A stretch of DNA of 64,000 bases from Cardiobacteriaceae bacterium (GTDB lineage Bacteria; Pseudomonadota; Gammaproteobacteria; Cardiobacteriales; Cardiobacteriaceae), in the NCBI GenBank assembly GCA_030529365.1, contig JAUMXB010000001.1, positions 248,001 to 312,000 of the forward strand. Direction: 5' to 3'. Shown here piece after piece: positions 1-64,000 of this stretch. How positions within the stretch are numbered: position 1 is the stretch's first letter; the number at the start of each line of letters is the position of its first letter. A program made the position numbers and the translations under genes. Under the pieces are notes generated by a model, which was not told the DNA's origin, made no database searches, and saw only the letters and a program-made list of their open reading frames with translations.

Positions 1-2760
1 CGTCAGGCTGATTGGCGCCTGTCTGGGCGGACGCACGACAATGCGCCCCGGCGTGAGGCGAATATTGGCATCGCCCAGCATTTTGCCCGCTGCATCGATA
101 CGCACTTGCCCTTTGCCAGCCAGCGCTGTTTCCAGAGTGACAGTATCGGGAATAAATGCGGCAAAGCTGCGCGGATCTATTTTGCTGATGTCGTAAGTGA
201 GCAATGTGCCTTTTTCATGCTGCAATGTCAGGCAAAGCGCTGAATACTTGTCAGCCAGGCAAAAATCTTTCAGGTTGACTGCCTGCGGCGACACAGCAAG
301 CGCTGCCGGCTTCTGCAATGCCCATTCCAGATTGTGTCCTCTCGCTTGCAATCGTTGCAAGGTGCCGCGCCAGGCATCGAGGCTTTCCAGTCCGCCTTCG
401 GCAGCAAGGTCGATATCGAACGTTCCGCCCTTGCTCTGTACGCGCAAAGTATGCGCCTCAAAGCGCCCGACTGTTTCCACCTGCACTTCCGCCCATTCCT
501 GTCCGGCTGCCCGCAGCTTGCCAAGCACAATACGATTGTTGAACGCTCCGCCTTTCTGCAAGCTGCTATCCAGTTTGGCATCAAGACTGGCCAGCTGATA
601 ATCGGCAAAAGCGAGATTGCTGCCGTTGAGCTCCGTTTTTACTTGCGGCGCGCTCACTTTGCCCTGAATCTCCCCCTTGCCGCTCAGCGTACCGCGCAAA
701 TCGGGATGAAAACCGGCAAGATTCTTGCCATCGAGCGCAAAACGGATATCCAGCACATCGCCCTGTATGTGGCCATCAACATCAACGCGATTGCCGCCGA
801 CATCCAGCGCCACGCCATCCAGCAGCAACTTGTCGCCTTCCATGGAAACATTGCCCTTGCCATCGAGTTTTTGCCCTTGCCACTGTCCGGCCAGATTTTC
901 CAGCTTGTTGTCCATCTCCAGTTTGCCATCTGCCAGCCTGCCTTTGGAAAGGATGACGGCATCAACCTTGCCCTGAAGATTGTCCATATAACCTTGTGGC
1001 TCAATGCCTTTGGCCTCGGCGCGAATATCCCAGTCCAGCTGCGGCAGGAAGCTGACTTCGCCGGTGGCTTTCAGCAGCCCGTTGAGCGTATGAACATCAA
1101 GATCGATGTCGGTAGCCTTGCCCGTGCCCTGCGAAAACAGCACGCGGCTCTTGCCCTTGGCCTGCAATGGCGGAAAATCGCGGCCTTTCGCCTTGCCGTC
1201 AACAAACACATCGAACGCTTGCCAGCGCCCGTTGAGGTGCAGGCTACCCGCAGCGCTATCCACAATCGCTGCCTTGCTGTCATCGAGCACCTGCAAATCC
1301 TGCCATTTGGCGGCAATATCCAGCTGCGGATCAGTAACATCGCCGCGCACATGCCCCTGCGCCTGAATCTTGCCGCGAATGCCGGGCAGTAAACGCTCGA
1401 TGTTGTCCGCATCCAGACGCACCTGCAAATCGGCATTGTCCGCGCCGGCTTGCCCGTTTGCCTGCAAGCGATTGCCTGCAAGTTCCAGCAGCAAGTCGTC
1501 AACGGTTATCTGTTGACCATCAATCGCCATGCTGCCATGGCCGACAATGGGATGTTCCTGCCAATTGCCCGCCAGACGGCCAATCTTCAGCTGCGCTTTG
1601 AGGGCATCGCCTTGCAGCGTGCCTTGCGTGTCAATGTCGGCATCCAGTTGCAAAGCCAGGTCATCGCGGAAGCGCTTTCCGTCCACATCCTTGACGCGCA
1701 GGCGCGCATCCCATGCCAGCGTTTCCCCGAGGGCAACCTGTCCCTGCAAGGCCAGCTCTCCTCCGAGCGCCTTGAGGATGAGATCAATATCTTCGAGCTT
1801 TTCTCCGCCGATGCGTGCCGAAAGATCAACGGATGCGGGCGGAATGTCCTTACCATTCACATCGCCGCTGAATTGCAACTGCAAGGCATCAAACGGCCCT
1901 TTCAGCGCCAGTTGCCCATTTGTTGATTGCACTTGGTCACCATAGGCGAAACGCTGCCAGTTGCCCCGCAAATCCAGCATTTGCTGGCCGAGATCCACTT
2001 CGCCGCGCAAATCCGCATCCAGTTCAATGCCGCCGCTGCTTTGCAGTCGCAATACCGGTTTGAGCACACTGCCAGAAAGGTTCAAGCGAACATCGCTTTC
2101 CGGCTCGCCCGGCAGGAACAGCGTTCCCGCACCTTGCAAAGCCAGCGGGTAATCGGCAGTGGTACGCACCTCGCCTTGAATATTGCCGTCAAACTGGCTC
2201 ATTCGCGTTTGCAGATCGAGCCGCAGGTGATCGCCTTCCTGATAGGAAGCGCTCAGGCGGGCATGATCAATACGGGTAATTTCCGTATCCGTCTGTTGAA
2301 CGGAAACGTTCTCCAGGATTGCCTCATCCAACACGATATCGATCGGCAAGCGGATTTGCGGCAGCGATTGCAAGGGTTCGCTACTCTTGCTTTCTTCTTT
2401 CGTGCCCGCAGGCAGCGCAATTTTTGCTTCTTTTATAGCAACAGCGCGGATATGCACACGTTTCGAAAACAGGTCTTGCCAGTTGAAATCCATCTCGGCC
2501 TGACCAAGACGGATATCCAGGCCGTTACCATCACGGATATGCAGGTTTTCCCAGCGCTGGCTGCCGAGCAGCTTCCCCTGCAAATGGTCGTATTCCAGCG
2601 TGATCGGGGTAAAGCGGTTCACGAGCTGCGGCACTTGCCGATAACCGCTCTCTGTTCCCAATAAAAAATAAATGCCGGCAATGATCACTGCCAGCAAAAT
2701 AAACAACGCCCCGATCATCCATTTGCACAGACGCCAGAGCATATGAAAAAAATACGTCAT
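1..2760 (-). CDS. tamB: Translocation and assembly module protein TamB (3' end outside window)
   Basis: The minus-strand frame opens with an ATG at 2760 and stays open for 920 codons to the left edge, so only the N-terminal part is seen. The product begins with a short cytoplasmic segment and one membrane anchor (about residues 14-34, rich in I, L, A and F). A long region of low-complexity beta-type sequence follows, as expected of the periplasm-spanning TamB/DUF490 family. TamB works with TamA in outer-membrane protein assembly and probably in lipid transport between membranes. The start overlaps the tamA stop as TAATG, indicating translational coupling. The identification rests on the anchor, the size, the beta-rich character and the tamA linkage; the diagnostic C-terminal DUF490 domain is outside the window. 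Confidence 0.9.
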   Translation of the reverse strand, partial: MTYFFHMLWRLCKWMIGALFILLAVIIAGIYFLLGTESGYRQVPQLVNRFTPITLEYDHLQGKLLGSQRWENLHIRDGNGLDIRLGQAEMDFNWQDLFSKRVHIRAVAIKEAKIALPAGTKEESKSSEPLQSLPQIRLPIDIVLDEAILENVSVQQTDTEITRIDHARLSASYQEGDHLRLDLQTRMSQFDGNIQGEVRTTADYPLALQGAGTLFLPGEPESDVRLNLSGSVLKPVLRLQSSGGIELDADLRGEVDLGQQMLDLRGNWQRFAYGDQVQSTNGQLALKGPFDALQLQFSGDVNGKDIPPASVDLSARIGGEKLEDIDLILKALGGELALQGQVALGETLAWDARLRVKDVDGKRFRDDLALQLDADIDTQGTLQGDALKAQLKIGRLAGNWQEHPIVGHGSMAIDGQQITVDDLLLELAGNRLQANGQAGADNADLQVRLDADNIERLLPGIRGKIQAQGHVRGDVTDPQLDIAAKWQDLQVLDDSKAAIVDSAAGSLHLNGRWQAFDVFVDGKAKGRDFPPLQAKGKSRVLFSQGTGKATDIDLDVHTLNGLLKATGEVSFLPQLDWDIRAEAKGIEPQGYMDNLQGKVDAVILSKGRLADGKLEMDNKLENLAGQWQGQKLDGKGNVSMEGDKLLLDGVALDVGGNRVDVDGHIQGDVLDIRFALDGKNLAGFHPDLRGTLSGKGEIQGKVSAPQVKTELNGSNLAFADYQLASLDAKLDSSLQKGGAFNNRIVLGKLRAAGQEWAEVQVETVGRFEAHTLRVQSKGGTFDIDLAAEGGLESLDAWRGTLQRLQARGHNLEWALQKPAALAVSPQAVNLKDFCLADKYSALCLTLQHEKGTLLTYDISKIDPRSFAAFIPDTVTLETALAGKGQVRIDAAGKMLGDANIRLTPGRIVVRPPRQAPISLT

Positions 2761-4577
2761 TACAAATCCAGTTCGGCGCCTACCGTAAGATGGATACGAT
2801 ACTTGTCGCCATATTCCTTGTTGAATCCATGTCCCACATCCAGTTTGATCGGCCCGACCGGTGAGCGCCAATGCACCCCGACACCGGCGCCGACTTTCAT
2901 ATCAAAATCGTGGATAAAGGCATCGCCAGCATCAATAAAGGCTGCCGCCGCCCAGTCATCCTTGAAATAGTATTCGTATTCAAGGCTGCCCACGGCCTGA
3001 TAACGTCCGCCGATATTATTGCCCTTGGCATCACGCGCGCCAATGCTTTCATAGCCATATCCACGAATACTGCGGTCGCCCCCGGCAAAATAACGCAGGC
3101 TGGGCGGCAAGCGGTGAAAATCGTCTGTCCAGGTGCCCCCCGCATTGAGACGGCCAACAATGCGGTTCTTGCTATCGAAGCTGTAGATATAGCGGGCGGC
3201 GGCATTGGTCTGCACAAAGGAAACGTCAGATAGCACGCCTTCGGCAGCGCCCAGCACTTCAACCCGTCCCTGGAAGCCTGATTCGGGATTCAGGCGATTA
3301 GTGGTTGAGGTGTATGTCCATTGCGCACGCGGCGTGAGAAGCAGCACTTTGTCGCTATCTTCGCCGATGGTGAAATCTTCCCAGTTTGCTTCCAAGGCAT
3401 AGCGATGTTCCCAGTCTCCCTCGCGGAAGTTGTAACCGCCTCCTGCAAAAGCGCGGGTAGTTTTGTATTTATCGTCCTTGCGCAAGCCGCCGAAACGGAA
3501 GTAGTAATAATCCGTGGTGGGATTGGCGGCAGGAATGCGATAGATATTGTCGAGATGACTGTCTTTTTTCGACAGGTACAGGCTGCTGGAGAATGTATGC
3601 CCCTTGCGGTTGACCCAGCGCCAGTCAAAATCCATCTTGCCACGCACGCCCGTATCCGTGGCGTAGCCAACGCCCAAGGCATAGCGACGGTTCTTGTTCA
3701 TGGTGAGCTGCGCTTCTACCGGCACGGTCTTGCCTGTTCCATGCGGTTCTCCGCCTACCAGAACCTGCTTGAAATAACCGCTGCCTTGCAAATCCTGCTG
3801 CAACGTCGCCACATCAGAAGCGAGATACGGCTGGCCGGGCTCAAAACTGACAAAACGCCGCAAAAGTTCTTCATCCAAGGGAACACTGGTGAAATTCACA
3901 TCTCCGAAGGTATAGCGTTCACCCGACTGATAAGTCAGCTGTATGGAAGCACGGTTGGTTTTGGGATTCACTGTCACCGTACTGTGTTCAAACCTGCCAT
4001 CGAAATAGCCTCTGGCTCCAGCAAGTGCAATGAAACGGGCCTTGTAACTCTCGTAGGTTTTGTGGCTGAGTACATCGCCCTTCCTGAACGGATTTTCGGC
4101 CAACAAATTCTGGAACTCGGGATCATTCTGTGCCGCGCCACTGACGTTCACGGCAATATCCTCAATCCGCACCGGATCGCGCAACGTCACTTGATAGCGA
4201 ACAAACAGTTCTTCGCCTTTGCGCTCCCGACTGACGTCCACTTCCACATTATAAAAACCGAAGGGCTGCTGCGAGCGGGCAATTTCTTCTTTACCGTTCT
4301 CGATCAGATAATCGGTGTAATCCGGCTGATGAATTTTCTCGCCTTTGCTTTTCATCAAAGTGAGAAAAATTTCCGCATTTTTCAATTGGTCACTTTGGGC
4401 AATTCCCGCAATCTCGATGCCAGCAAGCGTCAATCCTTCCAGACTTTGCGGCGTTTGCGCAGCAGCCACCGTATCCTTGCGAATGGCCACTTCGGCAGGC
4501 ATTGGGACTTTCTGTGCCAATACAGCATGACAACAGCACAAGAGAGAAAATGCGAGGAATGGTTTCAATTGCATCAT
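2760..4577 (-). CDS. tamA: Outer-membrane translocation and assembly module protein TamA
   Basis: Omp85-family outer-membrane protein that partners TamB in inserting beta-barrel proteins. I place the start at the ATG at 4577, giving 605 residues. It overlaps the murJ stop as ATGA and has an AGGA ribosome site about 7 nt upstream; a second ATG follows at 4574. The longer open frame upstream lies inside murJ and is not needed. A signal peptide (about residues 1-21, cluster of C and A before AQ) precedes POTRA-like domains (to about residue 300). A C-terminal barrel follows, with strand repeats rich in G, Y and R, including a GDRSIRGYGYES motif typical of Omp85 barrels. The last residue is Leu rather than the usual Phe. 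Confidence 0.93.
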   Translation of the reverse strand: MMQLKPFLAFSLLCCCHAVLAQKVPMPAEVAIRKDTVAAAQTPQSLEGLTLAGIEIAGIAQSDQLKNAEIFLTLMKSKGEKIHQPDYTDYLIENGKEEIARSQQPFGFYNVEVDVSRERKGEELFVRYQVTLRDPVRIEDIAVNVSGAAQNDPEFQNLLAENPFRKGDVLSHKTYESYKARFIALAGARGYFDGRFEHSTVTVNPKTNRASIQLTYQSGERYTFGDVNFTSVPLDEELLRRFVSFEPGQPYLASDVATLQQDLQGSGYFKQVLVGGEPHGTGKTVPVEAQLTMNKNRRYALGVGYATDTGVRGKMDFDWRWVNRKGHTFSSSLYLSKKDSHLDNIYRIPAANPTTDYYYFRFGGLRKDDKYKTTRAFAGGGYNFREGDWEHRYALEANWEDFTIGEDSDKVLLLTPRAQWTYTSTTNRLNPESGFQGRVEVLGAAEGVLSDVSFVQTNAAARYIYSFDSKNRIVGRLNAGGTWTDDFHRLPPSLRYFAGGDRSIRGYGYESIGARDAKGNNIGGRYQAVGSLEYEYYFKDDWAAAAFIDAGDAFIHDFDMKVGAGVGVHWRSPVGPIKLDVGHGFNKEYGDKYRIHLTVGAELDL

Positions 4578-6139
4578 TTCATCCTGGGTCGTAATTGCCG
4601 AAAATTGATTCCCATGGCATAAAGCGCCGCCGCAAATGTTATCACACCCGTCGCGATAATCAGCCCCAATTGCAATATTTGTTGCATGGATGAGAATTGC
4701 AGCCATGCTTTTGTATCACCCTGCAACCATAAAAGCACACTGGCCATTGCACCGTTTGCCATCAGCAGCTGAACCAGATAAAGCACGGAAAACAGCTTGA
4801 TTCTCAAGCCATCCCTCTGCAAGAAAAGCAGCAACAGCACCATATTCACGAAAGCGGCCACGGTACTGGCCAGCGCCAGCCCCACATGTGCGAAAAAACT
4901 GCCCAAAATCAGGGCTGCCACCATGTTTGCCACCATCGCGCTGATACCGGCCTTGACGGGTGTCTTGGTATCATGCCGCGCATAAAAAGCCGGCGCCAAC
5001 ACTTTCACCATAATCAAAAAAAACGCTCCTATGCCATAGGCACGCAAGGCCTGTGTCGTCATTGCCCAGTCTTGGGCATCAAATACCCCGCCATAAAACA
5101 AGGTCGCCAAAATGGATGGCGCCAGCACGACCAATCCTGTTGCCGCAGCGCTTCCCACCAAAAGCCCCCAGCGCAACGCCCAGTCCAGTGTGGCATAAAA
5201 GCGTTGCCAGTCCTCTCCAGCTTTCAGTGCGCTCAAGCGGGGCAATATGACGGTTCCCAGCGCCACACCGATCAACGCTACCGGCAATTCCACCATGCGG
5301 TCAGAATAATACAGCCAGGAAATGCTGCCGGTCGCCAGCAATGACGCCAGAAAAGTATTCACCAATACGGAAAGCTGACCGACGGACGAACCAAACAGCG
5401 TCGGCAGCATCAGGCGCATGATCCGGCGCACGCCGCTGTGTTTCCATCCCCAGCGCGGCCGCACCAGAAAACCGAGCCGGGCAAGAAAGGGGATTTGTAT
5501 CGCAAGCTGCAATATCCCGCCCAGCAACACTGCCCATGCCAGCTCCATGCCATAGGCAAGCGCCGTGTCTTCTCCGGTCTGCGCACGCCACAGGCAGGCA
5601 AGAATCAGCGTGACGTTGAGCAACACCGGAGTCAGCGCCGGTACGGCGAAACGCCCGTAGCTGTTGAGCACTCCCCCAGCAAGCGCGGTCAGGGAAATCA
5701 GGAAAATATAGGGGAACATGATGCGCAGCATTTCGACAGCCAGCAAATATTGCGCGGTTTTTTCCACCAAACCGTAAGCCACCGCAAAAACAATTGCCCC
5801 GGAAAAAGCCACGCCGAATACCGTTACCACCAAGAGAACCGCCATCAGGGTTCCTGTGGTATGCGAGAAAAGATCTTTCACTTTTTCCGGTGATTCTGTC
5901 CGCGTTGCCGAAAAAACAGGCACAAAGGCGTTGGCAAAACCGCCTTCCGCAAAGAAACGGCGCAGAGTGTTGGGGATGCGCAAAGCGGCAAAAAATGGAT
6001 CGGTGATGCTGGTGTCGAAATAGCGCGCAACCAGCATGTCGCGCAACAACCCCAGAATGCGCGAAAGCAAAGTCATCATGGAGAAAACCAGCGATGACCG
6101 CCCCAATGCAAAAGGTTGGCGAGATTTTTCCCCTGCCAT
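4574..6139 (-). CDS. murJ: Lipid II flippase MurJ
   Basis: MOP-superfamily membrane protein of 521 residues that flips the peptidoglycan precursor lipid II across the inner membrane. The N-terminus carries the family pattern around SRILGLLRDMLVARYFD, followed by about 14 hydrophobic segments. Arg residues in the central cavity region and the length both match MurJ. The gene starts only 3 nt after the metF stop and its own stop overlaps the tamA start, so it sits mid-operon. Placing an essential cell-wall gene between a one-carbon enzyme and the TamAB outer-membrane module is unusual but could simply be co-transcription. Confidence 0.95.
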   Translation of the reverse strand: MAGEKSRQPFALGRSSLVFSMMTLLSRILGLLRDMLVARYFDTSITDPFFAALRIPNTLRRFFAEGGFANAFVPVFSATRTESPEKVKDLFSHTTGTLMAVLLVVTVFGVAFSGAIVFAVAYGLVEKTAQYLLAVEMLRIMFPYIFLISLTALAGGVLNSYGRFAVPALTPVLLNVTLILACLWRAQTGEDTALAYGMELAWAVLLGGILQLAIQIPFLARLGFLVRPRWGWKHSGVRRIMRLMLPTLFGSSVGQLSVLVNTFLASLLATGSISWLYYSDRMVELPVALIGVALGTVILPRLSALKAGEDWQRFYATLDWALRWGLLVGSAAATGLVVLAPSILATLFYGGVFDAQDWAMTTQALRAYGIGAFFLIMVKVLAPAFYARHDTKTPVKAGISAMVANMVAALILGSFFAHVGLALASTVAAFVNMVLLLLFLQRDGLRIKLFSVLYLVQLLMANGAMASVLLWLQGDTKAWLQFSSMQQILQLGLIIATGVITFAAALYAMGINFRQLRPRMK

Positions 6140-6142
6140 GGG

Positions 6143-6982
6143 TCAGTCGCGCGGCAATCCAAGCGCGCGAACAATGCGCACCAGTGGGTCGGCCCGGTTC
6201 ATGGTGTAAAAGTGCAGCTTGTTCACGCCTTCCGCCATCAGCCGCTCGCACATGGCAACAATCACTTCCACGCCGAATTCCTGCAATCCCGGCAAATCTT
6301 CGCTCAATGCTTCCATGCGCTTGCGTATCCAGCGGGGAATCTCGGCACCACAGGCATCGGAGAAGCGCGACAGTTGCAGATAATTGGTAATCGGCATGAT
6401 GCCCGGCACGATGGGTTTGTCGATGCCACAGGCAAGCGCTTCGTCGCGGAAGCGCAAGAAGGCGTCGGCATTAAAAAAATACTGGGTGACTGCCTCATCG
6501 GCGCCCGCATCCATTTTTTCCTTGAAATCGCGCAAATCGGATGCCGGCGACTTGGATCGCGGATGCGTTTCAGGATATGCGGCGACCACGATTTTTTCAT
6601 CCGATCCCCAGTGTTCGCGCACAAACGCAACCAGCTCGGTGGCGCTGTGCAAATCGCCAGTATGATACATGCCGGAAGGCATATCGCCACGCAGAGCCAT
6701 CAGCCGGCGGATTCCCATGCCGTGGTAAATATCCAGCAGCTCGGCCAGTGCGTCGCGGCGGGAAGCCACGCAGGTCAAATGCGGCATCACCGGCGTTTTG
6801 CCTTCTGCCTGAATGGCAGTCACCAGCGAAAGCGTGCGATCGCGGGTACTGCCTCCGGCGCCATAGGTAACGGAAAAATACTCGCATTCCATGAAAGCCA
6901 GCGCTTCGCGCACGTCGGCCAGCTTTTGCGCACCTTCCTGGGTGGCGACGGGGAAAAATTCGCAGCTGAGCGTGGGTTTCAT
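6143..6982 (-). CDS. metF: 5,10-methylenetetrahydrofolate reductase
   Basis: Flavoenzyme reducing 5,10-methylene-THF to 5-methyl-THF, the methyl donor for methionine synthesis. Family signatures include the N-terminal CEFFP, VTYGAGGSTRDRT, HLTC, ALRGD and the DAGADEAVTQYFF segment that contacts FAD and folate. From the ATG at 6982 the protein is 279 residues, slightly shorter than E. coli MetF. An upstream TTG at 7015 would add 11 residues but lies against the lipoprotein stop; I prefer the ATG, which puts CEFFP at the expected place. It is second in the lipoprotein-metF-murJ-tamA-tamB operon. Confidence 0.95.
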   Translation of the reverse strand: MKPTLSCEFFPVATQEGAQKLADVREALAFMECEYFSVTYGAGGSTRDRTLSLVTAIQAEGKTPVMPHLTCVASRRDALAELLDIYHGMGIRRLMALRGDMPSGMYHTGDLHSATELVAFVREHWGSDEKIVVAAYPETHPRSKSPASDLRDFKEKMDAGADEAVTQYFFNADAFLRFRDEALACGIDKPIVPGIMPITNYLQLSRFSDACGAEIPRWIRKRMEALSEDLPGLQEFGVEVIVAMCERLMAEGVNKLHFYTMNRADPLVRIVRALGLPRD

Positions 6983-7015
6983 AAAATCTTGCAGCTCGTT
7001 TGAAATGGAAGGCAA

Positions 7016-7255
7016 TCAGCGCTTAAATTTGGCAGGCTCGATATAGAGCACCAGATTTTTGCGGATGACATACGTCTGGTTGTTGATATCGGAGAAACGA
7101 TAATAGCCGTCTTCATCCACTTTGGGCTCGCGTTTGGCATATAAGGTATCACCTGCCAACAGTCGCACTTCATAAAGGCGTTCCTCGCTGCGGAACGGAT
7201 TGAGGCTGCATCCCGCAAGGAAAATGAGCACCAAAGAAGAAATAAGAACTTTCAT
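7016..7255 (-). CDS. Small YgdI/YgdR-like (DUF903) lipoprotein
   Basis: A 79-residue protein with a lipoprotein signal peptide: a short KV start, a hydrophobic stretch and the lipobox LAGC, making the Cys near residue 15 the lipidated residue. The remaining region of about 60 residues contains a small SH3-like beta pattern (GDTLYAKREPKVDEDGYYRF, then YVIRKNLVLYIEP) resembling the DUF903/YgdI family. Family members are outer-membrane lipoproteins of unknown role. It is first in the metF-murJ-tamAB operon. No strong Shine-Dalgarno is visible before the ATG at 7255. Confidence 0.75.
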   Translation of the reverse strand: MKVLISSLVLIFLAGCSLNPFRSEERLYEVRLLAGDTLYAKREPKVDEDGYYRFSDINNQTYVIRKNLVLYIEPAKFKR

Positions 7256-7287
7256 CGCACAACATTGCTTTAAACTCTGGATTGATT

Positions 7288-7293
7288 AGTATA
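7288..7293 (-). promoter_or_regulatory. Possible -10 element for the lipoprotein-metF-murJ-tamAB operon
   Basis: On the minus strand the sequence reads TATACT, about 33 nt upstream of the lipoprotein ATG. No convincing -35 hexamer stands at the usual distance, so the call is weak. It shares the 119-bp gap with the divergent rhlB promoter. Confidence 0.35.
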
Positions 7294-7337
7294 ACGTGTC
7301 CATATCATGTTTAGAATACTGGCGCGGCATCAAGCCG

Positions 7338-7346
7338 TGATATAAT
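7338..7346 (+). promoter_or_regulatory. Extended -10 promoter of rhlB
   Basis: The sequence TGATATAAT gives a perfect TATAAT hexamer at 7341-7346 preceded by the TGn extended -10 motif, 28 nt before the rhlB ATG. A good -35 hexamer is not evident, as is common for extended -10 promoters. The 5' leader would be short. Confidence 0.6.
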
Positions 7347-7374
7347 GCTTTTTCCTTTTTGCAATACTGAAACC

Positions 7375-8694
7375 ATGGCAGAAAAACACACCACGAACAC
7401 AGCCTTTGCCGACCTCCCCTTGCATGACGCCATCCAGGAAGCGCTTCAGGATGCCGGCCTCACCCATGCCACGCCCATTCAGGCCGAAACCCTGCCGCTT
7501 ACCCTTGCAGGCTACGATGCCATGGGACTCGCCCAGACCGGCACAGGCAAAACGGCTGCCTTTCTCATCGCCATGTTCCAGTATTTGATGACCAATCCCG
7601 TGCACCCCAAAGCCAAGGGACCATGGGCGCTCATTCTTGCGCCCACGCGCGAACTCGCCATCCAGATCAAGAAAGACGCTGACCTGATCGGCAAATACAC
7701 CGGCCTCAACAGCCTCGCCATCTACGGCGGCACCAGCATCGAACACCAGAAAGCGCTCTTCAATGCCGCCAATATCGACATCGTCATCGGCACCCCGGGG
7801 CGCATTATCGATCTATACAAACAGAAAGTTTTCCGCCTGAAAAATATTGATGTCTGCATTCTTGACGAAGCCGACCGCATGTTTGACCTCGGTTTCATTG
7901 ACGACGTGCGCTATCTCCTCAAACAAACGCCGCCTGCCGATGAACGCCTGAACCTGCTTTTCTCCGCCACCATGTCGCAGAAAGTGCAGGAACTTGCCTA
8001 CGAATATTTCAACGCCCCGAAAACCGTTGAAATCAAGTCGGAAACAGCCACTGCCGACAATATCGAGCAATGCCTTTACCACACGGCGAAACACGAAAAA
8101 ACGCCCTTGCTCATCGGCCTGCTGGAAAGCCTGAAGCCCGAGCGCAGCATGATTTTCCTGAACACCAAGCGCGATCTCGAGCGTCTTTCCATCGTGCTCG
8201 AAGCCAACGGCTATCCCAACGCCGCGCTCTCTGGCGACATCGCGCAAAACAAGCGCGAAAAAGTCATCAAGGATTTCCAGTCCGGCAAGACCAATATCGT
8301 GGTCGCGACTGACGTGGCCGCGCGTGGCCTGCATATCGACGGCATCACCCACGTCTTCAACTACGACCTGCCGCAGGTTGCCGAAGATTACGTGCACCGC
8401 ATTGGCCGCACCGCGCGCGCCGGCGCTTCCGGCACCGCCATCAGCTTCGCCTGCGAGGAATACGTCTATTCCCTGCCCGATATCGAGCACTATATCCACA
8501 ACAAGATTCCGGTGCGCAATCTCGACGAAGACCTGCTCGCCGACGTCATCCCGCCCAGCGACGAAGCGCTGGCCGCCCTCAAACGCGAACAGCGCGAGCG
8601 CCAGCCGCAAAGACGCAATGGCAACAGCAAACGCAGCACAGCCACGCGCCGCAAGCCTGGCAACCGGCGTCGCGACAACATCGGCAACAGTTGA
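7375..8694 (+). CDS. rhlB: DEAD-box ATP-dependent RNA helicase RhlB-like
   Basis: RNA helicase of 439 residues from the ATG at 7375. The ten codons upstream read from a GTT/ATG-less frame inside the promoter and are not used. Motifs appear in order: Q motif (ATPIQAETLP), Walker A AQTGTGKT, PTREL, TPGR, DEAD, SAT, and the C-terminal helicase motifs VATDVAARGLHIDGI and HRIGRTAR. An Arg/Lys/Asn-rich tail of about 40 residues follows, typical of degradosome-associated RhlB. RhlB unwinds RNA during mRNA decay; a role with RNase E here is inferred. A two-core palindromic repeat follows immediately. Confidence 0.9.
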   Translation: MAEKHTTNTAFADLPLHDAIQEALQDAGLTHATPIQAETLPLTLAGYDAMGLAQTGTGKTAAFLIAMFQYLMTNPVHPKAKGPWALILAPTRELAIQIKKDADLIGKYTGLNSLAIYGGTSIEHQKALFNAANIDIVIGTPGRIIDLYKQKVFRLKNIDVCILDEADRMFDLGFIDDVRYLLKQTPPADERLNLLFSATMSQKVQELAYEYFNAPKTVEIKSETATADNIEQCLYHTAKHEKTPLLIGLLESLKPERSMIFLNTKRDLERLSIVLEANGYPNAALSGDIAQNKREKVIKDFQSGKTNIVVATDVAARGLHIDGITHVFNYDLPQVAEDYVHRIGRTARAGASGTAISFACEEYVYSLPDIEHYIHNKIPVRNLDEDLLADVIPPSDEALAALKREQRERQPQRRNGNSKRSTATRRKPGNRRRDNIGNS

Positions 8695-8697
8695 TTT

Positions 8698-8782
8698 GAG
8701 AAATTTTCTCACCAATAAGCGCTTATCATGAGAAAATTTCTCGCGATAAGCGCTTATTGGTGGTAAAAAACGATTATTTTTT
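8698..8782. repeat. AAGCGCTT modular palindromic element, two cores (locus A)
   Basis: Cores at 8717-8724 and 8748-8755 (31 bp apart). GAGAAA-type palindromes centre on 8704 and 8736, the second exactly 15.5 bp from each core. CCAATAAGCGCTTAT and its reverse complement form a long hairpin. It lies 4 nt after the rhlB stop and ends in a T-rich tract, so it could act as a terminator. Confidence 0.9.
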
Positions 8783-8815
8783 GCAAAAACTTGAAAACAT
8801 CATCAGGAGAAGCCC

Positions 8816-9655
8816 ATGCGCTGGGAAAGAGGACGACGCAGCAGCAACGTCAGTGACCGACGCGGAGCCAAAGCCGCAGGCGGTCTTGGTCTTGGCGGAA
8901 TCGCCATCGTACTCATCGGCTGGTTCTTGGGCATTGACCCGCGCGCCATCCTTGGATTCGTGGATGGCATGCCAGGCGGCAGCAGCACGACCAGCCAGCC
9001 CCGCGGGCAAAACAGCAAGCCGCAGGATGAAATCGGCGATTTCATCAGCGTCATGCTTGCGTCCAACGAAGACGTCTGGCAGGAACAATTCAAGAAACAC
9101 AACCTGCGCCGCTATCAAACGCCGCGTCTGGAAATCTTCTCGCAAGCCACGCGTTCCGCCTGTGGCGCCGCTTCATCCGCGAGTGGCCCCTTCTATTGCC
9201 CGGGCGACCAGACCATCTACATCGACCCCAGCTTCATCAACGACATGAAGCGCATGGGCGCGCCTGGCGATTTCGCCTTTGCTTACGTCATCGCCCATGA
9301 ATACGGCCACCATGTTTCCTATCTTACCGGCGTGCTGGGCGAAGCGCATCGCGTCATGCAAAGAAGCGACAAAGCCCGCGCCAACCAGATCTCCGTGCGT
9401 CTCGAACTGCAAGCGGATTGCTATGCCGGCGTATGGGCAGCCAATCTCCAGAAATACAACATCCAGCTGGAAGCAGGTGATATCGAAGAAGGCCTGAAAG
9501 CCGCCCGTGCTGTTGGTGATGACCGCCTGATGGCCTCTGCGGGCCAGAGCATACGCCCGGAAAATTTCACCCATGGCACTTCTGCCCAGCGGATGGAATG
9601 GTTTGAAAAAGGCCTCAAGGGACGCGACATGAGCGTCTGCGATACCTTCCGATAA
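8816..9655 (+). CDS. ypfJ: YpfJ-family neutral zinc metallopeptidase
   Basis: A 279-residue protein of the putative neutral zinc metallopeptidase family. The first residues (MRWERGRRSSNV) are basic, followed by a Gly-rich membrane segment (about residues 24-42) and a Gly/Ser/Gln linker. The catalytic domain carries HEYGHH (about residue 160), the HExxH zinc site, and a downstream ELQADCYAGVWA helix with the third-ligand region. This matches YpfJ in length and motif order. The physiological substrate is unknown. An AGGAG ribosome site precedes the ATG. Palindromic repeats flank both sides. Confidence 0.88.
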   Translation: MRWERGRRSSNVSDRRGAKAAGGLGLGGIAIVLIGWFLGIDPRAILGFVDGMPGGSSTTSQPRGQNSKPQDEIGDFISVMLASNEDVWQEQFKKHNLRRYQTPRLEIFSQATRSACGAASSASGPFYCPGDQTIYIDPSFINDMKRMGAPGDFAFAYVIAHEYGHHVSYLTGVLGEAHRVMQRSDKARANQISVRLELQADCYAGVWAANLQKYNIQLEAGDIEEGLKAARAVGDDRLMASAGQSIRPENFTHGTSAQRMEWFEKGLKGRDMSVCDTFR

Positions 9656-9673
9656 CATCAAAAAATCTGTTTT

Positions 9674-9721
9674 TATAGTGATTTTTTACCACCAACAAGC
9701 GCTTATGGCGGTAAATTATCA
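9674..9721. repeat. AAGCGCTT modular palindromic element, one core (locus B)
   Basis: Core at 9697-9704. The left arm is TATAGTGATTTTTTACCA and the right arm is a partly decayed inverted copy (GGCGGTAAATTATCA). Sits between ypfJ and psd. Confidence 0.85.
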
Positions 9722-9887
9722 ATATGAAACGTCATTTATTGATAAAAAATACAAATACACAAACCAAGCATTCGCCTGCCATTCCCGTGCAACATCCCGT
9801 CTTGCACGAGCATTGCGGGAAAAGAACGGAATCTGCCGCGCTGATGCCAGCCCCTTTTAAAACACCGACCCGCCATCATCCATTTTC

Positions 9888-10721
9888 ATGAACACTTCGC
9901 TTTACCGCCTCATCCCGCGCCGCCTGACCAGCAACCTCATGTACCGGCTCTCGCGCATCGAAATCCCGTGGCTCAAAAACACCATCATTCGTCAGTACAT
10001 GCGCCTGACCGGCGCCAACACCAGCTTCGCGCTGGAAAAAAATCCTTACGCCTACCAGAGCCTCAATGCATTCTTTACCCGCGCCCTGGCCGAAGGGGAA
10101 AGACCTGTTGACGCCAACCCCGACCATATCGCAAGCCCGGTAGATGGCCGCTGCGCCATCTGGCAAACCCTCGACCACAAATCCCTGCTGCAAGCCAAAA
10201 ACATCCGCTACACCGTGGACGAACTTCTCGGCGACCATGCGCTTGCCGACCATTACAGCAACGGCGAAACCGCCACACTGTATCTCGCTCCCGATGATTA
10301 CCACCGCATCCACATGCCCTGCGACGGCGAGCTTGTCGGCATGCGCTTTTGCCCCGGCGACAAACACAGCGTCGCGCTGGGGCTGCTCGATAAAATCCCC
10401 AACATCTTTGCTGGCAATGAGCGCGTAGTCGCATGGTTTGAAACGGAATTCGGCCTTATGACGCTGGTACTGGTCGGCGCACTCAATGTCAGCAGCATTG
10501 AAACCGTCTGGCATGGCGTCGTCCGTCACAATCCGCAAGGCAACGCCTACCACTACAGCGGACAGTCGCGCCGCTTCCGCAAGGGCGAAGAAATCGCCCG
10601 CTTCAATCTCGGCTCCACCGTGATCCTCTTTTTCTCGCAAGGGCGTATCACATGGGACGCCGCGGCACTCGCTGACCAGAAAAAAATCCTGATGGGACAG
10701 AAAATTGCCAAACGCTGCTGA
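9888..10721 (+). CDS. psd: Phosphatidylserine decarboxylase proenzyme
   Basis: Membrane-associated pyruvoyl enzyme making phosphatidylethanolamine from phosphatidylserine. The 277-residue sequence contains the conserved SPVDGR, the [10 protein letters not shown] metal/His motif, and near the C-terminus NLGSTV, in which the GS bond is self-cleaved to make the pyruvoyl-bearing alpha chain. Length agrees with the bacterial family. The 3' end overlaps rnhA by 17 nt. About 165 bp separate it from the upstream repeat; no clear Shine-Dalgarno is visible. Confidence 0.96.
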
Positions 10722-11172
10722 AAACATCGTCGACATCTATACCGACGGCGCCTGCAAAGGCAATCCGGGCATTGGCGGCTGGGGCGTGCTCATGCGTTAT
10801 GGCCGGCATGAAAAAACGCTTTGTGGCGCCGAAGCGCATACGACCAACAACCGCATGGAACTCACCGCCGTCATCGAAGCGCTCAAAGCCATCAAACGGC
10901 CCTGCCCCTTGCGGATCACCACGGATTCCAACTACGTCAAGACCGGCATCACCGCCTGGATCCATCAGTGGAAAAAAAACGGCTGGAAAACCGCACAAAA
11001 AAAACCCGTGCAAAACACGGATCTTTGGCAGGAACTGGATCGTTTGAGCGCCCTTTTCAACATCGAATGGCAATGGATCAAAGGCCATTCCGGTCATCCC
11101 GGCAATGAAATGGCCGACCAGCTCGCCAATCAGGCCATCGACAGCTTTCGCAACAACGAAACGGCCAACTAG
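10705..11172 (+). CDS. rnhA: Ribonuclease HI
   Basis: Degrades the RNA strand of RNA-DNA hybrids. All four catalytic acidic residues are present, in [23 protein letters not shown] and GNEMADQLA. The 155-residue length is standard. No ATG exists before the first conserved strand, so the TTG at 10705 is used; it has GGGA about 7 nt upstream and lies within the last codons of psd, suggesting coupling. The stop codon overlaps the end of the convergent aroK gene by 4 nt. Confidence 0.95.
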
Positions 11173-11714
11173 CGCATCGGCGTTTCCGCCAGATACTTTT
11201 CCACCTTGTCCAGCAGCGCGTGAAAAGTCCTGGAAAAATTATTGCCGTCGGTACTCACGGTAATATCCGCCAGGCTTTTGTAAAGCGGCAGGCGCACGCT
11301 GCGCATATCCAGCAAATGCTGGCGCTGATCTGCCGCATGAATCAGCGGACGATTGCGATCCTGGCCGATGCGCTCAATCTGCCGCTCAACCGACACATCC
11401 AGAAAAATCACCAGCGCCTGCTTGCCGATCAACTCGCGATTGCGCGGATCCAGCACGATCCCGCCGCCACAGGCCACAACCGTATCATGCGGCTTTTGCA
11501 GGATATCGCACAGCATCTCATGTTCGCGCCGACGAAACCCTTCTTCCCCCTCTTGCGCAAAAATTGTGGGAATATCCACGCCCGTGCGGGCAATCAATGC
11601 CTGATCCGTATCGACAAACCGCCAGCGCAAACGATTGGCCAAACGCTTGCCCAGCGAAGTCTTTCCTGCGCCCATCGGGCCTATCATCATGATTTTGCGA
11701 TCGTGCACTGCCAA
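11169..11714 (-). CDS. aroK: Shikimate kinase
   Basis: Phosphorylates shikimate in the chorismate pathway. The 181-residue protein shows the P-loop GPMGAGKT, the shikimate-binding DTD, CGGGIVL and the lid Arg segment QDRNRPLI. The start is a TTG at 11714; a GTG at 11708 is an alternative two codons later. A TATAAT hexamer lies about 26 nt upstream on the minus strand. Its end overlaps rnhA tail to tail. The usual partner aroB is not in the window; tsaE lies upstream on the same strand. Confidence 0.94.
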
Positions 11715-11739
11715 GCCACTCTTGAATACCGGGCGCGCA

Positions 11740-11745
11740 ATTATA
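11740..11745 (-). promoter_or_regulatory. Possible -10 hexamer of aroK
   Basis: Perfect TATAAT on the minus strand, 26 nt upstream of the aroK TTG. The hexamer at -35 spacing is only TTCGCC, so promoter strength is uncertain. Confidence 0.45.
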
Positions 11746-11830
11746 ATTCATGCCTGGTGGCAGGCGAAGCAGCTTTCATCCGTTATGCCGGCAAAAATCG
11801 GGCAATGACGATGCAGCCGATACGCCCGTT

Positions 11831-12256
11831 TCATGGCGCTTGCAAATCGCAATGCAAAATTCTTTGCCCGTCCGCCAGAAAAAGCTGACAGATTACGTCA
11901 GGCGCGGGCAAATATCCGTCACCTTTCTCCGGCCATTCGATAAAAATCAGATCTGCCTGCTCCGTCCAGTCGCGCACATCCAGATACAGCAATTCCTCCG
12001 CATCCGCCAGGCGGTACAAATCGGCATGAATGAATCTTTTGCCGTTGGCCGCATAATGGTTGACAATCTGATAGCTCGGGCTGGTAACCGGCTCTGCCAC
12101 GCCAAGAGATTTCAGCCAATGCTGTACCAGCGCCGTCTTTCCTGCCCCCAAATCCCCTTTTAAATACACGACTCCGCGAACAACATCGCGAGCCATTTTT
12201 TCCACAACACAAAAAAAATCATCCAGTTGACTTATATCCCACACTTGATGCCGCAC
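11831..12256 (-). CDS. tsaE: tRNA threonylcarbamoyladenosine biosynthesis ATPase TsaE
   Basis: P-loop ATPase that supports TsaB-TsaD in making t6A at position 37 of ANN-decoding tRNAs. The 141-residue sequence has Walker A GDLGAGKT, the downstream TSPSYQIVNHY segment, HADLYRL and FIEWPEKG, all characteristic of TsaE. Translation begins at GTG (12256). Its functional partner tsaD lies 2.7 kb away on the opposite strand, on the far side of the Roadblock/GTPase cassette. Confidence 0.94.
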   Translation of the reverse strand: MRHQVWDISQLDDFFCVVEKMARDVVRGVVYLKGDLGAGKTALVQHWLKSLGVAEPVTSPSYQIVNHYAANGKRFIHADLYRLADAEELLYLDVRDWTEQADLIFIEWPEKGDGYLPAPDVICQLFLADGQRILHCDLQAP

Positions 12257-12347
12257 TGCTGCTATCCTATGTTCATATCAGTCCTGAAATGTAGCGAAAA
12301 AAACCGCTGAATTCCAGCTTAACACTGATATATATCTTTATGTTATT

Positions 12348-12376
12348 TTGAGCGTTCCAGAAGCTGGCACAATAAT
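12348..12376 (+). promoter_or_regulatory. Sigma70-type promoter of the Roadblock/GTPase cassette
   Basis: TTGAGC at 12348-12353, a 17-bp spacer and AATAAT at 12371-12376 give a good housekeeping promoter about 70 nt upstream of the first Roadblock gene. The surrounding 190-bp gap is AT-rich and lacks the AAGCGCTT repeat found in most gaps of similar size. Confidence 0.65.
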
Positions 12377-12446
12377 CGCGTAAGAGTCGCCGCTTTTGGC
12401 CCATTCAAAATAGTTATATCAATTTTTTGTTGAAAGAGAGGAACTT

Positions 12447-12803
12447 ATGGCAACTATTGATTTGAGCGAACTTACCGACATTGACGGATTCAAAGCTGGT
12501 GCACTGGTTGATTCCGACAGCGGCCTTGCCTTGGCAACCGAAGGTGGCGGCCTTGATCTGGAACTGGCTGCGGCAGGCAACACGGAAGTCCTGAACGCCA
12601 AGCGTCGTGTCGGCAAATCCTTGGGGCTTGATGCTGAAATCGAAGACATCCTGATCAGCCGCACAAACAGCTACCATCTGATCCGTCCTCTGACCCGCAA
12701 TACCAAGCTGTTCATCTATCTGGTTCTGGACCGCCAGCGTTCCAACCTGGCGATGGCCCGTCACCAACTACGCAGTTTCGAAAAAAATCTCGACTTTTCA
12801 TAA
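12447..12803 (+). CDS. Roadblock/LC7-like protein (first of two)
   Basis: A 118-residue protein without signal peptide. The pattern DGFKAGALVDSDSGLALAT, a helix with an AKRRVGKSLGL stretch, then EDILISRTNSYHLIRPL and KLFIYLVLDR resembles the alpha-beta Roadblock/LC7 fold. Such proteins bind small GTPases, often as their activating partners (MglB for MglA in Myxococcus). The gene has a strong AGAGAGGA ribosome site and its own promoter. A hairpin terminator or attenuator separates it from the next genes, so it may be made in excess. The fold call is by pattern; function with the nearby GTPase is inferred. Confidence 0.75.
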   Translation: MATIDLSELTDIDGFKAGALVDSDSGLALATEGGGLDLELAAAGNTEVLNAKRRVGKSLGLDAEIEDILISRTNSYHLIRPLTRNTKLFIYLVLDRQRSNLAMARHQLRSFEKNLDFS

Positions 12804-12816
12804 GTTCTGATTTTGC

Positions 12817-12850
12817 ATTTGCGCTCTCTTCACGGAGAGCGCAAATTTTT
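12817..12850 (+). terminator. Rho-independent terminator/attenuator inside the signalling cassette
   Basis: Perfect 12-bp stem (ATTTGCGCTCTC with its complement) around a 6-nt loop, followed by five T. It lies 14 nt after the first Roadblock gene and 32 nt before the next gene. No second promoter is obvious after it, so partial read-through would set the stoichiometry of the cassette. Confidence 0.85.
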
Positions 12851-12881
12851 ACTTCTACACGAAACGAATGGAATCACTTCA

Positions 12882-13532
12882 ATGCCGGACAACAACCACA
12901 TCTGCCTGCTCGGTTTTGCACCAGAGTCTGAGAAACGCATCAAAAAAATTATTCAGAGTGAAGAGGCTGGGTCTGAAATCGTGTGGACCACCGCCAACGA
13001 CAAATTATTGACTGGCGTGGTTATCAACGCCGGCTTTCTCGCAACCCCCCAAATTCAGAAATACATCAGCAAAGTCAACCTGCCAATCGTCTGTGCCTAC
13101 CACAATCAGGATGGCAAGGCGCTGGCCGAAAAATACCGCATGATCGCCGTCGATCTGCATACTCCGCTAAATGTTCGGGAATGGCTGAATACCCTGCTGG
13201 GTAAATCCGCAACTGACGAAGCGCCCGTCGCAAAAGCAGCACCAACATTGCAACGCGATGAAATCCCGGATGATCTCATGCCGGCACAGTCCAAGGCCGA
13301 CATCCAGGCACTTCTCAACCACATCCGCAAGCGTACGCCCGTAACCATCAAGGCCAGTGCCGGCAAAAGCACCACCTGGATCAAACCGTCCAGCGGTCTG
13401 GTATTTATCGATTATCCGCGCGAAAGCGTACCTGGATTCGATCGCTGGCAATGGCATGAAGTGGATGAAAGCACTATCCCTGATACTTCCCGTCAACTGA
13501 AAATCGACCTTTGGGTATTCGAATCCATCTAG
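12882..13532 (+). CDS. Receiver-like protein of the Roadblock/GTPase cassette, ended by an in-frame amber codon
   Basis: The open frame from the ATG at 12882 encodes 216 residues and stops at a TAG (13530-13532). Residues 1 to about 105 alternate beta strands and helices like a response-regulator receiver (ICLLGFAP, VVINAGF, LPIVCAYH, MIAVDLHTPL), but I do not see a clear acidic pocket plus phosphorylatable Asp. A linker rich in A, K, P and D follows, then a beta-rich region with WIKPSSGLVFIDYP. The same frame continues open for 111 more codons after the TAG. I do not recognise a named family. It is probably a partner or effector of the downstream GTPase. Confidence 0.65.
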   Translation: MPDNNHICLLGFAPESEKRIKKIIQSEEAGSEIVWTTANDKLLTGVVINAGFLATPQIQKYISKVNLPIVCAYHNQDGKALAEKYRMIAVDLHTPLNVREWLNTLLGKSATDEAPVAKAAPTLQRDEIPDDLMPAQSKADIQALLNHIRKRTPVTIKASAGKSTTWIKPSSGLVFIDYPRESVPGFDRWQWHEVDESTIPDTSRQLKIDLWVFESI

Positions 13533-13868
13533 CAATCCGAGCTGGACGGCAGCAAATATGTCGATAATCACAGTTTCTACCAGTTGACCCGCTGGCCACA
13601 ACCCCTTAGCCGCCATGGTCGTACCGAAGCGTTGCGCCTGGCCGCCTGTGCCCAGTCCTACCCCGTCAATCTCGATATTCTCCACGAAAAAACCAATTAC
13701 CCCCCGCACCGGATAAAACGCTTCCTGTTTGCCACCTTGCTTGCCGGGCAAGCCGAAGTTGTCGGGAAACCTGCCAGAGAATATCCTGTCGAAACCCGGC
13801 GCGACGAGAAACAGATTGCGGAAAAACGCAGCCTGTTGCAGAGGTTCAGGGAAAAATTGGGCTTATAA
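13533..13868 (+). pseudogene. In-frame 3' continuation after the amber codon
   Basis: Starting directly after the TAG at 13530-13532, the identical reading frame stays open for 111 codons to a TAA at 13866-13868. The sequence looks like real protein: QLTRWPQPLSRHGRTEALRL, then a winged-helix-like segment (LDILHEKTNYPPHRIKRFLF) and a basic C-terminal helix. It would complete the receiver-like protein to about 328 residues. Possible explanations are a nonsense mutation, a base-call error, or programmed or suppressor-mediated read-through. There is no separate ribosome site for independent translation. Confidence 0.7.
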
Positions 13869-13918
13869 TCCCATTTTCACTACAATTCCGCTTTTATTTG
13901 AGTCAGAAATAGAACTTC

Positions 13919-14449
13919 ATGAAAGAATTCAAGATTATTTTTGCTGGGAGCATGGGAGCAGGCAAGACGACTGCCATCAAAGCGCTTTCTGAAAGCGAAG
14001 TGGTATCTACCGATGTTGCCAACACCGATCGTCAGGCACACAGCAAATTATTGACGACCGTTGGCATCGATTATGGCCAGATCATCCTCCCGCCCGACAT
14101 CAAAATCGGCCTGTACGGCACGCCCGGACAAGAGCGCTTCGAGCTGGTATGGCGCATCGTCACCGAAGGGGCGCTGGGCGCCATCATCATGGTGGATTCC
14201 TCAAGCCCGAAGGCGCAACAGGAATTGCCCTACTACGTCAATTACTTCCATCACCACAAGATGAACAACATCATCGTGGGCATCACCCATTGCGACCTGC
14301 CCGGTCACATGACGCTGGACGATGCCTTCAGGATTCTTGCCGAACAAAATCTGACTTTCCCGGTTTTTGAAATCGATTCCCGCAAGAAAGACGATGTTCT
14401 GTTGCTGGTTGAAACGCTCATTGCTTCCATAGAAGCAGAAATTTCCTGA
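13919..14449 (+). CDS. Ras-like/MglA-like small GTPase
   Basis: A 176-residue cytoplasmic GTPase. G1 is GSMGAGKT (residues 10-17), and the G3 region reads YGTPGQERFE with Gly in place of the usual Asp of DTAGQ, as in the bacterial COG2229-type family. G4 is THCD in place of NKxD. These small GTPases, including MglA, work with Roadblock proteins to set cell polarity or pilus activity. Here two Roadblock genes flank the GTPase and its receiver-like neighbour. The ribosome site is weak. A role in twitching or polarity is inference from the family. Confidence 0.85.
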   Translation: MKEFKIIFAGSMGAGKTTAIKALSESEVVSTDVANTDRQAHSKLLTTVGIDYGQIILPPDIKIGLYGTPGQERFELVWRIVTEGALGAIIMVDSSSPKAQQELPYYVNYFHHHKMNNIIVGITHCDLPGHMTLDDAFRILAEQNLTFPVFEIDSRKKDDVLLLVETLIASIEAEIS

Positions 14450-14461
14450 GGATTTATACAT

Positions 14462-14878
14462 ATGGCCACTTTGGAAACCTATCGTGAAAGTTCCTTCGTT
14501 GCATTTTGCAACAGCACCCTGGAACAATTCTTGCAGGAAACTCCCGGCGTCAAAAACGTTCTGCTTGCCACGCCCGATGGCTTCGAGATCGCCTCGCAGG
14601 CCCAGGAATCCAGCCACAGCGCCGACAAACTTGCTGCTGTCGGTTCTTCCCTGTTCGCTCTGGGCTCATCACTGGTCTCCGAATTCAATCTCGACGTCTG
14701 CCGTTCCATTACCATCGACAGCGAAAAAGGCAAAGTCTATATCTGCGCCGTTTCCGGCGGCGACGACAAGAATCTGATTTTGCTCCTCCAGTCCACGCAA
14801 AACGCCATGCTCGCCCATATCCTGCACGGCTCGAGCAAAGTCGCGAACCAAATCAGCACGGAACTTGCCAAGCTGTAA
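14462..14878 (+). CDS. Roadblock/LC7 domain protein (second), candidate GTPase partner
   Basis: A 138-residue protein with the classic Roadblock pattern: an N-terminal helix (CNSTLEQFLQETPGVKNVLL), ATPDGFEIAS, a central helix with ADKLAAVGSSLFALGSSLV, then SITIDSEKGKVYICAVSGG and a long last helix. This is the closer match to MglB-type GTPase-activating proteins. It begins 12 nt after the GTPase gene with a GAGGA ribosome site, so the two are almost certainly co-translated. A terminator follows. Confidence 0.85.
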   Translation: MATLETYRESSFVAFCNSTLEQFLQETPGVKNVLLATPDGFEIASQAQESSHSADKLAAVGSSLFALGSSLVSEFNLDVCRSITIDSEKGKVYICAVSGGDDKNLILLLQSTQNAMLAHILHGSSKVANQISTELAKL

Positions 14879-14889
14879 AACGCCATTGC

Positions 14890-14910
14890 CAAGCCCCGCT
14901 CAGGGGCTTG
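14890..14910 (+). terminator. Hairpin terminator of the Roadblock/GTPase cassette
   Basis: CAAGCCCC and GGGGCTTG form an 8-bp stem with a 5-nt loop, 12 nt after the second Roadblock gene. The T tract behind it (TTGCATTGT) is interrupted, so termination may be partial. Confidence 0.6.
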
Positions 14911-14981
14911 TTGCATTGTCCGCATCCTGTCCATAAAACTGCCTAACTTCGCGCCGTCTTTTTGCCACGGCCATTCCAGCC

Positions 14982-16007
14982 ATGCACAATTCCCCTTCCC
15001 TGATCCTCGGCGTTGAATCCTCCTGCGACGAAACGGCCATTGCCGTTTACCAGACCGACGGCAGCATCGCCATCAATGAAATCTTCTCGCAAATCGACCT
15101 GCACCGCGCCTATGGTGGCGTCGTCCCGGAACTTGCCGCACGCGACCATTTGAAGCGCTTGCCCGTACTCTTGCAAAGCGCCCTGCAACAATCCGGCAAA
15201 ACCCTTGCCGATCTGGATGCCATTGCCTATACCGCCGGCCCCGGTCTGCTTGGCGCCCTGATGACAGGCGCCGGATTCGCGCGCAGCCTTGCCTACGCCC
15301 TGAACATCCCCGCCATTCCCGTCCATCACATGGAAGGGCACCTGTTATCTCCCCTGCTTGGCGATCCCGCCCCGGATTACCCCTTCATTGCCCTGCTCGT
15401 TTCCGGCGGACACACGCAACTGATGGCCGTACGCGCCCCCGGCGATTACCAGCTGCTCGGGCAGACCCTTGATGACGCCGTCGGCGAAGCCTTCGACAAA
15501 ACCGCCAAGCTGATGGGCTTGCCCTATCCCGGCGGCCCCGAACTGGCCCAGCTTGCCGAAAAAGGCGACCCGAAGCGCTTCGAACTGCCCCGCCCCATGA
15601 CCAACCGCCCCGGCATGGATTTCAGCTTCAGCGGCCTGAAAACCCAGGTGCGCCTGCTCATTGAAAGCCACGGCGACGACGCGCAAACCCGCGCCGATAT
15701 CGCCGCATCCTTCCAGCAGGCCATTATCGACACCCTCCTCATCAAATGCCGCCGCGCCTGGGAAAGCACCGGCTATCGTGCGCTCGTCGTAGCCGGCGGC
15801 GTCAGCGCCAATCGCGCCCTGCGCACCGCCCTCACCGGCTACGCCGAACAACACGGCAAAAGCGTCTATTTCCCGCCGCTTGCCGTCTGCACCGACAACG
15901 CCCTCATGATCGCCCATGCCGGCGCCCTGCGCCTGCACCAGGCCAATCAAAGCCTTGCCGTGGACGTGCACGCACGCTGGCCGCTCGCCGAACTCCCTTC
16001 CCTCTGA
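14982..16007 (+). CDS. tsaD: tRNA N6-adenosine threonylcarbamoyltransferase TsaD
   Basis: Catalytic subunit transferring the threonylcarbamoyl group to A37 of tRNA. The 341-residue ASKHA-fold protein contains the metal-binding HHMEGH, the phosphate loops ILGVESSCDETA and LLVSGGHTQL, and the C-terminal VAGGVSANRALR and CTDNALMIA. Length and motif order match TsaD (Gcp/YgjD). The gene follows the Roadblock/GTPase cassette and is followed 13 nt later by the exonuclease III gene on the same strand. Confidence 0.97.
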   Translation: MHNSPSLILGVESSCDETAIAVYQTDGSIAINEIFSQIDLHRAYGGVVPELAARDHLKRLPVLLQSALQQSGKTLADLDAIAYTAGPGLLGALMTGAGFARSLAYALNIPAIPVHHMEGHLLSPLLGDPAPDYPFIALLVSGGHTQLMAVRAPGDYQLLGQTLDDAVGEAFDKTAKLMGLPYPGGPELAQLAEKGDPKRFELPRPMTNRPGMDFSFSGLKTQVRLLIESHGDDAQTRADIAASFQQAIIDTLLIKCRRAWESTGYRALVVAGGVSANRALRTALTGYAEQHGKSVYFPPLAVCTDNALMIAHAGALRLHQANQSLAVDVHARWPLAELPSL

Positions 16008-16020
16008 ACCCAGGATTCCC

Positions 16021-16791
16021 ATGCGCATCATTTCCGCTAACCTGAACGGCATCCGCTCCGCCTACCAGAAAGGCTTTCTCGACTACCTCAAAAACGCCAA
16101 TGCCGACATCCTCTGCGTGCAGGAACTGAAAGCCCAGGAAGCCGACATGAGCACCGACATGAAAAACCCGCACGGCATGCACGGCTACTGGCATTGCGCG
16201 GAAAAGCGCGGCTACAGCGGCGTTGCCCTCTACAGCAAGGCAAAACCCGACCACGTGCAAACCGGCCTCGGCCTTCCCGAATTTGATCACGAAGGCCGCT
16301 ACGTGCGCGCCGACTTCGGCAACCTCACCGTCATCTCGCTCTACCTCCCCTCCGGCAGCAGCTCGGACGAACGGCAAGCCGTCAAATACCAGTTTCTCGA
16401 CGCCTTTTTGCCCATGCTCGCCGAGCTGCACGCCAGCCAACGCGACATCGTCATCTGCGGCGACTGGAACATCGCCCACCACAACATCGACCTCAAAAAC
16501 TGGCGCGGCAACCAGAAAAACTCCGGCTTTCTTCCCGAAGAACGCGCCTGGCTCACCCAAGTTATCGACGGCATCGGCTGGGTCGATATCTGGCGCACCC
16601 TCTATCCCGAAATCCCCGGCTACACCTGGTGGAGCAACCGCGGCAATGCCTACGCCAACGACGTGGGCTGGCGCATCGACTACCACATGTGCACCCCGCA
16701 ACTCGCCAAAACCGCCACCGCCGCGCACATCTACAAGGACGTGAAATTCTCCGACCACGCCCCGCTTGTCGTTGATTACGCCTACCCGTAA
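16021..16791 (+). CDS. xth: Exodeoxyribonuclease III / AP endonuclease
   Basis: Base-excision repair nuclease of the exonuclease III family, 256 residues from the ATG at 16021. An upstream in-frame extension lies inside tsaD. Active-site motifs are all present: ANLNGIRSA, LCVQELKA (metal Glu), GDWNIAH, the DNA-contact Trp loop WWSNRG, RIDYHM and the terminal SDHAPL with catalytic Asp-His. Spacing suggests co-transcription with tsaD. The stop is followed by two types of intergenic repeat. Confidence 0.95.
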   Translation: MRIISANLNGIRSAYQKGFLDYLKNANADILCVQELKAQEADMSTDMKNPHGMHGYWHCAEKRGYSGVALYSKAKPDHVQTGLGLPEFDHEGRYVRADFGNLTVISLYLPSGSSSDERQAVKYQFLDAFLPMLAELHASQRDIVICGDWNIAHHNIDLKNWRGNQKNSGFLPEERAWLTQVIDGIGWVDIWRTLYPEIPGYTWWSNRGNAYANDVGWRIDYHMCTPQLAKTATAAHIYKDVKFSDHAPLVVDYAYP

Positions 16792-16812
16792 ACCATCATT
16801 CTGAAACATCCA

Positions 16813-16956
16813 TCGGCCATAAATGGCGGACCTACGAACTCATCGCGGACGTAGGTCGGGCAGGGTTCCCATGACAATGCGACTGCATTTTCATGGGTGC
16901 CCGGTACTTTGTGCCCGACATCAAACACCCGTCGGCCATAAATGGCCGACCTACGA
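16813..16956. repeat. GTAGGTCGG-type hairpin repeat cluster
   Basis: Two direct copies of a 25-bp sequence (16813-16837 and 16932-16956, one mismatch) begin with the palindrome TCGGCCATAAATGGCCGA and end in CCTACGA. Between them lies an inverted copy of the arm (CGTAGGTCGGGC at 16850-16861) and a hairpin, CCCATGA at 16868 with TCATGGG at 16891. Related arms recur near 47.6 and 49.0 kb. This looks like a composite REP-like element. Confidence 0.75.
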
Positions 16957-16984
16957 AAAAGAAAACAATAAAACGGCCAAAAAC

Positions 16985-17060
16985 AGTGATTATTTACCAC
17001 CAATAAGCGCTTAACATGAGAAAATTTCTCATTACAAGCGCTTATTGGTGAGAAATTTTA
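16985..17060. repeat. AAGCGCTT modular palindromic element, two cores (locus C)
   Basis: Cores at 17005-17012 and 17036-17043, 31 bp apart, separated by ATGAGAAAATTTCTCA. Lies between convergent xth and smc. The right side runs into smc, supplying its last codons and stop. Confidence 0.9.
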
Positions 17061-20000
17061 TCATCCTCGAATTTTACGGATACCAGCCGCGATACGCCGG
17101 GTTCGCTCATGGTGACGCCAATCAGATGGTCGCAGGATTGCATGCTGCGCTTGTGGTGGGTGATCATCACGAACTGCGTATCGCGCGCCATTTCCCGCAA
17201 CAGCGCATTGAGGCGCGCGACGTTGGCGTCATCGAGCGGCGCATCCACTTCATCGAGCAGGCAAAACGGCGCAGGATTGAGGCGGAAGAAGGAAAAGACC
17301 AGCGCCACGGCAGTCAACGCCTTTTCACCACCGGATAACACGCTCAGCTGCTTCACGTTTTTCCCCGGCGGACGCACATGGATGGTAATGCCGGCATTGA
17401 GGATATCGCTGTCCGTCCACGCCAGCCGCCCTTCGCCGCCGCGGAACAGCAGCGGAAAATATTCGCCGAAATGGCGGTTGACGATAGCGAAAGTGGCATG
17501 GAGGCGCTCGCGGGTTTGCGCGTCCAGCTCGGCAATAGCCTGCTCGAGCAATGCCAGACTTTCCTGAAGATCGCTGCATTGCGCAAACAGTTCCTGAAAT
17601 TCCTGATCGGCCTCGGCAAAGGCTTCCACCGCCGCCATGTTGACCGCGCCCAGGCGCTCGATGTCGCCGCGCAGGCGGCGGATATTGTCCTGCAACTGGC
17701 GGGTATCGACCTGCTCGTTGGCGGCGAATCGCAAAGGCTTGCGGTCGGCCGCGACAAAGGCGTTTTCCAGCTCGGCGATTTTCCCTGCCAGCCCTTCGAG
17801 GCGGTTGTGCAAATGGTTGCGCCGTTCCTCGGCCACGGCCTGCGCCTGCATCTGGTCGCGATAGCGGTTCTGCACCTGTTCCAGCGCGTCGCGCGCGGTG
17901 TTGCAGGCAGCAAGCGCCGCCTGCCGCGCCTCTTCATGCGCTGCCGCTTCCAGCATGAGCGTTTCCAGCGCCAGCGCGCTTTCTTCCAGCGACAGCTGCG
18001 TTTCTTCCAGCACTTGCGCTTCCTGGGCCATTTGCGCCAGCGCTTCCGCACGCGCTTCTGCCATGCGGCTTTCGTTGCCCTGGCGCGCGTCGAGCCAGCT
18101 CTGGTGGCGCAGCATTTCCTGCTCGCCGCGCGCCAGTTCGCCCTGCAATTGTTGCCAGTGCGCTTCGCTTTGGCGACGCGCCTGTTCGCTTTCCTGCCAG
18201 CGTTCCTGCAGCGCGGCGGTGTCTTGTGGCGCGCTGGCCTGCAAATCGCGCAAGGCTTCTTCCTGCGCTTCCTGCTCGCTGCGATTGGCGGCAAGATCGG
18301 CCTGCAAGGTCTGCAAGGTGCGCGCATGCCGCTCCTGCAACTGCATCTGGTGCGCCGCCTGCTGACGGGCAAGACCAAGCGCGTTGTGGCTCGCCTGCTG
18401 CTCGCGCCGCACCTGTTCGCGCTGCCTGTCGAGCGCCTGCAAGGCCTCGCGTGCGCTGGCCAGTTGGGCAGCGCTCTGCTCCATGGCCTGGCGCACGGCG
18501 TCTTGCCGCGCTTCGGCAGCAACAAGTTCTTCACGCAATTCCTGCAAACGGGCAAGGCGCGCCAGCGTGCCTGCGCGGTTGCTGCTCGCCGGTACAAAGC
18601 CGTCACGGCTCACCACGCTGCCGGAAAGGGTGAGATAACGCTCGCCCGGCGTCAAATCGGCAAGCTGCAATGCGCTGTCCGGCAGCGGCAGCGGCTGCAA
18701 ACCGGCGAGCCACGCGGCAAGCCCCTGCCTGCTTTTCACTATTTCCTGCCACGCGGGCGGCACGCTGCCGTCGCACACGAAGGCCTGCTGATGGCGCGCG
18801 GCCATTTCCGGCGACAGCGGCGCGCACAGGGCTTCCAGCCCTGCGCCCAGATGGCGCTCGATGGCTTCCTGCCACGCGGGCGCCACCTGCAAGCCATCGG
18901 CAAGGCGCGGCAAATCCTGCCATTGCGCTGGCGTATCGGCAGCGGGCGCGCCATGCCAATGCTCGAGCGTCTCCACCTTGCTGGTCAGCGCCGCCAGCTC
19001 GCGCGCCAGTTGCTGATCGTGACGCTGCTGCTCGCGATGCGCTTCCTCGGCATGGCGCACGTCTTCGCGCAGGCTGTCCGCCTGTTCATCCAGCTCGGCC
19101 AGCATGAGCGCATGGGTTTCCGCGGCCAGCGCCAGCGCTTCCACATCCGTTTCTTCCGCCGATTCGGGCAGAATTTCGGCGGCGAGGCGCTCCTCCAGCG
19201 TCAACTGCTGGCGGCGCAGCCCCTGCAACCGCGTGTCATGGGCGGTGACGAGCTCGCGATGGCGGTCGCGCAGGGTGCTCACGCGCTCCAGTTCGGCGCG
19301 CGCCTGTTGCGCGCTTTGCTGCACACGCTGGTAATCCTCGCGCGCCCGGCTTTCCTGCCCGCGCATGTCGGCGACGGTTTTTTCCAGCAATTGCAGGGCA
19401 TCCTGATGCGCCTGCGCTTCGCCGTCATCCTGGTTTTGCTGCTGTTGCAGCCTGTCGTGGCGTTGCCTTGCGCTATCCAGCGCACGCTGCGCGTAATCGA
19501 GCGTGCTTTGCAAACTGGCCTTGCGCACCGTTTCGCGCTGCACGGCGGCTTGCGCCGTTTCGCAGTGCGCCTGCAACGGCGCATGTGCCGCTTCCGCCTC
19601 GCGCAGGGCGACGCGCGCGTTTTCTGCTGCGCCCTGCAAGCGCTGCACGTCCACCATCAGGGCGGCCAGCGCGGCTTCATCGTGCTCGTATTGCTGGTTG
19701 GCGGCATCACGCTCGCTGCATGCGGCAAAGAGCAGCCAGCTTTGCAGGCGGTATTCATGGCCGGCCAGTTCGCTGTGCAGTTCGCGGTAGCGCGTGGCGG
19801 TTATGGCTTCCTTTTCCAGCCGTTCGCGCGCCTTGGCGAGTTGCTGCAAACGGTCTTCATGGCGGCCAAGCAGCTCGCGCACCTGCTCCATGCGCCGCTC
19901 GCTGTCGCGTCGGCGGCTGCGGTAAAGCGCCACGCCCGCCGCTTCTTCCACGAAGGTGCGCAATTCCTCGGGCTTGGATTCGACGATGCGGCTCACCATG

Positions 20001-20440
20001 CCCTGCTCAATCACGGCATAGCTGCGCGCGCCAACGCCCGTGCCCTGCAACAGCTCGACGATATCGCGACGGCGGCAACGCTGGCGGTTGATGAAATAAT
20101 GCGAGGTGCCGTCGCTCTCCACACTGCGGCGCACGATGATTTCCGCGTAGCTGGCAAAGGCGCCGCCAGCGCTGCCGTCGGCATTGTCGAAATGGAGCTC
20201 GACGCTCGCCATGGCCGCTGCCTTGCGCCCGGAAGAACCGGCAAAGATCACGTCGGTGAGCGATGCGCCGCGCAGCTGCTTGGCCGCGCTTTCGCCCAGC
20301 ACCCAGCGCACCGCATCGATGATATTGGACTTGCCGCAGCCGTTCGGGCCGATAATGCCGGTGACCGCCGCATCCACGGGAAAAACCGTGGCATCGGCGA
20401 AAGATTTGAACCCGTGCAGGCGGATGGCGGTCAGACGCAT
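17042..20440 (-). CDS. smc: Chromosome segregation protein SMC
   Basis: Chromosome-organising ATPase of 1132 residues. The N-terminal head has Walker A GPNGCGKSN (about residue 31), followed by long Gln/Glu/Ala/Arg-rich coiled coils with a hinge near residues 500-620. The C-terminal head has the signature LSGGEKALTAVAL and Walker B FCLLDEVDAPLDDAN. The last codons (KISHQ and stop) fall within the AAGCGCTT repeat at the 3' end, so the repeat probably replaced or extended the native C-terminus. ScpA and ScpB are not in the window. It is transcribed divergently from the SulP gene across a two-core repeat. Confidence 0.96.
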   Translation of the reverse strand: MRLTAIRLHGFKSFADATVFPVDAAVTGIIGPNGCGKSNIIDAVRWVLGESAAKQLRGASLTDVIFAGSSGRKAAAMASVELHFDNADGSAGGAFASYAEIIVRRSVESDGTSHYFINRQRCRRRDIVELLQGTGVGARSYAVIEQGMVSRIVESKPEELRTFVEEAAGVALYRSRRRDSERRMEQVRELLGRHEDRLQQLAKARERLEKEAITATRYRELHSELAGHEYRLQSWLLFAACSERDAANQQYEHDEAALAALMVDVQRLQGAAENARVALREAEAAHAPLQAHCETAQAAVQRETVRKASLQSTLDYAQRALDSARQRHDRLQQQQNQDDGEAQAHQDALQLLEKTVADMRGQESRAREDYQRVQQSAQQARAELERVSTLRDRHRELVTAHDTRLQGLRRQQLTLEERLAAEILPESAEETDVEALALAAETHALMLAELDEQADSLREDVRHAEEAHREQQRHDQQLARELAALTSKVETLEHWHGAPAADTPAQWQDLPRLADGLQVAPAWQEAIERHLGAGLEALCAPLSPEMAARHQQAFVCDGSVPPAWQEIVKSRQGLAAWLAGLQPLPLPDSALQLADLTPGERYLTLSGSVVSRDGFVPASSNRAGTLARLARLQELREELVAAEARQDAVRQAMEQSAAQLASAREALQALDRQREQVRREQQASHNALGLARQQAAHQMQLQERHARTLQTLQADLAANRSEQEAQEEALRDLQASAPQDTAALQERWQESEQARRQSEAHWQQLQGELARGEQEMLRHQSWLDARQGNESRMAEARAEALAQMAQEAQVLEETQLSLEESALALETLMLEAAAHEEARQAALAACNTARDALEQVQNRYRDQMQAQAVAEERRNHLHNRLEGLAGKIAELENAFVAADRKPLRFAANEQVDTRQLQDNIRRLRGDIERLGAVNMAAVEAFAEADQEFQELFAQCSDLQESLALLEQAIAELDAQTRERLHATFAIVNRHFGEYFPLLFRGGEGRLAWTDSDILNAGITIHVRPPGKNVKQLSVLSGGEKALTAVALVFSFFRLNPAPFCLLDEVDAPLDDANVARLNALLREMARDTQFVMITHHKRSMQSCDHLIGVTMSEPGVSRLVSVKFEDDKISHQ

Positions 20441-20531
20441 GAAAAGAGACAGTGAAGCCGGAAAAAAAACGGCGTATTATACGGGCGCTTTGCCGCGATC
20501 GCACCACCGCCCGCGCAAGCGCTCCCTGCGA

Positions 20532-20613
20532 TAATGATTTTTTACCATTTTTAAGCGCTTGTATGATGATTTTTTACCGTAACAAGCGCTTTATGATGGT
20601 AAAAAACAACTAT
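20532..20613. repeat. AAGCGCTT modular palindromic element, two cores (locus D)
   Basis: Cores at 20553-20560 and 20584-20591 (31 bp apart). All AT modules here are of the TGATTTTTTACC / GGTAAAAAACA type. It sits between the divergent smc and SulP starts, ending 38 nt before the SulP ATG, so it cannot be only a terminator. Confidence 0.9.
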
Positions 20614-20651
20614 AAATCACCAAATTATAAAAAGCCAACAAGGATTACACC

Positions 20652-22400
20652 ATGAGCCAAGCTGCCCGCCAAGTCGTCGCCGATTATTTCCTGCGTCTGG
20701 CGAGCATGCTTTTTCCCATGCGTCACTGGTTGCCGCAAGTCACGCCCGCCACTGTGCGCGCCGATTTCTGGGCGGGGCTAACCGGCGCGGTGATGGTATT
20801 GCCGCAGGGCATCGCCTTTGCCCTCATTGCCGGACTGCCGCCGGAATTCGGCCTTTACAGCGCCATCGTCGTGCAGCTGCTGGCCGGCCTTTTCGGCTCC
20901 AGCTGGCACATGGTCTCGGGGCCGACCGTGGCGCTCTCCATCGTCATCCCCGGCATCATCGCGCCCTACGCCGTGCCCGGCAGCCCGCAATACATCGGCC
21001 TCTCGCTCACCGTGATGATGATGGTCGGCATCATCCAGCTCTCCTTCGGCCTCTTTCGCTTGGGCAGCCTCGTCAATTTCATCTCGCACACCGTCATCAT
21101 CGGCTTTACTGCTGGCGCCGGCTTTCTCATCATCATGAGCCAGCTGCCCGCCTTTTTCGGGCACAGCGCCGAACGCGGCCTTTCCCTGTTCGAGCGCTTT
21201 TCCGCCATCAGCGAGATGGCGATGAGCCCGCACTGGCCGTCGCTTGCCGTCGCCCTCGTAACTTTGGCCGTCGCCATTGCCGTGCGCCGCATTCGCCCGC
21301 GCGCCCCGCATATGCTGCTCGGCATGATTAGCGGCACGCTTTTCGGCCTGGCGATTGGCGCGTCGGACAAAGGCGTGGCCATGCTCGGCGCGCTTCCGAG
21401 CGCGCTGCCGCAATTTACCCTGCCCGATATGCCCTTCCAGACGCTCACCAATCTGCTGCCGTCGGCTTTCGCGCTGGCCTTGCTCGGCCTGATCGAAGCG
21501 GTATCGATTGCGCGCTCCATCGCCATTCGTTCGCACCAGCGCATTGACGGCAATCAGGAATTTTTCGGGCAAGGGCTGTCAAATATTGTCGGCAGCTGCT
21601 GCTCGTGCTACGTGGGCTCAGGTTCGTTCAACCGCAGCGCTATCAATTACGACAGCGGCGCGAAAACGCCGATCGCGCTGGTCTTTACATCGGCCATTAT
21701 CGCCGTGGTGCTTGTCTTTTTCCCCTGGCTCACCCGCGAGCTGCCCCTGCCCGCGATGGCGGCCACCATCCTGCTTGCCGGTTACAATCTTTTCGATTTC
21801 AGGCATATCCGCCTGATCGCCCGCACCAGCCGCAACGAGCTTTCCATCATTCTCGTCACCTTTATTTCCACCCTTTTCATCAACCTCGAATTCGCCATTT
21901 ACGCCGGCGTGATTCTCTCGCTAGTGCTCTATCTGCAGAAAACTTCGCATCCCATGGTTACCGAAGTCGATTTCAGCGAGCTGATCAATATGCCGGATGC
22001 CGCGCCCGTGCCCATTCACGTCATCCGCCTCGACGGCTCGCTCTTTTTCGGCGCGGTCGATCACGTGCAAAACCGCTTGGCTGCCATTGGCCGCAACCGG
22101 CAATGGCGGCATCTGGTCATTCTTGCCGAAGGCGTCAATATCATCGACGTCGCCGGCATCGAAATGCTGCTCTCGCAAAAGCTGCGCCTGCAAAAAACCG
22201 GCGGCGACCTTTATCTCATCGGCGTCAAGCCGCATTTGCGCCGCAAACTGGCGAAAAGCCCGTATTGGCAGCGTCTTGATGGCGACAATACCCTGTTCGA
22301 CAGCACCTACGTTGCCTTCCGCACCATCCTGCGCTCGCTCAATATCAGCAACTACCGCGCCTATATGAAGCATTTGTTCAGGGATTATCAGAAGCTGTAA
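20652..22400 (+). CDS. SulP family inorganic anion transporter with STAS domain
   Basis: A 582-residue membrane protein of the SLC26/SulP family. About 10-12 hydrophobic segments contain family motifs: LTGAVMVLPQGIAFALIAGL near residue 45, a GPTVAL motif, and a conserved GSFNRSAINYDSG region. A C-terminal cytoplasmic STAS domain spans about residues 440-565 (VHVIRLDGSLFFGAVD, LAEGVNIIDVAGIEML). SulP proteins carry sulfate, bicarbonate or dicarboxylates; the substrate cannot be told from sequence. AAGGA lies before the ATG. Repeats flank both ends. Confidence 0.92.
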   Translation: MSQAARQVVADYFLRLASMLFPMRHWLPQVTPATVRADFWAGLTGAVMVLPQGIAFALIAGLPPEFGLYSAIVVQLLAGLFGSSWHMVSGPTVALSIVIPGIIAPYAVPGSPQYIGLSLTVMMMVGIIQLSFGLFRLGSLVNFISHTVIIGFTAGAGFLIIMSQLPAFFGHSAERGLSLFERFSAISEMAMSPHWPSLAVALVTLAVAIAVRRIRPRAPHMLLGMISGTLFGLAIGASDKGVAMLGALPSALPQFTLPDMPFQTLTNLLPSAFALALLGLIEAVSIARSIAIRSHQRIDGNQEFFGQGLSNIVGSCCSCYVGSGSFNRSAINYDSGAKTPIALVFTSAIIAVVLVFFPWLTRELPLPAMAATILLAGYNLFDFRHIRLIARTSRNELSIILVTFISTLFINLEFAIYAGVILSLVLYLQKTSHPMVTEVDFSELINMPDAAPVPIHVIRLDGSLFFGAVDHVQNRLAAIGRNRQWRHLVILAEGVNIIDVAGIEMLLSQKLRLQKTGGDLYLIGVKPHLRRKLAKSPYWQRLDGDNTLFDSTYVAFRTILRSLNISNYRAYMKHLFRDYQKL

Positions 22401-22457
22401 AATAGTGTTTTTTTACCATCATGAAGCGCTTGTCGCGGTAAAAAATCACTATTTTTT
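22401..22457. repeat. AAGCGCTT modular palindromic element, one core (locus E)
   Basis: The clearest single-core copy: core 22424-22431 inside a near-perfect inverted repeat of about 17 bp (AATAGTGTTTTTTTACC on the left, GGTAAAAAATCACTATT on the right). Starts 1 nt after the SulP stop, in a convergent gap. The right arm ends in six T. Confidence 0.92.
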
Positions 22458-22465
22458 CGTAAGAT

Positions 22466-23173
22466 TTATCCCACCAGCAAGCCCCAAAAATACTGGAGCG
22501 CGAACACGAAAGGATGAATCAGCGTTTGCCAGAACGGCATCTGCGTTTCCTGCGTCACCAGAAAGGGAATCACGATCATCCGCGCCAGCAAGTAATACAC
22601 GGCGATCACCAGCACCACGAACACCGTTTTCTTCAGCACATAGTCGGCAATCAGCGCCGTGGCGTTCACCGCGCTTTCGCGCGCAATGCGCTCGGCAATG
22701 TCGGCAGCGGTTTTCTGCCCGAAAAGCCAGTGCCAGACGTTGTCGGTGCGGCTTTCCGCCTCGCTCAGCGCCACGGCATAGACGCGCTGGAAGATTTCGT
22801 TTTCCACGAATTTCTTCACGTCGAAACCGTGGCTGCGGTAAATGGTGTGGCAGGTTCTCAGCGTTTTCAGCATGTTGTAGGTGCCCTGCACGATGGACAG
22901 CAGATAAACGCTGGCAATGGCAAGCAGCGCATGTTCGCGCGCGAGCCACAGCGGCAGCAGCAGTACCGCAGCCATGACCAGGGCGCTGTTGACGCTGAGA
23001 TTGATGACGGCAGCGCGCAGGTGATGGTTGATCAGCCGCTTGAGTTCGCTTTCCGCTTCGCGGGTGCCGTCGATAATGCCCTGGGCAATGGCGGCATCTT
23101 CCTTTTCCGCCGCCAGCGAATTGCCGAAGCGCTTGGCCGCGAGTACGGCAACGGGAATGATGAACTGGATCAT
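22466..23173 (-). CDS. Uncharacterised integral membrane protein
   Basis: A 235-residue protein I do not recognise. An N-terminal hydrophobic start (MIQFIIPVAVLAAKRFG) and a charged helix precede two adjacent membrane segments (about residues 55-95). A cytoplasmic-type region with many R, E and D follows (YRSHGFDVKKFVENEIFQRV). Two more membrane segments lie near the C-terminus (about 180-235). It starts 48 nt after the amidase stop on the same strand, so an envelope-related role with that amidase is possible but only contextual. Confidence 0.7.
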   Translation of the reverse strand: MIQFIIPVAVLAAKRFGNSLAAEKEDAAIAQGIIDGTREAESELKRLINHHLRAAVINLSVNSALVMAAVLLLPLWLAREHALLAIASVYLLSIVQGTYNMLKTLRTCHTIYRSHGFDVKKFVENEIFQRVYAVALSEAESRTDNVWHWLFGQKTAADIAERIARESAVNATALIADYVLKKTVFVVLVIAVYYLLARMIVIPFLVTQETQMPFWQTLIHPFVFALQYFWGLLVG

Positions 23174-23221
23174 GGCGTTATCCGGCAGGCTGGGGAAGAT
23201 CGGCGGCGGTGCGCGGTTGCG

Positions 23222-24679
23222 CTATTTGCCGAGCAGCATGTGCTGCGGCAAATGCTCGCGGAAATAGCTTTCGATGCCGCTCGCGATGCCGCGCGCGATT
23301 TTGTCCTGATGCGCGGGTGAAGCGAGCAGGCGCGCGTCTTCCGGGTTGGAAATAAAGGCGGTTTCCACGAGCAGCGACGGGATTTCCGGCGAACGCAGCA
23401 CCACGAAGTTGGCGCGCTCCACGCTGCGCTTGTGGGTATGCCCCACTTTCGCCAGCTCGCGGATGGTATGGCGGCCGAACACGTTGCTGGATTCCAAAGT
23501 GGCATCGAGCTGGATATCGAGCAGCGCTTCCTGGATGTCGTTATCGTATTTGCTCACGTCCACGCCCCATTTGAGGTCAACCGCGTTTTCGCGCTTGGCG
23601 AGGTAGCGCGCGAGCTGCGAGGAAGCGCCCTTGGTGGAAAGCATATAGACGGAGGAACCACGCGGCCCTTCGCCTTCCACGGCATCGGCGTGAATGGAAA
23701 CGAAAAGATCGGCCTTGTTGCGCCGCGCAATCGCGGTGCGCTCGCGCAGGGGAACGAACACGTCGCGATCGCGGGTGAGAATGGCGCGGTAGCCCGGCTT
23801 GGCGTCAAGCAGGCGCTTCAGGCGCTGGGAAATGGCAAGCACCGCCATCTTTTCCTGCAAGCCGGTAGCGCGGCTGATTGCCCCCGGATCCTTGCCGCCA
23901 TGGCCAGGATCGATAACCACGATGATGTTTTTCTTGCTGGCGCCCACCGGCGGCGCGACCGGCACCTGCTTCTGCACCTTGCCGGAAGCGGAAATATTGC
24001 GCTCCACCATGAGCGCGGACGGTGGCTGCACCTGCACCGGCGGCACTACTACGGCCACATCCGCCGATGGCGGTTGCGGATTCACCACGGGCGGCACCGG
24101 CGTTTGCGCCACAGGCGGCGCAGCGATATTCACGCTTGCCGCGCCCGCATTGGCGTTTCGCGTCGGTGCGGGCGACGGCGTCTTGCCGGCAATCATGTCG
24201 TTCAGCTGCTGCCGCGTATCGAGCGGCCCGCCAGCGAAGACCACGAACGGCACCTGCGCCTCATCCAGCGACGAAAGCGTGAGCGCCGGATCATAGCTGC
24301 GGTCGTACACGTCCACCACGATGCGGTTGCCACGGCGGCCTTCCGGCTTCAGCGTATAAATATTGGCTTTCACCACATCATTGAGATCGATCACCACGCG
24401 CAGCATGTCCTGGCTGCGGAAGCCGCTGCGCACCGAATCGACCGGCCCATCGTTCAACACCAGCCCGGCCCGCCCTTCGCGACGGGCATCGGGAATATCG
24501 AGCACGATGCGCGGTGGATCCGGCAGACTGAATTGCTGGAAGACTGTCGGCGCATCAAGATCGAGCACGATTTGCACCTTGTCCGGCAGACGGTTGGCAC
24601 GAATCCCTTCCACCACCACGGCAGCTTGGGCCCATACGGCGAGAAAAACCAGGCTCACTGCCAGGCAGAAGCGTTTCAT
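23222..24679 (-). CDS. N-acetylmuramoyl-L-alanine amidase (AMIN + Amidase_3), AmiB/AmiC-like
   Basis: Periplasmic cell-wall hydrolase that cuts the peptide stem from MurNAc during septum splitting. From the ATG at 24679 the protein is 485 residues; the upstream frame extension lacks a signal peptide and is discarded. Parts in order: signal peptide (cleavage after AQA), AMIN targeting domain (about 20-130), a long Pro/Val/Ala linker (about 180-250), and the Zn amidase domain with VVIDPGHGGKDPGA, SIHADA and VETAFISNPED. There is no LysM domain, which separates it from E. coli AmiB-like paralogues with LysM in related species. Confidence 0.92.
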   Translation of the reverse strand: MKRFCLAVSLVFLAVWAQAAVVVEGIRANRLPDKVQIVLDLDAPTVFQQFSLPDPPRIVLDIPDARREGRAGLVLNDGPVDSVRSGFRSQDMLRVVIDLNDVVKANIYTLKPEGRRGNRIVVDVYDRSYDPALTLSSLDEAQVPFVVFAGGPLDTRQQLNDMIAGKTPSPAPTRNANAGAASVNIAAPPVAQTPVPPVVNPQPPSADVAVVVPPVQVQPPSALMVERNISASGKVQKQVPVAPPVGASKKNIIVVIDPGHGGKDPGAISRATGLQEKMAVLAISQRLKRLLDAKPGYRAILTRDRDVFVPLRERTAIARRNKADLFVSIHADAVEGEGPRGSSVYMLSTKGASSQLARYLAKRENAVDLKWGVDVSKYDNDIQEALLDIQLDATLESSNVFGRHTIRELAKVGHTHKRSVERANFVVLRSPEIPSLLVETAFISNPEDARLLASPAHQDKIARGIASGIESYFREHLPQHMLLGK

Positions 24680-24987
24680 GAAATTCCTTATGTCCTGATG
24701 CTCACAAACGCCGCGTATTATGCCAATTCCCCGGAAAGGCAACAAACCGCCGCGCAACATGCTTCGCTCAAGTCGAAATGAGAAATTTTCTCACGATAAG
24801 CGCTTATTGATGAGAAATAATTACTATATCAAGCGCTTTATATAGTGATTTTTTATCGCAAAAAGCGCTTATTAACGAGAAATTTTCCCATTTTGATACA
24901 GGATTACCACGATGTATGAATATCCTGCAACATGCCCGGATGGCCACGAGCCATCCACCCCTTCCCGCGCCATCTCGCCGGAAATCA
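24680..24987. other. 308-bp intergenic region upstream of the amidase
   Basis: Holds the three-core palindromic element (24779-24890) and about 95 bp of ordinary sequence on each side. A possible 28-codon ORF starts at 24912 (GGA upstream) and overlaps the rarA end; nothing supports its being a gene. Confidence 0.6.
24779..24890. repeat. AAGCGCTT modular palindromic element, three cores (locus F)
   Basis: The longest copy in the window: cores at 24798-24805, 24831-24838 and 24863-24870 (spacings 33 and 32). It mixes both AT modules: GAGAAATTTTCTC at the outer ends and TATAGTGATTTTTTATC inside. Confidence 0.9.
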
Positions 24988-26298
24988 TCACTTTTTGACG
25001 GCGCTTTTCTCCGCTTCCGCGTCCAGCGCGCGCAGATAGTCGAGCTTGTCGGCGAGCTTGATTTCAAAGCCGCGCCGGTTCGGCTCGTAAAAACGCACGT
25101 CCGCCATCGCGTCCGGCAGATAGGTTTGCCCGGCGGCATAGGCGTTTTCCTCATGGTGCGCATAACGATAGCCCTTGCCATAGCCCGCTTCGCGGTGCGT
25201 TTTGGTCGGCGCGTTGCGCAAATGCAGGGGCACGGGATGCGCGGGATGCTCGCGCACATAGGCAAAGGCGGCTTTCATCGCGAGATAGCTCGCGTTGCTT
25301 TTTGGCGCCAGCGCGAGATAGGTGACGGCCTGCGCGAGCGCGAGATGCCCTTCCGGGCTGCCGAGGCGTTCGTAGGTCTGGTAGGCGTTGAGCGCGAGAT
25401 TGAGTGCGTTGGGATCGGCATTGCCGATATCTTCGCTTGCCACGCACAACATGCGCCGCGCGATGGTGAGCGGATCGGCGCCGCCTTCGACCATGCGCGC
25501 AAACCAGTACATGGCACCATCGGGATTGGAGCCGCGCAGCGATTTGTGAAAGGCGGAAAGCATTTCGTAGAACCAGTCGCCCTGCTTGTCGAGCGCTTTC
25601 GGCTGGTCGGCAAGCGCTTGCGCGAGCGCGTCGTCGGCATCCATGTCCGAGGCGACGAGCAAATGCCATTCTTCCAGCCAGTTGAGCGCCTTGCGAATGT
25701 CGCCTGCGGCATGCCAGGCGAGCGTTTGCAGCCCGGGATGTTCGCGCAGGGCGCTGTCGCCAAGAATGTCCAGCCCTTTGTTGAGGCGCGCCACGATGTC
25801 TTCCGCTTCCACGGCATGCAGCTGCAAGACACGCAGGCGCGAGAGCAGCGCGTTGTTGACATGAAAAGAGGGATTTTCCGTGGTGGCGCCGATGAGGATG
25901 ATGGTGCCGTCTTCCACAAAAGGCAGGAAAGCGTCCTGCTGCGCCTTGTTGAAACGGTGGATTTCGTCGATAAAGAGAATGGTGCGGCGGCCGAGGCTGC
26001 GCGCACGCTGCGCCTCATCGACGGCGGCACGCACGTCTTTCACGCCGGAAAAAACGGCGGAAAGGCGCACGAATTCGGCATCAAAGGCATGGGCGAGGAG
26101 AAGGGCGAGTGTGGTCTTGCCGCAACCGGGCGGCCCCCAAAGCAGCATGGAAAAGGGTTTGCCCTGGGCAATGGCGGCAGCGAGCGGCGTGCCCTCGCCC
26201 AGGATATGGCGCTGGCCGACGTAATCGGCGAGCGTTTGCGGGCGCATGCGCTCGGCAAGCGGCGGATCGGTGCGCGAGAACAGTCCTTCCTGTTGCAT
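24988..26298 (-). CDS. rarA: Replication-associated recombination protein RarA
   Basis: AAA+ ATPase (also MgsA) acting at stalled replication forks. The core reads PLAERMRPQTLADYVGQ, Walker A GPPGCGKTT, Walker B LFIDEIHRFNK, GATTENPS and the C-terminal tetramerisation region RNAPTKTHREAGYGKGYRYA. I choose the ATG at 26298 (436 residues, AAAGG about 8 nt upstream); an ATG at 26313 would add five residues. In many proteobacteria it follows ftsK and lolA; here a MarR cassette interrupts that order. Confidence 0.94.
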   Translation of the reverse strand: MQQEGLFSRTDPPLAERMRPQTLADYVGQRHILGEGTPLAAAIAQGKPFSMLLWGPPGCGKTTLALLLAHAFDAEFVRLSAVFSGVKDVRAAVDEAQRARSLGRRTILFIDEIHRFNKAQQDAFLPFVEDGTIILIGATTENPSFHVNNALLSRLRVLQLHAVEAEDIVARLNKGLDILGDSALREHPGLQTLAWHAAGDIRKALNWLEEWHLLVASDMDADDALAQALADQPKALDKQGDWFYEMLSAFHKSLRGSNPDGAMYWFARMVEGGADPLTIARRMLCVASEDIGNADPNALNLALNAYQTYERLGSPEGHLALAQAVTYLALAPKSNASYLAMKAAFAYVREHPAHPVPLHLRNAPTKTHREAGYGKGYRYAHHEENAYAAGQTYLPDAMADVRFYEPNRRGFEIKLADKLDYLRALDAEAEKSAVKK

Positions 26299-26352
26299 TT
26301 TATGGCCTTTCATCAATTTGTTGCTGTCATGAAGTATTTTATGCGCCTGCTC

Positions 26353-26817
26353 TTATTCTGCCATGGCGATACCCCGCAGTTCACGCTGCGCGGCAATCAC
26401 TTTGCGCATCAAAGCGAGCAACTGCGTCTTTTCCGCCGCATCCAGTCCTGCAAGCGCATCAGCGTTGACTGTGCGGGCAATCGCGGTTGCCTGCGCTTCA
26501 AGCGCACGCGCCTTGTCGGTGAGCACAATGCACTTGCTGCGCGCATCCAAAGGATGCGATTCGCGCCTGACCAGTCCGTCGCGCTCCATGCGGATCAAGG
26601 TATTTGCCACAGTGGCCTGGGCAATGTCGCCGGATGCGATCAGTTCGTTCTGGGTAAGCCCGTCCTGACGCCACAGTTCCAGCAAAATGGCAAAGGGGGC
26701 AGGTGCCAACCCCAAAGGCTTCAAGCGCTCGCTGAGCAATGCGGCAAAAAGCCGCGCCATATGATTGGCAAGATAGCCAGCAGATTCTTCTTTCAACAGT
26801 GTTTTTTCCATATTCAT
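26353..26817 (-). CDS. MarR family transcriptional regulator
   Basis: A 154-residue winged-helix repressor. The DNA-binding part is recognisable as LTQNELIASGDIAQATVANTLIRMERDGLVRRESHPLD in overlapping segments (about residues 52-90): a recognition helix followed by the wing with the conserved Asp-Ala-Arg (DARSKCIVLT). Helices at both ends would form the dimer. The gene is divergent from a two-gene cassette, and two tandem palindromes lie in the 80-bp gap. Autoregulation and control of the cassette by a small ligand are the natural inference. Confidence 0.9.
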   Translation of the reverse strand: MNMEKTLLKEESAGYLANHMARLFAALLSERLKPLGLAPAPFAILLELWRQDGLTQNELIASGDIAQATVANTLIRMERDGLVRRESHPLDARSKCIVLTDKARALEAQATAIARTVNADALAGLDAAEKTQLLALMRKVIAAQRELRGIAMAE

Positions 26818-26831
26818 TATCCGCCCTAAAA

Positions 26832-26868
26832 TATAGCTTGCTATAAAATCTAAAATATAGCACGCTAT
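26832..26868. promoter_or_regulatory. Tandem palindromic operator for the MarR regulator
   Basis: Two related palindromes, TATAGCTTGCTATA (26832-26845) and ATAGCACGCTAT (26857-26868), have centres 24 bp apart, just over two helical turns. They lie 15 nt from the MarR start codon and 30 nt from the cassette ATG. Placement and symmetry fit binding of two MarR dimers on one DNA face. Confidence 0.8.
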
Positions 26869-26897
26869 TGAATGTAATATTCCCGGGAGAAACTCGC

Positions 26898-27269
26898 ATG
26901 ATACGTAAAAAAGTCTTCGTTTTTTTCACTACGTTGACGCTTGCCGCGTGCAACGGCACCATCAATGAGGATAACGTTATTCTGATCAATGCGTTCCATG
27001 TCTCTCCAGGGCAGGAAGAAGCCGCGCTTGCTGCGTGGCGCAAGGCGCGCGATTTTCTGAAAGACCAGCCCGGCTATCTCGACACCCGCCTGCATCAGAA
27101 TATCGATCGCCAGGGTGAATTTTATTTCGTCAATGTCGCACGTTGGCGCAGCGCCGCCGATTTTCACGCGGCCGTCGCACGCATGCGCACTGCCTTGCCG
27201 GATAATCGTGTACCGGGTGTCAGTGCCCATCCCGGACTTTTCCGCATGATACCGGAAGAGAGCCAATGA
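26898..27269 (+). CDS. Antibiotic-biosynthesis-monooxygenase (ABM)-like lipoprotein
   Basis: A 123-residue protein from the ATG at 26898 (GGGAGA upstream); an earlier frame opening lies in the operator. It has a lipoprotein signal with lipobox LAAC, then a single ABM-type ferredoxin-like domain: ILINAFHVSPGQEEAALAAW, YLDTRLHQNI and FYFVNVARWRSAADFHAAV. ABM folds act as small oxygenases, heme-degrading enzymes or ligand binders, usually in the cytoplasm, so an envelope-anchored version is unusual. It is controlled by the adjacent MarR operator, pointing to response to an aromatic or oxidising compound (inference). Confidence 0.75.
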   Translation: MIRKKVFVFFTTLTLAACNGTINEDNVILINAFHVSPGQEEAALAAWRKARDFLKDQPGYLDTRLHQNIDRQGEFYFVNVARWRSAADFHAAVARMRTALPDNRVPGVSAHPGLFRMIPEESQ

Positions 27270-27613
27270 CAGCGCTGATATATGCCAACAGTTTGCTGGC
27301 ATTGGCCAGTATGGCAGCAGCCCTTCTCGCCTGCTGGCGTCCGCAATGGATGAGCCGTTCGGCTGCGGCAAGCGATGGCGAGCGATTCTATGCACGTATG
27401 TATGCGTCGCGTGCACTGCCTGCCGGGCTGCTGACCTTGGTTGTGCCGTGGTATGGGCAAGGCGGTCTAGTCGCGGCCGTACTGTTGAGCGCCGCTGCGA
27501 TGCAGATTGGCGATGCGCTCATTGGCTGGCAAAAACGGGAATGGGGGATGGTGGGTTTTCCTTTAGCCGCTGCTGCCATACATGTCGCAACATCCCTGGC
27601 TTTTCTGCCATGA
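27266..27613 (+). CDS. Small four-helix membrane protein (DUF4267-like)
   Basis: A 115-residue hydrophobic protein starting at an ATGA overlap with the ABM lipoprotein. About four membrane segments (near residues 4-24, 50-68, 70-87 and 96-113) with short polar loops recall the DUF4267 group, though I am not certain. The Arg/Tyr-rich loop ERFYARMYASRALPAG is the most distinctive stretch. Its stop abuts the lolA terminator hairpin. Function unknown; co-regulation by the MarR protein is expected. Confidence 0.65.
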   Translation: MTALIYANSLLALASMAAALLACWRPQWMSRSAAASDGERFYARMYASRALPAGLLTLVVPWYGQGGLVAAVLLSAAAMQIGDALIGWQKREWGMVGFPLAAAAIHVATSLAFLP

Positions 27614-27647
27614 AAAAGCGCCTTGTCGGACAGTCCGACAAGGCGCT
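27613..27647 (-). terminator. Rho-independent terminator of lolA (reads on minus strand)
   Basis: Perfect 15-bp inverted repeat, AGCGCCTTGTCGGAC with one central base, followed on the minus strand by five T. It lies 20 nt downstream of the lolA stop. On the plus strand it directly follows the small membrane-protein gene but lacks a T run, so it mainly serves lolA. Confidence 0.88.
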
Positions 27648-27666
27648 GGCAAGCGGAGGGCAGCGT

Positions 27667-28470
27667 TTAAAGCTCGCCGATCACGTCCACGCCGGGCGGC
27701 GGCGTGAATTTGAATTTGCTGGCAGGCACGCCGGCGTTGCGCTTCAAACTATTGAAGCGAATGATGGTTTGCTGCGCACCGCCATCGACCATCACGGCGG
27801 CGAGGTTGTCATTGTTCATGACTACCCAGACGGCATCGTATTCGTTCTGCGCTTTTTTCGGGCGCAGCTGATAGACGGTGCCGCCCGCGCCGACCAGCCC
27901 TTGCAGGCGCGCAGGCGCCTTGTTGCGCACGATGGTGGAGATATTGAACTTGTCGCCGAGATTGGGGTTGCCGTTCAGGAGTTCCATGGCCACGTCGCCA
28001 ACCAGTTCGTCGCGGCTTCTCACCGCGATTTGCTCGAGATCCACGTCGTAATGGATGACTTTCTTGCCGTCGGAGACGATTACCTGCTGGCTCGGCGTCT
28101 GGTAGTCCCAATAAAATTTGCCGGGTTTCGCCATCCACATCTGGCCGGTGGTTTTCTGTTCGCCACGGTTGCCGTAAACGGTTTGCGTGAACGCGCCCTG
28201 CATGTCGCGGGTGTCGAGGAGATAACGGGTGAGCGCGTTGTCGTGCGCGCCGGAAAGGGTCACTTTGTCCGCATTGGGCGCTGCCGCTTTTTCCGGCATG
28301 GGCGCAACCTCGATTTGCAGGGGCTGGCTTTGCTGCGGCGCGGGCTGGATTTGCACGCCTTCCGCGGGCTTTTGTTCATCGTCGGCGGCCGTTTTGTTGA
28401 AAAGCTGGGCATGGGCGGTGGCGCTGCCCGCCAAGGCGATGAGGGCAAGGGTTTGTAAAGTCTGGCGCAT
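27667..28470 (-). CDS. lolA: Outer-membrane lipoprotein carrier protein LolA
   Basis: Periplasmic chaperone ferrying lipoproteins from LolCDE to LolB. After a signal peptide (cleavage near AHA-QL) comes an unusual extension of about 45 residues rich in Q, P, A and E. The LolA domain then starts near residue 68 (LTRYLLDTRDMQGAFTQTVY, GQMWMAKPGKFYWDY, PPPGVDVIGEL). The total of 267 residues is longer than E. coli LolA, the excess being this linker. The gene lies downstream of ftsK, as in many gammaproteobacteria, with a two-core repeat between. Confidence 0.92.
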   Translation of the reverse strand: MRQTLQTLALIALAGSATAHAQLFNKTAADDEQKPAEGVQIQPAPQQSQPLQIEVAPMPEKAAAPNADKVTLSGAHDNALTRYLLDTRDMQGAFTQTVYGNRGEQKTTGQMWMAKPGKFYWDYQTPSQQVIVSDGKKVIHYDVDLEQIAVRSRDELVGDVAMELLNGNPNLGDKFNISTIVRNKAPARLQGLVGAGGTVYQLRPKKAQNEYDAVWVVMNNDNLAAVMVDGGAQQTIIRFNSLKRNAGVPASKFKFTPPPGVDVIGEL

Positions 28471-28559
28471 GGCGGTTCCTTGTCTGCGGATAAAAAAGAG
28501 CGCTTAAGGTAGCACGGCTGCGGGCAGGACGCGCTACCATCGCTTAATCTTCCATTGAA

Positions 28560-28645
28560 TGAGAAATTTTCTCACCATCAAGCGCTTATCGTGAGAAAAT
28601 TTCTCATCATAAGCGCTTGATGGTGGTAAAAAATGATTATTTTTA
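28560..28645. repeat. AAGCGCTT modular palindromic element, two cores (locus G)
   Basis: Cores at 28580-28587 and 28611-28618 (31 bp apart), with the three-fold GAGAAA/TTTCTC and TGGTAAAAAATGA pattern. Between ftsK (end) and lolA (start) on the minus strand. Confidence 0.9.
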
Positions 28646-28658
28646 GCTGTTTTATGAT

Positions 28659-31394
28659 TCAGTAATCCTCGTCTCCGCCTTCGCCACGCGGCACCAGCAC
28701 TTTGCGCTGGCCGCGATCAAGGCCGGAGACGATGCCGGCGTATTCCATCGCTTCGATGATGCGCGCCGAGCGGTTGTAGCCGATGCCGAGCTTGCGTTGC
28801 AGCCAGGAAATCGAGGCCTTGCCGTGTTCGACGACGAGCGCGACCGCCTGGTCGTAGAGCGGATCGAGTTCAGGGTCGTCACTGCCGCCGTTGCCGCCGA
28901 ATCCGGCGGCGCTCGCCGGGCTGGTGATGGATTCTTCGTAGTTGGGCTCGCCCTGGCTTTTCAGGAAGGTGGTGAGCGCATCGACTTCATGGTCTTCCAT
29001 GAAGGCGCCATGCACGCGGCGCGGCGCCGAGCTGCCGGGCGGCATGTAGAGCATGTCGCCGCTGCCGAGCAGCGCTTCCGCGCCCTGCTGGTCGATGATG
29101 GTGCGCGAGTCGATTTTGCTCGAAACCTGGAAAGCGATGCGCGTCGGCACGTTGGCCTTGATGAGGCCGGTGATCACGTCCACTGACGGGCGCTGCGTCG
29201 CCAGGATAAGGTGAATGCCGGCGGCGCGCGCTTTCTGGGCGATGCGCGCAATGAGTTCTTCCACGCGCTTGCCCACCACCATCATCATGTCGGCCAGTTC
29301 GTCGATGACGATGACGATATACGGCAATTCCTTGATTTCCGGCGGCTGGTTCGCAAGGCCGATATGGTCTTCGGCGCGCCACAGCGGATCAAATACGTGC
29401 TCGCCGCGCGCTTTCGCCTCGCGCAGCGCGGTGTTGAAGCCGATGATGTTGCGCACGCGCATTGCCGACATCAGCTGGTAGCGCCGCTCCATTTCCTCAA
29501 CCGCCCAGCGCAGCGCGTTTTCCGCATCGTTCATGTCGGTCACGACTGGCGTGAGCAAGTGGGGAATGTCTTCATACATGCTCATTTCCAGCATTTTCGG
29601 ATCGATGAGGATGAGCTTGAGTTCGTCCGGCGTAGTTTTGTACAGCAGGCTTGCGAGCATGACGTTGATGGCAACCGATTTGCCCGAGCCGGTGGTGCCC
29701 GCCACCAGCACGTGCGGCATTTTCGCGAGATTGGCGACCATCGGTTCGCCGGCGATGTCGCGACCGAGCACCACGGTCAGCGGCGCTTTCGATTCGCGGT
29801 AATCGGGCGATTCGAGAATGCTGCGCAAATACACGGTATTGCGCTTGCGGTTGGGAATTTCGAGGCCGACGTAGGGCTTGCCGGGAATGACATCGACCAC
29901 GCGCACGCTCTGCACGGACAGGTTGCGCGCGAGATCCTTGTCCAAATTGGAAATCTGGCTCACCTTGATGCCGGGCGCGAGCTCCAGTTCCAAACGGGTG
30001 ATCACCGGCCCCACTTCGATATTGGCGACTTGCACATCGAGGCGGTAATCGGCAAGCGCGCGCTCGACGCGCGCCGCCATCATGTCGAGCTCTTCGTCGC
30101 TGTAATCGACGATGGCAGGCGGCTCGGTGCGCAACAGCGACAGCGGCGGCAACTGGTAAGCCTCATCACGGCCGCGCGCCGGGAAGTGCGGCGTGGCGAG
30201 CGGCGCGAGCTTGACGCGCATCCCCTGCGCCGAAGCAGCGTTTTCCGCCTCGAACGGCATCAGGTCGCGCTCTGCGGGCGGCTCCTCCTGCTCCAGCATT
30301 TCTTCCAGGAAAGAGGTATCTTCCGGCACGCGCGAGGTATCCACGAAAGCGGGTCTCACCTCATCGCGCGGATCTTCCAGCGAAAACCCGGAAAAATTGA
30401 TGGTCGGCTCGCCCACTTCGGCATCGTCGCGCAGCGGAAAGGCATCAAAACCGGCAAAGGGATCGTTATCAGCGGTTTTCTTGTCACGCGGCGCATCTTC
30501 CAGGCGCGGTTCGCGTTGCGCAAACCAGCTGTTCATGCCGCGGTTGCGCGGCGTCGCCACGGTCTTTTCCGGCGGCACGGCAAGCGGTTCCTCGGGCAAC
30601 GGCAGCGGAGCAGGCGGCGGCGTTGCATCCGCTTCGTCGCGTTCTTCCCTGTAATTCGACCAGCTGAGATCCACGGACGGCTCATTGCGCGGCTGTTCCG
30701 CATCGAGACGCTGGCGCAGCGCCTGACGCCGGTTTTCGCCGCCTGCCGGACTCTCTGCGGCGGGCTGCGCGTCCACTGCCGGTTTTTTCTTGCCATCGAG
30801 TTTGTTGCTGGCCTTGTGGAAAAAGAGCAGCAGCACATTGCCGATTTTCTCCATCACCCACAACCAGTTGATGGCAAAGAGCAAGGTCATCGACAGGAAA
30901 AACACGCCGGTATAAATGCCCATGACGCCCACCATGGGCAGAATTTCCAGCAGCCACATGCTCAGTTTCTGGCCAGCCAGCCCACCGGCGGTAATGGCCA
31001 CGGAATTGACGGCAACCGGCCAATGGATGGAGAGGATGCCGGCGAGTGCAGGCAGCCCGCCCAGCAGGCTGACCAGCTTCCACATCATCATTTCCGCATC
31101 GATCTGCCCGCGCCGCGCGCTTTGCCAGCCGATGGCAAGCAGGCTTACGGGCAGCAGATAGGCGGCATAGCCAAAAAGCGACAGCAGCGCGTCAGCCGCA
31201 TAGGCGCCGGGCGTGCCCAGCCAGTGACGCACCTCTCCCGTGCCCGACGTGCTCCAGCCGGGATCACCCTCGTGATACCCGAGCAGCACAATCAGGATGA
31301 TGGCGGCCAGCGCGACAGAAAGCAGGAACCACAAGTCAGTGATTCCCCGACGCAAATAATACAGCCAGTTGTCGTGTGCAGAATTTCGGTTCAT
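28659..31394 (-). CDS. ftsK: DNA translocase FtsK
   Basis: Septal DNA pump coordinating division with chromosome dimer resolution. From the ATG at 31394 it has 911 residues; a further 30 codons upstream lack sense as an N-terminus. Four membrane segments lie in the first 180 residues. A Pro/Glu-rich linker (about 225-420) precedes the alpha/beta motor, with Walker [10 protein letters not shown], Walker [15 protein letters not shown] and [14 protein letters not shown]-terminal gamma winged-helix ([19 protein letters not shown]) reads KOPS. The acidic tail ends GGDEDY. Shorter than E. coli FtsK because the linker is short. Confidence 0.96.
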
Positions 31395-31543
31395 TCCTGT
31401 TCCTTGCCCTGTGGCCGCCCATGGCGGCGGGCCCGTCCGGTCAAAAAAGGGGCTTATTGTAAAAAAATTATCGTGCCATTGCACTCATGCAGGAACATGG
31501 GAGGAGAATGGCAAACGGATACGGCCGTTTTTCCCGACGGCCA

Positions 31544-32503
31544 TCAGCCGCGACGCGCGCGAATCATCACCCTTTGTGGCGGCGGCAGGCCTTCGATGGT
31601 GCGGGAAAAATCGGCCTGCATGAAATCCCTGAGCGACTGCCTGTCCATCCAGGCGGTGGCGCGCTGTTCTTCCGCCGTGGTGGCGACGACCGGCCCGGCC
31701 ACCATGTCCACAAAGCCGAGACGCGCAAGCCAGCCGCAAAGCGCTGCCACGCTGGGCAAAAACCACACGTTGCGCATGCCCGCATAGCGGTCGCGCGGCA
31801 TGAGAACCGTTTGTTCATCGCCGTCCACAACCAGCGTTTCCAGCAGCAGCGTACCGCCCGGCAGCAAGGTATCGCGCAGCTGCGCAAGATGGCCGACGGG
31901 ATCACGGCGATGGTAGAGCACGCCCATGGAAAGCGTGAGATCGAATCCGCCGAGCGGCAACGCATCGAGCGTGGTCGGCAGATACACCGCGCCCGTTTCG
32001 CCGGCCATTTTCGCCACGGCCAGATACTGGGCGAAACAATGCCAGGAAGGATCCACGCCCACGGCGAGCTTCGCGCCCTCGCCCAACATGCGGTAAAGAA
32101 AATAGCCGTTGCCGCTGCCCACATCGAGAATATGCCGACCGGCAAAATCCAGCCCCATGTCGAGCAGGCGCGCAAACTTCATGTCGCTGCGCCATTCGCT
32201 GTCGATTGCCACGCCATGCAGGGCAAACGGCCCCTTGCGCCACGGCATCAGCGCCTTGAGTCCGTCAGCCAGCGCCTCGCGCTCAGCATCCGCCATTTCT
32301 CCGCAAACGCTGACGACGCGCTGCGCAAAATCCTGCCGCCCTGCCCTGCCCGGCAGGCTTTCCACCACGGCAAGCCAGTCATCAAAATGGCCATGCCGCG
32401 TCGCATACGAAGTTTCCAGTGCGCCATGCGCGATGTCGTCCAGCGCGTGCAGGCCGGGTTTGTGCGCGCACAGGCGCTGCCATTCGGTAAGCGCCGGATT
32501 CAT
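31544..32503 (-). CDS. cmoB: tRNA U34 carboxymethyltransferase CmoB
   Basis: Transfers the carboxymethyl group from carboxy-SAM to 5-hydroxyuridine at tRNA position 34, giving cmo5U. From the ATG at 32503 it has 319 residues, overlapping the cmoA stop by ATGA; a GTG/TTG-type start 15 nt earlier is unnecessary. The Rossmann methyltransferase motif is ILDVGSGNGYF, with GVDPSW, LGGFDLTLSMGVLYHRRDP and the C-terminal DRYAGMRNVWFLPS. It forms an operon with cmoA, the enzyme making its cofactor. Confidence 0.96.
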   Translation of the reverse strand: MNPALTEWQRLCAHKPGLHALDDIAHGALETSYATRHGHFDDWLAVVESLPGRAGRQDFAQRVVSVCGEMADAEREALADGLKALMPWRKGPFALHGVAIDSEWRSDMKFARLLDMGLDFAGRHILDVGSGNGYFLYRMLGEGAKLAVGVDPSWHCFAQYLAVAKMAGETGAVYLPTTLDALPLGGFDLTLSMGVLYHRRDPVGHLAQLRDTLLPGGTLLLETLVVDGDEQTVLMPRDRYAGMRNVWFLPSVAALCGWLARLGFVDMVAGPVVATTAEEQRATAWMDRQSLRDFMQADFSRTIEGLPPPQRVMIRARRG

Positions 32504-33213
32504 TTCACTGCCGTCCAAGCCATGAAGGAAAAGCCCTGATAATAAGGAAGCACTTGCGAAAAACCCGCCCGTTGCAGGCGCGCCACCACATCCGCCGCCG
32601 CATCCGTTTTCATCACGTTTTCCAGCGATTCGCGTTTCTGCGCCACCGCCAGCTCGGAATAGCCTTGCGAGCGCTTGAACGCCTCATGCCAGAGGCGCAG
32701 ACGCTCGTCCGCCGGCCGCGTTTTTTCCGCGATCAGCAAAGCGCCGCCCGCAGGCAGCGCCGCATAAATCCTGGCCAGCAAGGCATCGCGCAAGGCCGGA
32801 TCCACGAACTGCAACACGAAATTGAGCACCGCCACGCGGCATGGCGCCAGCGCCATATCCACAATATCTGCATGCAAAACCTCAATCCCCCTGACGCCAG
32901 CGCCCGCCACATAATCGCCAAGCCGCGCCACCATCGCTTCCGACAAATCCACCGCCGTGATGCGTGCATCCGCTGGCACGAAGCGCCTGATCGCGAGCGA
33001 CACGCCACCGAGCGAACAGCCAAGATCGTAAACATGATCGCCATCCCGCAAAAACTGCCCGGCCACCACCGCCGTCATCTGCAACAGCGCGGCATAGCCG
33101 GGAATCGAGCGGTGAATCATGTCGGGGAAAACTGCCACAACCCGTTCATCGAACGCAAAATCCACCGGCGTTTGCGGCGCGTCATAAATCGTATCGGGAG
33201 GAAAAAGCGTCAT
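32500..33213 (-). CDS. cmoA: Carboxy-S-adenosyl-L-methionine synthase CmoA
   Basis: Makes carboxy-SAM from SAM and prephenate for CmoB. The 237-residue sequence has FDERVVAVFPDMIHRSIPGY, the SAM loop VYDLGCSLGGVSLAI, NFVLQFVDP and the C-terminal YYQGFSFMAW typical of CmoA. Close coupling to cmoB and the family length make the call firm. The upstream 260-bp gap carries a repeat and faces the divergent selO gene. Confidence 0.96.
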   Translation of the reverse strand: MTLFPPDTIYDAPQTPVDFAFDERVVAVFPDMIHRSIPGYAALLQMTAVVAGQFLRDGDHVYDLGCSLGGVSLAIRRFVPADARITAVDLSEAMVARLGDYVAGAGVRGIEVLHADIVDMALAPCRVAVLNFVLQFVDPALRDALLARIYAALPAGGALLIAEKTRPADERLRLWHEAFKRSQGYSELAVAQKRESLENVMKTDAAADVVARLQRAGFSQVLPYYQGFSFMAWTAVK

Positions 33214-33324
33214 GGAAACCTTAAGCCACAGGAAAAACGCGCGCTAGTATAGCAACCCGCAACAACGCAGCGGGAGCCAATCCCACACAACCTCAAAAAA
33301 CATAAAAACCATAATTACAACAAA

Positions 33325-33409
33325 AATAGTAATTTTTTACCATCAATAAGCGCTTATTGCGATAAAAAATTACTATGCAAAGCGCTTATAATAGCGTATT
33401 TTTACCATA
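33325..33409. repeat. AAGCGCTT modular palindromic element, two cores (locus H)
   Basis: Cores at 33348-33355 and 33380-33387 (32 bp apart). The AT modules are AATAGTAATTTTTTACCA on the left and GATAAAAAATTACTAT in the middle. Lies between the divergent cmoA and selO starts. Confidence 0.88.
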
Positions 33410-33477
33410 TGCAATATTTTCCTTGCAACCTCGCGCATGGCAAGGCATTGTCCGCACACGCCCCATCAAGGAACACC

Positions 33478-34932
33478 ATGAATCCCTCCCTGCACTGGCA
33501 ACTGGAAAACCGCTACCCAACCCTGCCCCGCCTTTTTTATGTGCCGGTCAGCGCCGCCGCCTTTCCCGCGCCGCACATCGTCATCTTCAACGACGCGCTC
33601 GCGCGCGACCTCGGCCTGCTCCGCGAAGGCGAAACGCCCGATCCAGCCGCGCTTGCCCCCTATCTCGTCGGCAACCGTTTCCCGCCTGGCGCAACGCCTG
33701 TCGCGCAAGGCTATGCCGGTCACCAGTTCGGCCATTTCACTCGCCTCGGCGATGGCCGCGCTACCCTGCTCGGCGAGCAGCGCACCCCCGACGGCCGCCT
33801 CATCGACCTCCAGCTCAAGGGCAATGGCCGCACGCCATTTTCCCGTCGCGGCGACGGCCGCGCCGCGCTGGCGCCGATGCTGCGCGAATACCTGATCAGC
33901 GAAGCCATGCACGCCCTCGGCATCCCCACCACGCGCAGCCTTGCCGTGGCCACCACCGGCGAAACCATTGCGCGCGAACGTCCGCTGCCCGGCGCCGTGC
34001 TCACCCGCAGCGCGCAAAGCCATATCCGCGTCGGCACCTTCCAGTATGCCGCCGCCTTCGGCAATCATGCCGAGCTGCAAGCGCTTGCCGAATTCACCCG
34101 CGCCCGCCACTACCCGCAACTCGAAACCGGCGACCACCTCGCCCTCTACCGCGCCATCATCGGACGCCAGGCAGAACTCATCGCCAAATGGCAGCTCGCA
34201 GGCTTCGTGCATGGCGTGATGAATACCGACAACATGGCCGCAAGCGGCGAAACCCTCGACTACGGCCCCTGCGCCTTCATCGACCGCTATGATCCCGCCA
34301 CCGTGTTCAGCTCCATCGACCACCATGGCCGTTACCGCTACGACCAGCAGTCCGCCATCGCGCAATGGAATCTCGCGCGCCTTGCCGAAGCGCTGCTCCC
34401 CCTCTTTGCCAACGATGCGAAAAACGCCGTTGACCTCGCCAGCCGCGAACTTTCCGCCTTCATGCCCGCCTTCGACAGCGCATGGCTTGACGGCATGCGC
34501 GCCAAACTTGGCCTGGCCGACGCGCACCTTGACGACCACGCGCTTGCCGACGACCTGCTTTCCCTCATGCACGCGCATGAAGCCGATTACACCAACACCT
34601 TCGTCCGCCTCACGCTCGCAGCGCTCAGCGAAGACGGCAGCCATCTTGCAGGCACCCAGGCGCTTTTCCAGAGTGATGCCTTCGCCGAATGGCAAGCGCA
34701 CTGGCAGGCGCGTTCGCCTGATGGCAGGCGTATGCAGGCCGCCAACCCCTTCATCATCCCGCGCAACCACCAGGTAGAAGCCGCCCTGCAAAGCGCCGAA
34801 GATGGCGACATGCGCCCTTTCCACGCCCTGCTCGCCGCCCTGCAACACCCCTTTGCTCACGATTCTGCGCACCGCCATTACCAGAACCTCCCGCCCGCAA
34901 ACGAACGCTACCGCACCTTTTGCGGCACGTGA
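33478..34932 (+). CDS. selO: Protein adenylyltransferase SelO (YdiU family)
   Basis: Pseudokinase-fold enzyme that transfers AMP from ATP to Ser, Thr or Tyr of target proteins and protects against oxidative stress. The ATG at 33478 gives 484 residues; the 23 codons before it lie in the upstream gap. Conserved stretches include GYAGHQFGHF, LGDGRATLLGE, the Lys in LQLKGNGRTPFSRRGDGRA, and the metal site GVMNTDNMAASGETLDYGP. The C-terminus ends FCGT, placing a Cys three residues from the end, where other SelO proteins carry a redox Cys or selenocysteine. Confidence 0.95.
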   Translation: MNPSLHWQLENRYPTLPRLFYVPVSAAAFPAPHIVIFNDALARDLGLLREGETPDPAALAPYLVGNRFPPGATPVAQGYAGHQFGHFTRLGDGRATLLGEQRTPDGRLIDLQLKGNGRTPFSRRGDGRAALAPMLREYLISEAMHALGIPTTRSLAVATTGETIARERPLPGAVLTRSAQSHIRVGTFQYAAAFGNHAELQALAEFTRARHYPQLETGDHLALYRAIIGRQAELIAKWQLAGFVHGVMNTDNMAASGETLDYGPCAFIDRYDPATVFSSIDHHGRYRYDQQSAIAQWNLARLAEALLPLFANDAKNAVDLASRELSAFMPAFDSAWLDGMRAKLGLADAHLDDHALADDLLSLMHAHEADYTNTFVRLTLAALSEDGSHLAGTQALFQSDAFAEWQAHWQARSPDGRRMQAANPFIIPRNHQVEAALQSAEDGDMRPFHALLAALQHPFAHDSAHRHYQNLPPANERYRTFCGT

Positions 34933-35046
34933 TCACAAATTGGCAGTAATGACGGATTGGTTTTAACCGTACACCGCCACTCAGAGAAATACATAGCAAT
35001 CAGGCATTGCAATCCATCTCCCTGCCATTTACAGACTTCCGAGCAC

Positions 35047-35073
35047 AAAAAACCGCCAAAATGGCGGTTTTTT
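35047..35073. terminator. Bidirectional rho-independent terminator between selO and lipA
   Basis: AAAAAACCGCC and GGCGGTTTTTT form a symmetric hairpin around an AAAAT loop, with T runs on both strands. It serves the convergent selO and lipA genes and directly abuts a single-core repeat. Confidence 0.9.
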
Positions 35074-35114
35074 CTCACAACAAGCGCTTGTCTGTGGCAA
35101 AAAATCACTATTTA
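35072..35114. repeat. AAGCGCTT modular palindromic element, one core (locus I)
   Basis: Core at 35082-35089. The left module is TTCTCACAA and the right arm GGCAAAAAATCACTATTTA. The final TTA is the complement of the lipA stop codon, so the element reaches into lipA. Confidence 0.85.
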
Positions 35115-36083
35115 CAGCACTTCCTTCGCCGACATGTCCGCATGATAGGACGAGCGCACCATCGCGCCCGAGGCCACGTGGGTGAAGCCCATCTTTTTGC
35201 CTTCGGTTTCAAACATCACGAATTCATCCGGGGTGTAATAGCGCCTGACCGGCAAGTGATGCACGCTCGGCTGCAAATACTGGCCAATGGTGAGCATGTC
35301 CACGTGATGGCGGCGCATGTCTTCCATCACCGCGAGGATTTCTTCCGGCTCTTCGCCAAGCCCCACCATCAGTCCCGATTTGGAAATTACTTTTTTGCTG
35401 CCGCACGCCGCCTTGTAATCGCGCAGCAGCGCCAGCGATTGCTCGTAATTGGCGCCCGGGCGCGCCTCGAGATAAAGGCGCGGCACGGTTTCCATATTGT
35501 GGTTGAAAACATCGGGCGGCGTGGCCACCAAAATGTCGATGGCCTTTTCCACGCGGCCGCGAAAATCCGGCGTCAGAATTTCTATCGTCATGCGCGGCGA
35601 AGTCTTGCGGATTTCCGTGACGCAGGCAGCAAAGTGCGACGCGCCGCCGTCGAGCAAATCATCGCGATCGACCGACGTAATCACTACATGGTGCAACCCC
35701 ATGGCAGCGACCGTTTCCGCCAGATGACGCGGCTCGTCAGGATCGAGCGGATTCGGGCGGCCATGCCCCACATCGCAGAACGGGCAGCGCCGCGTGCAAA
35801 TATCGCCCATGATCATGAAAGACGCGGTGCCGTGGCGGAAGCATTCGCCGAGGTTCGGGCATGACGCTTCCTCGCACACACTGTGCAGCTTCTGCTCGCG
35901 CATGATGCCCTTGAGCCTCTGCACCTCGGGACCGCCCGGGAATTTCGCGCGAATCCAGCTCGGCTTGCGCAGGCGCTCCTGCCCCACATGCTCAACATTG
36001 ACAGGAATCTGGCGGATCTTGTCGGCGCCTTTTTTCTTGACGCCCATGGATTTCGGCTTTTGCGAATCAACCGTTTCGCTCAT
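35112..36083 (-). CDS. lipA: Lipoyl synthase
   Basis: Radical-SAM enzyme inserting two sulfur atoms into protein-bound octanoate. Two Fe-S cluster motifs are complete: the auxiliary [12 protein letters not shown] and the radical-SAM [10 protein letters not shown]. Other conserved parts are [16 protein letters not shown] and the C-terminal SSYHAD with the Ser ligand. From the ATG at 36083 it has 323 residues. lipB is absent from the window. The stop codon lies at the edge of repeat I, and repeat J occupies the upstream gap shared with deoB. Confidence 0.97.
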
Positions 36084-36168
36084 GGCGGGTTTTCCGTGCA
36101 TTAGAAAGAAAGGCGCGCATTTTACCGCGTTAACCCTGCCGATAACAGTTTCTCATAAAATCATCAAA

Positions 36169-36249
36169 AATAGTGATTTATTACCACAAATAAGCGCTTA
36201 TAATGAGAAAATTTCTCGCAATAAGCGCTTATCGATGAGAAAATATACC
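36169..36249. repeat. AAGCGCTT modular palindromic element, two cores (locus J)
   Basis: Cores at 36192-36199 and 36223-36230 (31 bp apart) around AATGAGAAAATTTCTC; left module AATAGTGATTTATTACCA. In the divergent lipA/deoB gap. Confidence 0.9.
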
Positions 36250-36322
36250 ATTTCCTGACAAACCATCCCCGCAAGCGCTATCATGCCTGCATTCAAACCC
36301 GTACATATAAGGGAGACATTTC

Positions 36323-37552
<1,230 letters not shown>

Positions 37553-37563
37553 GCCTGCGCATC

Positions 37564-37595
37564 AAGGGCATGGTGCAACGCCATGCCCTTTTCTT
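37564..37595 (+). terminator. Rho-independent terminator of deoB
   Basis: AAGGGCATGG and CCATGCCCTT form a 10-bp stem with a 7-nt loop, followed by a T-rich tail (TTCTT). It starts 12 nt after the deoB stop. Confidence 0.85.
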
Positions 37596-37599
37596 CTCA

Positions 37600-38224
37600 T
37601 CCGCTGCGGAAATGCAACAGAATTCTCATCCGGCTAAAAATTACGACCATCTAACAAAAATGATTCGCTATTAAAAACAGCATAATTTGTTTTTTTAGGC
37701 ACGATACTTGCTTATTTCCCCGACGTCCGTCTGGTTGTGACAATCTTTCGCAAAAACCAACCTGAATCACACCAAAAATCCTCAATATATGTTGATTCTT
37801 GACCACATATAGAAAAGTGCACAAATATGATTTTTAAATAAATTTTTTATTACCCTTAAAAATTTGGCTTTAGAATTTCACTATTCCACCGTGACTCCTT
37901 CCTCACACATCAGTTAGCGAACAAAAATATGATTAGAAACCATTGTGTTGCTTGAAAACCAGGACGCCATATCAATGTTTTGTTTTTTTAATAAACAGAG
38001 CTGAGATAGTAATTTTCATACAATTCAATACATTAAAATATTTCAAATCCTGTCATCCTTAAATTACTATTCGACAACAATATAAATATAACTATATTAG
38101 TAGGATAAGAAATAAAACGTTTGTTTCGAATCATGTGCATCTTGTCATGAAGCGGAAAAATGATAATGTACGCAACCTAGGCGATTATTTTTAATAATCA
38201 TCCTTTCTTCTCTCGGAGACTATC
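37600..38224. other. Long AT-rich non-coding region upstream of the CheA-like operon
   Basis: About 620 bp without a credible ORF, far richer in A and T than the genes on either side, with many T and A runs and no AAGCGCTT element. A short hairpin (GATTATT with AATAATC) lies about 25 nt before the CheA-like ATG. One loose promoter candidate is TTGCTT at 37948 and TATCAA at 37970 with 16-bp spacing. It may hold the operon promoter, an untranslated leader, a small RNA, or a scar of foreign DNA. Confidence 0.6.
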
Positions 38225-40414
38225 ATGGCGCAGATTAGCCTCAAAAATTCACATAAAACCACAGACGATGAGCAAAAACATCCGTCTTCAGCTCCCGCAC
38301 CGCATAAAGGGCGTTACCGTGCCCTGAAAATTGCGCTGGTTTTGTTGGCCCTTTTTACCACGGCAGTTTTAAGTACCCAGTATTACCTGTCTTCCCGGAT
38401 TGCCATCAACTTCGCGCGCAACGCGGCGATCAACAGCCAGATCTACCTGCACGACAAATTCGTGATTTCTCTCGGGGCAATAAAAAATGCCACCCGTGAG
38501 GCCGACAGGCAAAAATACGCCGCCTATGCCGTCAGCACTTTCAAAAGCATCGATGAAATCTACGACAAGCTCGCCAACGGCGGTGAAGTCATCATCGGTC
38601 ACCCTGAGGAGCGCACCATCCACATTCCCAAAGCCTACGACAGCATCGATGCCGCCGCCTCCGAAAACGACTTCAACAAATGGCGCACCACAACAGTGAA
38701 AAGCCATGCCATGGTGGAAAAGCTGGAAGAATACCTCGCCGGCAAGGCCGGGCTCCCCGATCTCGAATATGTTTATGCCTTTGAAATCGCAAAATGGGCC
38801 AAAGGTTATACCTTCCTTTTCCAAAGCCGCGACTATCTGATCGAACAGGAACGCCGCCTGACCCGCTATTCTGAAATTCTCCAGCTCGCTTCGATAGTCC
38901 TGCTCATTTCGGCTTTCAGCTATCTCATTTTCATGGGTATCCGCCGCCTGACCAAAGCCGACGCCGAAGCCGACGCAGCACGCAAGGAAACCACGGAAAT
39001 CATGGAAACCGTTACGGAAGGCCTGTTCCTGATCGATGAAAACCTGACCATTGCCAACCAGTACTCGCAAATTCTGGAAAAAATTCTCGGCACCCGGAAA
39101 ATTGCCCAGCGCAAGCTTTCCGACCTGCTTGGCCAATTGGTCAGCCGTAGCGAAGTTGAAACCGTAAACGGCTTCATCAAGCAGCTTTTCAATGCCCGCG
39201 TCAAAGCCAACCTGATTCATGACCTGAACCCGCTGGATCGCGTACAGGTGCACCATGATGACCAACGCGGCAACATCGTCACCCGCTGGCTTTCCTTCCA
39301 GTTCAACCGCGTCTATCGCGGCAAACAGGTCGAGCGCATTCTCGTCAGCGTGAAAGACATCACCGAAGCCGTCCAGCTGGAACAGCATCTTGCCCGTCAG
39401 CAGGAGCAAAACCACCAGCAAATCGAAATGCTTGCCAATATTTTGCGCATCGACGCGAAAATGCTGAACGGATTCCTGCTGGCAGCCAAATTGCGCATCA
39501 ACAAAATCAATAACATCCTGCGTCGTCCGCACCATCGCCCGGATGACCTGCGCCACAAGGTCGATGAAATCTTCCATGAAATCCACAGCCTGAAAGGCGA
39601 AGCCTCGGTGCTCAACATGAGTGCCTTCATCTCGCTCGCCAATGATCTTGAAGACAAATTGCAGAAATTGCGCCGGGCGCCCAGCCTCTCCGGGGATGAC
39701 TTCCTCTCCATGACCATCATCCTCGATCAGATTATCGAGCTGACCAAACGCATCGAACTGCTGAACCGTCGCATTTCCGACATGCGTTCCGGTAACGACA
39801 ACGGCGACTACAATAACAATCAGGAATTCAACCAGTTCCTGAGCGAAGAAGCAGCGGCATCGGACCAGTTGCTGCAAGAGCACTTCGGCCGTTTCGCCTC
39901 GCAAATCGCCGAGCGTACCGGCAAGAACGTCATCTTCCGCAGCAGCGGGCTGGATACCACACCGCTGGAAGAACCGCAAAAAAGCATCGTCAAGGATCTC
40001 ATCATCCAGATGATGCGCAACGCCATTGTTCACGGCATCGAAAGCCCAGATGAGCGCAAGCAGGCCGGAAAGCAGGAAGAAGGCAAGCTACAGGTGCACC
40101 TGCATCCTGTTGAGCAGGGCGTGGAACTGATCATCGAAGACGATGGCCGCGGCATTGATTTCGACAAGCTGCGCAGTCGCGCCGCCGAAATGGAAGAATT
40201 CCGCGACCGCGATCCGGCAAGCCTTACCAACAAAGAGCTCTTCGGCATCCTGTTCAGCGATGGCTACTCCACTGCCGAGGAACTGACCGAAGACGCCGGC
40301 CGTGGTGTCGGCATGGGCATCATCAGAAAGCGCATCATCGAGCTGCAAGGCCGCATGAGCATTTCCTCAAGCCACGGCCAATACACCCGATTCACCATCT
40401 GCTTTGGTAAATAA
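38225..40414 (+). CDS. CheA-like hybrid membrane histidine kinase with HPt domain
   Basis: A 729-residue kinase. Two membrane segments (about 33-53 and 221-240) bracket a helical periplasmic sensor region. Next comes a PAS-like domain (about 255-385, MVTEGLFLID-type start), a coiled region, and an HPt box with His454 in EIHSLKGEAS. An ATPase domain follows with an N-box (QMMRNAIVHGIESP), G1 EDDGRGID and G2 GRGVGMG. The HPt plus N-box wording is CheA-like, yet there is no CheW-type regulatory domain and no own receiver. Phosphotransfer to the adjacent CheY-like protein is expected. GGAG precedes the ATG. Confidence 0.88.
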   Translation: MAQISLKNSHKTTDDEQKHPSSAPAPHKGRYRALKIALVLLALFTTAVLSTQYYLSSRIAINFARNAAINSQIYLHDKFVISLGAIKNATREADRQKYAAYAVSTFKSIDEIYDKLANGGEVIIGHPEERTIHIPKAYDSIDAAASENDFNKWRTTTVKSHAMVEKLEEYLAGKAGLPDLEYVYAFEIAKWAKGYTFLFQSRDYLIEQERRLTRYSEILQLASIVLLISAFSYLIFMGIRRLTKADAEADAARKETTEIMETVTEGLFLIDENLTIANQYSQILEKILGTRKIAQRKLSDLLGQLVSRSEVETVNGFIKQLFNARVKANLIHDLNPLDRVQVHHDDQRGNIVTRWLSFQFNRVYRGKQVERILVSVKDITEAVQLEQHLARQQEQNHQQIEMLANILRIDAKMLNGFLLAAKLRINKINNILRRPHHRPDDLRHKVDEIFHEIHSLKGEASVLNMSAFISLANDLEDKLQKLRRAPSLSGDDFLSMTIILDQIIELTKRIELLNRRISDMRSGNDNGDYNNNQEFNQFLSEEAAASDQLLQEHFGRFASQIAERTGKNVIFRSSGLDTTPLEEPQKSIVKDLIIQMMRNAIVHGIESPDERKQAGKQEEGKLQVHLHPVEQGVELIIEDDGRGIDFDKLRSRAAEMEEFRDRDPASLTNKELFGILFSDGYSTAEELTEDAGRGVGMGIIRKRIIELQGRMSISSSHGQYTRFTICFGK

Positions 40415-40427
40415 AGGAAAAATATAA

Positions 40428-40790
40428 ATGTACCGACTGATGATAGTTGATGATTCCATGATCATCCGCAACAAGATTTCGCGCATGCCCAAGCAAAGCG
40501 GCTTCACCGTCGTCTGCAAGGCGGAAAACGGCGCCAAGGCCGTGGAAATGTGCCTCAAGCACAAGCCCGATATCGTCACCATGGATCTCACCATGCCAGA
40601 AATGGATGGCCTCTCCTGCATCGAGGAACTGGTGAAAATCAAACCAGACATTCAGATCCTCGTGGTATCGGCACTTTCCGACAAGGCTACCGGCATCAGA
40701 GCACTTGAGCTGGGTGCCAACGGCTTTCTGCACAAACCCTTCACCGACGAAGAACTCTACTCCGCGCTGAAAGACCTCATGGAGGAATAA
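40428..40790 (+). CDS. CheY-like single-domain response regulator
   Basis: A 120-residue receiver with no output domain. Acidic pocket Asp8-Asp9 (IVDDS), phosphorylation site Asp53 (TMDLTMPEMDG), switch residue Ser81 (VVSALSD) and Lys103 (HKPF) are all intact, so it should be phosphorylatable. It starts 13 nt after the kinase gene with an AAGGAAA ribosome site and ends 2 nt before the CheX-like gene. The output must be by protein contact, as with CheY, PilG or similar regulators. Confidence 0.93.
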   Translation: MYRLMIVDDSMIIRNKISRMPKQSGFTVVCKAENGAKAVEMCLKHKPDIVTMDLTMPEMDGLSCIEELVKIKPDIQILVVSALSDKATGIRALELGANGFLHKPFTDEELYSALKDLMEE

Positions 40791-40792
40791 AC

Positions 40793-41248
40793 ATGACCAA
40801 AGAACAACGCCTGCAAGTCTTTATTGATGGCGCCAACCGCTTCTTCAATGAGGTCAACAAAATCGACGTTGAAGTCTGCACCCCCTATCTCGTGGAAAAC
40901 AACGTTCCCACCGCGCATGATTACACTGGCATCATCGGCATCTCCGGGCCGTACAAAGGCTGCGTCTATTTCACTGCGCCGCAGATTCTCCTGCGCCATC
41001 TGCTGCTCTCCATGGACGAACTCGATAATTCCGAAAGCGCCATGCTTGATCTGACGGGTGAAATTGCCAATACCATTGCCGGCAATGCCAGAAGCGAATA
41101 CGGTGAAGAATTCATGATCTCCGTTCCGATGATCATGAAAGGTGCGCCCAATGAAATCTACCTTCCACGCGATTCGCGTTCCTATGTGATCCCGTTGCGC
41201 TGGAAAAAATACAGTGCAGCCATCGTCATCTGCCTGCGCAACGAATAA
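40793..41248 (+). CDS. CheX-like (CheC/FliY superfamily) phosphatase
   Basis: A 151-residue protein resembling CheX. The catalytic ExxN motif is present once (Glu90-Asn93 in LTGEIANTIAGNA), with the surrounding strand pattern GIIGISGPYKGCVYF and a final PLRWKKYSAAIVICL strand. CheX-type proteins remove phosphate from CheY-like regulators, so it probably resets the preceding receiver. GGAGG lies just upstream within the previous gene end. A textbook terminator follows, closing a three-gene operon. Confidence 0.85.
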   Translation: MTKEQRLQVFIDGANRFFNEVNKIDVEVCTPYLVENNVPTAHDYTGIIGISGPYKGCVYFTAPQILLRHLLLSMDELDNSESAMLDLTGEIANTIAGNARSEYGEEFMISVPMIMKGAPNEIYLPRDSRSYVIPLRWKKYSAAIVICLRNE

Positions 41249-41272
41249 TCCTTTTTCATGGCACCTACCTAC

Positions 41273-41297
41273 AGCCCCGTCAGGGGCTTTTTTTTTT
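41273..41297 (+). terminator. Rho-independent terminator of the CheA/CheY/CheX-like operon
   Basis: AGCCCC and GGGGCT with a GTCA loop followed by ten T. It lies 25 nt after the CheX-like stop. Confidence 0.93.
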
Positions 41298-41329
41298 ACT
41301 GCAAACACAACCAAATACCGGCAAAGCAA

Positions 41330-41539
41330 TCATTCCCGCACACAGAACATAACCTGCCGCACCTGCCACAGATGCTGCCCGCACTGCCCTGCACCAGCCT
41401 TTCCCTGTAACATGCCCAGCACCAGCAATCGCAGTCCAAAGCGCCGGATACGCCTCATCCCGTCATGTACCCGCTTCAAATGCTGCCCGCAACATTCCGT
41501 CATCGCCGCGTAATAACAACCAAAACCCAAAAATCCCAA
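41330..41539 (-). CDS. Possible small Cys/Arg-rich protein
   Basis: A 69-codon minus-strand frame occupies most of the 500-bp gap between the CheX-like operon and mnmG. The product is basic, with several Cys (CYY, ECC, QCG) and an amphipathic stretch RRIRRFGLRLLVLGMLQG. No family recognised and no clear ribosome site, so it may be a chance frame. Apart from this ORF and repeat K the gap shows nothing else recognisable. Confidence 0.3.
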   Translation of the reverse strand: MGFLGFGCYYAAMTECCGQHLKRVHDGMRRIRRFGLRLLVLGMLQGKAGAGQCGQHLWQVRQVMFCVRE

Positions 41540-41540
41540 A

Positions 41541-41625
41541 AATAGAGATTTTTTATCACAAACAAGCGCTCTGCTTGCAAAATTTTCTCACCATAAGCGC
41601 TTATAAATGGTAAATTTTCTCACCA
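41541..41625. repeat. AAGCGCTT modular palindromic element, one intact and one degenerate core (locus K)
   Basis: The left core is decayed to AAGCGCTC (41564-41571); the right core at 41595-41602 is intact, still 31 bp away. AT modules AATAGAGATTTTTTATCA and AAAATTTTCTCACC. Upstream of mnmG. Confidence 0.85.
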
Positions 41626-41798
41626 ACCCATTCCTTTTTTCTTGCTGCGGGAAAATCGCACCATGTGGCTTCCCCGCGCTCTCTGCAACGGACAGCATCA
41701 TGAAGCGGCGCCCCATCCTCATCCCGCCAGCCTTGCCGTGCATGGCATCTCTGCCGCCGTGCCGTTAAAATAGCGCCTTTTCCGCATTCGAAACATTC

Positions 41799-43658
41799 AT
41801 GCAATATCCTGTTCATTATGACGTTCTCGTCGTCGGCGGCGGCCATGCCGGTGTCGAGGCCGCCTGTGCCGCCGCGCGCATGGGTGCGCGCACCCTGCTG
41901 CTCACCCACAACATCGAAACCATCGGCCAGATGAGCTGCAATCCCGCCATCGGCGGCATCGGCAAAGGTCATCTCGTCAAAGAAATCGATGCCCTCGGCG
42001 GCCTCATGGCGCGCGCCGCCGACCGAGCCGGCATCCAGTGGCGCACGCTCAACAGCCGCAAGGGCCCGGCGGTGCGCGCCACCCGTTGCCAGGCCGACCG
42101 CATGCTTTATAAAGCCGCCATCCGCGCCATGGTGGAAAGCCAGGAAAATCTCGATATCTTCCAGACGCCAGTCACCGATCTCATCCTCGAAGGCGACCGC
42201 GTCACCGGCGTCAAAACCCGGCATCTCATCGATTTCATGGCCACTGCCGTCGTCGTCACCGCCGGTACGTTTCTGGGCGGCCGCATCCATGTGGGGCTCA
42301 ACAACTTCTCCGGCGGCCGCGCTGGCGACCCGGCCTCTCTCGAACTCTCCTCGCGCCTGCGCGACCTGCCCTTTGCCGTCGCGCGCATGAAAACCGGCAC
42401 GCCGCCGCGCATTGATGCGAGAAGCGTTGATTTCTCCGTCATGGAAGAACAGCCGGGCGACACGCCGCGCCCGGTCTTTTCCTATCTCGGTAGCCGCGAC
42501 GAGCATCCGCGCCAGGTCTCCTGCCATATCACCCACACCAACGAAAAAACCCACGACATCATCCGCGCCTATATCGACCAGGCGCCAATGTACGCGGGCG
42601 TCATCGTCGATGCCTTCGGCCCGCGCTACTGCCCTTCCATCGAAGACAAAGTCATGCGCTTTGCCGACAAAACCAGCCATCAGGTCTTTATCGAGCCGGA
42701 AAGCCTGACCACCCAGGAACTCTACCCCAACGGCGTCTCCACCAGCCTGCCCTTCGCAGCGCAAATCCAATATATCCAGAGCATCAGGGGACTTGAACAG
42801 GCGCGCATCACCCGCCCCGGCTATGCCATCGAATACGACTTCTTCAACCCCGCCGGTCTTCATCACACCCTGGAAACCCGCACCATTGCCAACCTCTATT
42901 TCGCCGGCCAGATCAACGGCACCACCGGCTACGAGGAAGCGGGCGCGCAAGGCATCCTCGCCGGCATCAACGCCGCGCTGCGCGCGCGCGGCGAAGACGG
43001 CTGGCATCCCGAACGCGAACAGGCCTACATCGGCGTCATGGTTGATGACCTCATCACCCAGGGTACGCGCGAACCCTACCGCATGTTCACCAGCCGCGCC
43101 GAGCATCGCCTGCTGCTGCGCGAAGACAACGCCGACGCGCGTCTCACCGCCATCGGCTACCAGCTGGGCTGCGTCGATGAAGCGCGCTATCGCGTCTTCA
43201 GCGACAAAATGGAAGCGATTGCGCGCGAGCAAAACCGCCTGCAAACCCTCGTCATCAAGGCCGAACATATTGAGGGACTTGCGCAAAACACCCAGGCCGC
43301 CGAGCTCCTGAAGCGCCCGGAACTCGATTATGCCGCGCTCGCCAAGCTCCCCGGCTTCGACGCGCCGGAGCTTTCCGCCGACGTTATCGAGCAAATCGAC
43401 ATCCACGCCAAATACGCAGGCTACATCGCGCGCCAATACGCGGAAGTGGAAAAGCTCGCCAAGCACCGCGAACAGCCCCTGCCGTCCGCCTTTGATTACA
43501 CGCAAATCCGCGGACTCTCTGCGGAAGTGGCGGAAAAACTGAATCACGTCCAGCCCAAGGACATGGCGCAGGCCGGCCGCATCCCCGGCGTCACGCCTGC
43601 CGCCCTCTCGCTCCTCCTCATTCATTTCAAGAAACATCCGACGGAGATTCCCGCATGA
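41799..43658 (+). CDS. mnmG: tRNA uridine-5-carboxymethylaminomethyl modification enzyme MnmG (GidA)
   Basis: FAD/NADH enzyme that, with MnmE, installs the (carboxymethyl)aminomethyl group at U34 of certain tRNAs. The 619-residue sequence has the FAD fingerprint [32 protein letters not shown], the catalytic-Cys-region [28 protein letters not shown] and the C-terminal helical domain [15 protein letters not shown]-type end. No strong Shine-Dalgarno. With cmoAB this gives two wobble-U34 pathways in the window. Its stop overlaps the next small gene. Confidence 0.97.
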
Positions 43659-43873
43659 AATTCAAACTCTTCGGCGCCACCATCCCCAAACTCGAATGGC
43701 AGAAACTGAAAAGCAAGCAGAAAAACGTGCCCGATCTCTACCGCAGCGCCGTGCCTGGCGGCTGGCTGATGACAAGCGGCGGCGAACATGCCGCGCTCGT
43801 TTTCATTCCCGATGCCGACCACGAATGGGATGGCAATTCCTTTCCCGTGCAGGATGACAACGACGATTATTGA
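43655..43873 (+). CDS. Small hypothetical protein coupled to mnmG
   Basis: A 72-residue soluble protein starting at an ATGA overlap with the mnmG stop. It opens with basic residues ([22 protein letters not shown]) in a short run, has a central [19 protein letters not shown] stretch and ends in an acidic tail (DDNDDY). No family recognised. The tight coupling, plausible composition and absence of a competing frame support a real gene. Confidence 0.6.
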
Positions 43874-44281
43874 GCCAAGCCCACTGTTCGGGACAAAACC
43901 CGTTCATGTGATGATTGCCCGCAAGGCGGGCGCAGGCGGCTGGTGAGTTTTGCAAGGTTGCGGAGCCTGTCGAAGCATTTTGCACATTGCGCGCTTGTCG
44001 CCTGTCGGCAGGCGCAATAACCGGGTTGAAATGCAGCACCAGCAACGATCAGCGCGCGACAGCGGGCTAAAGCATTTTCGATTCAAATGTGAACGGAGCT
44101 TAAAGCCCCAATCTCGCTGCGCGAGTTCTTCGAATCCCGTGGGACTCGTCAGAACTCGCGCAGCAAGATTGGGGTTGGGGTGAGGACAGAAACAAAGCTT
44201 CCCGCATCTTTGCTTCAACAAATCTTGCCATTAAATGAATCAAAAAAGCTCTAATATCCACGCCTCAAGCCCGTGGTGTTT
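43874..44281. other. 408-bp gap with several repeats and hairpins but no gene
   Basis: Contains short duplicated phrases (GAAGCATTTTG near 43973 and AAAGCATTTTCG near 44069), a GC-rich stretch and the large inverted repeat at 44106-44174. No coding frame on either strand looks real. It reads like remnants of one or more mobile or repetitive elements. Confidence 0.5.
44106..44174. repeat. Long inverted repeat, 24-bp arms
   Basis: The left arm (44106-44129, beginning CCCCAATCTCGCTGCGCG) pairs with the right arm (44151-44174, ending CAGCAAGATTGGGG) with a single mismatch, around a 21-nt loop. The stem is far longer than an ordinary terminator and lacks a T tract. It could be a structured RNA, a MITE-like remnant or a protein-binding cruciform. 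Confidence 0.8.
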
Positions 44282-44357
44282 TTTCTCATCAACAAGCGCT
44301 TACCATAAGAATTTTTCTCACAATAAGCGCTTATTCATGATAAAAAACCTCTATTTC
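44281..44357. repeat. AAGCGCTT modular palindromic element, two cores (locus L)
   Basis: Cores at 44294-44301 and 44325-44332 (31 bp apart). The central module is the weakened GAATTTTTCTCA. In a convergent gap before pseudoazurin. Confidence 0.87.
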
Positions 44358-44381
44358 AGGCAGTTTTTTGTATAAGCATCC

Positions 44382-44930
44382 TTACGGTTTCGTTGCTGCC
44401 CCTTTTTCAGCGCCCGGTTGCGCAGCACTTTTCGGCAAGGTATCACCCTTCACTATAATTTCGGCGATTTCGGGAACGCCGCTCAAATCAATCTGGTTCA
44501 GGTATTCTTCCCAACGTCCCTTGTTGCTCATGGCGCGGCGTTCCAGTTTGGGCGCCATGTCTGTTGCTGCCTTGAGGTTTTCCGGTTTGCCGACCTGAAT
44601 CACGCCAACCATGTTCATCATCTGGTGCGGCGGGCAGACGTAGAGATAAACGCCTTCCTTATTCAACGTTACGCTGAAGCGCTGGTCAAGCTCGCTTTTG
44701 AAGGCTTCCGCGCCATCGGGCACGAGTTTGCTCTCCACCCAGTGGCTTTTGTTGACGGGCACGAAAGTTACCGTATCGCCGGGTTCGATTTTCAGGAATG
44801 GCGGATCAAAGACCATGGGCTGGTCGCCTTTCATGTCGAGCATCTGCACTTCGTGCTCGGCAGCATGGGCTGCCGTGAAGGCAAGGACGGCAAGCGCGGA
44901 AACGATGGTTTTGGAAAGGCTGTGTTTCAT
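44382..44930 (-). CDS. Pseudoazurin-like blue copper protein
   Basis: Periplasmic cupredoxin of 182 residues from the ATG at 44930 (the longer frame upstream overlaps the next gene). After the signal peptide (cleavage near AHA-AE) the copper ligands appear as His63 (NKSHWVE), Cys99, His102 and Met107 (VCPPHQMMNM), the spacing of pseudoazurin. A C-terminal extension of about 60 residues, rich in K, A and P, exceeds ordinary pseudoazurins. Family members pass electrons to nitrite or nitrous-oxide reductases or cytochrome peroxidases; no such enzyme lies nearby. Confidence 0.9.
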   Translation of the reverse strand: MKHSLSKTIVSALAVLAFTAAHAAEHEVQMLDMKGDQPMVFDPPFLKIEPGDTVTFVPVNKSHWVESKLVPDGAEAFKSELDQRFSVTLNKEGVYLYVCPPHQMMNMVGVIQVGKPENLKAATDMAPKLERRAMSNKGRWEEYLNQIDLSGVPEIAEIIVKGDTLPKSAAQPGAEKGAATKP

Positions 44931-44992
44931 GAATGGCTCCATTGGCTGTGAAATACCCGTCCCGGAGAGGCTTTCCGGGGCGGGCGGAAAGG

Positions 44993-45466
44993 TCAGATGA
45001 CCCGGTTCTTGCGCCCGCTGTCTGTGACTTCGGGCTGGTTGTCGGTGTTGACGTAATTGTCCTCGCCGCTGAAGGTGACTTTGCCGTATTCGCGGCCCAG
45101 CAGGCCGTTGTGGCTGCCGGAAATGTCGGCGCTGCCAACCTTCGTCATGTTGAGCGTATTGTGGTCGCCCGCGACTTCCAGCGCTTCCACGTCGCGATTG
45201 AGCACGGTCACATGGCTGCCTTCCACGCGGATGCTTTGCGCTTTTTCCACATTGAGCCTGCCGTTGGAAGCGGTGATGACGATATTGGCGCATTCGCCGC
45301 GCAGCACCACGCGGAAATTGTCTTCCTTGAAATGGATGTCCTGGCCGTTGCAGTCGCCGCTGCCCGGATCGGTGCGCACCGGCGCGCCGTTTGCGGATAC
45401 CGGCGCATCATTGGCGAGGGCAAGGCTGGCGGCAAAAGCGCCGAGAAGGATGGTGGCAGTTTTCAT
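44993..45466 (-). CDS. DUF3060-type secreted beta-helix-like protein
   Basis: A 157-residue protein with a signal peptide (cleavage near LAN-DA). The mature part has repeated short strands with N, G, D and V (RVVLRGECANIVITASNG, VEGSHVTVLNRD, GDHNTLNMTKVGSADISGSHN), the pattern of DUF3060 proteins, which look like small beta-helices. Two Cys could form a disulfide. Function unknown. It lies 62 nt upstream of pseudoazurin on the same strand. Confidence 0.75.
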   Translation of the reverse strand: MKTATILLGAFAASLALANDAPVSANGAPVRTDPGSGDCNGQDIHFKEDNFRVVLRGECANIVITASNGRLNVEKAQSIRVEGSHVTVLNRDVEALEVAGDHNTLNMTKVGSADISGSHNGLLGREYGKVTFSGEDNYVNTDNQPEVTDSGRKNRVI

Positions 45467-45550
45467 GTGCTTGTCTCCTTTGTTAAAAACGATGGGCGCT
45501 GCCCCATGCGCATCTTAACGCCCTCTGGATTGTTTTTCAAAAAAACCATA

Positions 45551-45608
45551 GAAATAGTATTTTTTTACCGTTATAAGCGCTTCATGGTGGTAAAAATATA
45601 CTATTTTT
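45551..45608. repeat. AAGCGCTT modular palindromic element, one core (locus M)
   Basis: Core 45574-45581 within an inverted repeat (AAATAGTATTTTTTTACC and GGTAAAAATATACTATTTTT). Between the ABC ATPase end and the DUF3060 start. Confidence 0.9.
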
Positions 45609-45628
45609 ACACTAAATATAATGAATTA

Positions 45629-46402
45629 TCACTCGCCACGCAGCGCGCGTTGCGGTATCACCACCGGCTGCCCGGCATGACTTTGCATAAGCGCAATTTC
45701 CACGCGGTAGAGACGCTCGACAATCTCCTGCCGCAACACCGTTTGCGGGCTGCCCTGCGCCTGAATGGCAGCATTGGCGAGCAGGAGGATTTCGTCGGCA
45801 AACTGCGCGGCGAGATTGAGATCGTGCAGAATCATCAGGGTGATGAGGTTGCGCTCGCGCGTGTGGCGCCGCACCTCTTCGAGCAGCACGCACTGGTGAT
45901 GCATGTCCAAAGCGCTGACCGGCTCATCGAGCAGCAAAACCTGCGGCTCGCGCAACAGCACCTGCGCAAACATCACCATCTGCCGCTGCCCGCCGGAAAG
46001 CTGGAGCACGTCGCGGCTTGCGAGATGCACAATGCCGAGCTTGTCCATCATCGCCACGGCACGGGCGAGCTGCTCGTCGGTCACGCGCATGCCGAGCTTG
46101 TCCATCTGCCCGAGCAGCACCACTTCCAGCGCGGTCAGCGATGCATCGACCACGGTATCCTGCGGCATATAGCCGAGCGGCTTGCGCCATGCCATGGCAT
46201 GGCCGGCATGGAGCACGCTATCGTCAAAGCGGATTTCGCCCGCGTGCGGGATTTCGGCAAACAGCGCTTTCATCAAAGACGACTTGCCTGCACCGTTCGG
46301 CCCGAGCACGGCATACACCCGCCCGCGCTCAAGCGCGAAGGAAATGCGATCCGCCACGCACAGCGCACCGCGATGAATGCTGACATCCTTGAAAACCATC
46401 AT
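45629..46402 (-). CDS. ABC transporter ATPase, FecE/BtuD type
   Basis: A 257-residue ATPase energising metal-chelate import. Walker A GPNGAGKSS, Q-loop YMPQD, signature LSGGQRQMV and Walker B VLLLDEPVSALD are intact, and the switch His follows in MILHDLN. It starts at an ATG at 46402 that overlaps the permease stop (ATGA), so subunit synthesis is coupled. The substrate is set by the binding proteins: metal, siderophore, heme or oxyanion. Confidence 0.93.
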   Translation of the reverse strand: MMVFKDVSIHRGALCVADRISFALERGRVYAVLGPNGAGKSSLMKALFAEIPHAGEIRFDDSVLHAGHAMAWRKPLGYMPQDTVVDASLTALEVVLLGQMDKLGMRVTDEQLARAVAMMDKLGIVHLASRDVLQLSGGQRQMVMFAQVLLREPQVLLLDEPVSALDMHHQCVLLEEVRRHTRERNLITLMILHDLNLAAQFADEILLLANAAIQAQGSPQTVLRQEIVERLYRVEIALMQSHAGQPVVIPQRALRGE

Positions 46403-47445
46403 GTGCTGCTTCTCCGCGACAGAATGATCCAGAAGAAAAACGGCACGCCGATGAACGACGTAATAATGCCTATCGGGAAAATCGCGCCGGGATTGATGAT
46501 TTTCGAGAGCACCGATGCCGACGACAAAAACGCCGCACCGGTCAGCATCGACGCGGGCAGGAAAAAGCGCTGGTCCTCGCCGACCAGCATGCGCGCCACA
46601 TGCGGCGCCACCAGCCCGATAAAGCCGATGGTGCCGACGAAGCTGATCACCGTCGCCGTCATCACCGCAACAATCACCAGCGTTTTCATGCGCAGCGCGG
46701 CAAGATTCACGCCCATGCTCGCCGCGCGTTCCTCGCCAAGACGCAGCGCCGTCAATTGCCAGGCGCTGCCGAAAAGCAGCGCGATGCACACCGCCGTCAC
46801 CCCTGCGGTAATCGCGAGCGTATCCCATTTGGTGCGGTTCAACGAACCGAACAGCCAGAAAAGAATGCGCTGCGAATCCTCGGGCGTCGCCATATACTGA
46901 ATCAGCGACGAACCGGACTGGAACAAAAACAGCAAGGCAATCCCCACCAGCACCAGCGTCGCCGAACTGAAACGGCGCATGGACGCGAAAATGAACATCA
47001 CGCCCGCCGCAAGCATCGTCATCAAAAACGCGCCCAGCGGCATCATCACCTTGATGGAAAAGCCGAAACCGCCCAGCACGATCACCAGCGCCGCGCCAAA
47101 ACCGGCTGCCGCCGCCATGCCCAGCGTATAGGGCGAAGCCATGGGATTATTGAGCAGCGTCTGAATCTCCGCGCCGCCCACGCCCAGCGCACAGCCGGCA
47201 ACCAGCGCCATCAGCGCCATGGGCAGACGCAACTGGTGCACGATCTGATCCGTCGTGCCATCCACGCCCTCCATCTTGAACAGCGCGCGCAGCACCTCCA
47301 TCGGACGCAACAGCGCCGGCCCCGTGGCCAAATCGAACACCATCATCACGAAACAAAATACGGCAAAGCCGCACACAATCAGCCAGCGCCGCCTTTCCCG
47401 CTGGCGGTGCGCGGCAATGGTCTCGCGGATAATCTCATTGCTCAT
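46399..47445 (-). CDS. FecCD-family ABC transporter permease
   Basis: A 348-residue inner-membrane permease with about 9-10 hydrophobic segments. Family signatures are LRLPMALMALVAGCALGVGG, a PLASPYTLG-like stretch (NPMASPYTLGMAAAAGFGAA), GEERAASMGV and GFIGLVAPHVARMLVG, the site contacting the ATPase. A longer N-terminal cytoplasmic region rich in Arg precedes the first segment. It is the only permease for two binding-protein genes upstream, implying a homodimeric channel. Confidence 0.94.
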   Translation of the reverse strand: MSNEIIRETIAAHRQRERRRWLIVCGFAVFCFVMMVFDLATGPALLRPMEVLRALFKMEGVDGTTDQIVHQLRLPMALMALVAGCALGVGGAEIQTLLNNPMASPYTLGMAAAAGFGAALVIVLGGFGFSIKVMMPLGAFLMTMLAAGVMFIFASMRRFSSATLVLVGIALLFLFQSGSSLIQYMATPEDSQRILFWLFGSLNRTKWDTLAITAGVTAVCIALLFGSAWQLTALRLGEERAASMGVNLAALRMKTLVIVAVMTATVISFVGTIGFIGLVAPHVARMLVGEDQRFFLPASMLTGAAFLSSASVLSKIINPGAIFPIGIITSFIGVPFFFWIILSRRSST

Positions 47446-47477
47446 GCAATTCCCTGTTTATCAAAAAATCATTTCAA

Positions 47478-47533
47478 ATCGTTATTTTTTACCACATAAA
47501 GCGCTTCATGATGGTAAAAAAACACTATTTTTA
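47478..47533. repeat. AAGCGCTT modular palindromic element, one core (locus N)
   Basis: Core 47499-47506. Arms TTATTTTTTACCA and TGGTAAAAAAACACTATTTTT form a hairpin. Located inside the ABC transporter gene row, just upstream of the permease. Confidence 0.9.
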
Positions 47534-47598
47534 CACAAAACATGATATTCCGCAGGATGGGCGCAAGCCCGGGCACCCACGCAAAACTGCGAATAATC

Positions 47599-47632
47599 CG
47601 TAGGTTGGGGGGAACAACGTGAACCCCAACAT
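47599..47632. repeat. GTAGGTTGGGG-type hairpin repeat
   Basis: CGTAGGTTGGGG, a short loop containing GAACAACGTGAA and CCCCAAC form a stem, closely matching the copy near 48958. A related GGATGGGCGCAAGCCCGGGCACCC stretch just upstream (about 47558-47583) recalls the arms near 16.9 kb. Confidence 0.7.
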
Positions 47633-47723
47633 AAAAACATCATTGCCTGTTGCAGTTCGGCTATAACCGCTCCCAAAAACAGAATTTTTCGAGAGCGGCC
47701 ATAGCCTGGGCAAACCGGCAAAC

Positions 47724-48818
47724 TCACTTCGCCTGAATGAAGAAAGTCCCTTCCGGCACGACTGGCAAATATTTCTTGTGGAAATCCAGATACGTCTGCA
47801 CCGGATCCACATCGGCAAACGCCTCGGGATAGAGCGCTTTCGCCACATACTGGATCGCGGCGGCATCCGCCAGTGTGCGCGACGCGCCTTGGTAAAGGCC
47901 GAAAAGACGCCCTTCCTTGATGGCCGGCAATTCCGACCAGCCCACACGCGCCTTGTATCCGGCCAAGCGCTTCTGCGCCTCGTCCTCGCTGATATTGATG
48001 CCCATCACCATGGCTTCCGGGTTCTTTTTCAACTCGGTTTCACGTCCGGCAATCATCACCACTTCCGGCTTGCTCGCCAGCACCTGCTCGGGATTCATCG
48101 GCCCCGCGTATTCCACATGGCCAACCGCGATATTGTCGCCCATCGCCTGCTCAGCCAGCGGCCCCCACATGGTATTGCCGAAGCTGTTGCCAAGTTCCGC
48201 CGGCCCCTTGTTGCCAAATTCCAGATAAATCTTCGGCTTGGGCTTGCCCGATTTTTCCACGCGCGCATGCACGTCTTTCACGACGCCCTCATACCAATCG
48301 GCGATCTCCTTGGCGCGCGCTTCCTGGCCGGTAATCTCGCCGAGCACACGCGTGGATTGCAGATGCAAATCGAGCTGCTCCTTGTTGTAATCAAGCACCA
48401 CCACCGGAATACCAGCCTTGATCACCGGCTCCATGTCATCCTCGATCACGGTCCACTGCCAATCGGCGAGCACCACCAAATCGGGCTTGAGCGCCAGCAC
48501 TTTTTCCACGGAAAATGTCCCCACTTCCACTTCGCCCACATCCTCAAGCTCGTTCAATTTGGGCAGCGCCTTGCTGTAAACGTCCCAGCTCGTCGGCGTC
48601 CAGTCCGTCCAAACCGCCTTGGAAAAGCCCACTACATTATCCAGCGCCTTCTCGCCGCCCACCGCCAGATAATCGGTGTAATAAAAACCGAGCATGATGC
48701 GCTTGGCCGGCACATCCACCTGCACCTCGCGCCCGAGCACATCCTTCACCGTCTTCACTTCCGCCTGCGCGGCAAACGATGCGGCAAGCATCGCCGCCAT
48801 CACTGCTTTCTTAAACAT
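47724..48818 (-). CDS. Periplasmic substrate-binding protein of the FecB/MolA type (paralogue 1)
   Basis: A 364-residue binding protein from the ATG at 48818, with a signal peptide ending AAQA-EV. It has the two-lobe TroA-like fold pattern: VKDVLGREVQVDVPAKRIML, VLALKPDLVVLA, VVVLDYN and a long connecting helix. It shares phrasing and length with paralogue 2 (MGREVQVDVP, STEKALALKPD, a shared ending VVPEGTFF). Family members bind ferric siderophores, heme, cobalamin or, in MolA, molybdate and tungstate; the ligand here is unclear. A repeat-filled gap separates it from paralogue 2. Confidence 0.9.
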   Translation of the reverse strand: MFKKAVMAAMLAASFAAQAEVKTVKDVLGREVQVDVPAKRIMLGFYYTDYLAVGGEKALDNVVGFSKAVWTDWTPTSWDVYSKALPKLNELEDVGEVEVGTFSVEKVLALKPDLVVLADWQWTVIEDDMEPVIKAGIPVVVLDYNKEQLDLHLQSTRVLGEITGQEARAKEIADWYEGVVKDVHARVEKSGKPKPKIYLEFGNKGPAELGNSFGNTMWGPLAEQAMGDNIAVGHVEYAGPMNPEQVLASKPEVVMIAGRETELKKNPEAMVMGINISEDEAQKRLAGYKARVGWSELPAIKEGRLFGLYQGASRTLADAAAIQYVAKALYPEAFADVDPVQTYLDFHKKYLPVVPEGTFFIQAK

Positions 48819-48856
48819 ATTGGCTCCTTGTCTATCAAGATTATAAAAAAGCTTTT

Positions 48857-48939
48857 TATAGTGATTTTTTACCACCTAAAAGCGCTTTAGATGAGAAAAT
48901 TTCTCGCAGAAAGCGCTTATTGATGAGAAAATTTCCCAT
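48857..48939. repeat. AAGCGCTT modular palindromic element, two cores (locus O)
   Basis: Cores at 48880-48887 and 48911-48918 (31 bp apart) around AGATGAGAAAATTTCTC; left module TATAGTGATTTTTTACCA. Between the two binding-protein genes. Confidence 0.9.
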
Positions 48940-48957
48940 CAATTCCTGCAAGCCATC

Positions 48958-49032
48958 CGCAGGTTGGGGTGAACAACGTGAACCCCAGCATGAAAGCAGC
49001 CTTGCCTGTTCATGGGAACCCGCCAACCTGCG
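48958..49032. repeat. 75-bp GTAGGTTGG-type element with 10-bp terminal inverted repeats
   Basis: Begins CGCAGGTTGG (48958-48967) and ends with its exact complement CCAACCTGCG (49023-49032). Inside lies TTGGGGTGAACAACGTGAACCCC, a hairpin shared in two overlapping halves with the copy at 47599. Resembles a small MITE or REP-like unit directly upstream of the end of paralogue 2. Confidence 0.75.
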
Positions 49033-49043
49033 AATCAACATCG

Positions 49044-50138
49044 TCATTTTTCCTTGGGATAGAGGAAAAACGTCCCCTCCGGCACCACCGGCAAATAGCT
49101 GCGATGGAAATCGAGATACGTCTTCTCGGGATCCACATCCTGGAATGCCTCGGGATACAGCGCCTTGGCAATGAACTGCGCCGAAGCGAGATCGGAAAGC
49201 GAGCGCGAAGCGGTTTGATAAATGCCGTACACGCGATTGTTCTTCACTGCCGGCAAATCCGCCCAGCCGGTGCGCGCCATAAAGCCCGCCAAACGCTTGC
49301 GTGCATCGTCCTCGCTGATGCCAATGCCCATCGCCATGATTTCCGCCTGCTGGTCCGCCTTGTTCTCCAGACCAGTCATAATGATCACTTCCGGTTTGGC
49401 GGTCAGAAGCTGCTCGGGATTGATCTGCCCCCATTTCTCGATATGCGGCGCGCTCACATTATCGCCGCCCGCCGCCTGCATAATCGCGCCCCACATGTTG
49501 TTGCCCCAGGTGTAGCTGTATTCCTGCGGCCCCTTGTCGCCAAACTCCATGTAAATCGAAGGTTTGGGCAGATTCGCCGCCTCAATGCGCTTGGCAATGT
49601 CCGCCATGCCGTCGGCGTATTCTTGGGCAATCTTGTCCGCGCGCTCGGTCGTGCCGGCAAGCTCGCCAAAAATGCGCGCGCTTTTCGTATGCTTCTCCAC
49701 GCTCTGGTCATTGAAATCCACGACCACAACCGGCACGCCCGCCGCCTCGAACCGCGGCAATTCCTCGGAAAGCGCCTTGTACTGGATTTCGGGAATCACC
49801 AGCACATCCGGCTTGAGCGCCAGCGCCTTTTCCGTGGAAAACGTATTGCTCACCACATAGCCCACATCGGCAATATCCTTGAGCGCGGGCATTTTTTCCG
49901 CATAGAGCTTCCAGCTGCCCGGATTGAACTCCTCCCAGAACTGGCGGGAAATGCCGACCACCTTGTCGAAATTCTCCGCGCCGGCCACCGCAATGTAATC
50001 GGGATAATAGAACGTCAGCACCGCGCGCTTCACCGGCACATCCACCTGCACCTCGCGCCCCATCACGTCCGTAATCGTCCTGACTTCCGCCTGCGCCCAC
50101 ACACTCACGGCCAATGCCGCAACCAAAAGCTTTCTCAT
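49044..50138 (-). CDS. Periplasmic substrate-binding protein of the FecB/MolA type (paralogue 2)
   Basis: A 364-residue paralogue of the neighbouring binding protein, from the ATG at 50138; signal peptide ends WAQA-EV. Conserved phrases include ITDVMGREVQVDVP, TFYYPDYIAVAGAENFDKVVG, STEKALALKPDVLVIP and the ending VVPEGTFFLYP. Equal length and alignable ends indicate a tandem duplication, but the middle regions differ enough to suggest different ligands. It is probably the first gene of the importer operon. A 15-bp palindrome lies about 105 nt upstream. Confidence 0.9.
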   Translation of the reverse strand: MRKLLVAALAVSVWAQAEVRTITDVMGREVQVDVPVKRAVLTFYYPDYIAVAGAENFDKVVGISRQFWEEFNPGSWKLYAEKMPALKDIADVGYVVSNTFSTEKALALKPDVLVIPEIQYKALSEELPRFEAAGVPVVVVDFNDQSVEKHTKSARIFGELAGTTERADKIAQEYADGMADIAKRIEAANLPKPSIYMEFGDKGPQEYSYTWGNNMWGAIMQAAGGDNVSAPHIEKWGQINPEQLLTAKPEVIIMTGLENKADQQAEIMAMGIGISEDDARKRLAGFMARTGWADLPAVKNNRVYGIYQTASRSLSDLASAQFIAKALYPEAFQDVDPEKTYLDFHRSYLPVVPEGTFFLYPKEK

Positions 50139-50244
50139 TTGTTTTCCTTGAATATTTTTATTCTTCAGGGTCAATCCCTGACGCGGCGCGCAGTGTAGCA
50201 GCGAACGCTGAAAAAAAATACAAACGATAAAACTTCTTATTTCG

Positions 50245-50259
50245 TGATATACTATATCA
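50245..50259. promoter_or_regulatory. Perfect 15-bp palindrome, candidate metal-responsive operator
   Basis: TGATATACTATATCA is a perfect dyad around a central C, in the AT-rich gap upstream of the binding-protein gene. It resembles a regulator site but is not a good match to the classic Fur box. It may also contain a -10 hexamer on either strand. Confidence 0.5.
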
Positions 50260-50329
50260 GCACAACTTTTTCCAACGTATTTTCAATGGGAAAGCCATTC
50301 TTCTCCATCACGCATGGCAAATCATGAAA

Positions 50330-50377
50330 TGAGATTTTTTCTCACGCACAAGCGCTTCTCGCGATAAAAAATATCAT
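50330..50377. repeat. AAGCGCTT modular palindromic element, one core (locus P)
   Basis: Core 50350-50357 with left module TGAGATTTTTTCTCA and right module GATAAAAAATATCA. In the divergent gap between the importer and the thiamin operon, upstream of both promoters. Confidence 0.85.
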
Positions 50378-50485
50378 ATAAAAACGTTAAAATAATAAAT
50401 TTAACGCATTGTTTATCCCATATCCGGGAAAAATTCCCGCAAACCACAGAGATCTTTACTCCCTCATGAAAAACCGTTAATCTGT

Positions 50486-50574
50486 GCGCCTCTTGTCGGG
50501 GTGTCGCCCAGGGGCGGCTGAGATTTACCCGTGGAACCTGATCCGGCTCATACCGGCGGAGGGAACAAGGCGCA
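50486..50574 (+). ncRNA. TPP (thi-box) riboswitch
   Basis: Contains the conserved thiamin-pyrophosphate aptamer elements in order: CGGGGTG, GGCTGAGA, ACCCG, GAACCTGATCCGG, the ATACCGGCG loop and AGGGA. Closing P1 pairing is possible between GCGCC at 50486 and GGCGC near 50570. It lies 42 nt upstream of thiD. When TPP is bound it should lower expression of thiD and the ThiZXY-type importer, either by blocking the ribosome site or by termination; no clear terminator is visible, so translational control is likelier. Confidence 0.95.
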
Positions 50575-50615
50575 TCACCCGTCCTGTTTTCTCCGGTAAC
50601 GCACAGCGAGGAAAC

Positions 50616-51413
<798 letters not shown>

Positions 51414-52136
51414 ATGGGCGCCGTCGTTTTGCAGGACGTGGCGGTGCGCCTTGGCGGCGAACAGATCCTCACCCCGCTCACGCACACTTTTGCCGCCGGC
51501 AAATGGCACGTCATCCTCGGCCGCTCCGGCACCGGCAAGAGCACGCTGTTGCGCGCCATCGCAGGATTGTTGCCGCCGGACAGCGTCTCCGGGCAAATCC
51601 GCATTGACGGCCACGCGAACCGCCACGGGCAAATCGCGCTCATGGCGCAGCAAAACGACCTCCTGCCGTGGCTCAGCGCACGCGACAACATCCTCCTCGG
51701 CGCCCGCCTGCGCGGCGAACGCGCCGACCAGAGTGCCGCGCGCGAATGGCTTGCCGCCATTGGTCTCTCCGAACACGGCGACAAACGCCCGGCGGAACTC
51801 TCCGGCGGCCAGCGCCAGCGCATCGCCCTCGCGAGAACGCTCGCGGAAAACCGCCCGCTCATCCTCATGGACGAACCCTTCTCCGCCCTCGATGCCGTCA
51901 ACCGCCACACCCTGCAAACCTTGGCCGCGCGCCTCGTCAAAGGCAAAACCGTCATCATGATCACGCACGATCCGGCGGAAGCGCTGCGCCTCGCTGATAC
52001 CCTGCACATCCTCGACAACGCCCCCTCGCGCCTCATCCCCTGCCCGCTGCCGGATGACGCGCCGCCGCGCGCGCTCGACAACCACGACCTCGCCCATCTC
52101 CACACCGACCTCATCCGGCGCCTCGCCCATGACTGA
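51414..52136 (+). CDS. thiZ: ABC transporter ATPase, ThiZ-like (pyrimidine precursor import)
   Basis: A 240-residue ATPase whose ATG follows the thiD stop directly. Walker A GRSGTGKST, Q-loop MAQQND, signature LSGGQRQRIALARTLAE and Walker B LILMDEPFSALD are intact; the switch His is in MITHDPAEALRLAD. It resembles nitrate/taurine/NMT1-type ATPases. With the riboswitch, permease and NMT1-type binding protein this is a ThiXYZ importer for a thiamin pyrimidine precursor such as formylaminopyrimidine or HMP (context-based). Confidence 0.88.
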   Translation: MGAVVLQDVAVRLGGEQILTPLTHTFAAGKWHVILGRSGTGKSTLLRAIAGLLPPDSVSGQIRIDGHANRHGQIALMAQQNDLLPWLSARDNILLGARLRGERADQSAAREWLAAIGLSEHGDKRPAELSGGQRQRIALARTLAENRPLILMDEPFSALDAVNRHTLQTLAARLVKGKTVIMITHDPAEALRLADTLHILDNAPSRLIPCPLPDDAPPRALDNHDLAHLHTDLIRRLAHD

Positions 52137-52869
52137 CCGCCTCCTCCATGTTTTCGCCATCCTGCTCTTTCTGCTCCTTGCCTGGCAGGGCATCGTCTGG
52201 GCAACCGGCATCCCGCCCTTTCTGCTGCCGCCGCCCGCAACCGTCGCCCATACGCTATGGGACGCACGCGCCCAGCTTGGCGAACACGCGCTGGTCACGC
52301 TTGCGGAAATCCTCGGCGGCCTCGCCCTCGGCATCGTGCTCGGCACGGCAAGCGCGCTCATGCTTCAGGCAAGCCGCCTCGCGCGCTTTCTTCTTTTGCC
52401 CGCCATTCTCATCTCGCAGGCGATACCCGTCTTTGCCCTGGGGCCTATCTTCATGCTGTGGTTTGGCTACGGCATCGCCACCAAGATATTGATAACCCTC
52501 ATCATCATCTATTTCCCCATTACCATTGCCGCCTACGACGGCCTGCGCAACACGCCCGTCGCCTGGCTCGATCTCGCGCGCAGCATGGATGCCCCGCCAT
52601 GGCACACCCTTGTGCATATCCGTCTCCCTGCCGCGCTGCCCGCCTTTGCCTCCGGCCTTCGCGTCGGCGCCACCATCGCGCCCATCGGCGCCATCATCGG
52701 CGAATGGGTGGGCGGCAGCCAGGGCCTCGGCTACCTCATGACCTACGGCCTCGCGCGCATGCAAACCTCGCTGATGTTCGCCGCCCTCGTCGTCCTCGCC
52801 GCCATGACTCTCGCGCTCTACTACGGCATCGATTGGCTACTGAAAAAATGGATCAACTGGACAGTATGA
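52129..52869 (+). CDS. thiX: ABC transporter permease, ThiX-like
   Basis: A 246-residue inner-membrane permease starting at an ATG that overlaps the ATPase gene by 8 nt. About six membrane segments; the cytoplasmic EAA-type loop reads YDGLRNTPVAWLDLARSMDA followed by RLPAALPAFASGLRVG, as in SsuC/TauC-type permeases. It is the membrane part of the riboswitch-controlled importer. Confidence 0.88.
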   Translation: MTDRLLHVFAILLFLLLAWQGIVWATGIPPFLLPPPATVAHTLWDARAQLGEHALVTLAEILGGLALGIVLGTASALMLQASRLARFLLLPAILISQAIPVFALGPIFMLWFGYGIATKILITLIIIYFPITIAAYDGLRNTPVAWLDLARSMDAPPWHTLVHIRLPAALPAFASGLRVGATIAPIGAIIGEWVGGSQGLGYLMTYGLARMQTSLMFAALVVLAAMTLALYYGIDWLLKKWINWTV

Positions 52870-52954
52870 ACCCTGGCAACAAAAGAAGGGTGGATGTAAA
52901 CCCACCATCTACTTGCAAAAAATGCAAAATTTTCAACCCAACCCCGGAGAACCC

Positions 52955-53878
52955 ATGAAAAAAACCCTCCTCGCCGCCCTCTTCTTGAGCGCCCACGTTC
53001 ACGCCGCCGACAAGCTCAATGTCGTCCTCGACTGGTTCGTGAACCCCGACCATGCCGCGCTCATCGTCGCCCAGCAGAAAGGCTATTTCGCCGCGCATGA
53101 TCTCGACGTCACCCTCGAAGAGCCGTCCGACCCCAGCGTGCCACCCAAACTTGTCGCCGCTGGCAAGGCCGATCTCGCCGTCTCCTACCAGCCCGAACTC
53201 TATATCCAGAACGACGCCGGCCTTGGCCTCGTGCGCACCGCAACCCTCGTCGCCACCCCGCTCAACACCCTCATCGTCAGCGAAAAAAGCGACATCAAAA
53301 CCATCGCCGACCTCAAGGGCAAAACCATCGGCTATTCCGTGGCCGGCGTGGAAGAAGCGCTGCTCACCGCCATCCTCAAGACTGGCGGCCTCACCCTCGA
53401 TGACGTCAAGCGCGTCAACGTCAACTTCTCCCTGGCCCCCGCCGTCATGACCGGCCAGGTCGATGCCGTCATCGGCGGCTACCGCAATTTCGAACTGCAC
53501 CAGATGCAGACCGCGGGCCAGCCCGGCCGCGCCTTCTTCATCGAAGAACACGGCGTGCCCGCCTACGACGAACTCATCGTCATCGCCCACAAAGACCGCC
53601 TCAATGCCGACCTTCTCGCCCGCTTCAACCAGGCGCTCGAAGAAGCCACGCAATACACCATCAACCACCCCGAAGACGCCTGGCAAGCCTTCATCGGCTA
53701 CCGCAAGGATCTCGATGACGACACCAACCGCGCTGCCTGGGGCGAAACCCTGCCGCGCCTCGCGCACCGCCCTGGCGCTCTGGATACGCGCCGCTACGAG
53801 CGCTTCGCCGCCTTCATGCACGGGCACGGCCTCATCAAAACCCTGCCCACGCTCGCCGATTACGCCATCCAGCCGTAA
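52955..53878 (+). CDS. thiY: NMT1/THI5-like periplasmic binding protein, ThiY-like
   Basis: A 307-residue protein from the ATG at 52955 (CGGAGA upstream) with a signal peptide ending HVHA-AD. The mature start, LNVVLDWFVNPDHAALIVAQ, and LAVSYQPELY are typical of NMT1/ThiY proteins, which bind pyrimidine precursors of thiamin. A weak hairpin (GGGTGG with CCCACC) lies in the 85-bp gap before it, possibly tuning its level. A terminator-like hairpin follows. Confidence 0.9.
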   Translation: MKKTLLAALFLSAHVHAADKLNVVLDWFVNPDHAALIVAQQKGYFAAHDLDVTLEEPSDPSVPPKLVAAGKADLAVSYQPELYIQNDAGLGLVRTATLVATPLNTLIVSEKSDIKTIADLKGKTIGYSVAGVEEALLTAILKTGGLTLDDVKRVNVNFSLAPAVMTGQVDAVIGGYRNFELHQMQTAGQPGRAFFIEEHGVPAYDELIVIAHKDRLNADLLARFNQALEEATQYTINHPEDAWQAFIGYRKDLDDDTNRAAWGETLPRLAHRPGALDTRRYERFAAFMHGHGLIKTLPTLADYAIQP

Positions 53879-53905
53879 GCCGCGCTGCCATCCCCACCAA
53901 ACGCC

Positions 53906-53935
53906 CCGGGCATTGTTGGCATCGCCAATGCCCGG
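53906..53935 (+). terminator. Hairpin at the end of the thiamin operon
   Basis: CCGGGCATTG and CAATGCCCGG form a perfect 10-bp stem with a 10-nt loop, 27 nt after the ThiY-like gene. There is no T tract, so it may protect the mRNA 3' end or need Rho. Confidence 0.55.
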
Positions 53936-53984
53936 TGCGCCATATCATCCACTGCCGCCACAGGATTTTCACAAAAAGTCCTTT

Positions 53985-54065
53985 TATAAATATTTTTTAC
54001 CACTAATAAGCGCTTATCGTGATAAAAAACATCCATGCAAGCGCTTAATAGTGATAAAAAATACC
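53985..54065. repeat. AAGCGCTT modular palindromic element, two cores (locus Q)
   Basis: Cores at 54008-54015 and 54039-54046 (31 bp apart). Modules TATTTTTTACCA on the left, GTGATAAAAAACATCCAT centrally and GTGATAAAAAATACCA on the right. Confidence 0.9.
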
Positions 54066-54165
54066 ACCACAACAAACAACGCCGCATCATCTCCCGCAAA
54101 GACTGCTGACAAAAACTGACAAACCGCCCCGCTATACTCGCTCCGTCCCCAAACCGGAGCCATCC

Positions 54166-54798
54166 ATGAAAAACCTGACCCTCTACACCCATCCCATGTC
54201 GCGCGGCACCACCGTACTCTGGATGCTGAAAGAATGCGAAGCCGACCACGACCTCGTTCTTCTCCCCTTCGGCGAAAAAATGAAAAGCGCGGAATACCTC
54301 GCCATCAATCCCCTGGGCAAAGTCCCCGCCCTGAAGCACGGCGAACTTGTCCTCACCGAAACCCTCGCCATCCTCACCTGGCTTGCCGAGCAATACCCGG
54401 AAAAAGGCCTCATCCCGCCTGCGGCCAGTGCGGAACGCGGCGAATACTACCGCTGGATGTGCTTTGCCCTGCATCTCGAATACGCCGCCTTCGACCGTTT
54501 CTTTGCCCGCGGCGACGACAGCGCGGAACAGCGTCTTGCCATCGGCTACGGCGATTTCGTGACGGCCTTCGCCACCCTGCGCGAACGCCTGCAACAGCGC
54601 GACTACCTCATCGGCGATCATTTCACCGCACTGGATCTCTACTACACCGTCCTGCTCGTGCAATTTACCCGCTACCGCGCCGTATTGCCGGCCGACGATC
54701 CCGTCTTTGCGCCCTATATCGCACACCATAGCGCGCGCCCCGCCTTTGCGGAAACCTGGGCCTGGGCAGAGCAAGCGGCCGCAAACCTCGAACCATAG
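54166..54798 (+). CDS. Glutathione S-transferase family protein
   Basis: A 210-residue GST. The N-terminal thioredoxin-like domain opens LYTHPMSRGTTVLWMLKE, contains NPLGKVPAL with the cis-Pro and LTETLAILTWLAE with the Glu-Thr/Ser pair binding glutathione. The C-terminal helical domain follows (YLIGDHFTALDLYY). Ser in the first loop is the likely catalytic residue. A CGGAG ribosome site precedes the ATG. Substrate unknown. Confidence 0.92.
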   Translation: MKNLTLYTHPMSRGTTVLWMLKECEADHDLVLLPFGEKMKSAEYLAINPLGKVPALKHGELVLTETLAILTWLAEQYPEKGLIPPAASAERGEYYRWMCFALHLEYAAFDRFFARGDDSAEQRLAIGYGDFVTAFATLRERLQQRDYLIGDHFTALDLYYTVLLVQFTRYRAVLPADDPVFAPYIAHHSARPAFAETWAWAEQAAANLEP

Positions 54799-55128
54799 GC
54801 CTTCTGTGTCCGAAAGCACTTTCATGGCGTATAAAGCCGAGAAACACGGATGAACACTGCCATCCATGCGCATGCCCTGCTATCGGAAAAACATGACGGC
54901 ACGGCATGCGTTCAACAACATCGATAACAAATCCAAAGGCAAGGAATATCCAGCCAGCCAAAGCGTTTTTGTCCGGATATTGACGACAAATTCACTCATT
55001 CCAATTCTTGCGGCTGCCAACCCGGCCTCCGCCACACCACCACAAATTCACCGCAATTTCACACACGCTTCAAGCAGCCGCTCGCGCGACAACGCACACT
55101 GTGCCGGTCTTGTCACCAGGAGACCGTC
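54799..55128. other. 330-bp intergenic region before the CreD-like gene
   Basis: No credible ORF, no AAGCGCTT element and no clear promoter or terminator seen. The only recognisable feature is the AGGAG ribosome site just before 55129. Confidence 0.5.
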
Positions 55129-55770
55129 ATGGAAAAAACCTCGCAGAAACTCATCATCATCGCCGTCATCGGCATTTTCCTCATCTTCGCCGTGGAGCTG
55201 CTGAACGGCCTTGTCCACGAGCGCAGCGTCTATGCCGGAAGAGCACTCGCCAACACCGCCAACCCTTTCGCCGAAGCCATTCTCAACGAACGCCTGGGTG
55301 TGCACCGGCTCACCGAGCGCAGCAGCAAATACGCCGTGCTTTTCCTCATCATCACTTTTGGCGGCTGTTTTCTCTTTGAAACCCTGCGCGGCCTGCGCAT
55401 CCATCCGGTGCAATACACCTTGGTCGGCGCAGCCAACAGCATGTTTTTCCTGCTATTGCTCTCGCTCGGTGAACAGATCGGCTTCGATCTGGCCTATCTT
55501 GCTGCCGCTGCCGCCTGCATTGCCCTGATTGCCGGCTATCTCAGCGCCGTGCTTGGCGGCTGGTCGCGCGCGGGCATGCTCGCCGCCATGCTCGCCCTTG
55601 CCTATGCGGTGCTCTATTTCCTCCTGCACACCAGCGAATACACCCTGCTCATCGGCAGCCTGCTGCTCTTTGCCGCGCTCGCCGCCGTGATGTATGGCAC
55701 CCGCCATTTCGACTGGTACGCCCTGAAGCACAAAACCTCCACGGAGAACGATCATGAGCCGTTTGCCTGA
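55129..55770 (+). CDS. Miniature CreD-like inner membrane protein
   Basis: A 213-residue membrane protein. After an N-terminal segment (about residues 8-27) and a short loop, it shows the C-terminal half of CreD: YAVLFLIITFGGCFLFETL, RIHPVQYTLVGAAN, LLLLSLGEQIGFDLAYL and HTSEYTLLIGSLLLF, ending RHFDWYALK. CreD is usually about 450 residues, so most of the periplasmic domain is missing, apparently by internal deletion. CreBC are not nearby. It may be a stable short form or a degrading remnant; the frame is intact with an AGGAG ribosome site. Confidence 0.8.
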   Translation: MEKTSQKLIIIAVIGIFLIFAVELLNGLVHERSVYAGRALANTANPFAEAILNERLGVHRLTERSSKYAVLFLIITFGGCFLFETLRGLRIHPVQYTLVGAANSMFFLLLLSLGEQIGFDLAYLAAAAACIALIAGYLSAVLGGWSRAGMLAAMLALAYAVLYFLLHTSEYTLLIGSLLLFAALAAVMYGTRHFDWYALKHKTSTENDHEPFA

Positions 55771-55966
55771 TGCCTCTCATGCGCGCGCATTTGCCGCGCG
55801 CATCCTCTCCCGCCACCATCTGCCCTGGCAACCCATGGTCATCGACGAGATTCCCGGCATTTACGGCATCCGCACCCCGGAATGCCGCCTCATTGTCGCG
55901 CGCAGCGACGGCCGCATTCTCTACCTGCGCCGCCATCCGCGCCAGCAGGTCCGGCAAATGGAATGA
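55754..55966 (+). CDS. Small hypothetical protein
   Basis: A 70-residue basic protein overlapping the end of the CreD-like gene by 17 nt, with a GGAGA ribosome site. It is rich in Arg, His and Pro and has a segment MVIDEIPGIYGIRTPECRLIVA followed by LYLRRHPRQQV. No family recognised. Gene reality is supported by the translational overlap. Confidence 0.5.
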   Translation: MSRLPDASHARAFAARILSRHHLPWQPMVIDEIPGIYGIRTPECRLIVARSDGRILYLRRHPRQQVRQME

Positions 55967-56047
55967 GAAAATTTCCCATTAAAAAGCGCTTATCGCGATA
56001 TTTTTTCTCACGACAAGCGCTTATTCATGGTAAAAATAGATTATTTT
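55964..56047. repeat. AAGCGCTT modular palindromic element, two cores (locus R)
   Basis: Cores at 55984-55991 and 56015-56022 (31 bp apart). GAGAAAATTTCCC is the left module and GGTAAAAATAGATTATTTTT the right. In a convergent gap before the glutamate dehydrogenase end. Confidence 0.9.
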
Positions 56048-56072
56048 TCTCGATATTTTGATAAATCCGTTT

Positions 56073-59000
56073 TTATCCTTCCTGACCGAGTACGGCCAGT
56101 TCACCGAGCACCACAGACAAGGTGGCCAGGCTCGCATCGCGGTTTTGCAGCTCGGCCATCGCCTGATCGGCCTTGGCGAGCGCGCTTTCCCTGTCGCCCG
56201 CCCATTCCGCTACGCTGCGTCCGCTGCCCACCAGGCTGTGCACAATGCTGCGCAAAGTGGCCTGGAAGCTCGCGAGCAGGGCGTTGCGCGCGCGGCGATC
56301 CCAGCTGTCGGCGGCAGGCAGGCGGTTGATCTGCGCGAGCAGCCAGTGCCCTTGCAGTCTTTCCTCGACGGCAAACCACACGTCCGCCACCTGCACGGCA
56401 TCCTTGCCGCTTTGTTCGGCAAGAAGGGCCACATCGAGCGCCTGGATGTAGAGCGGCAGGATGGCGAAGGCGGCAGCGAGTTCCGCCGGCAGCCCTTGCG
56501 CCTGCCAGGCGCTTTTTTCCGTCTGGTAGCTGTCGGCAAAACGCTGGGCAATCCAGCCGTTTTCGCCAACGAGCGGGGCGAGGTGGCTGCGCAGGCGGGC
56601 GATAGTGGCCTGCAAATCGCCCTGCACGTCCACATGGCGCAACAGCCACCGGCTCGCGCGCTCCAGCAGGGTGCGCAGGCGGATTTCCAGCTCGATCTGC
56701 AAGGCGGCGGGAATGCGGTTGTCGAGCGCTTCCAGCGTCTGCCAGTAGTCGTTCGCGGCAAAGATTTCGCGCGCGAGCACATAGCAGCGCGTGAGCGTCG
56801 CGATACTTTCGCCGCTTTCTTCCGTGGCGCGGAAAAGGAAGCCCGCGCCCATGCGGTTGACCATGCCGTTGGTGAGGAAGGTGGAGATAATTTCGCGCTT
56901 CAGGCGATGCGTTTGCATGTCAGCGCCATGGTTTTCAGAGAGTTGCTCCGGGAAATAGCGCTGGATCTCGCGGGCGAGGCAGGCATCGTCCGGCAGGTCG
57001 GAAGCGAGCAGGTGGTCATAGACCCACATTTTCGAATAGGCCAGCAGCACGGCAAGCTCGGGGTTGGTAAGCCCCTTGCCCTGCGCGGCGCGTTCGGCGA
57101 TGGCGGCATCATCGGGCAGGAATTCGATGGCGCGATCAAGCCGCCCTTCGCTTTCGAGCTGGCGCATGATGCGCGCGTATTCGCCGATGTCGCCGGGGCG
57201 CGACGCCATGATTTCAATCACTTGCGGCTGCATGTAGTTCTGGCGCAGCACATGCCCGGCGACGCTGTCGGTCATGGCGGCCAGGAGTTCGTTGCGCGCG
57301 GCGGTATCCAGCCTGCCCGCCTCGATGGCCTGGTTCAGGAGGATTTTGATGTTGACTTCGTGATCCGAGCAGTTGACGCCGCCGGAGTTGTCGATGGCAT
57401 CCGTATTGAGGCGCACGCCGTTCAGCGCCGCTTCGATGCGGCCGCGCTGGGTCATGCCGAGGTTGCCGCCCTCGCCGATGACTTTGGCGCGGATCTCGTT
57501 GCCATTGACGCGCAGGGCATCGTTGGCGCGATCGCCCACTTGCGCGTGCGTTTCCTCGCTGTGCTTGACGTAGGTGCCGATACCGCCATTCCAGATAAGA
57601 TCGACCGGCGCTTTCAAAAGACGGTTGATCAGCTCGGTGGGCGTGAGTTGATCTTCTTCGATGGCAAAGGCCTGCTTCATCTCCGCACTGATGGCGATGG
57701 ATTTGTCCTGCCGCGAGAAGACGCCGCCCCCGGCGCTGATGAGATCGGCGTTGTAATCCGCCCAGGTCGAGCGCGGCAGGTTGAAGAGGCGCTCACGCTC
57801 GGCAAAGCTTGTGGCGGCATCGGGATTGGGGTCGATGAAGATATGCAGATGGTTGAAAGCGGCTTTCAGGAGGGTGTTTTTCGAGAGCAACATGCCGTTG
57901 CCGAACACGTCCCCGCTCATGTCGCCAATGCCGACCACGGAAAATTCGTCCTTGTTCTGAATATCCTTGCCCATCATGCGGAAATGGCGCTTGACCGATT
58001 CCCACGCGCCGCGCGCGGTAATGCCCATGCCCTTGTGGTCGTAACCGGCGCTGCCGCCCGAGGCAAAGGCATCGCCGAGCCAGAAGCCGTATTCGGCGGA
58101 GATGGCGTTGGCAATGTCGGAGAAGCTCGCCGTGCCCTTGTCGGCAGCCACCACCAGATAGGGATCATCGCCGTCATGGCGCACGGTATCCGCTGGCGGC
58201 ACGACCTTGCCATCGACGAGATTGTCGGTCACATCGAGCAAACCGCGGATAAAGGTGCGATAGCATTCCTTGCCTTCGGCAAGCCACGCCTCGCGCCCGG
58301 CCGGCGGCTGCTTGACCACGAAACCGCCCTTGCTGCCGAGCGGCACGATAACGGCGTTTTTCACCATTTGCGCTTTCACCAGGCCCAGCACTTCGGTGCG
58401 GAAATCTTCCATGCGATCCGACCAGCGCAGGCCGCCGCGCGCCACCTTGCCGCCGCGCAGATGCACGGCTTCGACTTTCGGCGAATAGACGTAAATCTCG
58501 AACATCGGCTTGGGCTTGGGCAATTCGGGAATCTCGCTTGCCGCGAACTTGAACGACAGGCGGTTTTTGAAGTAACCACCCGCTTCGCGCTGGTAGAAGT
58601 TGGTGCGCAGCATGGCTTTCAGCAAATCGAGATACCAGCGGATGATGCGGTCTTCGTCGAGGCTTTTCACATCCTGCAACAGATTGAGAATGCGGCGTTC
58701 GTAAGCGGCGATCATGTCATGGCGCGCGGCGGCGTCCAGGCTCTCGTCCGGCATCATGCGATAACTGAAGAGGTTCAGCAGCGCCTCGGCAATGACGGGA
58801 TTGGCAAGCAGGGTCTGCTGGATATAGTCGTAGGAAAACGGCACGCCCGCCTGCACCATGTATTTGCCAAGCGCACGCAAGACCAGCACATCGCGCACTT
58901 CGCGATCAAGTTTGAGCACAAGCTGGTTCAGGCGGTCGTTTTCCACTTCGCCCATCCACACGCGCCAGAAGGCTTCGCCGATGAGCGTATGATATTCCGC

Positions 59001-60806
59001 CTGCCATTCAAAGTCGTCAGAGAAGCGGTAACGGGTTTTCTCCGGGTCGATTTCGTAGCGCTGAATCCAGTAACCGTCGGCAAAGTTGTAAAAACGCACG
59101 TTTTTCACCGGCATGCCGAGGCGGTCGAGAATATCCATGATGGCGACGAAGTGTTCTTCGCGCTGATAGCCGTAAAGGCTGAAATGGAGTGACTGCTGTC
59201 CTGCGCGATGGTCGGCGTCAAGGCGGATGTCGAGCGGCGAGCGCTCGTCAAGACCCGCCATCACTTCCGCATCCATCCTGCCCTGCCACGGCGTATGCAC
59301 TTCGCGGTAGGCGGCGGGGAAGCGGTGGTTGAAGCGCAGAAGCGGCAACTGGTTGCGCGCGTGTTCCTGATATTCGTCCACCCAGTCGCGCATCAGCGCC
59401 GCCAGCTCAGCTTCGACTTTCTTGAGATCAAAGGCGGGAATCTGCCCCGCTTTGGTGCGCACATGGACGTGCAGGCGGACATGGTTGGCCTCGAATTGCA
59501 CGGAAAATTCCGAGTCATGGCCGCCAAAAGCGCTTTGCAGGGCGTGCTGGATTTTTTCGCGCAAGTGCGTGTTGAAACGGTCGCGCGGCACATAGACGAG
59601 GCAGGAGACGAAGCGCTGGTAGCTGTCCACGCGGGCGAAAAGGCGCAGGCGCGATTTGTCGTGCAGGCGGAGGATGCCGCTGATCATCGGCGCGAGGGTA
59701 TCGACGCTGCCCTGGAAGAGGTCGTCGCGCGGGAAGTCGTCGAGAATGTGGCGCAGCTTTTTCCAGGCATGGCCGCCGCGCGGCAGGTGGATACTTGCTT
59801 CCACGGCCTGCGCCTTTTCGCGCAAAAGCGGAATCTGGTCGACGCCGAGGCGGTAGGCGTCGCGGGTGAAAAGACCGAGGAAGCGATGCTCGCCAATCAC
59901 CTTGCCCTCGGCATCAAAGCGCTGCACGCCAAGGAAATCCATGTGCGCCTTGCGGTGCACCGGCGAGATGCGGCTTGATTTGGAAAGGAGCAGCGCCTGC
60001 GGGGCGAGCACCATGTCGCGCAGGTTTTCCGGCAGTTCCTGGAAGCTCTGCGAGGGCTGGTCGGGCTCGCCATCGTTGCGCAAGAGACCCAGGCCGCTGC
60101 CGCCCACGGCAATGAGCGCCTTGCCATCAACGCGGTATTCGCGGTAGCCGAGGAAGGTAAAGTTGTCATCAAGCATCCAGCCGAGAAAATCGCGCACCGC
60201 TTCCTTACTGTAGGCGGCCTCGGGCATGGGCGCAGTGGCCATGTCGCGCTGCAAGGCGAAAAGCGCTTCGCGCATCGCCGCCCAGTCGCCGACGACCAGA
60301 TCCAGCGTGGCAATCTTGTCCTGCAAAGTGCTGGTGAGCGCGGCGATTTCCGCTTCTTCGATGCGGTCGATGCGCGCATACATGAGGGAGAGGTGCTTTT
60401 CGTTGCTGTCGTCCACCGCACCGATGGCCGTGATGCGCCCGCTCTCATCGCGGCTTACGTGCACAATGGTGTGCAGCAGCTGGCGCACGGCAAGGCCATG
60501 CGATTCCATGCCCATGGTGAGGGTGTCGATCAAAAACGGGCGGTCGCGGATGACGGTTTCGATCACGCTGTAATCCGCGCCTTCGGGATTGGTGATGCGG
60601 ATTTGCGGCGCCGTGCCATCGTGTTCCAGCAGCAGCCGGAAATGGCTCGCGAGCCTGTCGGCAAGCGCGGCATCATCGAGCCGCGCGGCGTCACTGTCGT
60701 CGAGTTGCGCGAAATAGAGCGCAGCGAGGGTTTCCAGGGGCGCTGCATCGACTTGTGCACGGGCCAGGGCGATGATGTGGTGCAGACGGTCAGGGGAAAT
60801 ATTCAT
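56073..60806 (-). CDS. gdhB: NAD-specific glutamate dehydrogenase, 180-kDa type
   Basis: Very large enzyme (1577 residues from the ATG at 60806, GGAGAGGA upstream) converting glutamate to 2-oxoglutarate with NAD. The N-terminal half (to about residue 700) holds ACT-like regulatory segments. The catalytic domain follows, with a PLGSKGGFVVKQPP lysine loop, a GLLDVTDN region and the nucleotide-binding stretch VVGIGDMSGDVFGNGML. A helical C-terminal domain ends the protein. Length and domain order match the GdhB/L-GDH180 family. It probably feeds carbon and nitrogen metabolism from amino acids. Confidence 0.95.
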   Translation of the reverse strand: MNISPDRLHHIIALARAQVDAAPLETLAALYFAQLDDSDAARLDDAALADRLASHFRLLLEHDGTAPQIRITNPEGADYSVIETVIRDRPFLIDTLTMGMESHGLAVRQLLHTIVHVSRDESGRITAIGAVDDSNEKHLSLMYARIDRIEEAEIAALTSTLQDKIATLDLVVGDWAAMREALFALQRDMATAPMPEAAYSKEAVRDFLGWMLDDNFTFLGYREYRVDGKALIAVGGSGLGLLRNDGEPDQPSQSFQELPENLRDMVLAPQALLLSKSSRISPVHRKAHMDFLGVQRFDAEGKVIGEHRFLGLFTRDAYRLGVDQIPLLREKAQAVEASIHLPRGGHAWKKLRHILDDFPRDDLFQGSVDTLAPMISGILRLHDKSRLRLFARVDSYQRFVSCLVYVPRDRFNTHLREKIQHALQSAFGGHDSEFSVQFEANHVRLHVHVRTKAGQIPAFDLKKVEAELAALMRDWVDEYQEHARNQLPLLRFNHRFPAAYREVHTPWQGRMDAEVMAGLDERSPLDIRLDADHRAGQQSLHFSLYGYQREEHFVAIMDILDRLGMPVKNVRFYNFADGYWIQRYEIDPEKTRYRFSDDFEWQAEYHTLIGEAFWRVWMGEVENDRLNQLVLKLDREVRDVLVLRALGKYMVQAGVPFSYDYIQQTLLANPVIAEALLNLFSYRMMPDESLDAAARHDMIAAYERRILNLLQDVKSLDEDRIIRWYLDLLKAMLRTNFYQREAGGYFKNRLSFKFAASEIPELPKPKPMFEIYVYSPKVEAVHLRGGKVARGGLRWSDRMEDFRTEVLGLVKAQMVKNAVIVPLGSKGGFVVKQPPAGREAWLAEGKECYRTFIRGLLDVTDNLVDGKVVPPADTVRHDGDDPYLVVAADKGTASFSDIANAISAEYGFWLGDAFASGGSAGYDHKGMGITARGAWESVKRHFRMMGKDIQNKDEFSVVGIGDMSGDVFGNGMLLSKNTLLKAAFNHLHIFIDPNPDAATSFAERERLFNLPRSTWADYNADLISAGGGVFSRQDKSIAISAEMKQAFAIEEDQLTPTELINRLLKAPVDLIWNGGIGTYVKHSEETHAQVGDRANDALRVNGNEIRAKVIGEGGNLGMTQRGRIEAALNGVRLNTDAIDNSGGVNCSDHEVNIKILLNQAIEAGRLDTAARNELLAAMTDSVAGHVLRQNYMQPQVIEIMASRPGDIGEYARIMRQLESEGRLDRAIEFLPDDAAIAERAAQGKGLTNPELAVLLAYSKMWVYDHLLASDLPDDACLAREIQRYFPEQLSENHGADMQTHRLKREIISTFLTNGMVNRMGAGFLFRATEESGESIATLTRCYVLAREIFAANDYWQTLEALDNRIPAALQIELEIRLRTLLERASRWLLRHVDVQGDLQATIARLRSHLAPLVGENGWIAQRFADSYQTEKSAWQAQGLPAELAAAFAILPLYIQALDVALLAEQSGKDAVQVADVWFAVEERLQGHWLLAQINRLPAADSWDRRARNALLASFQATLRSIVHSLVGSGRSVAEWAGDRESALAKADQAMAELQNRDASLATLSVVLGELAVLGQEG

Positions 60807-60847
60807 GCAATCCTCTCCTTTTGATATTAAATTCATGATTTGCGATT

Positions 60848-60934
60848 TTATAGTAATTATTTATCACACAAAGCGCTTCATAATGGTAAAAAATCACCAT
60901 ACAAAGCGCTTCGCATGGTGATTTTTTACCATCA
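60848..60934. repeat. AAGCGCTT modular palindromic element, two cores (locus S)
   Basis: Cores at 60871-60878 and 60904-60911 (33 bp apart). The central module is the palindrome ATGGTAAAAAATCACCAT type, mirrored at the right by ATGGTGATTTTTTACCAT. Between cpoB (end) and gdhB (start). Confidence 0.9.
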
Positions 60935-60956
60935 CACCCGGCGATGCCGGATACGG

Positions 60957-60981
60957 AAAAACCGGCCAGAAGGCCGGTTTT
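60957..60981 (-). terminator. Rho-independent terminator of the tol-pal-cpoB operon (minus strand)
   Basis: AAAACCGGCC and GGCCGGTTTT form a 10-bp stem with an AGAA loop; on the minus strand a run of T follows. It lies just past the cpoB stop. Confidence 0.88.
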
Positions 60982-60990
60982 CAGGGACGG

Positions 60991-61575
60991 TTACGGAACG
61001 ATGGCGGAAACGCCCTGTTCCTGCAAGATGCGGGCATCTTCGGCGCGACCCATGGCTTTCAGGCTTTCCACCAGCTTTTGCAGGGCGGAAGCGCTGCGCT
61101 CGCCATGCGGCGCGGCTTTGAGATAGGCGGCGTAATAGCGGCTGGCGAGATCGTGGTTGCGCTTGTTGTAGTAGGCTTCGCCCAGCCAGTATTGGGCAAG
61201 GTCGTGCTCCGCGCCGGCAGCGCCGCTGCGCAGGAACTGTTCAAAAGCGGGAATGGCGCTATCGACGTCACCGGCCTGGAAGAGCGCATACGCCTGGGCA
61301 TAGCTGCCGTCGGTTGCCGGAATGGGACGGGCGCTGCCCATGCCCGCCGCACCACGGCGCGCCGATGGCACCGCGGAAATGCCGGTGGGCACGCGGATAT
61401 TGCCGACTTCGGCCAGCTTGCTTCTGAGCGCGGCCTGCTCTTCTTCCAGACGGGCAACGCGCTGGGCGAGCGTCTGGTTGGAGGCGCGCATGCTGTCCAC
61501 CTGCATTTGCAGCTCACTGGTGCCGCAGCCGCCCAGTGCAAGGGCAAGGCCACTGATCATCGCAACGGAACGCAT
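60991..61575 (-). CDS. cpoB: Tol-Pal system protein CpoB (YbgF), lipoprotein form
   Basis: Coordinates outer-membrane constriction with septal wall synthesis. The 194-residue protein has a short coiled coil (about residues 25-60, LAQRVARLEEEQAALRSKL) for trimerisation, then three TPR-like repeats (DGSYAQAYALFQAGD, LAQYWLGEAYYNKRN, SALQKLVESLKAMGR). Unusually the signal peptide ends in the lipobox LGGC, whereas E. coli CpoB is a soluble periplasmic protein. It follows pal by 9 nt. Confidence 0.92.
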   Translation of the reverse strand: MRSVAMISGLALALGGCGTSELQMQVDSMRASNQTLAQRVARLEEEQAALRSKLAEVGNIRVPTGISAVPSARRGAAGMGSARPIPATDGSYAQAYALFQAGDVDSAIPAFEQFLRSGAAGAEHDLAQYWLGEAYYNKRNHDLASRYYAAYLKAAPHGERSASALQKLVESLKAMGRAEDARILQEQGVSAIVP

Positions 61576-61584
61576 GGTATCTCC

Positions 61585-62166
61585 TTAGTAAATGATGACG
61601 ACGCGGCGGTTTTTCGCATAGCTCAGTTCATCCGAGCCCCACACGGCCGGACGCTCCTCGCCATAGCTCAGCACGCGCATCTGCTGGATGCCGACGCCGT
61701 GGTTCTGGAAAGCCTGTTTCACGGAATAGGCGCGGCGCTCGCCGAGGCCGATGTTGTAATCACGGGTGCCACGTTCGTCGGTATGCCCTTCCAGCACCAC
61801 CATGGTGCCGGGATTGGCGCGCAGATAGTTGGCATGTTCGCGGATGACCGCTTCCGAGCGCGAATCGATGCTGGAGCTGTCGTAGGAGAAATAGATGATG
61901 CGGTCGCGCGCGCTGGCATCGGGGCCGCCGACCACGTTTACGCCGTACATCGGATCCTGGTAGAAATCGGCAGTGGAGGCATAATCGCCGCCGCGATAGC
62001 CGCCGGCCATGCCGTAGGGGTTGCCGTCCGTGCCGTAGGTCGCGCCGGCATCGTAGGTGCTGCCGTACATCGAGCCGTCCTGCCCGGCCTGGTCTCCGCC
62101 GTAGGGATTGGAACAGCCTGCCAACAAAGCCAGCGCACTCATGCCAAAAAACAGTTTCAGTTTCAT
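61585..62166 (-). CDS. pal: Peptidoglycan-associated lipoprotein Pal
   Basis: Outer-membrane lipoprotein binding peptidoglycan and TolB. The lipobox is LAGC. An unusual Gly/Tyr/Asp-rich linker (about residues 20-75) follows before the OmpA-like domain (about 85-193), which carries the peptidoglycan-binding NYLRANPGTMVVLEGHTDERG and YNIGLGERRA segments and the NRRV end. The 193-residue total exceeds E. coli Pal mainly by the linker. Confidence 0.96.
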   Translation of the reverse strand: MKLKLFFGMSALALLAGCSNPYGGDQAGQDGSMYGSTYDAGATYGTDGNPYGMAGGYRGGDYASTADFYQDPMYGVNVVGGPDASARDRIIYFSYDSSSIDSRSEAVIREHANYLRANPGTMVVLEGHTDERGTRDYNIGLGERRAYSVKQAFQNHGVGIQQMRVLSYGEERPAVWGSDELSYAKNRRVVIIY

Positions 62167-62200
62167 ATTGTCAATCCTTCAAAAAATATCACTGGCTTGC

Positions 62201-63466
62201 TCAATTGCGGGTATCCGGCCCCCAGGCGGGATCGCGCAGGCGTCCCGAGGGATCCGACAACGTCTGGGCCACGCCGCCCAGGCGGTTGATGATTTTCAAA
62301 ACCGATTGCCCGCCTTCGCGCGAGGCATAGACAATCAGCTGGCCGTTGGGCGCAAAACTCGCACCTTCGTCGAGACGGCCATTGGTCAGCGCTTCAAAGC
62401 GGCCGGTGGAGAGATCGTGCAGACCGATCTGGTAACCGCCACCGCTCTGGCGCGTCATCACGATGGAACGGCCATCTGGCGCGAGATCGCCGCCTGCGGT
62501 ATAGCCGCTGCCGACCACGGCACGCTCGGCGCCGCCGCCACGGCGGCTCATGCGGTAAATCTGCGGCGAACCGGAGCGGTCGGAAGTGAAATAAATATAG
62601 TTGCCATCCGGCGAGAAAGCCGGCTCGGTATCAATGGCGGCATGATCGGTCAGGCGCGATTTGGTGCCGCTGCCGAGATCGAGCAGATAGATATCGAAAT
62701 TGTTGTTGCTCGACTGGGCAAACGCGAGGCTGCGGCCATCCGGCGAAAACGCGGGCGCGGAGCTGATGCCGTCGTTTTGCGCCACCACGCGGCGCGCACC
62801 GGAATTCACGTCCTGCACCACGAGCTGCGAATGGTTGCCCTGATAGGTCATGTACGCGAGCTGGCGGCCATCCGGCGACCAGGCAGGCGACAGGATGGGC
62901 TGGGCGCTGGAGAAAATCTCGCGGCGGTTCGCGCCGTCGATGTCGGAAACGAGCAGCGCGTAATAACGGCTGCCGCCGCGATCCTGTTCGAGCACATAGG
63001 CGAGTTGCGTGGCAAACGCGCCGCGCTGGCCGGTGAGCTTCTCGAGAATCATGTCGGCGGCCTTGTGCGCCGTCATGCGCGCATCGCGATCGCTGATCTG
63101 CTCGTTGGCCAAAAGCGCCTGATCGCCCACCTGTGACAGGGTGAACTGGCCGTTGGCGCCACCCAGCATGCGCCCGAGCACCACATAATCGGCACCGATG
63201 CCGGAGAATGCCGCAAAATCAATGGCCGCCGGCGAATCAGGGCGCATCGGGAAGGTGTCCGGCGAAATGGGCTGGAAGAGTCCGGTCTTGTGCAAATCAC
63301 TGGAAATGATGTAATCCATGCGCACCCCCGGATCGCCCTGGACCGGCAGGATGGCAATGGGACGGCCACGCTGCTGCGCGCCGCTGACATCAATCACAAT
63401 CTGCGCCTGCACGGTCACTACCGGCAGCAACAGCCCCAGCAGCAAGTGGCGAAAATCCTTCAACAT
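62201..63466 (-). CDS. tolB: Tol-Pal system protein TolB
   Basis: Periplasmic protein linking Pal and TolA. The ATG at 63466 gives 421 residues with a signal peptide ending VQA-QI; the upstream 26 codons are not needed. An N-terminal alpha/beta domain (about 23-160) precedes a six-bladed propeller with the repeated SPDG motifs (PAWSPDGRQLAYMT, PAFSPDGRSLAFAQ, PAFSPDGNYIYFTS). The TolA-binding N-terminus reads IVIDVSG. Between it and tolA lies a 250-bp gap with a repeat, atypical for this operon. Confidence 0.96.
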   Translation of the reverse strand: MLKDFRHLLLGLLLPVVTVQAQIVIDVSGAQQRGRPIAILPVQGDPGVRMDYIISSDLHKTGLFQPISPDTFPMRPDSPAAIDFAAFSGIGADYVVLGRMLGGANGQFTLSQVGDQALLANEQISDRDARMTAHKAADMILEKLTGQRGAFATQLAYVLEQDRGGSRYYALLVSDIDGANRREIFSSAQPILSPAWSPDGRQLAYMTYQGNHSQLVVQDVNSGARRVVAQNDGISSAPAFSPDGRSLAFAQSSNNNFDIYLLDLGSGTKSRLTDHAAIDTEPAFSPDGNYIYFTSDRSGSPQIYRMSRRGGGAERAVVGSGYTAGGDLAPDGRSIVMTRQSGGGYQIGLHDLSTGRFEALTNGRLDEGASFAPNGQLIVYASREGGQSVLKIINRLGGVAQTLSDPSGRLRDPAWGPDTRN

Positions 63467-63599
63467 AACGATTTTCCTTTTCTGGTCATAAAACAAATTT
63501 TCGACGGAAAGCGCGTATTCTATCTGCCCTGTCATCCTGCTCAAGGCGGGAGGGACACCATGGATTAAAATTCACAATTAATTCTGTCGCCCGCAAAAT

Positions 63600-63705
63600 G
63601 GGAAATTTTCTCAATTACAAACGCTTCCCATGCAAAATTTTCTCGTTATAAAGCGCTTGTTGTAATAGATTTTCTCATAAAGCTACATAATTATGAGAAA
63701 ACCTC
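63600..63705. repeat. AAGCGCTT modular palindromic element, one degenerate and one intact core (locus T)
   Basis: Degenerate core AAACGCTT at 63619-63626 and intact core at 63651-63658 (32 bp apart), with GGAAATTTTCTCA, AAAATTTTCTCG and TTATGAGAAAACC modules. It splits the tolA-tolB junction. Confidence 0.8.
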
Positions 63706-63715
63706 CCAAATTATC

Positions 63716-64000
63716 TTACGGCCGGAATTTCACCAGTATGCCTTCCCCTGCCACCAGCCTGGCCGCTTCGGCATTCTTCGGCATCGGCAGCGGCGAAGCG
63801 CGCAACGCAGTCTGCTTGGCAGCATCATCAAAGAGCGGATAGCCGCTGCTCTTGCGCACTTCCACTTTCGTGACATTGCCGCCGCTATCAAAGCGCACAT
63901 ACAAATGCGCTTCCAGATTCGGCGGAATATTGGCAGGCAAATCCCAAAAACGCTTCATTTTTTGCTGCATAGCTGCGCCAAAATCGCTAATGGCATTCTC
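63716..64000 (-). CDS. tolA: Tol-Pal system protein TolA, C-terminal part (5' end outside window)
   Basis: The minus-strand frame runs through the right edge; only the last 94 residues are seen. The sequence is the TolA C-terminal domain: MKRFWDLPANIPPNLEAHLY, VRFDSGGNVTKVEVRKSSGY and LPMPKNAEAARL, the fold that contacts TolB and Pal. It is first in the visible tolA-tolB-pal-cpoB order, which fits the Tol-Pal operon. The membrane anchor and coiled rod lie beyond the window. Confidence 0.88.
   Translation of the reverse strand, partial: ENAISDFGAAMQQKMKRFWDLPANIPPNLEAHLYVRFDSGGNVTKVEVRKSSGYPLFDDAAKQTALRASPLPMPKNAEAARLVAGEGILVKFRP

Follow-up and report, generated by a model that had tools for sequence, protein, structure and literature searches.

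A small gene cassette that lies between lolA and rarA is most likely a MarR-repressed, inducible oxygenase cassette acting at the envelope on phenolic or quinol compounds, a reading that is drawn from sequence and held with moderate confidence. It was analysed within the window (the whole 64-kb stretch of DNA under study, part of a 2.3 Mb genome) and compared with the sole congener searched (G001, same genus, 78% complete). Many ABM proteins are without known function, and for one exported ABM subfamily the gene company, the operator and an invariant site suggest phenol or quinol substrates and an envelope location. In many relatives the gene company further suggests cytochrome b561 as the redox partner of the ABM protein. 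No substrate, inducer or activity was found for any member of this subfamily.

Read along the plus strand, the gene order is rarA (−), marR (−), the operators, the ABM lipoprotein gene (+), the DUF4267-like gene (+), an inverted repeat, lolA (−) and ftsK (−). The divergent MarR gene, ABM lipoprotein gene and membrane protein gene that a preliminary description had placed between lolA and rarA were all recovered as ORFs, and the features are as follows:

24988..26298, minus strand: rarA (mgsA), with the ATG set at 26298 by analogy with the congener (ORF, Pfam)
26353..26817, minus strand: marR, gene of a MarR-family repressor, divergent from the ABM gene (ORF and Pfam)
26826-26873, unstranded: 24-nt direct repeat enclosing both operators (repeat search)
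26832..26845, unstranded: operator 1, TATAGCTTGCTATA, identical in the congener (motif scan)
26856..26869, unstranded: operator 2, TATAGCACGCTATT, 24 bp from operator 1 (motif scan)
26898..27269, plus strand: gene of the ABM-domain lipoprotein, with lipobox LAAC, Cys18 and Asn at +2 (Pfam, alignment, model)
27266..27613, plus strand: gene of a DUF4267-like membrane protein with four helices in the model (ORF, sub-cut-off Pfam match, model)
27617..27647, minus strand: terminator-like perfect inverted repeat of 15 bp, its T-run on the minus strand (repeat/terminator scan)
27667..28470, minus strand: lolA, the other flank of the insertion (ORF, Pfam)

The ABM and DUF4267-like genes probably form one operon because they share 4 bases at the ABM stop. 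With its T-run on the minus strand, the inverted repeat would terminate lolA transcription ahead of marR. No promoter stood out in a consensus scan of 26300-28700 (2 promoter-like sites versus 1.4 in shuffles), and no Rfam match over the gathering score was found in 22000-32000.

The membrane protein scored 27.4 bits against DUF4267 (PF14087), for which the cut-off is 27.8. Its model (pLDDT 81, built from 2 sequences) contains four helices and had no PDB match at E ≤ 0.001. When the class was searched with the protein itself, matches were obtained in 2 of 369 genomes (the window's own and one with an internal stop); the Pfam profile matched in 5 of 369 including its own, none over the cut-off, and no DUF4267 relative was found on plasmids. 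A DUF4267 gene was seen beside an ABM gene in 1 of the 53 loci, that of the congener, and in no other genus. DUF4267 is not cytochrome b561, and since neither a redox site was seen in the protein nor a PDB match found, its role as a partner of the ABM protein is proposed from the gene overlap.

The ABM protein and its active site

The window ABM protein belongs to the ABM superfamily (Pfam PF03992, 43.6 bits, cut-off 23.1). Its N-terminus reads MIRKKVFVFFTTLTLAAC|NGT, and that of the congener's protein LLAAC|HQA; the lipobox was read by eye in the former and by a simple rule in the latter. With a signal peptide ending in a lipobox Cys, the window protein is predicted to be a lipoprotein, and Asn at +2 of a lipoprotein falls under the outer-membrane sorting rule.

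Using the single window protein as query, no close relatives were confirmed in genome contigs. A 4-row alignment was used as query to obtain 53 named loci of the subfamily, which is marked by the motifs INPF, GYISTKLH and INVAxWES. By record title these loci are mostly from Proteobacteria and Bacteroidota, and many of the genera are marine. Based upon a simple hydrophobicity and lipobox rule, the ABM protein looks exported in 46 of the 53 loci (28 Sec-type and 18 lipoprotein, with a Cys that could also be a lipobox in two of those called Sec-type, L127 and L136), so export is the norm in this set; the seven relatives without an export signal are a counterpoint to the envelope model. ABM relatives were also found on 15 plasmid records, all at less than 60% identity. 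One of them, on a Phaeobacter gallaeciensis plasmid (L190), lies near an annotated DUF4345 protein, a dienelactone hydrolase and an aromatic hydroxylase, neighbours hinting at aromatic metabolism.

The AlphaFold model of the ABM protein (pLDDT 89) matched 2ril best in the PDB, followed by SnoaB. The former, SL3150 of Shewanella loihica, is annotated as a putative monooxygenase and is the nearest of the solved structures (TM-score of 0.91 on the target at 44% identity). In the profile alignment, Asn18, Asn63 and Trp67 of SnoaB align to N31, N79 and W83 of the window protein (SnoaB residues were counted by hand along the alignment, and the printed 3kng chain runs one residue ahead). These three residues are invariant in 33 of 33 aligned rows, comprising the window, 30 of the 53 loci, G010 and G220. 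In SnoaB they hold the ligand, and the equivalent residues matter in RslO4 by mutagenesis, according to the accessible text of PMC8093152. The window subfamily thus shares with SnoaB, ActVA-Orf6 and RslO4 the ABM fold and the Asn, Asn and Trp of the SnoaB active site. Those proteins belong to Streptomyces polyketide pathways (PMC8093152, accessible text), whereas the window protein carries a lipoprotein signal and a Pfam scan of 8 proteins in its surroundings gave no polyketide family.

Other roles described for ABM proteins are isomerisation by LsrG, haem cleavage and that of ArqI (PMC12274486, in the part accessible). A haem-degrading or haem-binding envelope protein of the IsdG/MhuD/HmuQ type is a doubtful alternative for the window protein. 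The haem-degrading HmuQ is its only NCBIfam match at E ≤ 0.1, but the score of 28.1 bits is far below the family cut-off of 130; similarly, MhuD appears in both the PDB profile and fold searches, but is beaten by SnoaB in the profile search (2.7e-4 at best versus 2.7e-7). Nine residues after the invariant Trp, presumably the position of the haem-ligating His in MhuD, Ala is present in all 33 rows. The match to the SnoaB residues speaks for a cofactor-free oxygenase acting on phenolic compounds rather than for haem cleavage.

Tandem operator and MarR relatives

The tandem operator that had been proposed upstream of the ABM gene is real, with two palindromes that are far above chance and conserved in the congener. 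Allowing one mismatch, TATAGCNNGCTATA has 2 matches in the window, both between marR and the ABM gene, where 0.01 are expected. When window and congener were aligned, 24 of 24 operator columns were identical, versus 34 of the 59 other intergenic columns. The exact core ATAGCNNGCTAT is present in 3 copies in the genome, 2 of them at the cassette. The third copy (C29:78961) was judged to be due to chance; it is a lone site within 1.6 kb that contain no ORF of at least 120 aa, behind an ORF that by eye resembles pnp.

The window MarR protein is a member of the MarR family (Pfam PF01047, 42.2 bits, cut-off 24.6), with 83% identity to the congener's protein and 61% to a copy elsewhere in G004. In a tree of 41 MarR proteins, 13 of the 14 that form the window's clade have an operator (at most one mismatch) no more than 400 bp from their gene, versus 0 of the 27 outside the clade; the clade limit was drawn after the sites were seen and takes in MarR proteins with at least 47% identity, and the loci are mutually related. 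At least 2 sites are present in 11 of the 14 members. The fourteenth (L130) has two MarR genes, and its sites adjoin the other one. The operator is absent at a Sinorhizobium MarR gene (45%, next to the clade on the tree) and a Rhizobium MarR gene (35%). A scan of 40 loci for pairs (at most one mismatch per site, 20-30 bp apart) found them beside MarR in Roseibium, Stappia, Mangrovicoccus, Granulosicoccaceae, Palleronia, Cereibacter and G004. The window cassette has this tandem ATAGCNNGCTAT operator together with a MarR of the clade associated with it.

Across the 53 loci, operator density within 250 bp upstream of ABM genes is 52 times that elsewhere (21 sites in 14,310 bp versus 14 in 494,349 bp). 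At L140 and L159 an operator pair precedes the ABM gene and no MarR gene was found within 4 kb, so the site follows the target gene.

The known regulator closest to the window MarR is SlyA, its best NCBIfam match, and the operator half-site resembles the SlyA box, TTAGCAAGCTAA. The protein is not a SlyA equivalog, scoring 51.9 bits against a cut-off of 120 (NF002926), and the window operator differs from the box in its outer bases and its tandem arrangement. SlyA is inhibited by salicylate (PMC6401476, in the part accessible).

In G004, the MarR orthologue is divergent from a cytochrome b561 gene (L179 3879-4892), with an operator pair 20 bp apart and one mismatch in each site. A nearby ORF there resembles phosphoenolpyruvate carboxylase by eye, and the window ABM protein had no match in this genome at E ≤ 0.001. 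MarR relatives were located on 61 plasmid records, and in the 4 of these that were read no ABM gene is annotated within 4 kb. For two close relatives on alphaproteobacterial plasmids (L186 3443-3910 and L187 3475-3921), the divergent gene encodes a small hydrophobic protein that has no Pfam match, and operator-like sites separate it from the MarR gene; one of these two loci is beside a Tn3 transposase. A phage search with the G004 MarR rather than the window's returned 14 records, all below 60% identity.

Gene company and proposed mechanism

Neighbours of the ABM genes were searched in six frames using profiles built in this analysis (MarR from 8 and b561 from 2 sequences), and given that some contigs end within 4 kb, the counts are lower bounds. 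In 28 of the 53 loci MarR was detected no further than 1.5 kb from the ABM gene, in 6 only at 1.5-4 kb and in 19 not within 4 kb; for cytochrome b561 the corresponding numbers were 22 within 1.5 kb, 1 further off and 30 without. An exported ABM lipoprotein beside MarR had been described as uncommon, which is not borne out in a subfamily where 46 of 53 loci look exported and 28 of 53 have MarR this close.

In four loci (L116, L124, L156 and G220), MarR, ABM and b561 genes stand in a row on one strand. Their MarR proteins fall outside the window's clade and have no operator, so the association of these genes extends beyond loci with the operator. A flavobacterial locus (L119) encodes two further proteins, one of which scores 31.7 bits against Anthrone_oxy (cut-off 27.3), whereas the other, at 30.0 bits, stays below the UbiA cut-off of 34.2. 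Relatives of the first accompany the ABM gene in 7 of the 53 loci and relatives of the second in 8. All 9 Vibrio and Photobacterium loci had neither a MarR match (within 4 kb) nor a b561 match near the ABM gene. There the ABM gene is followed by that of a 233-residue protein with a signal-like start (L108 5363-6064), which was found at 14 of the 53 loci in total; the one scanned had no Pfam match.

The window cassette itself has no cytochrome b561 gene, and the one b561 over the cut-off in the window's genome is on contig C29. From these comparisons, the cassette looks like a local form of a module that recurs elsewhere and is assembled from known families, with DUF4267 standing where relatives have cytochrome b561. 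A described system with some likeness is LcoA-BcnA of Burkholderia, in which a cytochrome b561 and a secreted YceI-type lipocalin serve in peroxidation defence (PMC9113575, in the part accessible). The wider ABM module likewise sets the gene of a membrane cytochrome b561 beside that of an exported small protein, but it has an ABM barrel in place of the lipocalin and a MarR gene alongside, and the window operon is without b561. Unlike in LcoA-BcnA, Pfam found neither b561 nor a YceI-type lipocalin in any of the three cassette proteins. No paper joining antibiotic biosynthesis monooxygenase, MarR and cytochrome b561 was found in the literature, and none mentioning DUF4267; broader searches, for which part of the results was viewed, found nothing on this module.

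A cassette that responds to reactive aldehydes or electrophiles, with an ABM protein that works through a binding partner as ArqI does in Pseudomonas aeruginosa, is unlikely. ArqI, itself an ABM protein, sits in a glyoxal-induced operon, where it binds PqsA and stops quinolone signal production, and the accessible text gives no known ligand for it (PMC12274486). The window cassette has no glyoxalase-like gene, and ArqI is LsrG-like (PMC12274486, accessible text), whereas the window ABM protein has an export signal and the SnoaB residues.

For the preferred reading, an inducible envelope oxygenase, the following mechanism is proposed. Two MarR dimers would bind the tandem palindromes and silence transcription in both directions, until a small aromatic or quinone-like inducer releases MarR in the way that salicylate acts on SlyA. 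The ABM protein would then be exported, lipidated and, given Asn at +2, carried to the outer membrane. In the periplasm its barrel may oxygenate a phenolic or quinol substrate at the Asn-Asn-Trp site with no bound cofactor, and the DUF4267-like protein would be its inner-membrane partner, in place of the cytochrome b561 of many related loci. The earlier suggestion of an aromatic or quinone-like substrate at the envelope is consistent with the active-site conservation and with the gene company (b561, and Anthrone_oxy in some relatives).

Position between lolA and rarA

In order to place the cassette among its relatives, rarA and lolA were looked for in 35 genomes, from species to class level, and the region was read in the family members. 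Direct succession of lolA and rarA (hit-to-hit distance at most 447 bp) was observed in 27 genomes, namely G003, G004, G005, G006, G007, G009 and G010 of the family and 20 outside it. The cassette was present at this place in 2 of the 35, the window's own genome and the congener. In another genus of the family (G011, locus L196), the two genes are separated by an AT-rich gap of about 1.1 kb that contains no ORF of at least 60 aa, and in which the three cassette genes had no tblastn match at 1e-3. In 5 of the 35 (G002, G008, G030; G027, G034), lolA and rarA were on different contigs or without a clear hit. Upstream of lolA, ftsK was present in 10 of the 11 family stretches holding lolA, the exception being that of G010.

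Because the congener has the cassette at the same place and lolA and rarA are direct neighbours in 27 of the 35 genomes, the cassette reads, most simply, as one insertion in the ancestor of this genus. The preliminary claim that it interrupts the lolA-rarA order holds relative to most of the relatives searched, and it survives the synteny check, in which the cassette was not found at this place in all of them. The reverse, an ancestral lolA-cassette-rarA arrangement lost elsewhere in the family, is already disfavoured and very improbable, for although G004 retains the 61%-identical MarR gene beside cytochrome b561 at another place and G011 has its wide gap without ORFs, 7 other genomes of the family and 20 outside it have lolA and rarA as immediate neighbours, and tblastn at 1e-3 found no trace of the three genes in that gap.

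GC content is about 0.51 over 26400-27299 versus about 0.60, which is weak evidence for transfer because the AT-rich intergenic region falls within that interval and GC is 0.60 over 27000-27599. No convincing repeats that could be an insertion scar were found at the cassette borders in the repeat search. The start of rarA is 54 bp behind the marR stop in the window and 8 bp in the congener (L067 4640-4670). Since rarA directly follows marR in both, the insertion may have led to its transcription together with marR from the MarR-controlled promoter. Here a regulated cassette splits a conserved pair of housekeeping genes and may take over the control of rarA.

As a tentative possibility, the cassette may represent a widely spread envelope system, so far undescribed. 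It would consist of an exported, cofactor-free, quinone-forming oxygenase (often lipid-anchored) that trades reducing equivalents with the membrane quinone pool through cytochrome b561, or here the DUF4267-like protein. Its switch in one lineage would be a dedicated MarR clade that has a tandem operator of its own; in this genus, the insertion would have brought rarA under the same MarR promoter.

Separately, the window contains an intergenic-looking repeat family, in which the palindrome GAGAAAATTTCTC, often present twice 32 bp apart, alternates with AAGCGCTT. At most 2 mismatches allowed, 34 matches were counted on both strands versus 1.6 expected. Copies are located at about 8698, 17018, 24780, 28561, 36205, 41577, 48893, 55965 and 63600 of the window, with copies in the rarA-amidase and lolA-ftsK gaps.
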